Positions 1-53,578 of a stretch of 53,578 bases of DNA are shown here, piece by piece. The stretch is taken from the NCBI GenBank assembly GCA_003044455.1, contig POWY01000012.1:1-53578 (forward strand), given 5' to 3'. The notes below the pieces were generated by a model. That model did not search any database. It had not been told where the DNA came from and saw only the letters and a program-made list of their open reading frames with translations. The first letter of the stretch is position 1, and each line of letters begins with the position of its first letter. Position numbers and translations under genes: made by a program. Origin of the DNA: Neisseria bergeri (GTDB lineage Bacteria > Pseudomonadota > Gammaproteobacteria > Burkholderiales > Neisseriaceae).

Positions 1-72
1 ACAGGCGCGGGGCGGGCGCAGGGAAATGCCCGAACCGTCATTCCCGACAACACCGTAATCTTGAAACCCGTC

Positions 73-266
73 ATTCCCGCGCAGGCGGGAATCCAGACCT
101 GTCCGCACAGAAACTTATCGGATAAAACAGTTTCTTCAACCCTACGCTCTAGATTCCCGTTTTCACGGGAATGACGAAAAGTTGCGGGAATCTAAAAACC
201 CAACGCTGCAAGATTTATCAGAAACAACTGAAACCGAACGGACTGGATTCCCGCCTGCGCGGGAAT
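73..266. repeat. dRS3 repeats (NIME-type array)
   Basis: Three 20-bp dRS3 inverted repeats of the form ATTCCC-N8-GGGAAT lie at 73-92, 153-172 and 247-266, separated by about 60-75 bp of spacer. A degenerate copy starts near 41. Such arrays (NIMEs) are typical neisserial intergenic repeats and serve as recombination sites and filamentous-phage targets. No credible gene is seen in 1-634. Confidence 0.85.
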
Positions 267-411
267 GACGGGATTTGGGTTTCTATTTTGGTTTTCTGTT
301 TTCGTAGGAGCGATGGAATAAAAGAAGTTGGAATAACGAAGCAAAAAACGTGATGGTGATGCGATTTGGGCTTGTGCAGGTAATCAACGTTAAGTTGTGC
401 GAATGACGAAA

Positions 412-566
412 TATAGTGGATTAACAAAAACCGGTACGGCGTTGCCTCGCCTCAGCTCAAAGAGAACGATTTTCTAAGGTGCTGAAGCACCAAGTGAATC
501 GGTTCCGTACTATTTGTACTGTCTGCGGCTTCGTCGCCTTGTCCTGATTTTTGTTAATCCACTATA
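412..566. repeat. Correia repeat enclosed element (CREE), full length
   Basis: A 155-bp element bounded by inverted termini: TATAGTGGATTAACAAAAA on the left and its complement ending in ...TTAATCCACTATA on the right. It begins and ends with TA, as expected for the TA target duplication. The interior matches the second CREE at 19454-19608 in opposite orientation. CREEs are neisserial MITEs that can carry promoters and an IHF site and are RNase III substrates. Confidence 0.93.
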
Positions 567-569
567 AAA

Positions 570-598
570 ATGCCGTCTGAAAGGTTTTCAGACGGCAT
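570..598 (-). terminator. Inverted DUS pair, terminator of putA
   Basis: ATGCCGTCTGAA, a 5-nt loop, then TTCAGACGGCAT form a 12-bp stem. It lies 37 bp beyond the putA stop codon and is followed by A/T runs on both sides, so it can act as a bidirectional intrinsic terminator while also providing DUS. Confidence 0.75.
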
Positions 599-634
599 TT
601 GTTCACGGGCCGCGCTCGGGCGGTTTTGGCAAAA

Positions 635-3600
635 TCAGTCGGCGACCGCCATCAGGCTGGCGTTGCCGCCGGCGGCTGTGGTGTTGACGCTGCAAGAGAT
701 TTCTTCAAACACTTGCAGGATGTCGAGTCCGTTTTCCGAAGGGAGGACGCGGATGAGTGCGCCGTCGTGGGCGGCAAGTTCCTGTTTGCGCGCGCTGTCC
801 AAAGGAGACAGGGCGGCAACGTGGCTGATGCCGGCGGTTTCGGGTTTGCCGTTGACCAGCAGCAGGCCTTCCAGGTCGGCGGTGTAGGAAGCCAAGGGGC
901 TGTCGGGTTCGACCACTGCCTGTACGCCGGAGGCGGCAAGTTCGGTCAGTGCGGCAAAGGCTTGAACCGTGCTGCCGCCGTGTATCCAAACGCGTTTGGG
1001 CGCGTGCCATGAGATGCTGTTGCGCTCGCCGGTCGGGCCGGTAAGGACGGTTTCGGCACGGCGCAGGGTGCGGATGCGGGCGTGTCCCAAAGCGGCCGCT
1101 GCGGCTTTTTTCTCTTCGGCGTTGAACGGCAGTTTGTGAACCAGTGTTTCGAGGCGTTTGAGCGCGGCTTCGTCCGCCTGTCCGATTTGGCTCAGGGTCG
1201 GGGCAACCCATTCGGGGATGCGGGTCAGTTTTTGCAGGTAGAACGAACCGCCTGCTTTGGGGCCTGTGCCGGACAGACCGTGTCCGCCGAAAGGCTGTAC
1301 GCCGACGACTGCGCCGACGATGTTGCGGTTGACGTAAACGTTGCCGGCTTCGATGCGGCTGCGGATGTGGCGTACCGTGCCTTCGATGCGGCTGTGTACG
1401 CCGTGGGTCAGGGCGTAGCCTTTGCTGTTGATTTGGTCGATGACGCTGTCGAGTTCGTCGGCGCGGTAGCGGACGACGTGCAGGACGGGGCCGAAGACTT
1501 CGCGTTGCAGTTCGTTGAGGTTGTTCAGCTCAAACAGGATGGGGCGAACGAACGTGGATTTTTCGGAATCGACATCGGCGGCGGTTTTGACTTCGTGGTA
1601 GGACTTGGCAACGCCTTTCATTTTGTTGATGTGGTTCAACAGGTTTTGCTGCGCTTCGGCATCGATGACGGGACCTACGTCGGTAGTGAGCTGAACGGGT
1701 TTGCCGACGACCAATTCGTCCATCGCGCCTTTGATGATGGCGAGCATCTTGTCGGCGACATCTTCTTGAACGCAAAGGATGCGAAGGGCGGAGCAGCGTT
1801 GTCCTGCGCTGTCGAAGGCGGAGTTCAATACGTCGGCGCAGACTTGTTCGGCAAGTGCGGTGGAATCGACAATCATGGCGTTTTGTCCGCCGGTTTCGGC
1901 AATCAGGACGGGATTGTCGCCGCGTTTGGCAAGGGCTTTGTTAATCAGGCGCGCCACTTCGGTCGAGCCTGTGAAAATCACGCCGCCGATGCGTGGATCG
2001 CCTGTCAGCGCCGCGCCGACATCGCCTGCGCCGAGGACAAGTTGCAAGGCGGAAGTCGGGATACCCGCTTCGTGCATCAGGGAAACGGCGTAACCGGCAA
2101 TCAGGCTGGTTTGTTCGGCAGGTTTGGCGATGACGGTGTTGCCTGCCGCCAATGCGGAAACGACTTCGCCGGTAAAGATGGCGAGCGGGAAGTTCCACGG
2201 GCTGATGGCGACAATCGCGCCGACGGCTTTTGCGTCTTGAGGCAGGGTGTGTTCGGCTTCGTTTGCGTAGTAGCGGCAGAAATCGACGGCTTCGCGCACT
2301 TCGGCAATGGCGTTGTTCAGCGTTTTGCCTGCTTCGCGCACGGCAAGCATCATCAGCGCGGGGGTGTGCTGTTCGAGCAGGTCGGCGAAACGGCGCAGGC
2401 AGGCGGCGCGCTCGGCGGCAGGTGTCGCACTCCATTCGGGGAACGCGGCAACGGCTGCGCCAACCGCTTCTTGGGCAAGCGCGGCATCGGCAAAGCTGAC
2501 CGTACCGACAACATCGCCGTGGTCGGCAGGGTTTTTAATCGGTTGCGCTTCGCCGACATCGCGGGCTTTGCCGTTGACGATGGATGCGGCGTGGAAGTCT
2601 TGCGCGGCGGCTTTGTTCATCTGTTCTTGAAGCTGCTGCAATACGTTTTCGTTGCTCAAGTCCACGCCTTGCGAGTTCAGACGGCATTTGCCGTACAAAT
2701 CGCGCGGCAGCGGCAGGGCGTTGTGCAGGTGGATGCCCTGTTCGGCGATGGTGTCGAACGGGCTTTTAATCAGGCGGTCGATGCTGATGTTTTCATCAAC
2801 GATTTGGTTGACGAAAGACGAGTTCGCGCCGTTTTCCAACAGGCGGCGCACCAAGTAGGCGAGCAGGGTTTCGTGCGTACCGACCGGGGCGTACACGCGC
2901 ACGCGGCGGCCTAAGTTTTGCGGGCCGACCACTTGGTCGTACAGGGTTTCGCCCATGCCGTGCAGGCATTGGTGTTCAAAGTCTTTGCCTTTGCCCATTT
3001 GGTAGATTGCGCCCAAGGTGTAAGCGTTGTGGGTGGCGAATTGCGGGAACACGGCATCTTGCGCGGAAAGCAGTTTGCGCGCGCAGGCGAGGTAGGAAAT
3101 GTCGGTATGCACTTTGCGGGTGTAGGTCGGATAGCCGTTCAAGCCGTCCACTTGCGCCCATTTGATTTCGCTGTCCCAATACGCGCCTTTGACGAGGCGG
3201 ATCATCAGTTTTTGGTTGTTGCGGCGGGCAAGGTCGATCAGGTAGTCGATGACGAAGGGGCAGCGTTTTTGGTAGGCTTGGACAACGAAACCGATGCCTT
3301 TGTAGCCTGCCAAATCGGGGTCGGAAACGAGTGCCTCCATCAAATCCAAAGACAGCTCCAAGCGGTTGGCTTCTTCGGCATCGATATTGATACCGATATC
3401 GTATTTTTTACCCAAAAGGAACAATTCTTTCAGGCGCGGCAACAGTTCTCCCATCACGCGGCCGTGTTGGGCGCGCGAGTAGCGCGGATGGATGGCGGAG
3501 AGTTTGACGGAAATGCCGTTGCCTTCGTAAACGCCTTGGCCTGCGGCATCTTTGCCGATGGCGTGGATGGCTTCGACATAGTCGCGGTAGTAGCGGTCGG

Positions 3601-4240
3601 CATCGGCTTGGGTGTAGGCGGCTTCGCCCAACATATCGAAGGAGAAGCGGTAGCCCATTTTTTCGCGTTCTTTGCCGTTTTGCAGGGCTTCTTCAATGGT
3701 TTGTCCGGTGACGAACTGTTTGCCCAACAGGCGCATTGCGTAATTCACGCCTTGGCGGATGAGCGGTGCGCCGCCTTTGCTGATCAGGCGGCTGAGTGCG
3801 GAACTCATTTGTTTGTCGTTTGTGGCGGTCAGTTTGCCGGTAATCAGCAGACCCCAGGCGGCGGCGTTGACGAAGAGGGAAGGGCTGTTGTTCAAATGGC
3901 TTTTCCAGTTGCCGTCTGAAATCTTGTCGGCAATCAGGCGGTCGCGCGTGGCGTTGTCGGGGATACGCAGCAGGGCTTCTGCCAGACACATCAGCGCGAT
4001 GCCTTCTTCACTGGAGAGTGAAAACTCGTGCATCAGCGCATCTACGCCGCCGGCTTTGGTGCGGCCGGCGCGGACTTGAGTAACCAAACGGCGGGCAAGT
4101 TCGGAGGCGGAGTTGCGCTCTTCGTCGCTCATCTGTGCACGTTGCAACATATCCTGTACGGCTTCGATTTCATTACGGCGGTAGGCATCGGTTATCGCTT
4201 GGCGCAGGGCAGTTTGTGCCGGAAATGCAAAATGAAACAT
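635..4240 (-). CDS. putA: Bifunctional proline dehydrogenase / L-glutamate gamma-semialdehyde dehydrogenase PutA
   Basis: Oxidises proline to glutamate in two steps: FAD-dependent proline dehydrogenase, then NAD-dependent P5C/glutamate-semialdehyde dehydrogenase, with electrons passed to the membrane quinone pool. The PRODH barrel occupies roughly residues 170-490, including an RLVKGAYWDSE segment near 345-355. The aldehyde dehydrogenase half follows from about 560 and shows AISPWNFPL, the catalytic-base motif AETGGQNAM (Glu782) and the nucleophile motif SAGQRCSAL (Cys816). An extra C-terminal domain ends the 1201-residue protein. The open frame runs upstream to 4585, but ATG 4240 is chosen because GGAG sits 10 nt before it and homology begins at MFHFAF. 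It lacks the N-terminal ribbon-helix-helix domain of E. coli PutA, so it is probably not a DNA-binding repressor. It lies downstream of putP on the same strand. Confidence 0.96.
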   Translation of the reverse strand: MFHFAFPAQTALRQAITDAYRRNEIEAVQDMLQRAQMSDEERNSASELARRLVTQVRAGRTKAGGVDALMHEFSLSSEEGIALMCLAEALLRIPDNATRDRLIADKISDGNWKSHLNNSPSLFVNAAAWGLLITGKLTATNDKQMSSALSRLISKGGAPLIRQGVNYAMRLLGKQFVTGQTIEEALQNGKEREKMGYRFSFDMLGEAAYTQADADRYYRDYVEAIHAIGKDAAGQGVYEGNGISVKLSAIHPRYSRAQHGRVMGELLPRLKELFLLGKKYDIGINIDAEEANRLELSLDLMEALVSDPDLAGYKGIGFVVQAYQKRCPFVIDYLIDLARRNNQKLMIRLVKGAYWDSEIKWAQVDGLNGYPTYTRKVHTDISYLACARKLLSAQDAVFPQFATHNAYTLGAIYQMGKGKDFEHQCLHGMGETLYDQVVGPQNLGRRVRVYAPVGTHETLLAYLVRRLLENGANSSFVNQIVDENISIDRLIKSPFDTIAEQGIHLHNALPLPRDLYGKCRLNSQGVDLSNENVLQQLQEQMNKAAAQDFHAASIVNGKARDVGEAQPIKNPADHGDVVGTVSFADAALAQEAVGAAVAAFPEWSATPAAERAACLRRFADLLEQHTPALMMLAVREAGKTLNNAIAEVREAVDFCRYYANEAEHTLPQDAKAVGAIVAISPWNFPLAIFTGEVVSALAAGNTVIAKPAEQTSLIAGYAVSLMHEAGIPTSALQLVLGAGDVGAALTGDPRIGGVIFTGSTEVARLINKALAKRGDNPVLIAETGGQNAMIVDSTALAEQVCADVLNSAFDSAGQRCSALRILCVQEDVADKMLAIIKGAMDELVVGKPVQLTTDVGPVIDAEAQQNLLNHINKMKGVAKSYHEVKTAADVDSEKSTFVRPILFELNNLNELQREVFGPVLHVVRYRADELDSVIDQINSKGYALTHGVHSRIEGTVRHIRSRIEAGNVYVNRNIVGAVVGVQPFGGHGLSGTGPKAGGSFYLQKLTRIPEWVAPTLSQIGQADEAALKRLETLVHKLPFNAEEKKAAAAALGHARIRTLRRAETVLTGPTGERNSISWHAPKRVWIHGGSTVQAFAALTELAASGVQAVVEPDSPLASYTADLEGLLLVNGKPETAGISHVAALSPLDSARKQELAAHDGALIRVLPSENGLDILQVFEEISCSVNTTAAGGNASLMAVAD

Positions 4241-4383
4241 TTTTTGGATTCTCCAAAGTTTTTCGGGGGGTTCAGACGGCATCGGTGCGGCCTGAATACG
4301 GTAATATCGTAATAAATCCACAGATGAAATACAAGGCTTCAAATGCGGGCAGGGTAGGTGCTTCCGTTTCTTTGAAAATGAAA

Positions 4384-4439
4384 CGGGTAAAACACAAATA
4401 AGGCCTGTATGCAGGCAAGGTTTATTTGTGTTTGACCCG
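4384..4439. repeat. Long imperfect hairpin between putP and putA
   Basis: Arms 4384-4401 and 4422-4439 pair over 18 positions with a single mismatch. The core AAACACAAATAA / TTATTTGTGTTT is perfect, and an inner CCTG-TATG-CAGG extends the fold. It lies between the putP terminator-like DUS pair and the putA start. It could be an intercistronic stabiliser, attenuator or second terminator; the function is not determined. Confidence 0.6.
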
Positions 4440-4447
4440 GAAACGGG

Positions 4448-4484
4448 TTCAGACGGCACGAACCGGGATGCCGTGCCGTCTGAA
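4448..4484 (-). terminator. Inverted DUS pair downstream of putP
   Basis: TTCAGACGGCAC and its complement GTGCCGTCTGAA are separated by 13 nt, immediately 3' of the putP stop codon at 4491. Probable stem-loop terminator or partial terminator between putP and putA. Confidence 0.6.
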
Positions 4485-4490
4485 AGGGGT

Positions 4491-6017
4491 TTATCGGGCG
4501 GCGCGGTAATCTGCGTCGGCTTTTTCAAAGCGTTCTTGGATTTCGCGCGAAGGTTCTTTGTTGAACAGGGAAACCAACACGGCAACGATCAAGCAAACAA
4601 TAAAGCCCGGCACGATTTCGTACATCGTCAACAGGCCGCTTTCTCCTGCCGCTTGAGCCGGTTTTTTCACCCATTCCGCCCACACAACAACGGTTAACGC
4701 ACCTGCAACCATACCCGACAACGCGCCGTAGGCAGTGATGCGTTTCCACAATACGGACAGAATCACAATCGGGCCGAACGCCGCACCGAAACCTGCCCAC
4801 GCGTAAGACACCAGTCCCAATACTTTGCTGTTCGGATCGGAAGCAATCAGGATGGAAATCACGGCAATCGCCAAGACCATCAGCCGGCCGACCCATACCA
4901 GTTCCGACTGTTGCGCGTTTTTACGCAAAAAGCCTTTGTAGAAGTCTTCGGTAATCGCGCTGGAGCAAACCAAAAGCTGGCAGGACAGGGTGGACATCAC
5001 CGCCGCCAAAATCGCGCTCAAAATAATACCGGCGATCCAAGGGTTGAACAGCAGGGTGGAAAGCGCGATGAAGATGCGTTCGTGGTTGCCGCTCATAGAA
5101 GAAACTTTGTCGGGGTTTGCACCGAAATACGCAATGCCGAAATAACCGACCGCTACCGCGCCCGCAAGGCACAACGCCATCCAAGTCATACCGATGCGGC
5201 GTGCGGATACCAGCGATTTCGCGCTTTCGGCGGCCATAAAGCGCGCCAAAATGTGCGGCTGTCCGAAATAGCCCAAGCCCCATGCGGCGGTGGAAATGAT
5301 GCCGATGACGGTCGTACCGGCAAACAGGCTGCCGTATTCTTTGCCCGTGCCTGCGGCGACGCTTTGAATCGCGGCAGACATTTGTTCCGCGCCGCCCAAG
5401 CCCAGATAGACCATCACCGGCGTTAAAATCAGGGCGAAAATCATCAAAGATGCTTGCAGCGTATCCGTCCAGCTTACCGCCAAGAAGCCGCCCAAGAAGG
5501 TATAGGCGATGGTCGCACCCGCGCCCAGCCACATTGCCTGATTGTAAGTCATACCTTCAAACAGGCTTTGGAACAGGGTTGCGCCCGCCACAATGCCCGA
5601 GGCGCAATAAATCGTGAAGAAAAACAGGATAATCAATGCGGAAACCACTTTCATCAAGTGTCCGCCCGCGCCGAAGCGGTGGAAGAAATAATCCGGCAGC
5701 GTCAGCGCATTGTTGGCATATTCGGTATGCACGCGCAGGCGGCCCGCCACCAAGAGCCAGTTGAAATACGCGCCGACCAAGAGGCCGATGGCAATCCAGG
5801 CTTCGTTCAAACCGCTCAGGTAAATCGCGCCCGGCAGCCCCATCAAAAGCCAGCCGGACATATCGGACGCGCCCGCCGACATCGCCGTAACGAACGGACC
5901 CAGGCTGCGGCCGCCCAAAATATAATCGTCGAAATTGCGCGTGGAAAAATAAGCGGCAAGCCCGATGAGAAGGACTGCAACCAGATAGATTGCAAAAGTG
6001 ATGTACATGGGATTCAT
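4491..6017 (-). CDS. putP: Sodium/proline symporter PutP
   Basis: Inner-membrane Na+/proline symporter of the SSS family (508 aa, family about 500). It has about 13 hydrophobic segments starting with MNPMYITFAIYLVAVLLIG, followed by the family signature around GGRSLGPFVTAMSAGASDMSG (residues about 35-55), which contains Na+ and substrate-contacting positions in E. coli PutP. ATG 6017 is preceded by GAGGAAT. The neighbour 3' on the same strand is putA, so the pair imports and oxidises proline. A weak promoter candidate lies at 6142-6170. Confidence 0.96.
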   Translation of the reverse strand: MNPMYITFAIYLVAVLLIGLAAYFSTRNFDDYILGGRSLGPFVTAMSAGASDMSGWLLMGLPGAIYLSGLNEAWIAIGLLVGAYFNWLLVAGRLRVHTEYANNALTLPDYFFHRFGAGGHLMKVVSALIILFFFTIYCASGIVAGATLFQSLFEGMTYNQAMWLGAGATIAYTFLGGFLAVSWTDTLQASLMIFALILTPVMVYLGLGGAEQMSAAIQSVAAGTGKEYGSLFAGTTVIGIISTAAWGLGYFGQPHILARFMAAESAKSLVSARRIGMTWMALCLAGAVAVGYFGIAYFGANPDKVSSMSGNHERIFIALSTLLFNPWIAGIILSAILAAVMSTLSCQLLVCSSAITEDFYKGFLRKNAQQSELVWVGRLMVLAIAVISILIASDPNSKVLGLVSYAWAGFGAAFGPIVILSVLWKRITAYGALSGMVAGALTVVVWAEWVKKPAQAAGESGLLTMYEIVPGFIVCLIVAVLVSLFNKEPSREIQERFEKADADYRAAR

Positions 6018-6141
6018 GTGCTATTCCTCGTCTAAAACTTCAGAATTACAGGCTTTGAAATTGCAAGCAACTTGCGCCTGAAATGTTTTTCTAATAAAAG
6101 TACAACTGAAAATCCGGACACCCGAAAGGGGATTCGGATAA

Positions 6142-6170
6142 ATTATCTTCAATCACAATAAGATATGTAA
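6142..6170 (-). promoter_or_regulatory. Candidate sigma70 promoter for putP
   Basis: Reading the minus strand: TTACAT, 17-nt spacer, GATAAT, giving a leader of about 120 nt before putP. It sits in an AT-rich block. Pattern match only. Confidence 0.3.
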
Positions 6171-6497
6171 TGAAATCACATGAAATTGTAAATAATTTGG
6201 TTCAGCATAACCCAAATTTTTTTGTTTGCAAAGCACTTAATGGCTTAAAAAGCCGAGTTTGAAACGATGCGCATCGGAAAAATCATTTAAAACAGCATAT
6301 TGTTTTGTAGTGTCTTGTAATCGGGCGTTGCGCGGAATATGAAATCCGTTTTCAGACGGCAGGTGTCTTGAAGTGTAATTTAGCAACCGCAAAGGGGGGC
6401 GGTATGTTTTGACGATTATCCACCGCCCGTTTTCAGACGGCATTTTTCCTTATACAATAGCCGCTTGAATTTGATATGTTCAGGAAGGATACAGATA
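6171..6497. other. Intergenic region between putP and ubiK
   Basis: AT-rich in its left half. Single DUS copies lie near 6350 and 6431 (TTCAGACGGCA, TTCAGACGGCAT). I see no coding sequence with a ribosome site. The ubiK promoter must lie in the right half (TATACAAT near 6452 is a possible -10), but no convincing -35 is seen. Confidence 0.5.
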
Positions 6498-6818
6498 ATG
6501 TTCGGCAAGCAGCTTTTTGAAGAAGTCGGCTCGAAAATCAGCGAAACCATCGCCAACAGCCCTGCCAAAGATGTGGAAAAAAATATTAAGGCGATGCTGG
6601 GCGGCGCGTTCAACCGTATGGATTTGGTTACGCGCGAAGAATTCGACATCCAGCAGCAGGTTTTGATTAAAACCCGTACCAAACTGGCGGCTTTGGAAGC
6701 GCGTCTGGCGAAACTCGAAGCCGCGCAAAATCCCGAACGGGCAGCATTGGAAGCGGCTGAAGCCGCTGCCGAAGAAGCCGTCGCCGAAATCAGGCAGCAA
6801 ACCGCAGCCGGCGAATAA
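6498..6818 (+). CDS. ubiK: Ubiquinone biosynthesis accessory factor UbiK (BMFP domain)
   Basis: Small (106 aa) accessory protein that in E. coli binds UbiJ and supports the aerobic ubiquinone-synthesis complex. The N-terminal half (MFGKQLFEEVGSKISETIANSP) matches the BMFP family, followed by a heptad-rich coiled coil (residues about 60-95) and an Ala/Glu-rich tail. The frame is open back to 6465, but ATG 6498 fits the family start and has GGAT just upstream. A DUS sits in the 13-bp gap before comM. Function is from family knowledge. Confidence 0.85.
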   Translation: MFGKQLFEEVGSKISETIANSPAKDVEKNIKAMLGGAFNRMDLVTREEFDIQQQVLIKTRTKLAALEARLAKLEAAQNPERAALEAAEAAAEEAVAEIRQQTAAGE

Positions 6819-6831
6819 GGCCGTCTGAAAT

Positions 6832-8328
6832 ATGTCGCTTGCCTTGGTTTACAGCCGCGCCTTGAGCGGTATGAATGCGCCGTTGGTCGAAGTGGAAGCC
6901 CACCTTGCCAACGGCCTGCCGCATTTCAACATCGTCGGACTGCCCGATACGGAAGTAAAGGAAAGCCGCGACCGCGTCCGCGCCGCCATCATCCAAAGCG
7001 GTTTCGAGTTCCCGGCCAAAAAAATCACCGTCAACCTCGCCCCCGCCGACCTGCCCAAAGAATCGGGACGTTTCGACCTGCCGATTGCAATCGGCATCCT
7101 TGCCGCATCTGGGCAGGTTGTGCCCGAAAAGCTGGCGGAATACGAGTTTGCGGGGGAATTGGCACTGTCGGGGTTGTTGCGCCCCGTGCGCGGCGCGTTG
7201 GCGATGGCGTGGCAGGGTATGCAGGCAAAACGTGCATTTGTTTTGCCTGAAGAAAACGCAGGACAAGCCGCCGTGATGCGCGGCATTACCGTTTACGGCG
7301 CGCGCTCTTTGGGCGAAGTCGCCGCTCATTTGAACGGTATCGAACCTTTGGCGCAAACCGAATGCCAAGTTCCTCAGATGCCGTTTGAAAACACCAAATT
7401 GCCCGACCTCGTCGATGTCAAGGGTCAGCATACCGCGCGCCTCGCTTTGGAAATTGCCGCCGCAGGCGGACACAGCCTTTTGATGATGGGTCCGCCGGGA
7501 ACGGGCAAATCCATGCTTTCCCAACGGCTGCCCGGCATCCTGCCGCCTTTGACCGAAGACGAATTGGTCGAAGTGTGGGCATTGCGTTCGCTCCTGCCCA
7601 ACCATCAACAGCAGCTCGACAACCACCGCCCCTTCCGCAGCCCGCACCACAGCGCGAGTTCGGCGGCTATGGTCGGCGGCGGTTCTGATCCGCGTCCGGG
7701 CGAAATTTCATTGGCGCATCACGGCGTTTTGTTTTTGGACGAGCTGCCCGAGTTTGACCGCAAAGTTTTGGAAGTTTTGCGCGAACCTTTGGAAAACGGT
7801 GAAATCCACATTTCCCGCGCGGCGCGTCAAGCCGTCTATCCGGCGAAATTCCAGCTTGTCGCCGCCATGAACCCTTGTCCGTGCGGTTATCTCGGGCATC
7901 CTGTCAAACCCTGCCGCTGCACGCCCGAAAGCGTCGCGCGTTACCGCAGCAAGATTTCCGGTCCGCTGCTCGACCGCATCGATTTGATCATCGAAGTCCC
8001 CAGCCTGTCCGCCGCCGAACTGATGCAGCAGGAAGCAGGGGAAAGCAGTGCCGTCGTGTTGGCGCGCGTGATTGCCGCCCGCGACAAACAATACGCGCGG
8101 CAAGGCAAAGTGAATGCCGCCTTGAGCGTCAGTGAACTCGACACGTCCGCCCGCATCCAAAAAGAAGCGCAGGAAGCCTTGGGCAGCCTGTTGGAAAAAC
8201 TCTCCCTCTCCGCCCGCAGCTTCCACCGCATCATGCGCGTGGCGCGTACGTTGGCGGATTTGGCAGGCGACGAAGAAGTCGGCAGAAGCCATGTTATGAA
8301 AGCCGTGGGCTTCCGTCGTGCTTTGTGA
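6832..8328 (+). CDS. comM: ComM / YifB-family Mg-chelatase-like AAA+ ATPase
   Basis: 498-aa AAA+ protein of the YifB/ComM family. ComM is a hexameric branch-migration helicase that promotes integration of incoming DNA during natural transformation, fitting a naturally competent Neisseria. Domain order: Lon-substrate-like N-terminal domain (about 1-170), AAA+ core with Walker A GPPGTGKSML (near 220) and Walker B LFLDELPEF (near 300), a Cys-rich NPCPCGYLGHPVKPCRC loop (near 348-365), and a C-terminal Mg-chelatase domain. The start overlaps the end of the DUS (GGCCGTCTGAAATATG). Probably co-transcribed with ubiK. Confidence 0.95.
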   Translation: MSLALVYSRALSGMNAPLVEVEAHLANGLPHFNIVGLPDTEVKESRDRVRAAIIQSGFEFPAKKITVNLAPADLPKESGRFDLPIAIGILAASGQVVPEKLAEYEFAGELALSGLLRPVRGALAMAWQGMQAKRAFVLPEENAGQAAVMRGITVYGARSLGEVAAHLNGIEPLAQTECQVPQMPFENTKLPDLVDVKGQHTARLALEIAAAGGHSLLMMGPPGTGKSMLSQRLPGILPPLTEDELVEVWALRSLLPNHQQQLDNHRPFRSPHHSASSAAMVGGGSDPRPGEISLAHHGVLFLDELPEFDRKVLEVLREPLENGEIHISRAARQAVYPAKFQLVAAMNPCPCGYLGHPVKPCRCTPESVARYRSKISGPLLDRIDLIIEVPSLSAAELMQQEAGESSAVVLARVIAARDKQYARQGKVNAALSVSELDTSARIQKEAQEALGSLLEKLSLSARSFHRIMRVARTLADLAGDEEVGRSHVMKAVGFRRAL

Positions 8329-8347
8329 AAGGGTGTCGGGTCAGATT

Positions 8348-8376
8348 TTGCTCAAATATGGCAATATTGTTAGAAT
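8348..8376 (+). promoter_or_regulatory. Candidate sigma70 promoter for the SPOR-dsbA unit
   Basis: TTGCTC, 17-nt spacer, TAGAAT, located about 55 bp before the SPOR-protein start and just after comM. A DUS lies between promoter and gene at 8402. Confidence 0.45.
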
Positions 8377-8431
8377 ATCTGCCCGTACGCAAACGGTGTC
8401 AATGCCGTCTGAAATACATTAAGGTATGTTT

Positions 8432-9295
8432 ATGAACAAATTTTCTCAATCCGGAAAAGGTCTGTCCGGTTTCTTCTTCGGTCTGATACTGGCAACAGTC
8501 ATTATTGCCGGTATTTTGTTTTATCTGAACCAGAGCGGTCAAAATGCGTTCAAAATCCCGGCTCCGTCGAAGCAGTCTGCAGAAACGGAAATCCTGAAAC
8601 CGAAAAACCAGCCTAAGGAAGACATCCGATCTGAACCGACCGATCAAAACGCCTTGTCCGAACCGGATGCTGCGAAAGAGTCAGAGCAGTCGGATGCGGA
8701 AAAAACTGCCGACAAGCAGCCCGTTGCCGACAAAGCCGACGAGGTTGAGGAAAAGGCGGGCGAGCCGGAGCGGGAAAAGTCGGACGGGCAGGCAGTGCGT
8801 AAGAAAGCACTGACGGAAGAACGTGAACAAACCGTCGGGGAAAAAGCGCAGAAGAAAGATGCCGAAACGGTTAAAAAACAAGCGGTAAAACCGTCTAAAG
8901 AAACAGAGAAAAAAGCTTCAAAAGAAGAGAAAAAGGCGGCGAAGGAAAAAGTTGCACCCAAACCGACCCCTGAACAAATCCTCAACAGCGGCAGCATCGA
9001 AAAAGCGCGCAGTGCCGCCGCCAAAGAAGTGCAGAAAATGAAAACGTCCGACAAGGCGGAAACAACGCATTATCTGCAAATGGGCGCGTATGCCGACCGC
9101 CGGAGCGCGGAAGGGCAGCGTGCCAAACTGGCAATCTTGGGCATATCTTCCAAAGTGGTCGGCTATCAGGCAGGAAGTAAAACGCTTTACCGCGTGCAAA
9201 GCGGCAATATGTCTGCCGATGCGGTGAAAAAAATGCAGGACGAGTTGAAAAAGCACGGGGTCGCCAGCCTGATCCGTGCGATTGAAGGCAAATAA
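8432..9295 (+). CDS. SPOR-domain cell-division-associated membrane protein (FtsN-like topology)
   Basis: Type II membrane protein: a short cytoplasmic N terminus, one transmembrane helix (residues about 13-33, GFFFGLILATVIIAGILFYL), a long Lys/Glu/Ala-rich linker (about 40-205) and a C-terminal SPOR domain (about 210-287, with HYLQMGAYADRRSAE and LYRVQSGNMS). SPOR domains bind denuded septal peptidoglycan, so a role in septation or daughter-cell separation is likely. ATG 8432 is preferred over 8426 because AAGG is then 7 nt away. The adjacent gene is dsbA. It may correspond to the gonococcal cell-separation gene tpc, but this is recollection only. Confidence 0.85.
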   Translation: MNKFSQSGKGLSGFFFGLILATVIIAGILFYLNQSGQNAFKIPAPSKQSAETEILKPKNQPKEDIRSEPTDQNALSEPDAAKESEQSDAEKTADKQPVADKADEVEEKAGEPEREKSDGQAVRKKALTEEREQTVGEKAQKKDAETVKKQAVKPSKETEKKASKEEKKAAKEKVAPKPTPEQILNSGSIEKARSAAAKEVQKMKTSDKAETTHYLQMGAYADRRSAEGQRAKLAILGISSKVVGYQAGSKTLYRVQSGNMSADAVKKMQDELKKHGVASLIRAIEGK

Positions 9296-9297
9296 TT

Positions 9298-9942
9298 ATG
9301 AAGCTCAAACATCTGTTGCCGCTGCTGCTTTCGGCAGTGTTGTCCGCACAGGCATATGCCCTGACGGAAGGGGAAGACTATCTTGTGTTGGATAAACCCA
9401 TTCCTCAAGAACAGTCGGGCAAAATTGAGGTTTTGGAATTTTTCGGCTATTTCTGCGTACATTGTCATCATTTCGATCCTTTGTTATTGAAATTGGGCAA
9501 GGCATTGCCGTCTGATGCCTATTTAAGGACGGAGCACGTGGTCTGGCGACCTGAAATGCTCGGATTGGCCAGAATGGCGGCCGCCGTCAATTTGTCGGGT
9601 TTGAAATATCAGGCAAACCCTGCCGTGTTTAAAGCAGTTTACGAACAAAAAATCCGCTTGGAAAACAGGGCGGTTGCCGAAAAATGGGCTTTGTCACAAA
9701 AAGGCTTTGACGGCAAAAAACTGATGCGCGCCTATGATTCCCCCGAAGCTGCCGCCGCCGCATTAAAAATGCAGAAACTGACGGAACAATACGGTATTGA
9801 CAACACGCCGACCGTTGTTGTCGGCGGAAAATACCGCGTCATCTTCAATAACGGCTTTGACGGCGGCGTTCATACGATTAAAGAATTGGTTGCCAAAGTC
9901 AGGGAAGAACGCAAGCGTCAGACCCCTGCTGTACAGAAATAG
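9298..9942 (+). CDS. dsbA: Periplasmic thiol:disulfide oxidoreductase DsbA (DsbA3-like)
   Basis: Introduces disulfide bonds into exported proteins. A signal peptide (residues 1-20, ending AQAYA) directs it to the periplasm. The absence of a lipobox Cys distinguishes it from the lipoprotein DsbA1/DsbA2 of meningococci, pointing to DsbA3. The thioredoxin fold carries the redox motif CVHC at Cys53-Cys56 in [10 protein letters not shown] and the cis-Pro loop in NTPTVVVGG (near residue 167). Length 214 aa is normal. The start follows the SPOR gene stop by 2 bp, so the two are probably co-translated. Confidence 0.92.
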
Positions 9943-9974
9943 CCGAACTCCCGTATCCGAAAGAAGCACAAGCA

Positions 9975-10796
9975 ATGGATTTTCTGATTGTCCTGAAAGC
10001 CCTGATGATGGGCTTGGTAGAAGGTTTTACCGAATTTTTACCGATTTCCAGCACCGGACATTTGATTGTGTTCGGCAATCTGATTGATTTTCACAGCAAT
10101 CACAAGGTTTTTGAAATTGCCATCCAGCTCGGTGCGGTTTTGGCGGTAGTGTTTGAATACCGGCAGCGTTTCAACAATGTGTTGCACGGTTTGGGAAAAG
10201 ACCGGAAAGCCAACCGCTTCGTCCTCAATCTTGCCATTGCTTTTATACCTGCCGCCGTGATGGGGCTGTTGTTCGGCAAACAGATTAAAGAACATCTGTT
10301 CAATCCTTTGAGTGTGGCGGTCATGCTGGTTTTGGGCGGTTTTTTTATTTTGTGGGTGGAGAAACGCCAAAGCCGGGCAGAGCCTAAAATTGCCGATGTC
10401 GATGCATTGCGTCCGATTGATGCGTTGATGATCGGCGTTGCCCAAGTGTTTGCACTGGTTCCGGGTACGTCCCGTTCGGGCAGTACGATTATGGGCGGGA
10501 TGCTTTGGGGAATCGAGCGGAAAACGGCAACGGAGTTTTCATTTTTCTTGGCCGTTCCGATGATGGTTGCAGCAACGGCTTATGATGTCCTGAAACATTA
10601 CCGATTTTTCACCCTGCATGATGTCGGTTTGATTCTGATAGGCTTTATTGCCGCTTTTGTTTCCGGTTTGGTGGCTGTAAAAGCATTGCTGAAGTTTGTT
10701 TCCAAGAAAAACTATATCCCGTTTGCCTATTACCGTATTGTTTTCGGTATTGCCATCATTATATTGTGGCTGTCGGGCTGGATAAGTTGGGAATGA
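9975..10796 (+). CDS. uppP: Undecaprenyl-diphosphate phosphatase UppP/BacA
   Basis: Integral membrane phosphatase (273 aa) that recycles undecaprenyl pyrophosphate to the monophosphate carrier used in peptidoglycan and glycan assembly; overexpression confers bacitracin resistance. Both family signatures are present: [14 protein letters not shown] (about 16-30) and PGTSRSGST (163-171), which hold the catalytic Glu/Arg/Ser residues. About eight hydrophobic helices. It lies 32 bp after dsbA and ends before a good terminator at 10943. Confidence 0.96.
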
Positions 10797-10942
10797 AACC
10801 GTAAACCCGGCCTGAAGACATTATTCGGGTCGGGTTTGTCTGGCGGACTGATAAAATCAGGACGGGCGGGGCAATAGGTTTAAAGTCGATTATCTGTTTT
10901 GAAGGCAGTGGTTTGTTCTTTGTTTTCCGGCAATCAGGCAAT

Positions 10943-10978
10943 AAAAAAGCACATACCTTTTACGGTCTGTGCTTTTTT
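10943..10978. terminator. Bidirectional intrinsic terminator between uppP and tRNA genes
   Basis: AAAAAAGCACA...TGTGCTTTTTT: a GCACA/TGTGC stem extended by ACC/GGT, flanked by an A6 and a T6 tract. It can terminate uppP on the plus strand and the tRNA transcript, whose 3' end is 4 bp away, on the minus strand. Confidence 0.85.
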
Positions 10979-10981
10979 ATC

Positions 10982-11057
<76 letters not shown>

Positions 11058-11064
11058 GAAAATC

Positions 11065-11141
11065 TGGTGGCGAATCAGGGACTCGAACCCCGGACACAAG
11101 GATTATGATTCCTCTGCTCTAACCGACTGAGCTAATTCGCC
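11065..11141 (-). tRNA. tRNA with CAT anticodon, probably elongator tRNA-Met
   Basis: 77-nt cloverleaf with encoded CCA. The acceptor GGCGAAT pairs with ATTCGCC. The anticodon loop ATCATAA sits on a GAGGA/TCCTT stem, and the T-arm is CGGGGTTCGAGTCCCTG. It begins with a paired G1-C72, so it is not the initiator. CAT could instead be tRNA-Ile2 with lysidine-modified C34; I favour Met. Confidence 0.8.
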
Positions 11142-11157
11142 GTTTCGTGAAGTTGCT

Positions 11158-11185
11158 ATTATATGTTTTTTTGTTTTTTTGACAA
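11158..11185 (-). promoter_or_regulatory. tRNA operon promoter
   Basis: On the minus strand: TTGTCA, a 16-nt spacer made almost entirely of two A7 runs, then TATAAT. The predicted start lies about 8-10 nt before the tRNA-Met 5' end. The A-tract spacer suggests curved DNA and strong expression. Confidence 0.7.
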
Positions 11186-11238
11186 GCCGTATTTTTTAAT
11201 TTTGAATTAGTTTCCTGTTTTTAAATGTTAAAAAGTTT

Positions 11239-11267
11239 ATGCCGTCTGAAGCAGATTCAGACGGCAT
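11239..11267 (-). terminator. Inverted DUS pair, terminator of methyltransferase gene
   Basis: ATGCCGTCTGAA, 5-nt loop, TTCAGACGGCAT, 5 bp beyond the stop codon of the minus-strand methyltransferase gene. Confidence 0.75.
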
Positions 11268-11272
11268 AAGGA

Positions 11273-12421
11273 TTAGAGTTTGTGGCAGATGTCGCCAAAA
11301 CAAAATCCTGTCCAATCGATATTGATATTTTTACCGAATGCGATGACTTTAAACAACTCTCCCATTTCATGTTGGTTGATTAGTTTTTGAACAGCGGCGG
11401 CTTCACGGATATAGGCTGCCGAATCCGTTTTCCCCGTCTGTGCCAATAGCTCGGTAATGCCCAGGTTCAATAAGAAATGGGATTGGGGAAGGTAACCTAT
11501 CAAATCTAATCCGGCATCCGTCCCTGCTTGTGCAATGTCGGTAAAGTTGACATGTGCGGTCAGATCGGCCAATCCGATGAAGTCAAAAGGATTGTGGATA
11601 ACGTGATGTCGGTAGTGTCCGATCAGAGTACCTTGATTGCGTTGAGGGTGGTAATACTGCGCTGCATCAAAACCGTAGTCGATGAATATCATGCAGCCGT
11701 GTTCGAGTCTTGAGGCAAGGGTGCGGATAAAGGCATATTGTTGCGGATGTAGTTCGCTGGTGTAGGGGGAACTTATTTTTGGGAAGTAGAGGGAAGCCAA
11801 GGCAGATAGCTGCAAGTCGTGCAGCGGTCGTGCCGAATAGGTAAAACGGTCATTATCCAGGCAAACGCCGACATGCTCGAATGAGCCGCCTTCATCTTTA
11901 CGGATGATTTCGACAGGCATGGCATCGAGTACTTCGTTACCGATGATGATGCCGTCAAATGTTTCCGGAAGTGCAGATAAATGGACAATTTTTTGGGCGG
12001 CTTGAGGTGCGAGGGTCTGAATCAGGTCTTTCTGACGAGCAGCCAGTTCCGGCGATATTTCAATAATGTAGTAACGGTTAATGCCGTCTGAAAGGTTGTT
12101 TAACAAATCGGCGGCGAGTTGACCGGTCCCTGCACCGAATTCATAGATATTGCCTGCGGTTTGGGGTAGGAGTTCTTGAAGTTGGCGCGCCAGTGTGCGG
12201 GCAAACAGGGGGGTAAGGGTCGGGGAGGTAATAAAATCTCCGTTGTTACCGATTTTATGGCTGCCTCCGGTGTAATAGCCGTATTGAGGGGCATATAAAA
12301 CCAGCTCCATAAAACGTGAAAATGGAATCCAATTTCCATACTTTTTGATTTCTTCGACAAGGAGGGTTTGAAGGTTGGCTGAGGATTGTTGCGCGGCAGG
12401 GTAGGGTAGGGGGAGGGTCAT
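11273..12421 (-). CDS. SAM-dependent methyltransferase, NDUFAF7/MidA-like (COG1565)
   Basis: 382-aa class I methyltransferase of the DUF185 / MidA family. The N-terminal family segment FSRFMELVLYAPQYGYY and GDFITSPTLTPLF is followed by the SAM-binding motif IYEFGAGTGQL (near residues 85-97) and the later IIGNEVLDAMPV. In mitochondria NDUFAF7 methylates an arginine of complex I; the bacterial substrate is not established. ATG 12421 is chosen rather than 12490 because the family begins at MTLPLPYP, though no strong ribosome site is visible. Transcribed divergently from mraZ; a DUS (12081) lies inside the gene. Confidence 0.85.
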   Translation of the reverse strand: MTLPLPYPAAQQSSANLQTLLVEEIKKYGNWIPFSRFMELVLYAPQYGYYTGGSHKIGNNGDFITSPTLTPLFARTLARQLQELLPQTAGNIYEFGAGTGQLAADLLNNLSDGINRYYIIEISPELAARQKDLIQTLAPQAAQKIVHLSALPETFDGIIIGNEVLDAMPVEIIRKDEGGSFEHVGVCLDNDRFTYSARPLHDLQLSALASLYFPKISSPYTSELHPQQYAFIRTLASRLEHGCMIFIDYGFDAAQYYHPQRNQGTLIGHYRHHVIHNPFDFIGLADLTAHVNFTDIAQAGTDAGLDLIGYLPQSHFLLNLGITELLAQTGKTDSAAYIREAAAVQKLINQHEMGELFKVIAFGKNINIDWTGFCFGDICHKL

Positions 12422-12666
12422 GATAAGTGTTATCTTTTGTAAATTTATTGAATTTCCGTACATGGTACACGTTGGTACGGTTACTGTCATGGTTTTATTT
12501 TAATACTATATATTGTAGTTAATTTATTAAATTTCTATTATATAGTAATTTATTTCTTTGGTTACTCTATACTGTGTACAACTTCCTGTTATTGGTGTTT
12601 TTTTATCTTATTGTTTTTAAAGGAGTTTAAAATTTCAGATATGTTAATGAAGTTTTCTGTCTTGAT

Positions 12667-12695
12667 TTGACCGAGTGTTTAAAATTTCTTATAGT
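12667..12695 (+). promoter_or_regulatory. Promoter of the dcw cluster (mraZ promoter)
   Basis: TTGACC, 17-nt spacer, TATAGT, with predicted transcription start near 12702. It lies in the 349-bp AT-rich gap between the divergent methyltransferase gene and mraZ, leaving a leader of about 70 nt. Confidence 0.75.
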
Positions 12696-12729
12696 GTCGA
12701 TTAGTGGGAGAATGTGGGTCAAAGTGTCT
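12695..12729 (+). promoter_or_regulatory. Four phased MraZ-like operator boxes
   Basis: TGTCG at 12695, TGGGA at 12705, TGGGT at 12715 and TGTCT at 12725 are direct repeats with exactly 10-bp spacing. They overlap the -10 end and cover the transcription start. MraZ of E. coli and Mycoplasma binds direct TGGGN-type repeats with 5-nt gaps, so this is a probable autoregulatory operator. Confidence 0.7.
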
Positions 12730-12770
12730 TCTTTGCCCTTATTTAATTTTAACTTCAACTTGGGACATCT

Positions 12771-13226
12771 ATGTTCGGCGGCGCACATGAATTGAGTATC
12801 GACAGTAAAGGGCGGTTGGCGGTTCCTGCCAAATTCCGCGATATTCTGTCGCGCCTCTATACGCCTGCCGTGGTAGTAACGCTTGAGTCGAAGCATAAGC
12901 TGTTGATGTATCCTGTTGCAGAGTGGGAAAAGGTCGCGGCGCAACTTTTGAACTTAAAAGTGGCGGATAACCCTGTTTTACGACGGTTTCAAAATCTTCT
13001 GCTGCATAACGCGGAAATTTTGGAATGGGATAGTGCCGGTCGGGTATTGGTTCCTGCCGGGCTGAGGAAGAGGGTGGTTTTTGACCGTGAAGTTGTTCTG
13101 GTCGGGCGGGCCAACCGTTTGGAGCTTTGGGGTCGTGAGCAGTGGGAGGCCGAAATGGTTCAGGCTTTGGACGACGATCCTGGCGAACTTGCCTTCCAGT
13201 TGAGTCAGACGGATTTGCAATTGTGA
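12771..13226 (+). CDS. mraZ: Transcriptional regulator MraZ
   Basis: 151-aa DNA-binding protein made of two tandem SpoVT/AbrB-type swapped-hairpin domains (about 1-55 and 75-125), beginning [19 protein letters not shown]. The second copy carries the parallel [13 protein letters not shown]. First gene of the dcw cluster and, by family knowledge, repressor of its own promoter and antagonist of RsmH. Its likely operator is at 12695-12729. Its stop codon overlaps the GTG start of rsmH. Confidence 0.95.
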
Positions 13227-14182
13227 GTGAAACAGAAAGTTACCGGCATATTACGGTTTTGCTGCATGAGGCTGTAGATGCGCTTGCCGTGCGCGAGGAC
13301 GGTGTTTATGTGGACGGTACGTTCGGCAGGGGAGGGCATTCCCGGCTGATTTTGTCGCGGTTGGGCGATGCGGGGCGGTTGATTGTTTTCGATAAAGACC
13401 CGCAGGCGATTGCTGTGGCAGAAGAGCTGGCGCGTTCGGACAAACGGGTCAGTGTCGTGCATGGAGGCTTTGCTTCTTTTCAGACGGCATTGGATGATTT
13501 GGGTATCGGCAAGGTGGACGGTGCGCTGTTTGATTTGGGGATTTCGTCTCCGCAAATCGATGACGGCAGCCGCGGTTTCAGCTTCCGTTTCGATGCCCCT
13601 TTGGATATGCGTATGGATACGACGCGCGGTATGTCTGCCGCAGAGTGGATAGCGGTTGCGTCGGAACAGGATTTGCACGAGGTAATCAAGAATTATGGTG
13701 AAGAGCGGTTTAGCCGTCAGATTGCGCGCGCCATTGTTGCACAACGGACAGAAAATCCCATTGATACAACCAGCAAGTTGGCGAAGATTGCGGCGGAAAA
13801 CGTCCGTACTCGTGAGCGGGGGCAAGATCCTGCAACACGTACCTTCCAGGCGGTCCGCATCTTTATTAACCGTGAACTCGAAGAGGTAGAGGCGGTATTG
13901 CCGCAGGTGATGTGCCGTCTTAAAGAGGGAGGACGCTTGGCAGTTATCGCGTTCCATTCTTTGGAAGATCGGATTGTGAAGCAGTTTGTCAGGAAATATT
14001 CCCAACACGCACCCTTGCCGCGTTGGGCTGCAGTAAGGGAAGCTGATTTGCCAGAGCCACCCCTGAAGGCTGTAGGTAAGGCCGTTAAGCCCTGCGAGGA
14101 AGAGACGGTTGCTAATCCGAGGGCGAGAAGTGCGGTTTTGCGTGTGGCGGAACGGACTACCGGCCCGATACCGGGACGATAA
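13223..14182 (+). CDS. rsmH: 16S rRNA (cytosine1402-N4)-methyltransferase RsmH
   Basis: Methylates N4 of C1402 in the ribosomal P site. 319 aa, typical length. Motifs: [26 protein letters not shown] (residues about 15-40, SAM site), [21 protein letters not shown] and the C-terminal [13 protein letters not shown]. The frame is open upstream to 13142, but GTG 13223 is chosen because it overlaps the mraZ stop (GTGA), a coupling usual in dcw clusters, and the family starts here. The last third differs from the meningococcal sequence I recall, which may extend the mosaic seen in penA. Confidence 0.93.
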
Positions 14183-14204
14183 CAGAGAAAACATCTGAAT
14201 AACA

Positions 14205-14468
14205 ATGAATAAATTGAATTTTCTTCTTCTGATTGCGGTTTGTATTTCGGCTTTTTCCGTAGTGATTCAGCAAAACCAGTACAGGCTTAACTTTACGGCT
14301 TTGTATAAGGCGAAAAAGCAGGAAATCGCTTTGGAGCAGAACTATGCGCAACTAAGGCTGCAACAGGCGCGGTTGGCGAATCATGAAGCGATTAGGTCGG
14401 CGGCAGAAAAACAAAATCTCCGTCCGCCGGTTTCAGGTAATACCTTTATGGTGGAACATCAAAAATAG
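14205..14468 (+). CDS. ftsL: Cell division protein FtsL
   Basis: Small bitopic divisome protein (87 aa). An N-terminal transmembrane helix (about 5-22, NFLLLIAVCISAFSVVI) is followed by a periplasmic leucine-zipper-like coiled coil (about 25-70) that partners FtsB and FtsQ. It sits in the conserved rsmH-ftsL-penA order. Confidence 0.92.
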   Translation: MNKLNFLLLIAVCISAFSVVIQQNQYRLNFTALYKAKKQEIALEQNYAQLRLQQARLANHEAIRSAAEKQNLRPPVSGNTFMVEHQK

Positions 14469-14534
14469 AAGTAACCTATCTGCTGGAATCAGGTTCCGGC
14501 AGTAGGGCGGTAACATAAAATAACGAGAAGTAAC

Positions 14535-16283
14535 ATGTTGATTAAGAGCGAATATAAGCCCCGGATGCTTTCTAAGGAAGAGCAGGTTAAAAAACCGTTG
14601 ACCAGTGACGGGCGGATTAGTTTCGTCTTGCTGGCGATGGCGGTTTTGTTTGCCGGTTTGATAGTTCGTGGCTTGTATCTTCAAACAGTAACGTATAACT
14701 TCTTAAAAGATCAGGGTGATAACCAGATTGTACGGACTCAGGTGTTGCCGGCTACACGCGGTACGATTGAGGACAGGAACGGTGCGGTTTTGGCATTGAG
14801 TGCACCTACAGAATCTCTGTATGCCGTTCCCAAAGATATGGAGGAGATGCCGACTGCGGCGCAATTGGAACATCTTTCCGAGCTTATCGATGTTCCGGTC
14901 GATGTTTTAAGGAGCAAACTTGATCAGAAAAACAAATCGTTTATCTGGATCAAGCGTCAGCTCGACCACAAGCTTGCCGAAGAGGTGGAAGCCTTAGGTT
15001 TGAAACATTTTGCATTTCAAAAGGAATTAAAACGCCATTACCCGATGGGTAACCTTTTTGCACATGTCATCGGATTTACCGATATTGACGGCAAAGGTCA
15101 GGAAGGTTTGGAACTTTCGCTTGAAGACAGTTTGCATGCTGGAGAAGGTGCGGAAGTCGTATTGCGGGATCGGGAAGGCAATATTGTGGACAGTTTGGAT
15201 TCTCCGCGTAATAAAGCCCCGCAAAACGGCAAAGACATTATTCTTTCTCTGGATCAGAGGATTCAGACTTTGGCTTATGAAGAGTTGAATAAGGCGGTCG
15301 AATACCATCAGGCAAAAGCCGGAACAGTGGTAGTGTTGGATGCCCGTACTGGGGAAATCCTCGCCTTGGTCAATACGCCTGCCTATGAGCCCAACAAACC
15401 CGGTCAGGCAGACAGCGAACAGAGGCGTAACCGTGCCGTTACCGACATGATCGAGCCCGGTTCGGCAATAAAGCCCTTTGTCATTGCGAAAGCACTGGAT
15501 GCGGAGAAAACCAATTTGAACGAGAGGTTGAATACGCAGCCTTATAAAATTGGTCCGGCTCAGGTGCGCGATACCCATGTTTATCCTTCTTTGGATGTGC
15601 GCGGTATCATGCAGAAATCTTCCAATGTCGGTACAAGCAAACTGTCTGCACGATTCAGTTCGAAAGAAATGTATGATTTGTATCATGAATTGGGCATCGG
15701 TGTGCGTATGCATTCCGGTTTTCCGGGAGAAAGTGCGGGCGCGTTGCGTAATTGGCAAAAATGGCGGCCTATCGAACAGGCAACCATGTCTTTCGGTTAT
15801 GGTCTTCAGTTGAGCCTGCTGCAATTGGCACGGGCCTATACCGTGTTGACACATGACGGTGTTTTGTTGCCGGTCAGCTTTGAGAAGCAGGCGGTTGCGC
15901 CGCAAGGCAAACGTATATTTAAAGCATCGACCGCACGTCAGGTGCGTGAGTTGATGGTTTCTGTAACCGAACCCGGCGGTACGGGTACGGCGGGTGCGGT
16001 AGATGGTTTCGACGTCGGCGCAAAAACCGGTACGGCGCGTAAGTTGGTCAACGGGCGTTACGTCGATTACAAACACGTTGCCACTTTCATCGGTTTTGCA
16101 CCTGCCAAAAATCCCCGTGTGATTGTGGCGGTAACCATCGACGAACCGACTGCAAACGGTTACTACGGCGGCGTAGTGACAGGTCCGGTCTTCAAACAAG
16201 TCATGGGTGGCAGCCTGAACATCTTGGGCGTTTCTCCGACCAAGCCTCTGACCAATGTTGCAGCCGTCAAAACACCGTCTTAA
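14535..16283 (+). CDS. penA: Penicillin-binding protein 2 (FtsI-type transpeptidase), mosaic-like allele
   Basis: Septal D,D-transpeptidase, the main beta-lactam target in Neisseria; 582 aa. Transmembrane anchor about 29-50, dimerisation domain, then the transpeptidase domain with SAIK (Ser310 nucleophile, Lys313), SSN (362-364) and KTG (497-499). Sites linked to reduced penicillin susceptibility read L504, V510, V515, N541 and V566, the altered state at all five, plus Y512, T549 and V552. I312, V316, A501 and G545 are unaltered, so it is not a full extended-spectrum-cephalosporin mosaic. The block from about residue 330 onward looks imported from a commensal. It lies between ftsL and murE. 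Confidence 0.97.
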
Positions 16284-16307
16284 TCCGAGTATCAACGAGA
16301 TTATTTT

Positions 16308-17786
16308 ATGTTCAGCAAGTTAACCCCTTTAGCTGAAACCAACATTCCGCCTCTGCTGTGTGCAAACGCAGCAGGGCGTTTGTTGCATTCAGACAGCCGT
16401 CAAATTAAACAAGGTGATATTTTCGTTGCCTGTCAGGGCGAATATACCGACGGCCGCAGTTATATCCCCGCAGCCATTGCCAACGGCGCGGCTTTTGTTT
16501 TTTGGGACGACGACGGTAAATTCGCGTGGAATCCCGAATGGAAAGTCCCCAATCAAGGGATTAAGGATTTGAAACACCGTGCCGGTATGTTGGCGGCGCA
16601 AGTTTACGGCAACGTTTCAGGCGGCCTTAAAGTTTGGGGCGTAACCGGAACCAACGGCAAAACCTCTATCACACAATGGCTGGCGCAGGCCGCCGATTTG
16701 TTGGGCGAAAAAACCGCCATTATCGGCACGGTCGGCAACGGCTTTTGGGGTGCATTGGAAGAAACCACGCACACCACCCCCGCCCCCGTCGATGTCCAAA
16801 CCCTGCTCTACCGTTTCCGCCGGCAAGGTGCAACAGCCGCCGCGATGGAAGTCTCCAGCCACGGGCTTGACCAGTCGCGCGTCAACGGTGTGCCATTCCG
16901 CAGCGCAATCTTTACCAACCTCACCCGAGACCACCTCGACTACCACGGCACGATGGAAGCCTACGGCGCTATCAAGTCGCGCCTGTTTTACTGGCAAGGC
17001 TTGAAACACGCAGTCATCAATACCGATGACGGATACGGCGCGGAACTCGTATGCCGTCTGAAAAAAGACTGTCCCGATTTAGCCGTTTACAGTTACGGCT
17101 TCAGCGAACACGCCGACATCCGCATTGTTCATTTCACCGCTTCTTCAGACGGCATAGCAGCCGTATTCCAAACCCCGTGGGGCGAAGGACGCTGTCGCAC
17201 GCGCCTGCTCGGACGGTTCAACGCGCAAAACCTCGCCGCCTGCATCGCCTTGCTGTGCGCCAACGGCTATCCGCTTGATAAAGTATTGGATGTGCTGGCA
17301 AAAATCCGCCCTGCTTCGGGACGTATGGACTGCATCATGAACAGCGGCAAGCCCTTGGTCGTCGTCGATTACGCCCACACGCCCGACGCATTGGAAAAAG
17401 CACTCTCCACCTTGCAGGAAATCAAACCGCAGGGCGCGGCTTTGTGGTGCGTATTCGGCTGCGGCGGCAACCGCGACCGCGGCAAACGCCCGTTGATGGG
17501 CGCGGCGGCCGTACAGGGGGCGGATAAAGTCGTCGTTACCAGCGACAACCCGCGCTTGGAAAATCCGCAAGACATCATCAACGACATCCTGCCTGCCGTT
17601 CCCGCGCCCGAATGTGTCGAAGCCGACCGCGCCGCCGCCATCCGTTACGCAGTCGGACGTGCCGCCGCAAACGACATTATTCTGATTGCCGGAAAAGGGC
17701 ATGAGAACTATCAGGATGTACAGGGCGTGAAGCACCATTTTTCCGATTTTGAAATCGCAGAAAAAGCATTGGCAGAGCTGGGATAG
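16308..17786 (+). CDS. murE: UDP-MurNAc-L-Ala-D-Glu:meso-diaminopimelate ligase MurE
   Basis: Cytoplasmic ATP-dependent ligase adding the third stem-peptide residue. 492 aa with three Mur-ligase domains: UDP-binding N-terminal, central ATPase with the P-loop GTNGKTS (about 113-119), and C-terminal domain with DNPR at 413-416, the diagnostic meso-DAP recognition motif. Two DUS copies lie inside the gene (17050, 17145). It follows penA by 24 bp. Confidence 0.97.
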   Translation: MFSKLTPLAETNIPPLLCANAAGRLLHSDSRQIKQGDIFVACQGEYTDGRSYIPAAIANGAAFVFWDDDGKFAWNPEWKVPNQGIKDLKHRAGMLAAQVYGNVSGGLKVWGVTGTNGKTSITQWLAQAADLLGEKTAIIGTVGNGFWGALEETTHTTPAPVDVQTLLYRFRRQGATAAAMEVSSHGLDQSRVNGVPFRSAIFTNLTRDHLDYHGTMEAYGAIKSRLFYWQGLKHAVINTDDGYGAELVCRLKKDCPDLAVYSYGFSEHADIRIVHFTASSDGIAAVFQTPWGEGRCRTRLLGRFNAQNLAACIALLCANGYPLDKVLDVLAKIRPASGRMDCIMNSGKPLVVVDYAHTPDALEKALSTLQEIKPQGAALWCVFGCGGNRDRGKRPLMGAAAVQGADKVVVTSDNPRLENPQDIINDILPAVPAPECVEADRAAAIRYAVGRAAANDIILIAGKGHENYQDVQGVKHHFSDFEIAEKALAELG

Positions 17787-17850
17787 GGCATATCAAAAAT
17801 GTTCAGGCGGTCTTAATTAAAACCATCTGAAAAAACAAACGGAAGAAATC

Positions 17851-19209
17851 ATGAAACCACTAGATTTAAACTTCATCTGCCAAGCTCTCAAGCTTCCGAT
17901 GCCGTCTGAAAACAAACCCGTGTCGCGCATCGTAACCGACAGCCGCGACATACGCGCGGGCGATGTGTTTTTCGCATTGGCGGGCGAGCGGTTTGACGCG
18001 CATGATTTTGTCGAAGACGTATTGGCTGCGGGTGCGGCGGCGGTTGTGGTTTCGCGGGAAGATTGCGCGTCTTTGAAAGGCGCTTTGAAAGTCGATGACA
18101 CGCTTGCCGAATTGCAAACACTGGCAAAGGCTTGGCGTGAAAATGTGAACCCGTTTGTGTTCGGCATTACCGGTTCGGGCGGCAAGACGACGGTGAAGGA
18201 AATGCTGGCTGCGGTATTGCGCCGCCGTTTCGGCGATGATGCCGTGTTGGCGACTATGGGTAATTTCAACAACCATATTGGGCTGCCGCTGACTTTGTTG
18301 AAATTAAACGAAAAACACCGCTATGCAGTCATCGAAATGGGCATGAACCATTTCGGCGAACTGGCGGTTTTGACGCAAATTGCCAAACCTGATGCCGCCT
18401 TGGTCAACAACGCCCTGCGCGCTCATGTCGGTTGCGGTTTCGACGGAGTGGGCGATATTGCCAAAGCGAAAAGCGAGATTTATCAAGGCTTATGTTCAGA
18501 CGGCATGGCACTGATTCCTCAAGAAGATGCCAATATGGCCGTGTTCAAAACGGCAACGCTTAATTTGAATACGCGCACTTTTGGCATCGATAGCGGCGAT
18601 GTCCATGCGGAAAATATCGTGCTGAAACCTTTGTCGTGCGAATTTGATTTGGTGTGCGGCGACGAACGCGCAGCCGTGGTGCTGCCTGTTCCCGGCCGCC
18701 ACAATGTCCACAACGCCGCCGCTGCCGCCGCGCTGGCTTTGGCTGCGGGTTTGGGTTTGAACGATGTGGCGGAAGGTTTGAAAGGTTTCAGCAATATCAA
18801 AGGCCGTCTGAACGTCAAATCCGGCATCAAAGGCGCGACCCTGATTGATGATACCTACAATGCGAATCCCGACAGTATGAAAGCCGCGATTGACGTGTTG
18901 GCGCGTATGCCTGCGCCGCGTATTTTCGTGATGGGCGATATGGGCGAACTGGGCGAGGACGAAGCAGCCGCCATGCACGCCGAAGTCGGCGCGTATGCCC
19001 GCGACCAAGGCATCGAAGCGGCTTATTTTGTCGGCGACAACAGCGTCGAAGCGGCGGAAACATTTGGTGCAGACGGTTTGTGGTTCGCCGCCAAAGACCC
19101 GTTGATTCAAGTGTTGCGCCACGATTTGCCCGAACGCGCCACCGTGTTGGTGAAAGGTTCGCGCTTTATGCAGATGGAAGAAGTGGTCGAGGCATTGGAG
19201 GATAAGTGA
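17851..19209 (+). CDS. murF: UDP-MurNAc-tripeptide:D-alanyl-D-alanine ligase MurF
   Basis: Adds D-Ala-D-Ala to the UDP-MurNAc tripeptide, completing the pentapeptide. 452 aa; P-loop GSGGKTTVKEM near residue 110, the Mur-ligase motif MGMNHFGE and the C-terminal DDTYNANPDSM. Internal DUS at 17899 and 18495. The 64-bp gap after murE holds only a degenerate DUS-like GGCGGTCTTAA...CCATCTGAA pair. The stop codon overlaps the start region of the following small gene. Confidence 0.97.
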   Translation: MKPLDLNFICQALKLPMPSENKPVSRIVTDSRDIRAGDVFFALAGERFDAHDFVEDVLAAGAAAVVVSREDCASLKGALKVDDTLAELQTLAKAWRENVNPFVFGITGSGGKTTVKEMLAAVLRRRFGDDAVLATMGNFNNHIGLPLTLLKLNEKHRYAVIEMGMNHFGELAVLTQIAKPDAALVNNALRAHVGCGFDGVGDIAKAKSEIYQGLCSDGMALIPQEDANMAVFKTATLNLNTRTFGIDSGDVHAENIVLKPLSCEFDLVCGDERAAVVLPVPGRHNVHNAAAAAALALAAGLGLNDVAEGLKGFSNIKGRLNVKSGIKGATLIDDTYNANPDSMKAAIDVLARMPAPRIFVMGDMGELGEDEAAAMHAEVGAYARDQGIEAAYFVGDNSVEAAETFGADGLWFAAKDPLIQVLRHDLPERATVLVKGSRFMQMEEVVEALEDK

Positions 19210-19211
19210 AA

Positions 19212-19388
19212 ATGAAAAGCCGACGTTTTTTTAAAGCCTTATTGCTGATTGCCGCACTGGTCGGCGCGTTTTATGCCGGAATGCGGACGCAGGCGTATCT
19301 TTATGAAGATTTATGTTTAGACTTGGGCGGCGGCAAAAATCCGGGGAGTTACCCGATTTGCGTGATTGAGAAAGTCTCTGCCCGATAA
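19212..19388 (+). CDS. Small membrane or exported protein, unknown function
   Basis: 58-aa predicted protein: basic N terminus (MKSRRFFK), one hydrophobic segment (about 9-27) reading as a signal anchor, then a short polar tail with two Cys residues (in LCLDL and PICVI), which could pair in the periplasm. ATG 19212 is preferred to GTG 19206 because GGAGG ends 10 nt before it. It is coupled to the end of murF and followed by the CREE. I do not recognise a family. Confidence 0.65.
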   Translation: MKSRRFFKALLLIAALVGAFYAGMRTQAYLYEDLCLDLGGGKNPGSYPICVIEKVSAR

Positions 19389-19453
19389 TCGCCACACGCC
19401 GTCTGAAACCTTGCCGGGCGGCAAGCCAACCTCAAACGGGCGCAAGCCCGATG

Positions 19454-19608
19454 TATAGTGGATTAACAAAAATCAGGACAAGGCGGCGAAGCCGCAGACA
19501 GTACAGATAGTACGGAACCGATTCACTTGGTGCTTGAGCACCTTAGAGAATCGTTCTCTTTGAGCTAAGGCGAGGCAACGCCGTACCGGTTTTTGTTAAT
19601 CCACTATA
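19454..19608. repeat. Correia repeat enclosed element upstream of mraY
   Basis: 155-bp CREE with the same inverted TATAGTGGATTAACAAAAA termini as the copy at 412-566, in the opposite orientation. It ends 26 bp before the mraY start codon. The right end (TTAATCCACTATAAC) supplies a TATAAC that could act as a -10, and transcripts through the element may be cut by RNase III, so it may uncouple mraY from upstream dcw genes. Confidence 0.93.
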
Positions 19609-19634
19609 ACGACAAAACAAAAAAAGGAAGCCCC

Positions 19635-20717
19635 ATGTTTTTATGGCTCGCACATTTCAGCAACTGGTTAACCGGCCTGAATATTTTTCAATACACCACA
19701 TTCCGCGCCGTCATGGCGGCGTTGACCGCCTTGGCGTTTTCCCTGATGTTCGGCCCGTGGACGATACGCAGGCTGACCGCGCTCAAATGCGGGCAGGCAG
19801 TGCGTACCGACGGCCCGCAAACCCACCTCGTCAAAAACGGCACGCCGACGATGGGCGGTTCGCTGATTTTGACCGCCATTACCGTGTCGACTTTATTGTG
19901 GGGCAACTGGGCGAACCCGTATATCTGGATTCTCTTGGGCGTACTGCTTGCCACCGGTGCGCTCGGTTTTTACGACGACTGGCGCAAAGTCGTCTATAAA
20001 GACCCCAACGGCGTGTCCGCCAAATTCAAAATGGTGTGGCAGTCAAGCGTTGCCATTATCGCCGGTTTGGCATTGTTTTACCTTGCCGCCAATTCCGCCA
20101 ACAATATTTTGATTGTCCCGTTCTTCAAACAAATCGCCCTGCCGCTGGGCGTGGTCGGCTTTTTGGTGTTGTCTTACCTGACCATCGTCGGCACATCCAA
20201 CGCCGTCAACCTCACCGACGGCTTGGACGGCCTTGCCGCCTTCCCCGTCGTCCTCGTTGCCGCCGGGCTCGCCATTTTCGCCTACGTCAGCGGACACTAC
20301 CAATTTTCCCAATACCTCCAGCTTCCCTATGTCGCCGGCGCGAACGAAGTCGCTATATTCTGCACCGCCATGTGCGGCGCGTGCCTCGGATTTTTGTGGT
20401 TCAACGCCTATCCCGCGCAAGTCTTTATGGGCGATGTCGGCGCATTAGCATTGGGCGCGGCACTCGGTACCGTCGCCGTCATCGTCCGCCAAGAGTTTGT
20501 CCTCGTCATTATGGGCGGTCTGTTCGTCGTAGAAGCCGTGTCCGTTATGCTTCAGGTCGGCTGGTATAAGAAAACCAAAAAACGCATCTTCCTGATGGCG
20601 CCGATTCATCACCACTATGAACAAAAAGGCTGGAAAGAAACCCAAGTCGTCGTCCGCTTTTGGATTATCACCATCGTCTTAGTGTTAATCGGCTTGAGTA
20701 CCCTCAAAATCCGCTGA
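19635..20717 (+). CDS. mraY: Phospho-N-acetylmuramoyl-pentapeptide transferase MraY
   Basis: Transfers phospho-MurNAc-pentapeptide to undecaprenyl phosphate to make lipid I in the inner membrane. 360 aa, about 10 transmembrane helices, with the family motifs [34 protein letters not shown] and the HHH-containing [15 protein letters not shown] 19635 follows AAAAAGGAAG and matches the family start; the upstream open frame is CREE sequence. A DUS-pair terminator follows at 20722. Confidence 0.97.
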
Positions 20718-20721
20718 ACCT

Positions 20722-20750
20722 ATGCCGTCTGAACGCCTTTCAGACGGCAT
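20722..20750 (+). terminator. Inverted DUS pair after mraY
   Basis: ATGCCGTCTGAA, 5-nt loop, TTCAGACGGCAT, 4 bp beyond the mraY stop. Likely to break transcription between mraY and the Sel1-repeat gene. Confidence 0.7.
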
Positions 20751-20836
20751 TTGAACGCGCCTGCGGCGGCAATCTGTCCCGTCCTATCGTTAACGGCAGC
20801 TGAAAAACCGCCCCTCACCGAAATAGGAGAGAAAAC

Positions 20837-21757
20837 ATGAAACAGACAGTCAAATGGCTTGCAGCCGCCCTGATTGCCTTGGGCTTGAACCAAGCGGTGT
20901 GGGCGGATGGCGTATCGGATTTTCGGGAAACGCTTCAAGCTGCGGAGCAAGGGAATGCCGATGCCCAATATAATTTGGGTAATATGTATGCACAAGGGCA
21001 AGGAGTCCGTCAAGACGATGCACAGGCAACGCAGTGGTTTCGTAAGTCTGCAGAGCAAGGGAATGCTAAAGCCCAATTTAATTTAGGTCTGATGTATGCT
21101 AACGGGCAAGGAGTCCGTCAAGACGATGCACAGGCAGCGCAGTGGTTTCGTAAGTCTGCAGAGCAAGGGAATGCTAAAGCCCAATTTAATTTGGGCTTGA
21201 TGTATGCCAACGGGCAAGGAGTCCGTCAAGACGATGCACAGGCAGTGCTGTGGTTTCGCAAGGCTGCAGAACAAGGGGTTGCCACTGCCCAATTCGGTTT
21301 GGGTGTGATGTATTACGAAGGCGAAGGCGTCCGTCAAGACTATGCACAGGCAGTACAGTGGTATCGTAGGGCTGCAGAACAAGGGTATGCCGATGCCCAA
21401 AATAATTTGGGTCTGATGTATGCTAATGGGCATGGAGTTCGTCAAGATTATGCACAGGCAGTGCAGTGGTATCGTAGGGCTGCGGAGCAAGGGAAGGCAG
21501 AAGCCCAAAATAATTTGGGTGAGATGTATTACAAAGGCGAAGGAGTTCGTCAGGATTATAAACAGGCAGTGCAGTGGTTTCGCAATGCGGCAGAACAAGG
21601 GGTTGACGAAGCCCAATTTTATTTGGGCATAATGTATTACAAAGGGCACGGCGTGCGCCAAGACCTTGCGCTCGCTCAAGAATGGCTTGGCAAAGCGTGT
21701 CAAAACGGATACCAAAAAGGCTGCGACAATTACCAACGCCTGAAGGCGGGTTATTGA
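20837..21757 (+). CDS. Exported Sel1-like repeat (SLR) protein
   Basis: 306 aa: signal peptide 1-23 (cleaved after AVWA) and seven consecutive 36-residue Sel1-like repeats (37-288), each of the form EQGxAxAQxxLGxMYxxGxGVRQDxxQAxxWFRxAA, then a short Cys-containing tail. SLRs form alpha-alpha superhelices that bind proteins or peptidoglycan-linked partners. The meningococcal homologue at this locus has, to my recollection, been linked to host-cell interaction and Fur-regulon effects. An unusual insertion inside dcw, flanked by a DUS-pair terminator before it and a single DUS after it, so probably independently expressed. Confidence 0.93.
   Translation: MKQTVKWLAAALIALGLNQAVWADGVSDFRETLQAAEQGNADAQYNLGNMYAQGQGVRQDDAQATQWFRKSAEQGNAKAQFNLGLMYANGQGVRQDDAQAAQWFRKSAEQGNAKAQFNLGLMYANGQGVRQDDAQAVLWFRKAAEQGVATAQFGLGVMYYEGEGVRQDYAQAVQWYRRAAEQGYADAQNNLGLMYANGHGVRQDYAQAVQWYRRAAEQGKAEAQNNLGEMYYKGEGVRQDYKQAVQWFRNAAEQGVDEAQFYLGIMYYKGHGVRQDLALAQEWLGKACQNGYQKGCDNYQRLKAGY
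20945..21700 (+). repeat. 108-bp tandem coding repeats (seven copies)
   Basis: DNA encoding the seven 36-residue units. Adjacent copies, especially the units starting near 21053 and 21161, are nearly identical over long stretches (GGAATGCTAAAGCCCAATTT and GGAGTCCGTCAAGACGATGC recur). The array could change copy number by recombination. Confidence 0.85.
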
Positions 21758-21846
21758 ACAGCTCGCGATGCCGTCTGAAAGCGGCTTGAGCAGGAGCGGA
21801 CATCTCCCCCCCTGCACAATATGATTTGTTTTAGGACAAAACCAAA

Positions 21847-23184
21847 ATGACGCTTGAAAACAAAAAAATCCTCGTCGCCGGACTAGGCGGCACGGGTATT
21901 TCCATGATTGCCTACCTGCGCAAAACCGGCGCGGAGGTAGCTGCTTATGATGCGGAGCTGAAAGCTGAACGCGTGTCGCAAATCGGTAAGATGTTTGACG
22001 GGCTGGTGTTTTACACGGGTCGTCTGAAAGATGCGTTGGACAACGGTTTCGATATTCTGGCGCTCAGTCCCGGCATCAGCGAGCGTCAGCCGGATATTGA
22101 GGCGTTCAAGCAAAGCGGCGGGCGCGTGTTGGGCGACATCGAATTGTTGGCGGACATTGTGAACCGCCGCGGCGACAAGGTGATTGCGATTACCGGCAGC
22201 AACGGCAAAACCACGGTAACGAGCCTGGTCGGCTATCTCTGCATCAAGTGCGGGCTGGATACCGTCATCGCGGGCAATATCGGCACGCCGGTTTTGGAGG
22301 CGGAATTGCAGCGCGAAGGCAAAAAGGCGGACGTGTGGGTGTTGGAGCTTTCCAGCTTCCAACTGGAAAACACCGAAAGCCTGCGCCCGACTGCGGCGAC
22401 GGTACTGAACATTTCCGAAGACCATCTCGACCGCTACGACGACTTGCTCGACTACGCGCATACCAAGGACAAGATTTTCCGTGGCGATGGCGTGCAGGTT
22501 TTGAATGCGGACGATGCGTTCTGCCGCGCGATGAAGCGCGCCGGGCGCGATGTGAAATGGTTTTCGTTGGAACACGAAGCCGATTTTTGGTTGGAACGCG
22601 AGACAGGCCAACTGAAACAAGGCGATGAAGATTTGATTGCCACGCAAGACATCCCGCTGCAAGGCTTACACAACGCCGCCAACGTTATGGCTGCCGTGGC
22701 TTTGTGCGAGGCCGTCGGTTTGCCGCGCGAAGCATTGCTGGAACACGTTAAAACCTTCCAAGGCCTGCCGCACCGCGTGGAAAAAATCGGCGAGAAAAAC
22801 GGCGTGGTATTCATCGACGACAGCAAAGGCACGAACGTCGGTGCGACCGCCGCCGCGATTGCCGGTTTGCAAAATCCGCTCTTCGTGATTTTGGGCGGCA
22901 TGGGCAAAGGGCAGGACTTCACGCCCCTGCGCGACGCGCTTGCCGGCAAGGCGAAAGGCGTGTTCCTGATCGGCGTCGATGCGCCGCAAATCCGCCGCGA
23001 TTTGGACGGCTGCGGTCTGAATATGACCGACTGCGCCACTTTGGAAGAAGCCGTTCAGACGGCATACTCCCAAGCCGAAGCGGGCGATATTGTGCTGCTC
23101 AGCCCCGCCTGCGCGAGCTTTGATATGTTCAAAGGCTACGCGCACCGTTCGGAAGTGTTTATCGAGGCGTTCAAGGTTTTGTGA
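21847..23184 (+). CDS. murD: UDP-MurNAc-L-alanine:D-glutamate ligase MurD
   Basis: Adds D-glutamate to UDP-MurNAc-L-Ala. 445 aa; N-terminal nucleotide-sugar domain with [10 protein letters not shown]-loop [11 protein letters not shown] (about 119-129), [12 protein letters not shown], and C-terminal GGMGKGQDF and [14 protein letters not shown] lies near its 3' end (23053) and another overlaps the stop codon (23183). Confidence 0.97.
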
Positions 23185-23336
23185 TGCCGTCTGAAACGCA
23201 AACGCCGTCATTGTTGGGCGGGAAGGAAAGATTTAGAATATTAATTGGGGATGTATCGCATGTTCGGACGGCATTATCTGCCGTCTGAAATTTTTGCCCT
23301 TCGCGGCAGATGCAAACAGAATGACAGGTGGTTTTT

Positions 23337-24632
23337 TTGAAGATTTCGGACATATTGGTAAAGGTGGGGAGCGGTATCCACACTCTGCTGCTCGACAGGC
23401 AGATTGTGCGCGACGGCAGGAAATTCGACACGCCGCTTTTGTGGATGTTGGTGTTGATGACGGTATTCAGCCTGCTGATGATTTATTCGGCTTCGGTGGA
23501 TTCGGCGGTACGCGAAGGCGGCAGCCAATTCGGCTATGTCGGCAAACAGGCGGCGTATGTAGCAGGCAGTGCGTTCTTATGCGGTTGCTTTAGCCTTTTG
23601 AAGATGAAAACGTGGCGGTGGCTGGTGCCGTGGATATTCGCCAGTTCGGTTATGTTGTTGGTTGCTGTACTGCTTGTCGGCAATGAAGTCAATGGTGCGA
23701 AACGTTGGATTCCCTTGGTGATAGTCAATTTCCAACCGACCGAGTTATTTAAGTTGGCGGTCATCTTGTATCTGGCCAGCCTGTTTACCCGCCGTGAAGA
23801 AGTGTTGCGCAGTATGGAGCACCTCGGCTGGCGGTCGATTTGGCGGGGGACGGCCAATCTGGCTATGTCTTTCACCAATCCTCAGGCGCGCCGCGAAACC
23901 AAAGAAATGTATAACCGCTTCCGGTCGATTATCCTGCCTATCATGCTGGTGGCCTTCGGCTTGACGCTGGTGATGTTCCAGCCGGATTTCGGTTCGTTTG
24001 TCGTGATTACCGTCATTACTGTCGGGTTGCTGTTCCTTGCGGGTTTGCCGTGGAAATATTTTTTCATTCTGGTAGGCAGTGTTTTGAGCGGGATGGTGCT
24101 GATGATTGCCGCCGCCCCTTACCGTATGCAAAGGGTGCTGACCTTTCTCGACCCTTGGCAGGACAAACAGAACACAGGCTATCAGCTTACCCAGTCGCTG
24201 ATGGCGATCGGGCGAGGCGACTGGTTCGGTATGGGTTTGGGGGCAAGTTTGAGCAAACGCGGGTTTCTGCCGGAAGCGCATACCGATTTTATTTTCGCCA
24301 TTATTGCCGAAGAATTTGGTTTCTTCGGTATGTGTGTGCTGGTGTTCTGTTATGGTTGGCTGGTCATACGCGCGTTTTCCATTGGTAAACAGGCGCGTGA
24401 TTTGGGGTTGACCTTCAATGCCTATATCGCTTCGGGTATCGGTATTTGGATCGGTATCCAAAGTTTCTTCAATATCGGCGTGAATATCGGCGCGTTGCCG
24501 ACCAAAGGTCTGACGCTGCCGCTGATTTCTTACGGCGGTTCGGCAGTGGGGGTAATGTTTTTCAGTATTATGCTGCTGTTGCGCATCGATTATGAAAACC
24601 GCCGGAAAATGCGCGGTTACCAAGAGGAGTAA
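23337..24632 (+). CDS. ftsW: Septal peptidoglycan glycosyltransferase FtsW
   Basis: SEDS-family lipid II polymerase working with PBP2 at the septum. 431 aa from TTG 23337, about 10 transmembrane helices. Motifs: GNEVNGAKRWIPL, TGYQLTQSLMAIGRGDWFGMGLG, LPEAHTDFIFA and LPTKGLTLPLISYGGSA. TTG is preferred because AGGTGG lies 6 nt upstream; GTG 23328 overlaps that ribosome site and would add three residues. Four bases separate it from murG. Confidence 0.95.
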   Translation: MKISDILVKVGSGIHTLLLDRQIVRDGRKFDTPLLWMLVLMTVFSLLMIYSASVDSAVREGGSQFGYVGKQAAYVAGSAFLCGCFSLLKMKTWRWLVPWIFASSVMLLVAVLLVGNEVNGAKRWIPLVIVNFQPTELFKLAVILYLASLFTRREEVLRSMEHLGWRSIWRGTANLAMSFTNPQARRETKEMYNRFRSIILPIMLVAFGLTLVMFQPDFGSFVVITVITVGLLFLAGLPWKYFFILVGSVLSGMVLMIAAAPYRMQRVLTFLDPWQDKQNTGYQLTQSLMAIGRGDWFGMGLGASLSKRGFLPEAHTDFIFAIIAEEFGFFGMCVLVFCYGWLVIRAFSIGKQARDLGLTFNAYIASGIGIWIGIQSFFNIGVNIGALPTKGLTLPLISYGGSAVGVMFFSIMLLLRIDYENRRKMRGYQEE

Positions 24633-24635
24633 ATC

Positions 24636-25703
24636 ATGGGCGGTAAAACCTTCATGCTGATGGCGGGCGGTACCGGTGGTCATATTTTCCCTGCGCTGGC
24701 GGTGGCGGATTCGTTGCGCGCGCGCGGCCATCATGTGATTTGGCTGGGCAGTAAGGATTCGATGGAAGAGCGTATCGTGCCGCAATACGATATTCCGCTT
24801 GAAACGCTGGCGATTAAGGGCGTACGCGGCAACGGCATCAAACGCAAGCTAATGCTGCCGTTTACTTTGTATCAAACCGTCCGCGAGGCGCAGCGGATTA
24901 TCCGCAAACACCGTGTCGAGTGCGTCATCGGCTTCGGTGGCTTCGTTACCTTCCCCGGCGGTTTGGCGGCGAAGCTCTTGGGCGTGCCGATTGTGATTCA
25001 CGAGCAAAACGCCGTAGCTGGTTTGTCCAACCGCCACTTGTCGCGCTGGGCAAAGCGGGTGTTGTACGCTTTTCCGAAAGCGTTCAGCCACGAAGGCGGT
25101 TTGGTCGGTAACCCCGTCCGCGCCGATATTAGCAACCTGCCCGTGCCTGCCGAACGCTTCCAAGGGCGTGAAGGCCGTCTGAAAATTTTGGTGGTCGGCG
25201 GCAGTTTGGGTGCAGACGTTTTGAACAAAACCGTACCGCAGGCATTGGCTTTGCTGCCCGACAATGCGCGTCCGCAGATGTACCACCAATCGGGACGGGG
25301 CAAGCTGGGCAGCTTGCAGGCGGATTACGACGCGCTGGGCGTGAAGGCCGAATGCGTGGAATTTATTACCGATATGGTATCCGCCTACCGCGATGCCGAT
25401 TTGGTGATTTGCCGTGCCGGCGCGCTGACGATTGCCGAGTTAACTGCGGCAGGGTTGGGCGCGTTGTTAGTGCCGTATCCTCACGCCGTTGATGACCATC
25501 AAACCGCCAACGCGCGTTTTATGGTGCAGGCGGAGGCGGGATTGCTGTTGCCGCAAACCCAATTGACAGCGGAAAAACTCGCCGAAATCCTCGGCAGCCT
25601 GAACCGCGAAAAATGCCTCAAATGGGCAGAAAACGCCCGTACATTGGCACTGCCGCACAGCGCGGACGACGTTGCCGAAGCCGCGATTGCGTGTGCGGCG
25701 TAA
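24636..25703 (+). CDS. murG: UDP-GlcNAc:lipid I N-acetylglucosaminyltransferase MurG
   Basis: Peripheral GT-B enzyme converting lipid I to lipid II on the inner membrane face. 355 aa; glycine-rich loop AGGTGGHIFPAL (about 9-20), IHEQNAVAGLSNR (near 122), second G loop GGSLGADV (near 185) and CRAGALTIAEL (near 258) for UDP-GlcNAc binding. Starts 4 bp after ftsW, so tightly co-transcribed. Confidence 0.97.
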   Translation: MGGKTFMLMAGGTGGHIFPALAVADSLRARGHHVIWLGSKDSMEERIVPQYDIPLETLAIKGVRGNGIKRKLMLPFTLYQTVREAQRIIRKHRVECVIGFGGFVTFPGGLAAKLLGVPIVIHEQNAVAGLSNRHLSRWAKRVLYAFPKAFSHEGGLVGNPVRADISNLPVPAERFQGREGRLKILVVGGSLGADVLNKTVPQALALLPDNARPQMYHQSGRGKLGSLQADYDALGVKAECVEFITDMVSAYRDADLVICRAGALTIAELTAAGLGALLVPYPHAVDDHQTANARFMVQAEAGLLLPQTQLTAEKLAEILGSLNREKCLKWAENARTLALPHSADDVAEAAIACAA

Positions 25704-25714
25704 ACTGCCGAACC

Positions 25715-25744
25715 ATGCCGTCTGAAAAGCCGTTCAGACGGCAT
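25715..25744 (+). terminator. Inverted DUS pair after murG
   Basis: ATGCCGTCTGAA, 6-nt loop, TTCAGACGGCAT, 12 bp after the murG stop. Possible terminator within the cluster; murC follows after a further 113 bp. Confidence 0.65.
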
Positions 25745-25857
25745 GGATGTTTTTTATTTCAATCCGCTATATATTTGTCAGAAAACTATGGCGCGCAAAC
25801 GGTCAGCCCTTTAAAATAACGCCTTTACGCATCGAAAATCCACCGGAACGCAACGTT

Positions 25858-27267
25858 ATGATGAAAAATCGAGTAAGCAACATCCATTTTGTCGGTATCG
25901 GCGGAGCCGGTATGAGCGGCATCGCCGAAGTCTTGCACAATTTGGGCTTTAAAGTTTCCGGTTCGGATCAGGCGCGAAATGCTGCTACCGAGCATTTGAG
26001 CAGCCTGGGCATTCAAGTTTATCCCGGCCATACCGCAGAACACGTTAACGGTGCGGATGTCGTCGTTACCTCTACCGCCGTCAAAAAAGAAAATCCCGAA
26101 GTCGTTGCTGCGTTGGAGCAGCAAATTCCCGTTATTCCGCGCGCCCTGATGTTGGCGGAGCTGATGCGCTTCCGCGACGGCATCGCCATTGCCGGCACGC
26201 ACGGCAAAACCACGACCACCAGCCTGACCGCCTCCATCCTCGGTGCGGCAGGACTCGACCCCACTTTCGTTATCGGCGGCAAACTCAACGCCGCAGGTAC
26301 TAATGCCCGCTTGGGCAAAGGCGAATACATCGTTGCCGAAGCCGACGAATCCGATGCCTCTTTCCTGCATCTGACCCCGATTATGTCCGTCGTGACCAAT
26401 ATCGATGAAGACCATATGGATACCTACGGGCACAGCGTCGAAAAACTGCATCAGGCGTTTGTTGATTTTATCCACCGTATGCCCTTCTACGGCAAAGCTT
26501 TTTTGTGTATTGACAGCGAACACGTCCGCGCGATTTTGCCCAAAGTGAGCAAACCTTATGCTACTTACGGTTTGGACGATACCGCCGACATCTACGCCAC
26601 CGACATCGAAAACGTCGGCGCGCAAATGAAATTTACCGTCCATGTTCAAATGAAAGGACATGAGCAGGGGTCGTTTGAAGTCGTGCTGAATATGCCCGGC
26701 AGACACAACGTGCTGAACGCATTGGCAGCCATCGGCGTGGCGCTGGAAGTTGGCGCATCGGTTGAAGCGATCCAAAAAGGGCTGCTTGACTTTGAGGGTG
26801 TCGGCCGCCGCTTCCAAAAATACGGCGACATCAAGTTGCCAAACGGCGGGACCGCGCTCTTGGTGGACGACTACGGACACCACCCCGTCGAAATGGCGGC
26901 AACCCTCGCCGCCGCACGCGGCGCGTATCCCGACAAACGCCTGGTGCTCGCCTTCCAACCGCACCGCTATACCCGCACGCGCGATTTGTTTGAAGACTTT
27001 ACCAAAGTCCTCAATACCGTTGATGCGCTGGTGTTGACCGAAGTCTATGCCGCCGGTGAAGAGCCGATTGCCGCAGCCGATTCCCGCGCCTTGGCACGCG
27101 CCATCCGCGTATTGGGCAAACTTGAACCGATTTACTGTGAAAACGTTGCCGACCTGCCCGAAATGCTGTTGAACGTTTTGCAGGACGGCGACATCGTATT
27201 GAACATGGGTGCAGGCAGCATCAACCGCGTCCCCTCCGCGCTGCTGGAGTTGTCGAAACAGATTTGA
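25858..27267 (+). CDS. murC: UDP-N-acetylmuramate:L-alanine ligase MurC
   Basis: First amino-acid ligase of peptidoglycan precursor synthesis. 469 aa; NFVGIGG-type nucleotide loop ([12 protein letters not shown] near 10), P-loop [11 protein letters not shown] (near 118), EADESDASF, and DDYGHHPVE in the C-terminal half. ATG 25858 (or the adjacent 25861) is chosen over the longer open frame from 25747 because GGAA precedes it and homology starts here. Confidence 0.97.
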
Positions 27268-27301
27268 GGCACACCCGCCTGACAGACGGAACATCATATA
27301 A

Positions 27302-27339
27302 AGGTCGTCTGAAACCGCAAATCAGGTTTCAGACGACCT
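27302..27339 (+). terminator. Variant-dialect DUS inverted pair between murC and ddlB
   Basis: AGGTCGTCTGAAACC, an 8-nt loop, GGTTTCAGACGACCT: a 15-bp stem built from the AGGTCGTCTGAA uptake dialect rather than ATGCCGTCTGAA. Probable terminator or attenuator; the dialect suggests import from a commensal Neisseria. Confidence 0.7.
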
Positions 27340-27379
27340 CTGACAACAAGCATAAAGCAATCAGGAAAGAACAAAAACA

Positions 27380-28294
27380 ATGCAGAATTTTGGCAAAGTG
27401 GCCGTATTGATGGGCGGTTTTTCCAGCGAACGAGAAATCTCGCTGGACAGCGGTACCGCCATTTTGAACGCCTTAAAAAGCAAAGGCATAGATGCACACG
27501 CCTTCGATCCCAAGGAAACCCCATTGTCTGAATTGAAGGCACAAGGTTTTCAGACGGCATTCAACATCCTTCACGGTACTTACGGCGAAGACGGTGCTGT
27601 TCAGGGCGCGTTGGAATTGTTGGGCATTCCTTATACCGGCAGCGGTGTCGCCGCTTCCGCCATCGGCATGGACAAATACCGCTGCAAGCTGATTTGGCAA
27701 GCCTTGGGGCTGCCTGTTCCTGAGTTCGCCGTCTTACACGAAGACTCCGATTTTGATGCTGTCGAGCAGCAGCTCGGTTTGCCCATGTTTGTTAAACCGG
27801 CAGCCGAAGGCAGCAGCGTTGGCGTGGTGAAAGTGAAAGAAAAAGGCCGTCTGAAAAGCGTGTACGAAGAATTGAAGCACCTTCAAGGCGAAATCATTGC
27901 CGAACGGTTTATCGGCGGCGGCGAATATTCCTGCCCTGTGTTGAACGGCAAAGGCCTGCCCAGCATACACATCATCCCCGCGACCGAGTTTTACGATTAC
28001 GAAGCCAAATACAACCGCGACGACACTGTTTATCAATGTCCGTCCGAAGACTTGAGCGAGGCTGAAGAAAACCTGATGCGTTCTCTGGCAGTCCGCGGGG
28101 CTCAGGCAATCGGGGCAGAAGGCTGCGTGCGTGTCGATTTCCTCAGAGATACCGACGGTAAGCTGTACCTATTGGAAATCAATACGTTGCCCGGTATGAC
28201 GAGCCACAGTTTAGTACCGAAATCCGCCGCCCGGACAGGCGTGGATTTTGCCGATTTATGTATTGAAATTCTGAAGACCGCACATGTGGGATAA
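27380..28294 (+). CDS. ddlB: D-alanine-D-alanine ligase DdlB
   Basis: ATP-grasp ligase making D-Ala-D-Ala for MurF. 304 aa; SSEREISLDSG (about 16-26), EGSSVGVVKVKEK (near 144) and the Mg/ATP-site segment LLEINTLPGMTSHSLVPKSA (near 265). Contains DUS at 27547. Its 3' end overlaps ftsQ by 11 bp, indicating translational coupling. Confidence 0.96.
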   Translation: MQNFGKVAVLMGGFSSEREISLDSGTAILNALKSKGIDAHAFDPKETPLSELKAQGFQTAFNILHGTYGEDGAVQGALELLGIPYTGSGVAASAIGMDKYRCKLIWQALGLPVPEFAVLHEDSDFDAVEQQLGLPMFVKPAAEGSSVGVVKVKEKGRLKSVYEELKHLQGEIIAERFIGGGEYSCPVLNGKGLPSIHIIPATEFYDYEAKYNRDDTVYQCPSEDLSEAEENLMRSLAVRGAQAIGAEGCVRVDFLRDTDGKLYLLEINTLPGMTSHSLVPKSAARTGVDFADLCIEILKTAHVG

Positions 28295-29012
28295 TGCTGA
28301 AGCAATGGGACGGCTGACGCGCTGGCTGCTTGTTATTGTGGCGGTGTTGCTGGCTTTGTCGGGATTCGTTTGGTTTTATAATTCAAATTATCTTCCTGTT
28401 AAGCAGGTATCATTAAAGGGTGATTTGGTTTATTCCAATCAAAAAGAATTGGGCGTTTTGGCGAAAAAATATATTCATGGAAATATATTGAGGGCGGATA
28501 TCAACGGAGTACAGGAGGCCTACCGCCGATATCCGTGGATTGCTTCTGCCATGGTGCGCCGCAGGTTTCCTGATACGGTCGAGATTGTTTTGACAGAACG
28601 TAAGCCGGTTGCGCATTGGGGAGACAGTGCCTTGGTGGATAGCGAGGGTAATGTTTTTAAGGCTCGTCTAAACAGACCGGGCATGCCGGTATTTAGAGGG
28701 GTGGAAGGAACGTCTGCCGATATACTCCGCCGTTACGGCGAATTTTCGGCAATTTTGGCAAAGCAGGGTTTGGGTATCAAAGAAATAACCTATACGGCGC
28801 GTTCGGCGTGGATTATTGTGTTGGACAACAATATCACTGTCAGGCTTGGTCGGGAAAATGATATAAAACGTCTCCGGCTTTTTACCGAGGCGTGGCAGCA
28901 TTTGTTGCGTAAAAATAAAAATCGGTTATCCTATGTGGATATGAGGTATAAGGACGGATTTTCAGTCCGCTATGCTTCCGACGGTTTACCCGAAAAAGAA
29001 ACCGAAGAATAG
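28284..29012 (+). CDS. ftsQ: Cell division protein FtsQ
   Basis: Bitopic divisome hub (242 aa). N-terminal transmembrane helix about 13-33, then a POTRA domain (about 38-105, VKQVSLKGDLVYSN through VEIVLTERKPVAHWG) and a beta domain that contacts FtsB/FtsL. ATG 28284 lies inside the end of ddlB; an in-frame ATG at 28305 is an alternative. Confidence 0.94.
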   Translation: MWDNAEAMGRLTRWLLVIVAVLLALSGFVWFYNSNYLPVKQVSLKGDLVYSNQKELGVLAKKYIHGNILRADINGVQEAYRRYPWIASAMVRRRFPDTVEIVLTERKPVAHWGDSALVDSEGNVFKARLNRPGMPVFRGVEGTSADILRRYGEFSAILAKQGLGIKEITYTARSAWIIVLDNNITVRLGRENDIKRLRLFTEAWQHLLRKNKNRLSYVDMRYKDGFSVRYASDGLPEKETEE

Positions 29013-29097
29013 TGGGGACAGGTATCGGACAGATTACGGCCGTGCCGTCTGAAACGGTGCGGCGCAAATTTCAATCAGTTTTAAGAGCAGACGAACA

Positions 29098-30342
29098 ATG
29101 GAACAGCAGAAAAGATATATCAGCGTACTGGATATCGGTACGTCTAAAGTCCTCGCACTGATCGGGGAAGTTCAAGATGACGACAAAATCAACATCGTCG
29201 GTTTGGGGCAGGCTCCTTCACGGGGCTTGCGCGCGGGCATGGTAACCAATATCGATGCCACCGTCCAAGCCATCAGGCAGGCGGTCAATGATGCCGAGCT
29301 GATGGCGGATACCAAAATTACCCACGTTACCACAGGTATCGCAGGCAACCACATCCGCAGCCTCAATTCGCAAGGTGTGGTTAAAATCAAAGACGGGGAA
29401 GTAACGCAGGCAGACATCGACCGCGCCATTGAAACGGCAAAGGCAATCAATATCCCGCCCGATCAAAAAATTCTCGATGCCGTGGTTCAAGACTACATTA
29501 TCGACACCCAACTTGGCGTGAGGGAGCCCATCGGTATGAGCGGTGTGCGTCTGGATACGCGGGTGCACATCATTACCGGTGCAAGTACGGCAGTGCAGAA
29601 TGTCCAAAAATGTATCGAGCGGTGCGGCTTGAAAAGCGATCAAATCATGCTTCAGCCGTTGGCAAGCGGGCAGGCGGTGCTGACTGAAGATGAAAAAGAC
29701 CTCGGCGTATGCGTCATCGACATTGGTGGCGGAACGACCGATATTGCCGTTTATATGAACGGCGCCATCCGCCATACGTCCGTCATTCCGGCCGGTGGTA
29801 ATCTGATTACCAAAGATTTGTCCAAATCGTTGAGAACACCTCTCGATGCTGCCGAGTACATTAAAATCCATTATGGCGTGGCATCATGCGATACGGAAGG
29901 CTTGGGTGAGATGATTGAAGTTCCGGGCGTGGGTGACCGGACATCGCGTCAGGTTTCCAGTAAGGTTTTGGCAGCAATCATCAGCGCACGCATTCAGGAG
30001 ATTTTTGGCGTAGTGCTGGGCGAGCTGCAAAAATCGGGTTTCCCCAAAGAAGTGCTGAATGCGGGTATCGTTCTGACCGGCGGTGTGTCCATGATGACCG
30101 GGATTGTGGAATTTGCCGAAAAAATCTTCGATCTGCCTGTACGCACCGGTGCGCCCCAAGAAATGGGCGGTTTGTCCGACCGTGTCCGCACACCGCGCTT
30201 TTCTACCGCTATCGGTCTGCTTCATGCAGCACGCAAGCTGGAAGGAAACTTGCCGCAGCCGGAAAACGGTGCAGTGCAAGAGAGGGAAGGGGGCGGCGGT
30301 TTGTTGGCAAGATTGAAGCGGTGGATTGAAAACAACCTCTGA
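29098..30342 (+). CDS. ftsA: Cell division protein FtsA
   Basis: Actin-fold ATPase that tethers FtsZ to the membrane. 414 aa; SVLDIGTSKVLALIGE phosphate-1 motif at the N terminus, VIDIGGGTTDIAVY (near 207-220), TGGVSMMTGI (near 327), and a C-terminal amphipathic membrane-targeting helix LLARLKRWIENNL. A DUS lies in the 85-bp gap after ftsQ. Confidence 0.97.
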   Translation: MEQQKRYISVLDIGTSKVLALIGEVQDDDKINIVGLGQAPSRGLRAGMVTNIDATVQAIRQAVNDAELMADTKITHVTTGIAGNHIRSLNSQGVVKIKDGEVTQADIDRAIETAKAINIPPDQKILDAVVQDYIIDTQLGVREPIGMSGVRLDTRVHIITGASTAVQNVQKCIERCGLKSDQIMLQPLASGQAVLTEDEKDLGVCVIDIGGGTTDIAVYMNGAIRHTSVIPAGGNLITKDLSKSLRTPLDAAEYIKIHYGVASCDTEGLGEMIEVPGVGDRTSRQVSSKVLAAIISARIQEIFGVVLGELQKSGFPKEVLNAGIVLTGGVSMMTGIVEFAEKIFDLPVRTGAPQEMGGLSDRVRTPRFSTAIGLLHAARKLEGNLPQPENGAVQEREGGGGLLARLKRWIENNL

Positions 30343-30377
30343 ACAGGTGGATTGCCGTTTGACAGGTGAGAAGTATT

Positions 30378-30407
30378 TTGCCAGCAGCAAGATACTTCTT
30401 ATATAAT
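30378..30407 (+). promoter_or_regulatory. Candidate ftsZ promoter with overlapping inverted repeat
   Basis: TTGCCA, 18-nt spacer, TATAAT, about 50 bp before ftsZ. An 8-bp inverted repeat (AGAAGTAT at 30369-30376, ATACTTCT at 30392-30399) straddles the -35 and spacer and could be an operator. The gap is AT-rich compared with the flanking genes. Confidence 0.6.
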
Positions 30408-30460
30408 AAATAATAATTTATTTAAACCGTCCTCTGAACGGGGCGAGCAGGAGTTTTTGA

Positions 30461-31639
30461 ATGGAATTTGTTTACGACGTGGCAGAATCGGCAGTCAGCC
30501 CTGCGGTAATTAAAGTAATCGGCTTGGGCGGCGGCGGTTGCAATGCAATCAATAACATGGTTGCCAACAATGTGCGCGGTGTGGAGTTTATCAGTGCCAA
30601 TACGGATGCGCAGTCTCTGGCAAAAAACCATGCGGCAAAAAGAATCCAGTTGGGCACGAATCTGACACGAGGTTTGGGTGCGGGCGCGAATCCCGATATC
30701 GGCCGTGCGGCAGCCCAGGAAGACCGGGAGGCCATTGAAGAAGCCATTCGCGGTGCAAACATGCTCTTTATTACGACCGGTATGGGCGGCGGTACCGGCA
30801 CCGGTTCCGCGCCGGTTGTTGCTGAGATTGCCAAGTCTTTGGGCATTCTGACCGTTGCCGTAGTTACCCGTCCGTTTTCTTATGAAGGCAAACGCGTCCA
30901 TGTGGCACAAGCAGGGTTGGAACAGTTGAAAGAACACGTCGATTCGCTGATCATCATCCCGAACGACAAACTGATGACCGCATTGGGTGAAGACGTAACA
31001 ATGCGTGAAGCCTTCCGCGCCGCCGACAATGTATTGCGCGATGCGGTTGCCGGCATTTCCGAAGTCGTTACCTGTCCGAGCGAAATCATCAACCTCGACT
31101 TTGCCGACGTGAAAACCGTGATGAGCAATCGCGGTATCGCTATGATGGGTTCGGGTTATGCCCAAGGTATCGACCGTGCGCGTATGGCGACCGATCAAGC
31201 CATTTCCAGTCCGCTGCTGGACGATGTAACTTTGGATGGTGCGCGCGGTGTGCTGGTCAATATTACGACTGCTCCGGGTTGCCTGAAAATGTCCGAGTTG
31301 TCTGAAGTCATGAAAATCGTCAACCAAAGCGCGCATCCCGATTTGGAATGCAAATTCGGTGCTGCTGAAGACGAGACCATGAGCGAAGATGCCATTCGGA
31401 TTACCATTATCGCTACCGGTCTGAAAGAAAAAGGCGCGGTCGATCCTGCTCCGGCAAGGGAGGTAGAACCGGTTGCCCCGTCCAAACAGGAGCAAAGCCA
31501 CAATGTCGAAGGTATGATCCGCACCAATCGCGGTATCCGCACCATGAATCTGACAGCAGCGGATTTCGACAATCAGTCCGTACTTGACGACTTTGAAATC
31601 CCTGCGATTTTGCGCCGTCAGTACAATTCAGACAAATAA
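30461..31639 (+). CDS. ftsZ: Cell division GTPase FtsZ
   Basis: Tubulin-like GTPase forming the Z ring; 392 aa. Nucleotide-binding GLGGGGCNAINNM (near 21-33), tubulin signature GGGTGTG (109-115), T7-loop NLDFADVKTVM (near 207-217), and a C-terminal conserved peptide ending LDDFEIPAILRRQ that binds FtsA. GAGCAGGAG precedes the start. Last gene of the dcw cluster, followed by a hairpin at 31665. Confidence 0.98.
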   Translation: MEFVYDVAESAVSPAVIKVIGLGGGGCNAINNMVANNVRGVEFISANTDAQSLAKNHAAKRIQLGTNLTRGLGAGANPDIGRAAAQEDREAIEEAIRGANMLFITTGMGGGTGTGSAPVVAEIAKSLGILTVAVVTRPFSYEGKRVHVAQAGLEQLKEHVDSLIIIPNDKLMTALGEDVTMREAFRAADNVLRDAVAGISEVVTCPSEIINLDFADVKTVMSNRGIAMMGSGYAQGIDRARMATDQAISSPLLDDVTLDGARGVLVNITTAPGCLKMSELSEVMKIVNQSAHPDLECKFGAAEDETMSEDAIRITIIATGLKEKGAVDPAPAREVEPVAPSKQEQSHNVEGMIRTNRGIRTMNLTAADFDNQSVLDDFEIPAILRRQYNSDK

Positions 31640-31664
31640 TGCTCCGTGTGCCGTAAACCCATTG

Positions 31665-31705
31665 CCTCCCGAACCGGTTTGTCCGGTTTGGGAGGTATGT
31701 TTTTC
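31665..31705 (+). terminator. Probable terminator of the dcw cluster
   Basis: CCTCCCGAACCGG...CCGGTTTGGGAGG forms a 13-position stem with one mismatch around a 5-nt loop, followed by TATGTTTTT. The T run is offset by four bases, so efficiency is uncertain. Confidence 0.6.
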
Positions 31706-31776
31706 AAGATGTTGCAATTCCGTACGGTTTGCGGTCGGCGGATTCAGATTTTTCCACTTGAGACAGACTTTCAGAT

Positions 31777-33087
31777 ATGGACACTTCAAAACAAACACTG
31801 TTGGACAGGATTTTCAATCTTCGGGCAAACGGTACAACGGTCCGTACCGAATTGATGGCGGGTTTGACGACATTTTTGACGATGTGTTACATCGTTATCG
31901 TCAACCCGTTGATTTTGGGCGAGACCGGCATGGATATGGGGGCGGTATTCGTCGCCACCTGTATCGCGTCTGCCATCGGCTGTTTTGTTATGGGTTTTGT
32001 CGGCAACTATCCGATTGCACTCGCACCGGGGATGGGGCTGAATGCCTATTTCACTTTCGCTGTGGTTAAAGGCATGGGTGTGCCTTGGCAGGTGGCTTTG
32101 GGTGCGGTGTTCATCTCCGGTCTGATTTTCATCCTGTTCAGCTTTTTTAAAGTCAGGGAAATGCTGGTCAACGCACTGCCTATGGGTTTGAAAATGTCGA
32201 TTGCTGCCGGTATAGGTCTGTTCTTGGCATTGATTTCTCTGAAAGGCGCAGGCATTATCGTTGCCAATCCGGCAACCTTGGTCGGTTTGGGCGATATTCA
32301 TCAGCCCAGCGCACTGTTGGCGTTGTTCGGTTTTGCTATGGTGGTCGTATTGGGGCATTTCCGCGTTCAAGGCGCAATCATCATCACCATTCTGACGATT
32401 ACCGTCATTGCCAGCCTGATGGGTTTGAACGAGTTTCACGGCGTGGTCGGCGAAGTGCCGGGCATTGCGCCGACCTTTATGCAGATGGATTTTAAAGGCC
32501 TGTTTACCGTCAGCATGGTCAGTGTGATTTTCGTCTTCTTCTTGGTCGATCTGTTTGACAGTACCGGAACGCTGGTCGGCATATCCCACCGTGCCGGACT
32601 ACTGGTGGACGGTAAGCTGCCCCGCCTGAAACGCGCACTGCTTGCAGACTCTACCGCCATTGTGGCGGGTGCGGCTTTGGGTACTTCTTCAACCACGCCT
32701 TATGTGGAAAGCGCGGCGGGCGTATCGGCAGGCGGACGGACCGGTCTGACGGCGGTTACCGTCGGCGTATTGATGCTGGCGTGTCTGATGTTCTCACCAT
32801 TGGCGAAAAGTGTTCCCGCTTTTGCTACCGCGCCCGCCCTGCTTTACGTCGGCACGCAGATGCTCCGCAGCGCGAGGGACATTGATTGGGACGATATGAC
32901 TGAAGCCGCGCCCGCATTCCTGACCATTGTCTTCATGCCGTTTACCTATTCGATTGCAGACGGCATCGCCTTCGGCTTCATCAGCTATGCCGTGGTCAAA
33001 CTTTTGTGCCGCCGCACCAAAGACGTACCGCCTATGGTATGGGTTGTTGCCGTATTGTGGGCATTGAAATTCTGGTATTTGGGCTGA
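31777..33087 (+). CDS. NCS2-family purine (adenine/guanine/hypoxanthine) permease
   Basis: 436-aa membrane permease of the AzgA-like NCS2 branch, about 12-13 transmembrane helices. Signatures: RTELMAGLTTFLTMCYIVIV near the N terminus, APGMGLNAYF (near 83-92), LVDLFDSTGTLVG (near 258) and ALGTSSTTPYVESAAG (near 303), the last two being typical of proton-coupled purine permeases such as AdeP and GhxP. The exact base is not determinable here. Monocistronic between the ftsZ terminator and a DUS-pair terminator. Confidence 0.9.
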   Translation: MDTSKQTLLDRIFNLRANGTTVRTELMAGLTTFLTMCYIVIVNPLILGETGMDMGAVFVATCIASAIGCFVMGFVGNYPIALAPGMGLNAYFTFAVVKGMGVPWQVALGAVFISGLIFILFSFFKVREMLVNALPMGLKMSIAAGIGLFLALISLKGAGIIVANPATLVGLGDIHQPSALLALFGFAMVVVLGHFRVQGAIIITILTITVIASLMGLNEFHGVVGEVPGIAPTFMQMDFKGLFTVSMVSVIFVFFLVDLFDSTGTLVGISHRAGLLVDGKLPRLKRALLADSTAIVAGAALGTSSTTPYVESAAGVSAGGRTGLTAVTVGVLMLACLMFSPLAKSVPAFATAPALLYVGTQMLRSARDIDWDDMTEAAPAFLTIVFMPFTYSIADGIAFGFISYAVVKLLCRRTKDVPPMVWVVAVLWALKFWYLG

Positions 33088-33104
33088 TTGATTCGATATT
33101 AAAA

Positions 33105-33133
33105 ATGCCGTCTGAAAGGTTTTCAGACGGCAT
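33105..33133 (+). terminator. Inverted DUS pair after the purine permease gene
   Basis: AAAA then ATGCCGTCTGAA, 5-nt loop, TTCAGACGGCAT then TTTTG: a textbook terminator-DUS hairpin. Confidence 0.85.
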
Positions 33134-33388
33134 TTTGTTTGCTGGTATATTTAATTTTTATTAAATTATATAAAAATCAAATATATAATAAACTACATCA
33201 GATTACTTGAAAATAATATATTGTTTTTATGTATAAAATATTTTATAAGTTTTCAGGATTTTGATTATTGAAAATTTTCTTGATTTCCTGATAATTTTAT
33301 CGGAAACAAATAAGTTAAAATTAATTCATTTAAATCATAGTGTTAAAATAAAATATTAAAATTATGTAATGAGTCTCCTTAAAAATGT
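33134..33388. other. AT-rich intergenic DNA upstream of the propionate operon promoter
   Basis: About 255 bp with very low GC and many A/T runs. No coding sequence seen. It may act as curved UP-element-like or regulator-binding DNA, but no defined site is recognisable. Confidence 0.5.
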
Positions 33389-33417
33389 TTGACATTTCCA
33401 GTCTTATGTTTTAGATT
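33389..33417 (+). promoter_or_regulatory. Promoter for the prpB leader
   Basis: TTGACA, 17-nt spacer, TAGATT: a perfect -35 with a good -10 and ideal spacing. Predicted start near 33424, giving a leader of about 285 nt before prpB that contains the small ORF at 33460. Confidence 0.7.
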
Positions 33418-33459
33418 ACCGAAAAATAAAACTACATAATACTACAAAGGAACATTACT

Positions 33460-33564
33460 ATGAAACCAATTCAGATGTTTTCCCTTTTTCTGAATAATCC
33501 CCTTGTTTTCTTCTTGTCTGCGGTTTTGCCGCATAATTCCGAACGGTCTGCTGTTTTTCTTTAA
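33460..33564 (+). CDS. Putative 34-residue leader peptide upstream of prpB
   Basis: ATG 33460 is preceded by AAAGGA with 8-nt spacing and opens a 34-codon frame ending TAA. The peptide starts MKPIQMFSLFLNNPL, has a hydrophobic middle (LVFFLSAVLP) and a polar end. It lies about 36 nt after the predicted transcription start and about 145 nt before prpB. It could be a regulatory leader or a small membrane peptide; no family is recognised. Confidence 0.4.
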   Translation: MKPIQMFSLFLNNPLVFFLSAVLPHNSERSAVFL

Positions 33565-33626
33565 TTCGTTCGAAATATCAATAAGATAATTGTTCCCATA
33601 TATTTTTCATGATTGGATTGGGATGC

Positions 33627-33638
33627 CCGACGCGTCGG
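33627..33638. promoter_or_regulatory. Perfect 12-bp GC-rich palindrome in the prpB leader
   Basis: CCGACGCGTCGG stands out in otherwise AT-rich leader DNA, 72 bp before prpB. Possible operator or RNA hairpin; the partner is unknown. Confidence 0.35.
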
Positions 33639-33709
33639 ATGGCTGTGTTTTGCCGTCCGAATGTGATGGAAGCCTGTCCATACTGAAAAAAAGTCTATAA
33701 AGGAGAAAT

Positions 33710-34588
33710 ATGATGAGTCAACACTCTGCCGGAGCACGTTTCCGCCAAGCAGTGAAAGAATCGAATCCTCTTGCCGTCGTCGGTTGCGTCAATACTTACT
33801 TTGCACGATTGGCTACTCAAAGCGGTTTCAAAGCCATCTATCTGTCTGGCGGCGGCGTGGCAGCCTGCTCTTGCGGTATCCCTGATTTGGGCATTACCAC
33901 AATGGAAGATGTGCTGATCGACGCGCGGCGCATTACGGATAACGTGGATACGCCTTTGCTGGTGGACATCGATGTGGGTTGGGGCGGTGCATTCAATATT
34001 GCCCGTACCATTCGCAACTTTGAACGCGCCGGTGTGGCAGCGGTTCACATCGAAGATCAGGTAGCGCAAAAACGCTGCGGCCACCGTCCGAACAAAGCCA
34101 TCGTTTCTAAAGATGAAATGGTCGACCGTATCAAAGCTGCCGTAGATGCCCGCGTTGATGAGAACTTTGTGATTATGGCGCGTACCGATGCGCTGGCGGT
34201 AGAAGGTTTGGATGCCGCTATCGAACGCGCTCAGGCTTGTGTCGAAGCCGGTGCAGACATGATTTTCCCTGAAGCCATGACCGATTTGAAAATGTACCGC
34301 CAATTTGCAGATGCAGTGAAAGTTCCTGTATTGGCCAACATTACCGAGTTTGGTTCCACTCCGCTTTATACCCAAAGCGAGCTGGCTGAAAACGGTGTGT
34401 CGCTGGTGCTGTATCCGCTGTCATCGTTCCGCGCAGCAAGTAAAGCCGCTTTGAATGTTTATGAAGCGATTATGCGCGATGGCACTCAGGCCGCAGTGGT
34501 TGACACTATGCAAACCCGTGCCGAGCTGTACGAGCATCTGAACTATCATGCCTTCGAGCAAAAACTGGATAAATTGTTTCAAAAATAA
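33710..34588 (+). CDS. prpB: 2-methylisocitrate lyase PrpB
   Basis: Cleaves 2-methylisocitrate to pyruvate and succinate, last step of the methylcitrate cycle. 292 aa of the isocitrate lyase/PEP mutase superfamily: KRCGH catalytic loop (121-125, Cys123), DIDVGWGG metal-binding motif (near 85) and IMARTDA (near 157). ATG 33710 (MMSQ) follows AAGGAG; 33713 is an equivalent alternative. First gene of the propionate operon. Confidence 0.96.
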
Positions 34589-34596
34589 GTAACCGC

Positions 34597-34638
34597 TTTC
34601 AGACGGCCTTTCAACAAATCCGCATCGGCCGTCTGAAA
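34597..34638 (+). repeat. GGCCGTCTGAA-type DUS inverted pair between prpB and prpC
   Basis: TTTCAGACGGCC and GGCCGTCTGAAA separated by 18 nt. The spacing and loop make a weak terminator, so read-through to prpC is likely. The GGCC dialect is unlike the dominant ATGCC form. Confidence 0.6.
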
Positions 34639-34672
34639 AATAAAACCCACAAAAATACAAAGGAGAAATACC

Positions 34673-35827
34673 ATGACTGAAACTACTCAAACCCCGACTT
34701 TCAAACCTAAAAAATCCGTTGCGCTTTCTGGCGTTGCGGCCGGTAATACCGAATTGTGTACCGTTGGCCGTACCGGCAACGATTTGAGCTATCGCGGTTA
34801 CGACATCTTGGATTTGGCACAAAAATGCGAGTTTGAAGAAGTCGCCCACCTGCTGATTCACGGTCATCTGCCCAACAAATTCGAGCTGGCCGCTTATAAA
34901 ACCAAGCTCAAATCCATGCGCGGCCTGCCTATCCGTGTGATTAAAGTTTTGGAAAGCCTGCCTGCACATACCCATCCGATGGATGTGATGCGTACCGGCG
35001 TATCCATGCTGGGCTGCGTTCATCCTGAACGTGAAGGCCATCCGGAAAGTGAAGCGCGCGACATCGCCGACAAACTGATCGCCAGCCTCGGCAGCATCCT
35101 CTTGTACTGGTATCAATATTCGCACAACGGCAAACGCATTGAAGTTGAAAGCGAAGAAGAGACTATCGGCGGTCATTTCCTGCACCTGTTGCACGGCAAA
35201 CGCCCAAGCGAATCACACATCAAAGCCATGCACGTTTCACTGATTCTGTATGCGGAACACGAGTTCAACGCTTCTACCTTTACCGCCCGCGTGATTGCCG
35301 GTACAGGCTCTGATATGTACTCCAGCATTACCGGTGCAATCGGCGCGTTGAAAGGTCCGAAACACGGCGGTGCGAACGAAGTGGCTTACGATATTCAAAA
35401 ACGCTACCGCAATGCCGACGAAGCCGAAGCAGACATCCGCGAACGCATCGGCCGCAAAGAAATCGTGATCGGTTTCGGTCATCCGGTGTACACCATTTCC
35501 GACCCTCGCAACGTTGTCATTAAAGAAGTGGCACGCGGTTTGAGCAAAGAAACCGGCGATATGCGCCTCTTTGACATTGCCGAACGTTTGGAAAGCGTGA
35601 TGTGGGAAGAGAAAAAAATGTTCCCGAATCTGGACTGGTTCTCTGCCGTTTCCTACCAAAAATTGGGCGTACCGACCGCTATGTTCACACCGCTGTTCGT
35701 GATTTCCCGTACAACCGGTTGGAGCGCACACGTTCTCGAGCAACGCAAAGACGGCAAAATCATCCGTCCGAGCGCGAACTACACAGGCCCTGAAGATTTG
35801 GCGTTTGTGGAGATTGAAGAACGCTGA
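34673..35827 (+). CDS. prpC: 2-methylcitrate synthase PrpC
   Basis: Condenses propionyl-CoA with oxaloacetate to 2-methylcitrate. 384 aa of the citrate synthase family with the short methylcitrate-synthase architecture; [12 protein letters not shown] (near 226), [13 protein letters not shown] (near 268) and the C-terminal [12 protein letters not shown] (near 343) hold catalytic His/Asp and CoA-binding residues. GGAGAAATACC precedes the ATG. Its neighbours confirm 2-methylcitrate rather than plain citrate synthase. Confidence 0.95.
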
Positions 35828-36152
35828 GACGGAACACAACCGTAGGAGACCACCAATCGGATTTCAGACGACGTGTAGCGCGGGCTTTGCCTGCGGAAAA
35901 CTGAAACCCGCCTACGGTTCCGCTTTTCAGACGGCCTGTTGAAAGATGCGAGAGAGAAGGTTGTCTGAAAAACCAGCCGCAACGTCTGCCGTCATTCCCA
36001 CCCCCGCCTAAGCGAGGACAGGTCGCGGCGGGAATGGCGGAGGCAGCGCGGCAACTTTTTTCACGGTTCTGCCAAAATATGCTATGAAAGAATGTTCGTC
36101 AGCATAATGGAGATGAAGCCGATATTATAACTAATACGGAGAATTGTGGGAT
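35828..36152. repeat. Repeat-rich junction between prpC and the inserted desaturase gene
   Basis: No gene. Contains TTCAGACGACG (about 35862), the GTAGCGCGGGCTTTGC hairpin repeat (35875-35895), TTTTCAGACGGCC (about 35923), GTTGTCTGAA (about 35960) and a degenerate dRS3/NIME piece (35993-36036) that recurs inverted near 42520-42562. From about 36070 composition changes abruptly to AT-rich. Looks like an insertion junction. Confidence 0.7.
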
Positions 36153-37097
36153 ATGTACCATAAGAAATTTGATAAAGAAATTCTTTTAAAAATTAAAGAA
36201 TTATATAGATACGATAATTGGCATGCTGTACTTGCTATATTATATGATTATTTAATAATAATTTTTTCTATATTTTTATCTGAGCAGTCATATTGGTTTC
36301 TCCCTTTAACGATTTTATTAATAGGAAGCAGGCAAAGGGCGTTGGCAACAATTTTACATGAAGCCTCTCATTCTGCCTTAACTAAAAATAAGAAGTTTGG
36401 ACAAATTTTAGGTACATATTTTTCTGGATATTTAATTTTTCAAAGTTGGAATAGTTATTGTGTTTCTCATGTGAAGAATCATCATCCAAAGTTAGGGACT
36501 GATTCGGATCCTGATTATAAGTATTATAAAGACTCAGGTATTTTTCAGACATATTCAAGAATTGAATTTTTCTGGAGATTTTGTGTCTCTCAAATTTTAT
36601 GTTTGAAATTATTTAGGAATTTTAAATATTTAATTAAAAATAGATTATTTTCGGATATTACAAGAACAGAGTTGTTTAAGCTACTTCTTTCTCAATTAAT
36701 TCTATTTGTTATCGGTACATATTTTGTAGGGTATAAATTTTATGTAATTTATTGGTTATTACCATATTTAACTGCATTCCAGATGATAACTTGGTTTATT
36801 GAGTTGTCCGAGCATTATCCAATGATACAAACTGCCAAAAATAATTTAGAAGCGTCAAGAAATAGGTTTAGTCATGCAATAGAGCATTTTTTCACGGGGA
36901 TACATGGAGAAAATTATCATCTAATACATCATTTATTTCCAGCCATTCCATTTTGGAATTTGGAAAAAGCACATAAGATATTAATGAAAGATTTTGATTA
37001 TCAAGAGGTAAATAAAGATTTTGGAGGGATTTTCTTTTCGAAAAACAATAATGCACCTATGTGGAAAGTATTATGGAGTAAATATGAAGCTGCGTGA
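36153..37097 (+). CDS. Membrane fatty-acid-desaturase-family protein, very AT-rich
   Basis: 314 aa with hydrophobic helix pairs (about 27-60 and 185-220) and the three histidine clusters of the membrane di-iron desaturase/hydroxylase superfamily: HEASH (near 69), HVKNHH (near 107) and HLIHH in the C-terminal third (near 266), preceded by HAIEHFFTGIHGENYH. Substrate unknown: the superfamily includes fatty-acid desaturases and amino-acid-modifying enzymes such as RtxC of rhizobitoxine synthesis. ATG 36153 is used; TTG 36144 is possible. GC is far below its neighbours (many AAT, TTT, ATA codons), a sign of transfer. Its last 14 bp overlap the downstream transporter gene. Confidence 0.85.
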   Translation: MYHKKFDKEILLKIKELYRYDNWHAVLAILYDYLIIIFSIFLSEQSYWFLPLTILLIGSRQRALATILHEASHSALTKNKKFGQILGTYFSGYLIFQSWNSYCVSHVKNHHPKLGTDSDPDYKYYKDSGIFQTYSRIEFFWRFCVSQILCLKLFRNFKYLIKNRLFSDITRTELFKLLLSQLILFVIGTYFVGYKFYVIYWLLPYLTAFQMITWFIELSEHYPMIQTAKNNLEASRNRFSHAIEHFFTGIHGENYHLIHHLFPAIPFWNLEKAHKILMKDFDYQEVNKDFGGIFFSKNNNAPMWKVLWSKYEAA

Positions 37098-37995
37098 TTT
37101 ACTGATGGGAATATTCTTGGCAGTTTCTGCGGCCCTTCTGAATGCAACCATCGGCATATTCAGCAAGATATTGATGGAGCAGGGCTTGTCTGTTCAGCAT
37201 ATTGCATTTTTGAAAACTTTGACAGGTTTCGTGTTTATCAGCATTTTGCTTTGCCGTACCGGTTTTACCAGACAGATTGCGGATATTTCAAGAAAGAAAG
37301 AGGCAATTTTGCCGTTGCTGTTAAAAGTAGCAATTTGTGCTTTTTTCGGAATTTATACGTTGTTTTTCTTTGAAACCACAGCTTATCAATATGGCAATGC
37401 TGCGAATGTAGTAGTTGTATTAATGGCATCGGCTGCCGTATCTGCCTTGATATTGGACAGCATACTGTTAGATGAACGTATTTGCATTTCTTCAGTCGTC
37501 GGTGTGGGTTTGGCAGTATTGGGGATCGCAATGATTTCTTGGACTGGAGAAGGAAGTTTAGGGTTGATTCTGAATGCCGCACTGGCGGGCTCGGGCTACG
37601 GTTGTTTTTCCGTTTTGATTAAGAAATTCGGCCTAAACGGCGGTATTTATTTGACACGGATATTGATGTTTTTTGGAAGTATTTTTTTGTTTATCCCTTC
37701 ATTGGAAGGTATTGAGGATATACATTGGCAATGGTCTTTTATTCCGCCACTCTTGGCATTGTCTTTATTGCCGACGATTTTAGGATTTTATTGTACAACT
37801 AAAGCATTGGATTATTTGAGTGCTGCGAAGGTACAGGTAACTGAATTGGCCGAGCCATTGTTTGCTGCCGTACTGGCTTGGTTGTTTTTGAATGAAATAC
37901 CGGAAGGACGCTTCTTTGTCGGCGCCATTCTGATTATTGCCGGTATTGTGTCTATCAATGGGCTGTATCGACCATTGTTGAAGCGAATTGAATAA
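37084..37995 (+). CDS. EamA/DMT-family transporter
   Basis: 303 aa, about 10 transmembrane helices in two EamA repeats (about 5-140 and 150-295), typical of drug/metabolite exporters for amino acids or small metabolites. ATG 37084 lies inside the desaturase gene with GGAG 5 nt upstream, so translation is coupled. Composition is intermediate between the AT-rich desaturase and the surrounding genes. The coupling suggests it moves the substrate or product of the desaturase-family enzyme; this is inference. Confidence 0.88.
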   Translation: MKLRDLLMGIFLAVSAALLNATIGIFSKILMEQGLSVQHIAFLKTLTGFVFISILLCRTGFTRQIADISRKKEAILPLLLKVAICAFFGIYTLFFFETTAYQYGNAANVVVVLMASAAVSALILDSILLDERICISSVVGVGLAVLGIAMISWTGEGSLGLILNAALAGSGYGCFSVLIKKFGLNGGIYLTRILMFFGSIFLFIPSLEGIEDIHWQWSFIPPLLALSLLPTILGFYCTTKALDYLSAAKVQVTELAEPLFAAVLAWLFLNEIPEGRFFVGAILIIAGIVSINGLYRPLLKRIE

Positions 37996-38011
37996 TTTTT
38001 ATTTCCCAAGA

Positions 38012-38046
38012 TTTCAGACGACCTCTTCAACAAACGTCGTCTGAAA
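38012..38046 (+). repeat. GTCGTCTGAA-dialect inverted pair before acnD
   Basis: TTTCAGACGAC and GTCGTCTGAAA with a 13-nt loop, 17 bp after the transporter stop. Possible weak terminator; variant DUS dialect. Confidence 0.6.
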
Positions 38047-38085
38047 CCCCAAAACCAAAAAAATAATAGATTTAGGAGAACCGAC

Positions 38086-40692
38086 ATGGCTGCCAACCAA
38101 CGTTACCGCAAACCGCTGCCCGGTACGGATTTGGAATACTACGACGCGCGTGCGGCGTGTGAGGACATCAAGCCCGGCTCTTACGACAAGCTGCCTTACA
38201 CGAGCCGCATTTTGGCGGAGAATTTGGTCAACCGCGCGGACAAAGTCGATTTGCCGACGCTGCAAAGCTGGCTGGGTCAGCTGATTGAGGGAAAACAGGA
38301 AATCGACTTTCCTTGGTATCCGGCGCGGGTGGTGTGCCACGATATTCTGGGGCAGACCGCGTTGGTGGATTTGGCGGGCCTGCGCGATGCGATTGCGGAG
38401 AAGGGCGGCGATCCTGCCAAAGTGAATCCGGTGGTGCAAACCCAGCTCATTGTCGACCACTCTTTGGCCGTTGAATGCGGCGGTTACGATCCTGATGCCT
38501 TCCGCAAAAACCGCGAAATCGAAGACAGACGTAACGAAGACCGTTTCCACTTTATCAACTGGACAAAAACCGCATTTGAAAATGTGGACGTGATTCCGGC
38601 GGGCAACGGCATCATGCACCAAATCAATCTGGAAAAAATGTCGCCCGTCGTCCAAGTCAAAAACGGCGTGGCTTTCCCCGATACCTGCGTCGGTACTGAC
38701 TCACATACGCCGCACGTCGATTCATTGGGCGTGATTTCCGTGGGCGTGGGCGGATTGGAAGCGGAAACCGTAATGCTGGGACGCGCGTCCATGATGCGCC
38801 TACCCGATATTGTCGGCGTGGAGCTGACCGGCAAACGTCAGCCGGGCATTACTGCCACCGACATCGTGTTGGCGCTGACCGAATTCTTGCGTAAAGAGCG
38901 CGTGGTTGGCGCATTTGTCGAATTCTTCGGCGAAGGCGCAAGAAGCCTGTCTATCGGCGACCGTGCCACCATTTCCAACATGACCCCTGAGTTCGGCGCG
39001 ACTGCCGCGATGTTCGCTATTGATGAGCAAACCATTGATTATTTGAAACTGACCGGCCGCGACGACGCGCAAGTGAAATTGGTGGAAAACTATGCCAAAA
39101 CCGCAGGCTTGTGGGCAGATGCCTTGAAAACCGCCGTTTATCCTCGTGTTTTGAAATTTGATTTGAGCAGCGTAACACGCAACATGGCAGGCCCAAGTAA
39201 CCCGCATGCCCGTTTCGCGACCGCCGATTTGGCCGGCAAAGGCTTGGCTAAACCTTACGAAGAGCCTTCAGACGGCCAAATGCCCGACGGCGCGGTCATT
39301 ATCGCCGCGATTACCAGTTGCACCAACACCTCCAACCCGCGCAACGTCGTCGCCGCTGCACTTTTGGCGCGCAATGCCAACCGCTTCGGGCTGAAACGCA
39401 AACCGTGGGTCAAAACCTCGTTCGCCCCCGGCTCGAAAGTGGCGGAAATCTATTTGAAAGAAGCAGGCCTGTTGCCTGAAATGGAAAAACTCGGCTTCGG
39501 TATCGTCGCCTTCGCCTGCACCACCTGCAACGGCATGAGCGGCGCGCTCGACCCGAAAATCCAGAAAGAAATCATCGACCGCGATTTGTACGCCACCGCC
39601 GTATTGTCAGGCAACCGCAACTTCGACGGCCGTATCCATCCGTATGCGAAACAGGCTTTCCTCGCTTCGCCCCCGTTGGTCGTTGCCTACGCGCTGGCAG
39701 GCAGCATCCGTTTCGATATTGAAAACGACGTACTCGGCGTTGCAGACGGCCGCGAAATCCGCCTGAAAGACATCTGGCCGACCGATGAAGAAATCGATGC
39801 CGTCGTTGCCGAATATGTGAAACCGCAGCAATTCCGCGACGTGTATGTACCGATGTTCGACACCGGTAAAGCGCAAAAAGCCCCAAGCCCACTGTACGAT
39901 TGGCGTCCGATGTCCACCTATATCCGCCGCCCACCTTACTGGGAAGGCGCATTGGCAGGGGAACGCACATTAAGAGGTATGCGACCGCTGGCGATTTTGC
40001 CCGACAACATCACCACCGACCACATTTCGCCTTCCAACGCGATTCTGGCGGCGAGTGCTGCGGGCGAATATCTGGCAAAAATGGGTTTGCCGGAAGAAGA
40101 CTTCAATTCCTACGCCACCCACCGCGGCGACCACCTCACCGCCCAACGCGCCACCTTCGCCAATCCCAAATTGTTTAACGAGATGGTGAAAAACGAAGAC
40201 GGCAGCGTGCGCCAAGGCTCGCTCGCCCGCGTCGAACCCGAAGGCGAAACCATGCGCATGTGGGAAGCCATCGAAACCTATATGAACCGCAAACAGCCGC
40301 TCATCATCATCGCCGGCGCGGACTACGGACAGGGCTCCAGCCGCGACTGGGCGGCGAAAGGCGTGCGGCTGGCGGGCGTGGAAGCCATCGCAGCCGAAGG
40401 TTTCGAGCGCATCCACCGCACCAACCTCATCGGCATGGGCGTCTTGCCGCTGCAATTCAAACTCGGCACCAACCGCCACACCCTGCAACTGGACGGCACG
40501 GAAACCTACGATGTGGTCGGCGAACGCAAACCGCGCGGCGACCTGACCCTCGTCATCCACCGCAAAAACGGCGAAACCGTCGAAGTCCCCGTGACCTGCC
40601 GCCTCGATACCGCTGAAGAAGTGCTGGTGTACGAAGCCGGCGGCGTGCTGCAACGGTTTGCACAGGATTTTTTGGAAGGGAACGCGGCGTAG
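38086..40692 (+). CDS. acnD: Fe/S-dependent 2-methylisocitrate dehydratase AcnD
   Basis: Aconitase-family [4Fe-4S] enzyme (868 aa) that dehydrates 2-methylcitrate in the AcnD/PrpF variant of the methylcitrate cycle. Cluster ligands: Cys412 in SCTNTSNPRN, Cys478 and Cys481 in FACTTCNGMSG. The C-terminal swivel domain has GADYGQGSSRDWAAKG (near 745). Association with prpF, plus prpB and prpC upstream, identifies it as AcnD rather than housekeeping aconitase. Confidence 0.95.
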   Translation: MAANQRYRKPLPGTDLEYYDARAACEDIKPGSYDKLPYTSRILAENLVNRADKVDLPTLQSWLGQLIEGKQEIDFPWYPARVVCHDILGQTALVDLAGLRDAIAEKGGDPAKVNPVVQTQLIVDHSLAVECGGYDPDAFRKNREIEDRRNEDRFHFINWTKTAFENVDVIPAGNGIMHQINLEKMSPVVQVKNGVAFPDTCVGTDSHTPHVDSLGVISVGVGGLEAETVMLGRASMMRLPDIVGVELTGKRQPGITATDIVLALTEFLRKERVVGAFVEFFGEGARSLSIGDRATISNMTPEFGATAAMFAIDEQTIDYLKLTGRDDAQVKLVENYAKTAGLWADALKTAVYPRVLKFDLSSVTRNMAGPSNPHARFATADLAGKGLAKPYEEPSDGQMPDGAVIIAAITSCTNTSNPRNVVAAALLARNANRFGLKRKPWVKTSFAPGSKVAEIYLKEAGLLPEMEKLGFGIVAFACTTCNGMSGALDPKIQKEIIDRDLYATAVLSGNRNFDGRIHPYAKQAFLASPPLVVAYALAGSIRFDIENDVLGVADGREIRLKDIWPTDEEIDAVVAEYVKPQQFRDVYVPMFDTGKAQKAPSPLYDWRPMSTYIRRPPYWEGALAGERTLRGMRPLAILPDNITTDHISPSNAILAASAAGEYLAKMGLPEEDFNSYATHRGDHLTAQRATFANPKLFNEMVKNEDGSVRQGSLARVEPEGETMRMWEAIETYMNRKQPLIIIAGADYGQGSSRDWAAKGVRLAGVEAIAAEGFERIHRTNLIGMGVLPLQFKLGTNRHTLQLDGTETYDVVGERKPRGDLTLVIHRKNGETVEVPVTCRLDTAEEVLVYEAGGVLQRFAQDFLEGNAA

Positions 40693-40786
40693 AGGTCGTC
40701 TGAAAAGCAGAAGTAGCGTGGGTCGGGTTCAACATTTTGCTCATTCACGTAATTCCCGATATAGCAGGCATCTACTGTAAATCGTC

Positions 40787-40886
40787 ATTCCCGCGCAGGC
40801 GGGAATCCAGAACGTGGAATTGAGGAAACCTTTTTATCCGATGAGTTTCTGTGCGGATAAGTCTGGATTCCCGCCTGCGCGGGAAT
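40787..40886. repeat. NIME unit: two dRS3 repeats flanking an RS spacer
   Basis: ATTCCCGCGCAGGCGGGAAT (40787-40806) and ATTCCCGCCTGCGCGGGAAT (40867-40886) bracket a 60-bp spacer. Part of the 406-bp acnD-prpF gap, which otherwise holds a GGTCGTCTGAA DUS at 40692, no gene, and the hairpin repeat pair at 41010-41081. Confidence 0.85.
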
Positions 40887-41009
40887 GACGGGGTTTAATA
40901 GTCTGCCGTATCACAACACAGCAGCCGTAGATTGGGGTGAACCCCGACATTTTGCGGAATCAAACGGCTTTGGTCGGAGTGGTAGCCTAATGTACTTCTG
41001 GAAGTGGGT

Positions 41010-41081
41010 GTAGCGTGGGCTTTGCCCACGAGATAAAGGCTAAATTGACACGGTAAAAATCGTGGGCAGAGCCCACGCTAC
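41010..41081. repeat. Inverted pair of GTAGCGTGGGC hairpin repeats
   Basis: The 21-bp copy at 41010-41030 (GTAGCGTGGGC, TT, TGCCCACG) and its complement at 41061-41081 differ at one position. Each is itself a small hairpin (CGTGGGC/GCCCACG). The prpF ribosome site starts 3 bp after the second copy. Further copies lie at 35875-35895 and 42275-42295. Confidence 0.7.
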
Positions 41082-41098
41082 ATAAGGAGAACCCAAAA

Positions 41099-42268
41099 AT
41101 GCCGCAAATCAAAATTCCCGCCGTTTACTACCGCGGCGGTACATCAAAAGGCGTGTTTTTCAAACGTTCCGACCTGCCCAAGGCGGCGCGGGAAGCGGGC
41201 AGCGCGCGCGACAAAATCCTGTTGCGCGTACTCGGCAGCCCCGACCCCTACGGCAAGCAGATAGACGGTTTGGGCAACGCCAGTTCGTCCACCAGCAAGG
41301 CGGTGATTTTGGACAAGTCCGAACGTGCCGACCACGATGTCGATTACCTTTTCGGACAAGTTTCCATCGACAAGCCTTTCGTCGATTGGAGCGGCAACTG
41401 CGGCAACCTCACCGCCGCCGTGGGTGCATTCGCCATCGAGCAGGGCTTGGTCGATAAAGGCAAAATCCCTTCAGACGGTATCTGTACGGTCAAAATCTGG
41501 CAGAAAAACATCGGCAAAACCATTATTGCCCATGTGCCGATGCAAAACGGCGCAGTGTTGGAAACGGGCGATTTCGATCTGGACGGCGTTACCTTTCCCG
41601 CCGCCGAAGTGCAAATCGAATTCCTCGACCCAGCCGACGGCGAAGGCAGTATGTTTCCGACCGGTAATTTGGTGGACGAGCTGGACGTTCCGGGTATAGG
41701 TCGTTTGAAAGCCACGCTCATCAACGCGGGTATCCCGACTGTTTTCCTGAACGCCGCCGACCTGGGCTACACGGGCAAAGAGTTGCAGGACGACATCAAC
41801 AACGATGCCGCCGCGCTGGAAAAATTTGAGAAAATCCGCGCTTACGGTGCGCTGAAAATGGGCTTGATTAACGACGTATCCGAAGCCGCCGCCCGCGCGC
41901 ACACGCCGAAAGTCGCCTTCGTCGCGCCCGCCGCCGATTACACCGCCTCCAGCGGCAAAACCGTGAACGCCGCCGACATCGATTTGCTGGTACGCGCCCT
42001 GAGCATGGGCAAACTGCACCATGCCATGATGGGCACAGCCTCGGTCGCCATCGCCGCCGCCGCCGCCGTCCCCGGCACGTTGGTCAACCTCGCCGCAGGC
42101 GGCGGAACGCGCAACGAAGTGCGCTTCGGTCATCCTTCCGGCACATTGCGCGTCGGCGCGGCGGCAGAGTGTTCGGACGGCATTTGGGCGGTGAAAAAAG
42201 CCCTCATGAGCCGCAGCGCGCGCGTGATTATGGAAGGGCGGGTGTGCGTTCCCGATAATTGTTTTTGA
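41099..42268 (+). CDS. prpF: 2-methylaconitate cis-trans isomerase PrpF
   Basis: Works with AcnD: isomerises the AcnD product so that aconitase-type hydration can give 2-methylisocitrate. 389 aa, two-domain PrpF/diaminopimelate-epimerase fold; IPAVYYRGGTSKGVFF at the N terminus (residues about 6-21), GNCGNLTAAVGAF (near 99-111) and the glycine-rich GGGTRNEVRFGHPSG near the C terminus. AAGGAGAACCCAAAA precedes the ATG. Confidence 0.95.
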   Translation: MPQIKIPAVYYRGGTSKGVFFKRSDLPKAAREAGSARDKILLRVLGSPDPYGKQIDGLGNASSSTSKAVILDKSERADHDVDYLFGQVSIDKPFVDWSGNCGNLTAAVGAFAIEQGLVDKGKIPSDGICTVKIWQKNIGKTIIAHVPMQNGAVLETGDFDLDGVTFPAAEVQIEFLDPADGEGSMFPTGNLVDELDVPGIGRLKATLINAGIPTVFLNAADLGYTGKELQDDINNDAAALEKFEKIRAYGALKMGLINDVSEAAARAHTPKVAFVAPAADYTASSGKTVNAADIDLLVRALSMGKLHHAMMGTASVAIAAAAAVPGTLVNLAAGGGTRNEVRFGHPSGTLRVGAAAECSDGIWAVKKALMSRSARVIMEGRVCVPDNCF

Positions 42269-42686
42269 ACCGATGTAGCGCGGGCTTTGCCCGCGAGCCA
42301 TAAAAAGGTCGTCTGAAAAACAAAAGTAAACATCAAATCACTGACCATTCCCTTCCCTTGCCCTGTGGCGGAAGGCGGCAAACTACAAGGAAAAATACGA
42401 AAAATTCGATAAAAGACAGCTTCCCGTATCACCGTCATTCCCGCGCAGGCGGGAATCCAGACCTGTCAATATGGAGGATTGGCAGGGGAAAACAGGTTTC
42501 GTGGGTTCTACATTTTGGATTCCTGCCACAGCCTGTCCTCGCGTAGGCGGGGATGGGAATGACGATAGAAAATGCGGCATAAGCTTTGCCCAAAGAGGCC
42601 GTCTGAAACACACCCCGCCCAACGCCCATCCTTTTTCAGACGACCCCACACCAAAAAAACAACCACAAACTACAAGGAGAAACATC
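42269..42686. repeat. Repeat-filled gap between prpF and ackA
   Basis: No gene. Contains the GTAGCGCGGGC hairpin repeat (42275-42295), GGTCGTCTGAA DUS dialect (42306), a perfect dRS3 (42437-42456), a degenerate dRS3/NIME piece (about 42520-42562), GGCCGTCTGAA (42598) and TTCAGACGACC (about 42635). The ackA ribosome site AAGGAG is at the right edge. Confidence 0.75.
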
Positions 42687-43886
42687 ATGTCCGACCAACT
42701 CATCCTCGTCCTGAATTGCGGCAGCTCCTCGCTCAAAGGCGCCGTTATCGACCGCAAAAGCGGCAGCGTCGTCCTCAGCTGTCTCGGCGAACGTTTGGGT
42801 ACGCCCGAAGCCGTCATCACCTTCAGCAAAGACGGCAACAAACGCCAAGTTCCCCTGACCGGCCGCAACTGCCACGCCGGTGCGGTGGGTATGCTGTTGA
42901 ACGAACTGGAAAAACACGGCCTGCACGACCGCATCAAAGCCATCGGTCACCGCATCGCCCACGGCGGCGAAAAATATCACGAGTCCGTCCTCATCGACCA
43001 AGCCGTAATGGACGAACTCAATGCCTGCATCCCGCTCGCCCCGCTGCACAACCCCGCCAACATCAGCGGCATCCTCGCTGCGCAGGAACATTTCCCCGGT
43101 CTGCCCAATGTCGGCGTGATGGATACTTCGTTCCACCAAACTATGCCCGAACGTGCCTACACTTATGCCGTTCCGCGCGAATTGCGTAAAAAATACGCTT
43201 TCCGCCGCTACGGTTTCCACGGTACCAGTATGCGTTACGTTGCCCCTGAAGCCGCGCGGATTTTGGGCAAACCGTTGGAAGACATCCGCATGATTATTGC
43301 CCACTTAGGCAACGGTGCATCCATTACCGCCATCAAAAACGGCAAATCCGTTGACACCAGTATGGGCTTCACGCCGATCGAAGGTTTGGTAATGGGTACA
43401 CGTTGCGGCGACATCGACCCGGGCGTATACAGCTATCTGACTTCTCACGCCGGTTTAGATATTGCACAAGTTGATGAAATGCTGAACAAAAAATCAGGCT
43501 TGCTCGGTATTTCCGAACTCTCCAACGACTGCCGTTCTTTGGAAATCGCTGCGGATGAAGGCCATGAAGGCGCACGTTTGGCTCTGGAAGTAATGACTTA
43601 CCGCCTTGCCAAATATATTGCTTCGATGGCTGTGGCTTGTGGCGGCGTTGACGCGCTCGTGTTTACCGGCGGTATTGGCGAAAACTCGCGTAACATCCGT
43701 GCCAAAACCGTTTCCTATCTTGATTTCTTGGGTCTGCACATCGACACCAAAGCCAATATGGAAAAACGCTACGGCAATTCGGGCATTATCAGCCCGACAG
43801 GTTCTTCCCCGGCTGTTTTGGTTGTGCCAACCAATGAAGAGCTGATGATTGCCTGCGATACTGCCGAACTTGCCGGCATCTTGTAG
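42687..43886 (+). CDS. ackA: Acetate/propionate kinase AckA
   Basis: Phosphorylates acetate (and usually propionate) with ATP, or runs in reverse; with the prp genes it can activate propionate together with a phosphotransacetylase. 399 aa of the ASKHA fold: LNCGSSSLKG (near 7-16), RYGFHGTSMRYV (near 178-189) and FTGGIGENS (near 330). The frame is open far upstream through repeats, but ATG 42687 follows AAGGAGAAACATC and matches the family start. Confidence 0.95.
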   Translation: MSDQLILVLNCGSSSLKGAVIDRKSGSVVLSCLGERLGTPEAVITFSKDGNKRQVPLTGRNCHAGAVGMLLNELEKHGLHDRIKAIGHRIAHGGEKYHESVLIDQAVMDELNACIPLAPLHNPANISGILAAQEHFPGLPNVGVMDTSFHQTMPERAYTYAVPRELRKKYAFRRYGFHGTSMRYVAPEAARILGKPLEDIRMIIAHLGNGASITAIKNGKSVDTSMGFTPIEGLVMGTRCGDIDPGVYSYLTSHAGLDIAQVDEMLNKKSGLLGISELSNDCRSLEIAADEGHEGARLALEVMTYRLAKYIASMAVACGGVDALVFTGGIGENSRNIRAKTVSYLDFLGLHIDTKANMEKRYGNSGIISPTGSSPAVLVVPTNEELMIACDTAELAGIL

Positions 43887-43912
43887 CCAAAAAAGGGGAC
43901 GAGTCCGCAAAA

Positions 43913-43941
43913 ATGCCGTCTGAAAGGTTTTCAGACGGCAT
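43913..43941 (+). terminator. Inverted DUS pair after ackA
   Basis: AAAA-ATGCCGTCTGAA, 5-nt loop, TTCAGACGGCAT-TTTG; ends the propionate island. Confidence 0.85.
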
Positions 43942-43996
43942 TTTGTTTGGCGTTTGGGCGTACAATACGGAAAACATGACGATAAGGAAACAAACC

Positions 43997-44617
43997 ATGG
44001 CACAGTTTTTCGCCGTTCATCCCGACAACCCCCAAGAACGCCTCATCAAGCAGGCGGTCGAAATTGTCAATAAAGGCGGCGTGGTCGTTTATCCGACCGA
44101 TTCGTGTTACGCCTTGGGTTGCAAACTTGGCGATAAGGCGGCGATGGAACGCATACTCTCCATCCGCAAAATCGATCAGAAACACCATCTGACACTGGTC
44201 TGTGCCGATTTGAGCGAGTTGGGTACATATGCCAAAATCGACAACGTACAGTTTCGTCAGCTTAAGGCCGCCACACCCGGGCCTTATACTTTTATTTTAC
44301 AGGCGACGAAGGATGTGCCGGCGCGCACGCTGCACCCGAAACGCAAAACCATCGGGCTGCGTATTCCCGATAATGCCATTGCACAAGCCCTGTTGGAGGA
44401 GTTGGGCGAGCCGCTTTTAAGCTGCACCCTGATGTTGCCCGAAGATGGCGAACCGCTGACCGACCCTTATGAAATCCGCGACCGCTTGGAACACGCCGTC
44501 GATTTGGTGATTGATGGCGGCTGGTGCGGAACCGAGCCGACCACCGTCGTCGATATGACCGACGGCACGGAACTGGTGCGCCGAGGTTGCGGCGATACGG
44601 CGGTGTTCGGTTTGTAG
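43997..44617 (+). CDS. YciO/Sua5/YrdC-family protein (threonylcarbamoyl-AMP synthase-like)
   Basis: 206 aa, the short YciO subgroup of the Sua5/YrdC family that binds tRNA and nucleotides; the family activity is threonylcarbamoyl-AMP formation for tRNA t6A, though the cellular role of YciO is uncertain. YPTDSCYALGCKLGD (near 34-48), the Sua5-type KKxHxLTLVCxDLSE segment and PGPYTFILQATK (near 94) are visible. ATG 43997 follows AAGGAAACAAACC; an in-frame ATG at 43976 is less well placed. Confidence 0.85.
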   Translation: MAQFFAVHPDNPQERLIKQAVEIVNKGGVVVYPTDSCYALGCKLGDKAAMERILSIRKIDQKHHLTLVCADLSELGTYAKIDNVQFRQLKAATPGPYTFILQATKDVPARTLHPKRKTIGLRIPDNAIAQALLEELGEPLLSCTLMLPEDGEPLTDPYEIRDRLEHAVDLVIDGGWCGTEPTTVVDMTDGTELVRRGCGDTAVFGL

Positions 44618-44742
44618 GGAAACCGATGCCGTCTGAAGCATAAACCGTCCGAACGTATCGGGTGTTTTGCCGTTTACGGAAGTTCGAAATGCTGCCGCAC
44701 ATTTTGTTTCAGGCGGATTGTCTGTTCGGAACATCAAACAAA

Positions 44743-44771
44743 ATGCCGTCTGAAAGCCCTTCAGACGGCAT
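44743..44771. terminator. Inverted DUS pair between convergent genes
   Basis: ATGCCGTCTGAA, 5-nt loop, TTCAGACGGCAT, 17 bp from the purH stop on the other strand. Bidirectional terminator for the YciO-family gene (plus) and purH (minus). Confidence 0.8.
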
Positions 44772-44788
44772 TGCCTTGTTTATCTGCA

Positions 44789-46369
44789 TTAATGGCGGAA
44801 GTGGCGCACGCCGGTTACGACCATCGCAATGCCGTGTTCGTCCGCTGCGTCAAAGACTTCTTGGTCGCGCATCGAACCTGCCGGATGGATGATGGCTTTG
44901 ATGCCCTGCTCGGCAATGACATCTACGCCGTCGCGGAATGGGAAGAAGGCATCGGAGGCGGCACACGCGCCGTTTAAGTCTAAACCTGCATCTTGCGCTT
45001 TGCGGGCGGCGATGCGGGTGCTGTCCACGCGGCTCATTTGGCCTGCGCCGATGCCGTAGGTTTGACCGCCTTTGCCGAACACGATGGCGTTCGATTTCAC
45101 AAATTTCGCCACATTCCACACAAACAGCAAATCATTCCATTCCTGCTCGGTCGGTTGGCGTTTGGAAACGACTTTCAAATCGGCGCGGTTAAGGCGGTGG
45201 ATGTCGGGGGTTTGTACCAATAGTCCGCCGCCGACGCGTTTGAGTTCGAAGCGGTTTGCGCCTGCCTCAAGCGGTACTTCCAATACGCGCACGTTTTTCT
45301 TGGCGGCGGCGATTTCGAGGGCTTCGGCGGTGAACTTCGGCGCCATCAAGACTTCCATAAATTGGTTGTCGGTAATTTGTTTCACGGTTTCGCCGTCCAC
45401 TTCGCGGTTAAAGGCGATGATGCCGCCGAACGCGCTGGTGGTGTCGGTAGCGTAGGCGAGTTTGTAGGCATCCAAGGTATTGGAGGCGATGGCGACGCCG
45501 CACGGATTGGCGTGTTTCACGATCACGCAGGCGGGCGCGTCAAAGGATTTGACGGCTTCCCAAGCGGCATCGGCATCGGCGATGTTGTTGTAAGACAATT
45601 CTTTGCCTTGCAGTTGTTTGTAGGCGGAAAGGCTGCCTGCGGCGGGGTCAATATCGCGGTAGAACGCGGCGCGTTGGTGCGGATTTTCGCCGTAGCGCAT
45701 ATCTTGCACTTTAATCCAGCTTTGATTGAACTGGCTTGGAAATTCGCCGATTTCGGGCGTGCCGCTCAAGACATCGTCTGAAAGCGAGGTCAGGTAGTTG
45801 GAAATCATGCCGTCGTATTGGGCGGTATGGCTGAATGCTTTGCGTGAGAGGTTGAAACGGGTTTTGTCGCTCAATGCGCCGTTGTTGGCTTCGAGTTCGG
45901 CGGCGATGGCCGGGAAATCGGCTGTGTCAGTAACGATGGCGACGTGTTTCCAGTTTTTCGCGGCGGAACGCACCATGGTCGGGCCGCCGATGTCGATGTT
46001 TTCAATCGCGTCTTCCAACGTGCAGTTTGGTTTGGCGATGGTGGCGGCGAAGGGGTAGAGGTTGACGCACACAAGGTCGATGTTGCCGATGCCGTGTTCT
46101 TCCATCTTGGCAACGTGTTCGTCCAAATCGCGACGGCCGAGGATACCGCCGTGGATTTTCGGATGCAGGGTTTTCACGCGGCCATCGAGCATTTCGGGAA
46201 AACCGGTATAGTCGGCAACTTCAATCACGGGAACGCCTGCATCGGCAAGCAGCTTCGCCGTGCCACCGGTGGAGAGGATTTCGACACCGAGCTTGGTCAG
46301 GGTTTGGGCAAATTCGACCGCGCCTGCCTTGTCGGACAGGCTGATCAGGGCGCGTTTGATGACGGACAT
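44789..46369 (-). CDS. purH: Bifunctional AICAR transformylase / IMP cyclohydrolase PurH
   Basis: Last two steps of de novo purine synthesis. 526 aa: an MGS-like IMP cyclohydrolase domain (about 1-145, [19 protein letters not shown] through [13 protein letters not shown]) and an AICAR transformylase domain (about 150-526) with [10 protein letters not shown] (near 277) and the C-terminal [13 protein letters not shown] 46369 follows GGAAG. Candidate promoter at 46426-46454. Confidence 0.96.
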
Positions 46370-46425
46370 TGGGGCTTCCTTTTCTGACAGTTGGATGGGG
46401 AAAGGGGGAACTTTTTCGGGGCGGT

Positions 46426-46454
46426 ATTATCCGCTATTTTCAGTTTTTTGGCAG
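46426..46454 (-). promoter_or_regulatory. Candidate purH promoter
   Basis: Minus strand: CTGCCA, 17-nt spacer, GATAAT, leader about 50 nt. Pattern match only. Confidence 0.4.
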
Positions 46455-46491
46455 TAGGTTTTTGCAGATATTGTTGACAATTTACAAACAA

Positions 46492-46520
46492 ATGCCGTCT
46501 GAAAACCTTTCAGACGGCAT
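46492..46520 (-). terminator. Inverted DUS pair after the ClC gene
   Basis: ATGCCGTCTGAA, 5-nt loop, TTCAGACGGCAT, 11 bp 3' of the ClC channel stop codon on the minus strand. Confidence 0.75.
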
Positions 46521-46530
46521 TTGTCGGCAT

Positions 46531-47754
46531 TCATTTGAAGCCCATTTTTCCCGATGTTCCCAATGCCCCCGCCATGCCGATGCACAAAGGCAGCAGCAGG
46601 GACAGCGGCGCGTAGGTCAGTTCCAATACGAACACAATGGCGGTCAGCGGCATTTTGAGCGATACGCCGAGAAACACCGCCGCTCCGACGACTGCCGCGC
46701 TTTCAGACGGTATTTCGGGGAAGACGCTGTTCCACGCGGCGGCGGCTGCAAAAGAAATGGTGCTGCCGAGCATCATAGACGGCGTAATCAGTCCGCCGTA
46801 TGCACCGGCGGCAAGTGCCATCAAGATGACCAGCCATTTGACGGCGGTCAACTCAAGGCTGTATTGCCAGCCGGTCAAACCGCCAAAAGTCAGTTGGTTG
46901 CCTGCTTTGCCGTTGCCCAAAATTTCGGGAAACCAAACGGCAATCACGCCGATGAGCGCAAACATGCAGACTGCCAAGGGAATGATTTTGATATTGTCGC
47001 GCTTGATGAAGGGGAATTTTTGGGCGGTACGCTGGAAAAAAACGGCGGTTGCGCCCAGTATCGGACCGATGACGGCGGAAAACCAAAGTAATGATGTGTT
47101 GATGGAAAGGTTGGCCGGATGATATTGCTGCACGTCGCCTAAGCCGATGCGTGCGACGGCGGTGGCGATGACGGAAGTCAGCAATGCAGCGGCGACGGCT
47201 TGCTGCGTCCACACGCCCAACATGGCTTCGAGGATAAACAGCGTGGAGGCGAACGGCACGTTATACACCGCCGCCAAGCCCGCACCCGAAGCGCACGCAA
47301 TCAAGAGGCGCATTTCGCCTTTGTCCAAACCCAAGCGTTTGCCGCCTGACGAAGCAAACGCGGCGGTCATTTCGCGCGGGGCGACTTCCCGTCCGAGCGG
47401 CGAACCGAGTCCGACCGTTATGATTTGCAGCAGAACATGAAAAACCGTCGTCAGAAACGGCAGCCCCTGCAACGGCTGTTTCAATGCCGCCTTGATTCCG
47501 ATTTGCGGCTTGCCGAAACGTTTGAGCAGCCACCAGCCGCCGCCTGCGACCGCGCCGCACAGCGTCAGCACGGCAACGCGCCGCATACCGGAAGCCTGTG
47601 CCACGCCTTCGCGGAACGAAGTGTACACGCCGTCCGCGCCATAACCGTATGCTGTATGTTGTATGAAGTGCATCAGTTCCGTCAGTACAATGCCGACCAA
47701 ACCGCCGATAACGCCCGCTGCTGCCAGGGCAAACCAAAGTTTTCTGCGTCCCAC
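46531..47754 (-). CDS. ClC-family chloride channel/transporter
   Basis: 407-aa inner-membrane protein with about 10 or more helices. The ClC selectivity signature appears as GSPLGREVAPREM (near 118-130), and later segments VGAAVFLGVSLKMPLTAIVFVLELT match the C-terminal ClC core. It lacks cytoplasmic CBS domains. Ion specificity (Cl- or F-) and antiporter-versus-channel mode are not decided here. It lies 3' of serB on the same strand but behind a DUS-pair terminator. Confidence 0.88.
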   Translation of the reverse strand: MGRRKLWFALAAAGVIGGLVGIVLTELMHFIQHTAYGYGADGVYTSFREGVAQASGMRRVAVLTLCGAVAGGGWWLLKRFGKPQIGIKAALKQPLQGLPFLTTVFHVLLQIITVGLGSPLGREVAPREMTAAFASSGGKRLGLDKGEMRLLIACASGAGLAAVYNVPFASTLFILEAMLGVWTQQAVAAALLTSVIATAVARIGLGDVQQYHPANLSINTSLLWFSAVIGPILGATAVFFQRTAQKFPFIKRDNIKIIPLAVCMFALIGVIAVWFPEILGNGKAGNQLTFGGLTGWQYSLELTAVKWLVILMALAAGAYGGLITPSMMLGSTISFAAAAAWNSVFPEIPSESAAVVGAAVFLGVSLKMPLTAIVFVLELTYAPLSLLLPLCIGMAGALGTSGKMGFK

Positions 47755-47773
47755 TGTCGTTCCTGCCGTTCAA

Positions 47774-47802
47774 ATGCCGTCTGAAAACCTTTCAGACGGC
47801 AT
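47774..47802 (-). terminator. Inverted DUS pair after serB
   Basis: ATGCCGTCTGAA, 5-nt loop, TTCAGACGGCAT, between the serB stop and the ClC gene start. Likely separates the two transcripts, although the ClC start is only 20 bp beyond. Confidence 0.7.
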
Positions 47803-47817
47803 CCGTTTCCTATCCGC

Positions 47818-48651
47818 CTATCCGAACAGGCCGCGTACACGCTCCAAACCGCCGAAGTTGATACAGGCATCGGCGGCTGCCCGCGCTTTCGGTTTGGCGC
47901 GGTAAGCCACGCCTATGCCCGCTTCTTTGAGCATCGGAATATCGTTCGCACCGTCGCCCATCGCCAACACCTGATGCGGCTGCAATCCGAGGCGGTCGCG
48001 GTATTCGCGCAATAAATCCGCCTTTGCCTGCGCGTCGATGATTCTGCCTTTCAGACGACCCGTCAGCTTGCCGTTTTCAATTTCCAAAACATTGGCGTGT
48101 TGGTATTCGAAGCCGAGGCGTTGTTGCAGCCTTTCGGTGAAAAACGTGAATCCGCCCGACACCAGCATGAATTTCACGCCGTGCGCCTTACATTCGTCCA
48201 GCAAAAATTCCGCGCCGGGCGAGAGCCGCAAAACGTTTTCATAAACCTCCGCCAAAACCCGCTCGTCCAATCCCGCCAACAGGGCGACGCGGCTGCGCAA
48301 AGACTGCTCGAAATCCAATTCGCCGCGCATCGAGCGTTCGGTAATTTCCGCCACGCGGTCTTTCAAGCCGACGCCCGCCGCAATTTCATCGACGCATTCA
48401 ATGGTAATCAGCGTCGAATCCATATCGCTGACAATCAGCCTGAGTTCGCCGAACGCCCTATCGGGCAATACGGCATGGTCGATTTGACGGCTGTCCAGCA
48501 ACGCCGCGTCTGCCCCGTTTAAAGAAAACCCTTCTTCAACGATAAAACGCATACGTTTTCCATCGGCGTAATCAGGTTCGGGCAGGCGGGAGAGGAGGGC
48601 GGAAGGCAGGGCTTCGGCGGAGGGGAATTGGAGGACGAGGGCGTGCGGCAT
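47818..48651 (-). CDS. serB: Phosphoserine phosphatase SerB
   Basis: Final step of serine biosynthesis. 277-aa HAD-family hydrolase: nucleophile motif DMDSTLITIECVDEIA (near 76), motif II MLVSGGFTFF (near 163), Lys motif, and motif IV MGDGANDIPML (near 233). The N-terminal about 70 residues form the variable extension of proteobacterial SerB proteins. ATG 48651. Confidence 0.95.
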   Translation of the reverse strand: MPHALVLQFPSAEALPSALLSRLPEPDYADGKRMRFIVEEGFSLNGADAALLDSRQIDHAVLPDRAFGELRLIVSDMDSTLITIECVDEIAAGVGLKDRVAEITERSMRGELDFEQSLRSRVALLAGLDERVLAEVYENVLRLSPGAEFLLDECKAHGVKFMLVSGGFTFFTERLQQRLGFEYQHANVLEIENGKLTGRLKGRIIDAQAKADLLREYRDRLGLQPHQVLAMGDGANDIPMLKEAGIGVAYRAKPKARAAADACINFGGLERVRGLFG

Positions 48652-48799
48652 GGCGGTGGCTCAAAAAATGCGGATTATATAGTGAAACAGTGAAAAATGT
48701 TACGGCACCCAAGCCGTATTTTCGGAAATGATTTCAAACGCAGACGGCAGTATGTGTAAGGCAATACAGGAAGGAAATGCCGAATTGTCGGCTTGCCTA

Positions 48800-48828
48800 T
48801 TGCCAGTCCACTGAAAATTCGCTATAAG
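48800..48828 (+). promoter_or_regulatory. Candidate promoter for pntA-pntB
   Basis: TTGCCA, 17-nt spacer, TATAAG, about 55 bp upstream of pntA. AT-rich sequence follows up to the ribosome site AAAGGA. Confidence 0.5.
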
Positions 48829-48886
48829 GGGATTATATGGAATATATTAACATTTATATACAGACAACCTAAAAAAGGATTCAGAG

Positions 48887-50428
48887 ATGAAAATCGGTAT
48901 CCCACGCGAGTCATTATCCGGCGAAACCCGCGTCGCCTGTACGCCTGCCACCGTTGCCCTGTTGAGCAAACTGGGCTTTGAAACCGTTGTCGAAAGCGGC
49001 GCAGGTTTGGCGGCGAGTTTGGACGATGCCGCTTACCAAACAGCAGGCGCGACCGTTGCCGACAAAGCGACGGTTTGGGCCTGCCCTTTGATTTATAAGG
49101 TCAACGCGCCGTCCGAAGGCGAGCTGCCGCTGCTCAAAGAAGGGCAGACCATCGTCAGCTTCCTGTGGCCGCGCCAAAACGAGGCTTTGGTGGAAGCCTT
49201 GCGCGCCAAGAAAGTGAATGCGCTGGCGATGGACATGGTGCCCCGTATTTCCCGCGCGCAGGCTTTGGACGCTTTGTCCTCGATGGCAAACATCAGCGGC
49301 TACCGCGCCGTGATTGAAGCCGCCAACGCCTTCGGCCGTTTCTTCACCGGTCAAATCACTGCCGCCGGCAAAGTGCCGCCCGCGCAGGTTTTGGTGATCG
49401 GTGCAGGTGTGGCGGGTTTGGCGGCAATCGGTACGGCAAACTCGCTCGGCGCAGTGGTGCGCGCGTTCGATACCCGCTTGGAAGTGGCGGAACAAATTGA
49501 ATCGATGGGCGGTAAATTCCTGAAACTCGACTTCCCGCAAGAATCGGGCGGCAGCGGCGACGGCTACGCTAAAGTGATGAGCGACGAATTTATCGCCGCC
49601 GAGATGAAGCTCTTTGCCGAGCAGGCGAAAGAGGTGGACATCATCATCACCACCGCCGCCATTCCGGGCAAACCTGCGCCCAAGCTGATTACCAAAGAAA
49701 TGGTGGAAAGCATGAAATCCGGCTCCGTCATCGTCGATTTGGCGGCGGCGACGGGCGGCAACTGCGAACTGACCAAACCGGGCGAATTGTTCGTAACCGA
49801 CAACGGCGTGAAAATCATCGGCTACACCGACATGGCAAACCGCCTTGCCGGACAGTCTTCCCAGCTTTACGCCACCAACTTGGTCAACCTGACCAAGCTG
49901 TTAAGCCCGAACAAAGACGGCGAAATCACGCTGGATTTTGAAGACGTGATTATCCGAAATATGACTGTTACCCGCGACGGCGAAATCACCTTCCCGCCTC
50001 CGCCGATTCAGGTTTCCGCCCAGCCGCAGCAAACGTCGTCTGAAAAAGCCGCGCCTGCCGCCAAGCCCGAGCCGAAACCCGTTCCCCTGTGGAAAAAACT
50101 TGCGCCCGCCGTCATCGCCGCCGTATTGGTACTGTGGGTCGGCGCGGTCGCGCCCGCAGCATTTTTGAACCACTTTATCGTGTTCGTCCTCGCCTGCGTC
50201 ATCGGCTACTACGTCGTTTGGAACGTCAGCCACTCGCTGCATACCCCGCTGATGTCGGTAACCAACGCCATTTCCGGCATCATCGTCGTCGGCGCGCTAC
50301 TGCAAATCAGTCAAGGCAACGGTTTCGTGACCCTGCTTGCGTTCATCGCCATCCTAATTGCCAGCATCAACATCTTCGGCGGCTTCTTCGTAACGCGCCG
50401 GATGTTGAATATGTTTAAGAAAGGGTAA
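48887..50428 (+). CDS. pntA: NAD(P) transhydrogenase subunit alpha PntA
   Basis: Proton-translocating transhydrogenase subunit: the NAD(H)-binding domain I (about 1-375, MKIGIPRE start and [17 protein letters not shown] near 171) followed by a proline/alanine linker (about 375-405) and four transmembrane helices (about 408-505). 513 aa, as in E. coli. With PntB it couples NADH to NADPH hydride transfer to the proton gradient. A MAPEG gene separates it from pntB. Confidence 0.96.
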
Positions 50429-50431
50429 GCC

Positions 50432-50815
50432 ATGACTTTCGCCTATTGGTGCATTCTGATTGCCTGCCTATTGCCGCTTTTTTGTGCGGCGTATGCCAAA
50501 AAAGCGGGCGGATTCCGGTTTAAAGACAACCACAATCCTCGCGGTTTTCTGGCGCACACGCAAGGCGCAGCCGCCCGTGCCCACGCCGCGCAGCAAAACG
50601 GTTTTGAAGCCTTTGCACCGTTTGCCGCCGCCGTTTTGACGGCACACGCAACCGGCAATGCGGCGCAATCGGCCGTCAACACGCTTGCCGGCCTGTTCAT
50701 CCTGTTCCGCCTCGCCTTTATCTGGTGCTACATCGCAGACAAAGCAACCTTGCGCTCACTGATGTGGACGGGCGGATTTGTCTGCACCGTCGGGCTGTTT
50801 GTCGCGGCTGCTTGA
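50432..50815 (+). CDS. MAPEG-family membrane protein
   Basis: 127 aa, four predicted transmembrane helices (about 3-20, 55-75, 78-98, 107-125). The MAPEG pattern is visible around [20 protein letters not shown] (near 42-61), where the family has NPRxxxxxxxxxxxRAxxAxxNxxE-like residues. The family includes glutathione-dependent enzymes and many bacterial members of unknown role. Starts 3 bp after pntA, so co-transcribed with it, and is followed by a DUS-pair hairpin before pntB. Biochemical role not predictable. Confidence 0.82.
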
Positions 50816-50820
50816 AACAG

Positions 50821-50847
50821 ATGCCGTCTGAACAGTTCAGACGGCAT
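50821..50847 (+). terminator. Inverted DUS pair between the MAPEG gene and pntB
   Basis: ATGCCGTCTGAA, 3-nt loop, TTCAGACGGCAT. No clear T run, so it may stabilise RNA or attenuate rather than stop transcription, since pntB is needed with pntA. Confidence 0.55.
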
Positions 50848-50880
50848 CGGAAACAAATTATCGAAAATCGGAGAATTTCT

Positions 50881-52266
50881 ATGTCTTCAGGACTCGTAAC
50901 AGCGGCGTATATCGTTGCCGCAATTTTATTCATCTTCTCACTGGCGGGGCTGTCCAAACAGGAAACCGCCAAACAGGGCTGTTATTCCGGCATCGCCGGT
51001 ATGGCGGTCGCCCTCTTCGTAACGGTCTTTTCCGACAATACCCACGGCTTGGGCTGGATCATCATCGCCATGCTCATCGGTGCGGCAATCGGCATCTACA
51101 AAGCCAAAAAAGTAGAAATGACCGAAATGCCCGAACTGATTGCGCTCTTGCACAGCTTCGTCGGCTTGGCAGCCGTTTTGGTCGGCTTCAACAGCTATAT
51201 CGAGCCGGGCAACGTTGCACACGATATGCACACCATCCACTTGGTCGAAGTGTATTTGGGCATTTTCATCGGCGCGGTAACCTTTACCGGCTCGCTGGTC
51301 GCATTCGGCAAGCTCAACGGCAAAATCAGCAGCAGCCCGCTGCAACTGCCCGCCAAACACAAGCTCAACGCACTGGCACTTGGCGTATCGTTTGTGTTGC
51401 TGCTCGTATTTGTCGGCATTGGCGGCAGCGGCTTCATCCTACTGATAATGACCCTGATTGCCCTCGCATTCGGCTGGCACTTGGTCGCCTCCATCGGCGG
51501 CGCGGATATGCCCGTGGTCGTATCTATGCTCAACTCCTACTCCGGCTGGGCGGCCGCAGCGGCAGGCTTCATGCTCTCCAACGACCTGCTCATCGTCACC
51601 GGCGCACTGGTCGGCTCAAGCGGCGCAATTCTATCCTACATTATGTGCAAAGCCATGAATCGGTCGTTTGTTTCCGTGATTGCCGGCGGTTTCGGCAGCG
51701 ACAGCGGCGCGGCATCTTCTGCCAGTCAAGAAGTCGGCGAATACCGAGAAGTCAAAGCTGCCGATGTTGCCGAAATGCTGAAAGGCGCAAACAGCGTCAT
51801 CATCACCCCGGGCTACGGTATGGCAGTCGCACAGGCGCAATACCCCGTTGCCGAAATCACCGAGCTTTTGCGTAAAAACGGCACCGAAGTACGCTTCGGC
51901 ATCCACCCCGTCGCCGGCCGCCTGCCCGGTCATATGAACGTACTGCTCGCCGAAGCCAAAGTCCCCTACGACATCGTTTTGGAAATGGACGAAATCAACG
52001 ACGACTTCCCCGAAACCGATGTGGTTTTAGTCATCGGCGCAAACGACACCGTCAACCCCGCCGCCCAAACCGACCCGAACAGCCCGATTGCGGGTATGCC
52101 GGTTTTGGAAGTATGGAAGGCAAAAGAAGTCGTCGTCTTCAAACGCTCGATGAACACCGGCTACGCAGGCGTACAAAACCCGCTGTTCTTCAACGAAAAC
52201 AGCGTGATGTGTTTCGGCGACGCGAAGAAAACCGTGGATGACATCCTGTCCGAACTGAAAAAATAA
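50881..52266 (+). CDS. pntB: NAD(P) transhydrogenase subunit beta PntB
   Basis: 461-aa partner of PntA: nine or so transmembrane helices (about 1-265) that form the proton path, then NADP(H)-binding domain III (about 285-461) with [15 protein letters not shown] (near 317), the [18 protein letters not shown] loop (near 345) and [10 protein letters not shown] (near 390). ATG 50881 follows GGAG; the longer upstream frame is antisense-free DUS sequence and not used. Confidence 0.97.
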
Positions 52267-52279
52267 TCCGCATGGCGCA

Positions 52280-52319
52280 ATGCCGTCTGAAACCCGGGAA
52301 CACGGGTTTCAGACGGCAT
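52280..52319 (+). terminator. Extended inverted DUS terminator after pntB
   Basis: ATGCCGTCTGAAACCCG, a 6-nt loop, CGGGTTTCAGACGGCAT followed by TTTT: a 17-bp stem, the strongest DUS terminator in the window. Confidence 0.88.
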
Positions 52320-52681
52320 TTTGCGCTATTTTGCGAAGGTAGGAATGGTGGTGGAGAGATTTCTGTTTTTTAATAGGCTGTATTTTAATATATTGTTGAT
52401 AGGCGTATTTGGTTTCAATGTATTCAACAGGATAGGTTTCTTCCTAACCGAAAAAATAATTGTTTTTTCCCTTGTAAATAATTGAAATCAACAGATTACT
52501 AAAACACAACCTTTTAATAACACCGTAACTTTGAAATTCGTTATTCCCGCAAAAACAGAAAATCAAAAACAGAAATCTATAAAATCAAAAACAGAAATCT
52601 ATAAATTTCCTCCTGCACTTTGTCTGGCATTGAATCCTTTATCTAACTCATTTAATGTATTGTCTCTATATTGTGGCTACA
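52320..52681. other. AT-rich intergenic DNA with repeat remnants
   Basis: No gene seen. A half dRS3 (TTATTCCCGCAAAAACAGAA near 52541) is followed by a 22-bp unit AAATCAAAAACAGAAATCTATA in two perfect tandem copies (52560-52603). A related stretch recurs at about 53160-53185. These look like RS spacer fragments. Confidence 0.6.
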
Positions 52682-53052
52682 CTAATTATCTTGCTCTTTA
52701 ATCATATAATTATCAAATTCCCAAATTGCAAATTTATTAAATTTTTCAGCTAGAACCTCCCAATTATCGGCTTCAATTTCGGATAATAATTTATTTATGC
52801 AATCTAATAAAATATTAAAATTATAACTTTCCATAATTAAAAAACCTCTAGGAAATAAATTGCCTGAACAGTTCTCTAATAACCATTTTGGTGTGCAAAT
52901 ATTCATATCGAATAAATCAGCCGCCCCACTGCCATAATCATCTCCAACTAATAATTTCACAGATAGAAAAAAGTTATTTGGTTCATTAGGCGAATATGTG
53001 TTCAAAGGTCCATCTATATCTAATGAATATATTTTTTTAATATCATTTTCAT
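52682..53052 (-). pseudogene. Imm8-family immunity protein gene, frameshifted in an A7 tract
   Basis: The main frame encodes 107 residues from 53005 (NTYSPNEPNNFF...), resembling Imm8 immunity proteins (PNEPNNFF and CTPKWLLEN segments). The natural start is ATG 53052, behind AAGGATTAACT, reading MKMILKK; after a run of seven A (53032-53038) it hits TAG, while one extra A would give MKMILKKIYSLDIDGPLNTYS and join the long frame. So the gene is broken by, or switchable at, a homopolymer. Very AT-rich. It follows a toxin-like C-terminal remnant on the same strand. Confidence 0.6.
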
Positions 53053-53054
53053 AG

Positions 53055-53144
53055 TTAATCCTTAATATCTAAATGTCCATTACTTATAACAATATTTTTT
53101 ATAGATGAATTGCCACTTTGTCTATTAGTAACAGGGTTTAATCT
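53055..53144 (-). pseudogene. C-terminal remnant of a probable polymorphic toxin
   Basis: A stretch of 29 sense codons and a stop (…NPVTNRQSGNSSIKN…GHLDIKD) ends 2 bp before the immunity-gene ATG. It is cut off upstream by a stop codon beside dRS3/RS repeat sequence. The tight toxin-stop/immunity-start spacing and matching AT-rich composition suggest the tail of a secreted toxin whose body was lost. Toxin class unknown; inference from position. Confidence 0.4.
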
Positions 53145-53154
53145 TTAAATCTCA

Positions 53155-53300
53155 TTATTCCCGCAAAAACAGAAAATCAAAAACAGAAACCTGAAATCTC
53201 GTCATTCCCGCGTAGGCGGTAAGGACGGTTTAAAAGTTACCCAAAATCTCAAAAAAACTGAAACCGAACAAATCGGATTCCCACTTTCGCGGAAATGACG
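53155..53300. repeat. Degenerate dRS3/RS repeats
   Basis: ATTATTCCCGCAAAAACAG (about 53154), GTCATTCCCGCGTAGGCGG (about 53200) and GGATTCCCACTTTCGCGGAAATGACGG (about 53275) are half-sites or imperfect copies of the NIME family. The right-hand copy adjoins the transposase-associated sequence. Confidence 0.7.
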
Positions 53301-53305
53301 GGATT

Positions 53306-53521
53306 TTAGGATGAAGATGGTGGGAGTTGGCGGGCTGAAGCCCACCGCTTGTATATTGGAATCACCGTATCATAGCAACAAACCGCCCGGCCGCCACCCG
53401 CGCCCACCCAAGGCAGACAACCGTTGCGTAGCACAGGGAGGGCAGGGCAACCCATCGACACAACCGGACAGTTGCCAGACAATACAACCGAATGCAAGGC
53501 AGGTTTATGATGAGTACCCAA
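53306..53521 (-). CDS. Hypothetical ORF opposite the transposase start
   Basis: Open frame of 71 codons (MGTHHKPALHSVVL...) on the minus strand, Cys-rich, with no visible domain. It overlaps the first codons of the Piv-like gene on the other strand. Similar ORFs are, to my recollection, repeatedly annotated beside such transposases in Neisseria, but it may simply be non-coding upstream DNA of the element. Confidence 0.25.
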   Translation of the reverse strand: MGTHHKPALHSVVLSGNCPVVSMGCPALPVLRNGCLPWVGAGGGRAVCCYDTVIPIYKRWASARQLPPSSS

Positions 53522-53578
53522 TACAACTGTGCAGGTATCGACATCGCCAAACGAAACTTCGTCATCGCCGTTTCGTCT
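53507..53578 (+). CDS. Piv/IS110-family transposase or invertase, 5' end only
   Basis: The first 24 codons are in the window (MMSTQYNCAGIDIAKRNFVI...). The GIDIAKRNF segment carries the first catalytic Asp of the DEDD (RuvC-like) domain of IS110/Piv transposases. The gene continues past the window edge. In Neisseria such genes occur as pivNM/irg at ends of filamentous prophages inserted in dRS3 repeats, fitting the dRS3 on its left. Confidence 0.75.
   Translation, partial: MMSTQYNCAGIDIAKRNFVIAVSS

Follow-up and report, generated by a model that had tools for sequence, protein, structure and literature searches.

What purpose do a desaturase-like membrane enzyme and an EamA-family transporter serve in the middle of a propionate operon? 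Both genes lie between prpC and acnD in the window, by which we mean the whole 53,578-nt stretch of Neisseria bergeri DNA that was analysed. We lean towards reading the two genes, here called gntB and DMT, as a mobile module that would produce an antimetabolite and protect its own carrier by exporting it. The first-pass annotation had described an intact AT-rich desaturase-family gene and an EamA gene in this position, the start codon of the second lying inside the first, with NIME and variant-DUS sequences on the flanks, and ORF reading, base composition and motif positions upheld this description (Table 1). The names prpC and acnD follow the prp cluster in the available text of PMC4441257 (both genes) and PMC12671195 (acnD). 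The GC content was 27.9% in the enzyme gene (GC3 22%), 41.4% in the transporter gene, 51.9% in prpC, 57.7% in acnD and 52.4% in the window, and among 38 ORFs of at least 100 aa, counted after thinning of overlaps, one alone, of 324 nt at 52682, equalled the AT-richness of the enzyme gene. We take the repeat in the gap between prpC and gntB to be of the dRS3 type, a NIME element, and the GTCGTCTGAA cores to be of the mucosa-type DUS dialect; DUS-like cores flank the pair at 35863 (-), 35926 (-), 38013 (-) and 38036 (+). Over 1406 columns in its first part, acnD was 91.5% identical in nucleotides to that of Neisseria G028.

Table 1. Positions in the window of the two paired genes, their neighbours and the flanking repeats.
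Feature	Coordinates	Strand	Remarks
prpC (2-methylcitrate synthase)	34673..35827	+	upstream neighbour; ORF; 88% nucleotide identity to Neisseria G028
presumed dRS3-type repeat, prpC-gntB gap	35994..36035		pattern ATTCCC...GGGAAT
predicted gntB-type membrane di-iron enzyme gene	36153..37097	+	314 aa; ATG 36153, TGA 37095-37097; intact ORF
gntB/DMT gene overlap	37084..37097	+	14 nt; translational coupling likely
EamA/DMT exporter gene	37084..37995	+	303 aa; ATG 37084
inverted GTCGTCTGAA uptake-sequence core pair, 3' of exporter gene	38013..38045		common to G028
acnD	38086..40692	+	downstream neighbour; ORF

Had the two genes never occurred together elsewhere, this would have told against the first-pass annotation; we found them adjacent in 15 compared loci, one of them that of the window, which come from ten named genera as well as others and of which four are on plasmids. 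Such pairs first came to light in Peribacillus, Priestia and Salmonella plasmids, and a pattern scan of genome contigs (best 80 of 82 loci) added pairs from Acinetobacter, a Neisseriaceae bacterium, Pseudomonas, Paenibacillus, Bacillus, Campylobacter, Tenebrionibacter and a MAG. Judged by sequence, the module ranges over Neisseriaceae, Acinetobacter, Pseudomonas, Campylobacter, Bacilli and Enterobacterales; no E. coli genome gave a DNA match to the Tenebrionibacter module. The 14-nt overlap was also present in both Salmonella plasmid pairs and in Tenebrionibacter, while ten further pairs overlap by 4-11 nt (the exporter start taken for L084 was misplaced and is not a start codon). Across the 15 loci, some of them near relatives, the distance matrices of gntB and DMT were closely correlated (r 0.95, Mantel p 0.0001), and the two genes, on this comparison, behave as a co-inherited module; it is the co-inheritance that is new here. 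The 15 pairs exclude P. vranovensis L160 and Variovorax L133, in which gntB is in two pieces and DMT has an open frame of 295 aa. Two full gntB genes of the pair clades were seen without a DMT of the pair family, in Aneurinibacillus (L088, AzlC-AzlD upstream of gntB) and in a MAG (L092, another EamA gene nearby, beyond a divergent gene).

Beside the intact exporter the enzyme gene was often missing or broken, a pattern that the first-pass annotation had missed. At a DMT profile threshold of E <= 1e-40, and with centre genomes counted, DMT was present in 5/49 Campylobacter, at least 15/149 Acinetobacter, at least 29/249 Pseudomonas and 5/44 Bacillus genomes; the Acinetobacter and Pseudomonas counts are lower bounds because 9 or 15 DMT candidates were scored per genome, and the searched genomes stood one per species, so the frequencies refer to species and not to strains. 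The DMT-only genomes come from DMT-anchored searches, gntB-anchored searches having covered Pseudomonas and the pattern scan only. Four DMT sequences that lack their start (L176, L189, L216 and L269) were not taken into the DMT set, and the DMT of Pseudomonas G686 (L216) was also set aside as another lineage (38% identity to a Paenibacillus DMT). Among the DMT-positive Pseudomonas (at least 29), 25 carried an intact DMT without a full gntB, the others being two full pairs, one broken DMT with a gntB remnant and one divergent DMT; traces of gntB of varying extent remained in 16 of the 25 (one of them weak) and none in nine. An intact DMT without a full gntB was likewise found in 12 of the at least 15 DMT-positive Acinetobacter, beside one full pair and two damaged DMTs, and upstream of DMT all 12 retained the 3' end of gntB over 47 nt or more. 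The lone DMT of one A. baumannii record (one of four with a match) was flanked by the genes that also flank the pair in A. calcoaceticus. Campylobacter had one full pair, two genomes without gntB, one with both genes broken and one in which gntB is frameshifted and the DMT ORF spans 291 aa; where gntB was absent only 15 nt upstream of DMT matched, and these may be ribosome-binding sequence. Loss of gntB in the nine traceless Pseudomonas and these two Campylobacter is the parsimonious reading of the sequences, not a proven one.

Remnants of gntB upstream of an intact DMT were also seen in Moraxella bovoculi and Brenneria, and Neisseria G028 retains, upstream of DMT, the stretch of gntB that encodes its final 38 residues, a remnant found by protein query and missed at the profile threshold of 1e-5. 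At that threshold (E <= 1e-5) the gntB profile matched one of 46 genomes of the genus Neisseria; strong DMT matches within the genus were those of the window genome, G028 and G069, with weak ones (<=33 bits) in 17 further genomes. Bacillus, with four full pairs and one DMT fragment among five DMT-positive genomes, does not have the enzyme-loss pattern. Damage to DMT itself, or an incomplete copy of it, was seen in P. vranovensis, G739, G500, G573, G666 and G1175. The gntB counter-search of the 249 Pseudomonas gave a match in 47 at 1e-15, and 12 matches above 350 bits: the two pairs and ten others, none of which (0/10) adjoined a DMT match. Nine of the ten, with listed surroundings, lay in other gene settings, and the four that were placed in the tree fell outside the pair clades.

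Both genes are constrained where present, and DMT is still constrained where gntB is gone. The median dN/dS of DMT without gntB was 0.046 in Acinetobacter (13 sequences, one from A. baumannii) and 0.089 in Pseudomonas (26, P. frederiksbergensis L161 included), the window DMT gave 0.099 against G028 and 0.133 against G069, and intact gntB gave 0.06-0.10 in the six usable of eight comparisons, the other two, including window vs Acinetobacter, being saturated. Retention and selection of DMT, the putative protecting gene, where gntB, the putative producing one, is missing or broken, as in a producer-immunity relation, was found, and was not seen in Bacillus.

On substrate, direction of export, toxicity and ecological role we infer the following. 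GntB is read as a di-iron enzyme integral to the membrane, with a ferredoxin as its probable electron source, that would oxidise a free amino acid. The likeliest reaction converts L-arginine to (S)-gamma-hydroxy-L-arginine; oxidation of another amino acid at its beta or gamma carbons is less likely. The DMT, probably co-translated, would export the product, which is probably an antimetabolite to neighbouring cells, and would thereby serve as the immunity of the producer; gamma-hydroxyarginine is, to our knowledge, not known as an antibacterial. If the exporter is immunity, lineages could drop the enzyme and keep the exporter as resistant non-producers, and exporter-only retention is expected if the exporter protects against a product made by others. 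We propose the window DMT as product exporter and self-immunity determinant. The exporter family named by the first-pass annotation held on homology search and structure prediction: the protein carries two EamA domains (PF00892, 115 bits in two stretches), and its model (pLDDT 92.1) has the DMT fold, with the best match, 5i20 (TM 0.74), being what we take to be the amino-acid exporter YddG. Amino-acid export by DMT we infer from its partner genes.

The main rival to the immunity reading, which we hold unlikely if still deserving of attention, is a wider use of DMT: it would be an independently useful amino-acid exporter, giving relief from overflow or from plant or host analogues, with gntB an expendable passenger and no toxin-immunity relation between them. 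In its favour, ordinary amino acids are frequent substrates of EamA exporters; many Pseudomonas and Acinetobacter genomes carry a conserved DMT but lack gntB; and the prp operon of Neisseria G069 holds a DMT of 55% identity and no gntB trace. Against it speak the parallel distances of the two genes and the company that the enzyme keeps, since in the Rhizobium and Mesorhizobium clusters a pair-family DMT lies about 2 kb downstream of the enzyme gene, and other gntB relatives adjoin unrelated amino-acid exporters, with LysE beside or near them on a staphylococcal plasmid, in Halomonas, in Robbsia and in a rhizobitoxine-like Pseudomonas cluster that also holds an MFS gene. From their gene content we take the Robbsia, Rhizobium and Mesorhizobium clusters to be rhizobitoxine-like.

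The chemistry proposed for the module depends on the enzyme family. The window enzyme scored 515.9 bits on NCBIfam NF041365 (GntB, L-arginine gamma-(S)-hydroxylase; cut-off 380), above the 495 bits of the GntB from the gnt-type cluster of G973 (L252), to which it was 45.2% identical over 310 aa. The gene order of that cluster presumably matches the published gnt pathway, and its GntC scored 394 bits, below the NCBIfam GntC cut-off of 415. The three histidine boxes reported by the first-pass annotation were present in full (H69/H73, H106/H110/H111, H221, H251, H256/H259/H260), and all but H251 are shared by 95% or more of the 89 sequences in the alignment. Alignment and an AlphaFold model (pLDDT 93.7) agree on a membrane di-iron fold, as the first-pass annotation had supposed; the best Foldseek matches were a chain each from two FtsHi motor complexes (8xks_K, TM 0.61; 8xqw_M, TM 0.60), followed by a weak match to the alkane monooxygenase FtAlkB (TM 0.45, E 1.6e-3), and a sequence search of solved structures gave two chance-like matches for the enzyme and none for the exporter. 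A 2Fe-2S ferredoxin gene upstream of gntB, which fits an oxygenase fed by ferredoxin, was found in 3/15 pairs; Pfam recognised it in one Salmonella plasmid and Tenebrionibacter, as well as in Aquimarina, and motif alone in the second Salmonella plasmid (L076), while no ferredoxin motif was found beside Neisseria gntB.

Could the enzyme instead be an RtxC-like desaturase that makes a beta,gamma-unsaturated amino acid of the vinylglycine type? The fold family catalyses both hydroxylation and desaturation, and RtxC-type proteins are relatives at 37-39% identity, so the kinship to RtxC that the first-pass annotation had drawn stands. An RtxC-like substrate as first choice does not, given the higher identity to GntB and the separating columns. 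We compared 15 pair, 55 RtxC-type and 7 GntC-linked rows (12 other rows omitted) at columns at least 90% conserved in both pair and RtxC-type rows with differing residues; at all three such columns (A63, H251 and E253) the GntC-linked rows sided with the pair enzymes. The third box HxENxH is common to the window enzyme and the GntC-linked enzymes, whereas RtxC types mostly have N and D (95-96%) at these places, and an RtxC-like protein (G104) reached 302 bits on the GntB profile, under its cut-off. We therefore regard desaturation as improbable. GntB, a transmembrane enzyme, makes (S)-gamma-hydroxy-L-arginine in Sphaerospermopsis torques-reginae ITEP-024, and GntC cyclises it, according to the available text of PMC10367076; the window enzyme is, on sequence grounds, probably a gntB-type amino-acid hydroxylase, an L-arginine gamma-hydroxylase. 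Public annotation names the pair-type enzymes on the Peribacillus and Priestia plasmids 'guanitoxin biosynthesis L-arginine gamma (S) hydroxylase'. Guanitoxin itself was rejected as product and is not expected, because the genome holds no convincing GntC: the best match in the window genome was 27% identical over residues 71-364 of 370, the matches as a whole, partial in length and 24-30% identical, resemble common aminotransferases, and the neighbours of the pair are prp genes.

The position of the pair raises a further alternative, that it is an accessory of propionate or 2-ketobutyrate metabolism like kbuT. In the available text of PMC12671195, whose subject is kbuT, an alpha-ketobutyrate transporter gene, 128 N. 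meningitidis genomes are compared at the prpC-acnD region: 41 have kbuT there, 11 gntB-DMT, 75 M15-DUF819, and one is rearranged; the meningococcal gntB-DMT (11/128), which the first-pass annotation had missed, was thus already in print and is uncharacterised in that text. The prp genes of MC58, with NMB0432 in this slot, behave in expression as a single operon (available text of PMC4441257). A literature search of open-licence papers gave no report of the pair outside Neisseria or of an assay of a pair-type enzyme. The prp position recurs in Campylobacter, where C. coli LMG 9860 has the order prpB-prpC-prpD-gntB-DMT and prpD lies directly upstream in all five DMT loci (prpB and prpC checked in one). 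Reading of annotations or ORFs gave no prp genes near the Acinetobacter, Pseudomonas, Paenibacillus, Bacillus and Tenebrionibacter pairs, nor near those of Peribacillus, Priestia and one Salmonella plasmid, and the chance of one of about 11 other lineages landing in prp is about 4% by a rough, after-the-fact estimate, which makes the coincidence weak evidence. Striking as Campylobacter is, we did not accept the prp link as functional proof, and hold an accessory role quite doubtful; the recurring position is weak evidence that propionate may be a cue for expression of the pair. Lastly, the reading of the enzyme as a plain lipid desaturase that merely adjoins a transporter of no related function, close to the lipid modification that the first-pass annotation had also allowed, was rejected as hardly credible, since in spite of a PF00487 (FA_desaturase) match of 121 bits the enzyme scored 20.2 bits on the DesA profile (cut-off 500), its exporter neighbourhood is conserved in 15 loci, and its relatives are located in amino-acid and NRPS clusters.

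In Neisseria, the proposed antimetabolite module would travel in the prpC-acnD slot, whose content is exchangeable, and its genes are probably part of the prp transcript. Among the best 80 of 82 loci, gntB of the window was closest to Acinetobacter (65%) and the Neisseriaceae bacterium (61%), with 69% to the best segment of a broken Moraxella copy, and in the enzyme tree, in which deep branches lack resolution, it grouped with Acinetobacter and Neisseriaceae ESL0693 (support 99/97). The GTCGTCTGAA cores of 35863, 38013 and 38036 recur at matching places in Neisseria G028 (L017), and the EamA protein is 96% identical between the window and G028, which indicates that the latest transfer was probably within the genus. 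The transfer from outside the genus that the first-pass annotation had read from composition and flanks therefore holds as to horizontal origin, with the last step probably intra-generic. We rejected AT-richness as a sign of foreign source only: GC rose from gntB to its DMT to the rest of the locus in 15/15 pairs, so part of the AT bias may be intrinsic. Carriage as phage cargo was also rejected; the pair had no match in phages, and none of 34 pattern matches in viral contigs was confirmed.

More tentatively, and with somewhat less confidence than for the module reading given above, we suggest a minimal system of small-molecule warfare across no fewer than three phyla (Pseudomonadota, Bacillota and Campylobacterota), in which a membrane oxygenase would make an antimetabolite from a universal amino acid and an exporter would be the immunity. 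Exporter-only genomes outnumbered full pairs by 25 to 2 in Pseudomonas and 12 to 1 in Acinetobacter, among the species sampled. If this holds, exporter-only carriers would be resistant non-producers, a small-molecule counterpart of the producer, immune and sensitive dynamics of colicins, and the conserved partnerless EamA exporters of Acinetobacter and Pseudomonas would be explained; the system would be among the smallest antimetabolite systems, found in commensals and pathogens, and its product an unknown exported amino acid despite the guanitoxin-type annotation. The role of the variable meningococcal prpC-acnD slot, and an amino-acid product that mediates competition in the nasopharynx, become testable.

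The closest published configuration is the gntB-DMT pair of N. meningitidis, which has the same gene families in the same place and differs in that the available text of PMC12671195 treats Neisseria only and gives no function. With GntB of guanitoxin biosynthesis the window enzyme shares 45.2% identity, histidine motifs, the third-box signature and a score above the NF041365 cut-off, but its gene is paired with an exporter and not followed by GntC. The RtxC or rhizobitoxine-like clusters contain an enzyme of the same membrane superfamily together with an amino-acid exporter, in Rhizobium and Mesorhizobium one of the DMT family of the pair, whereas they are multi-gene pathways and at the positions of H251 and E253 their enzymes mostly carry N and D. 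In colicin-like toxin-immunity loci, orphan immunity genes occur in which the producer gene has been lost and the protecting gene retained. The gntB-DMT module resembles these loci in that the presumed protecting gene outlasts the presumed producer gene, and differs from them in that a protein toxin and a binding immunity protein are replaced by a putative small-molecule enzyme, with a supposedly toxic product, and an exporter.

The prpC-acnD slot of Neisseria genome G069 (locus L018) encodes a protein that matches Ricin_B_lectin below threshold, together with a DMT exporter of 55% identity and a second EamA protein, and its content is one more variant cargo of this exchangeable slot. In Moraxella bovoculi, gntB is broken and DMT is intact; the flanking genes appear to be nuoB on one side and nuoCD on the other, which would place the two genes inside the nuo operon.

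Coordinates of features in the window and at compared loci
Sequence	Positions	Strand	Feature
Window	33088-33709		AT-rich 622 nt upstream of prpB
Window	52682-53005	-	small ORF, 28% GC
L157 (Moraxella bovoculi)	6279-8336		broken gntB, intact DMT
L099	8858-9718		DUF2000 gene close to gntB-type gene
L046	945-1541		DUF2000 gene close to gntB-type gene

Elsewhere in the window, the small ORF equals gntB in AT-richness, and its protein bears a tentative likeness to Imm8-type immunity proteins. The stretch upstream of prpB (GC about 27-33% in 500-nt windows) contains no ORF of 60 aa and may serve the prp operon as an extended leader or as a promoter region.

With the NCBIfam profiles NF041364 (GntC) and NF041365 (GntB), GntC of the gnt-type cluster L252 scored 394, below the curated cut-off of 415, although the window enzyme exceeded the GntB cut-off outside any gnt cluster; therefore, automatic names can mislead. 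The two loci with DUF2000 genes are unrelated.

Pseudomonas loci L255, L256, L257, L261 and L262, and also L258 and L260, have an uncharacterised cluster that encodes a GntB-like enzyme along with ATP-grasp, MFS and class-V aminotransferase proteins (assigned by Pfam in L257 only), and this cluster is perhaps a dipeptide antimetabolite pathway. Cyanobacterial loci L089, L095, L098 and L100 share the order large gene (NRPS-like by eye), gntB, GntC-like (assignment checked for L098 only) and SDR-like, which suggests enduracididine-containing peptides.
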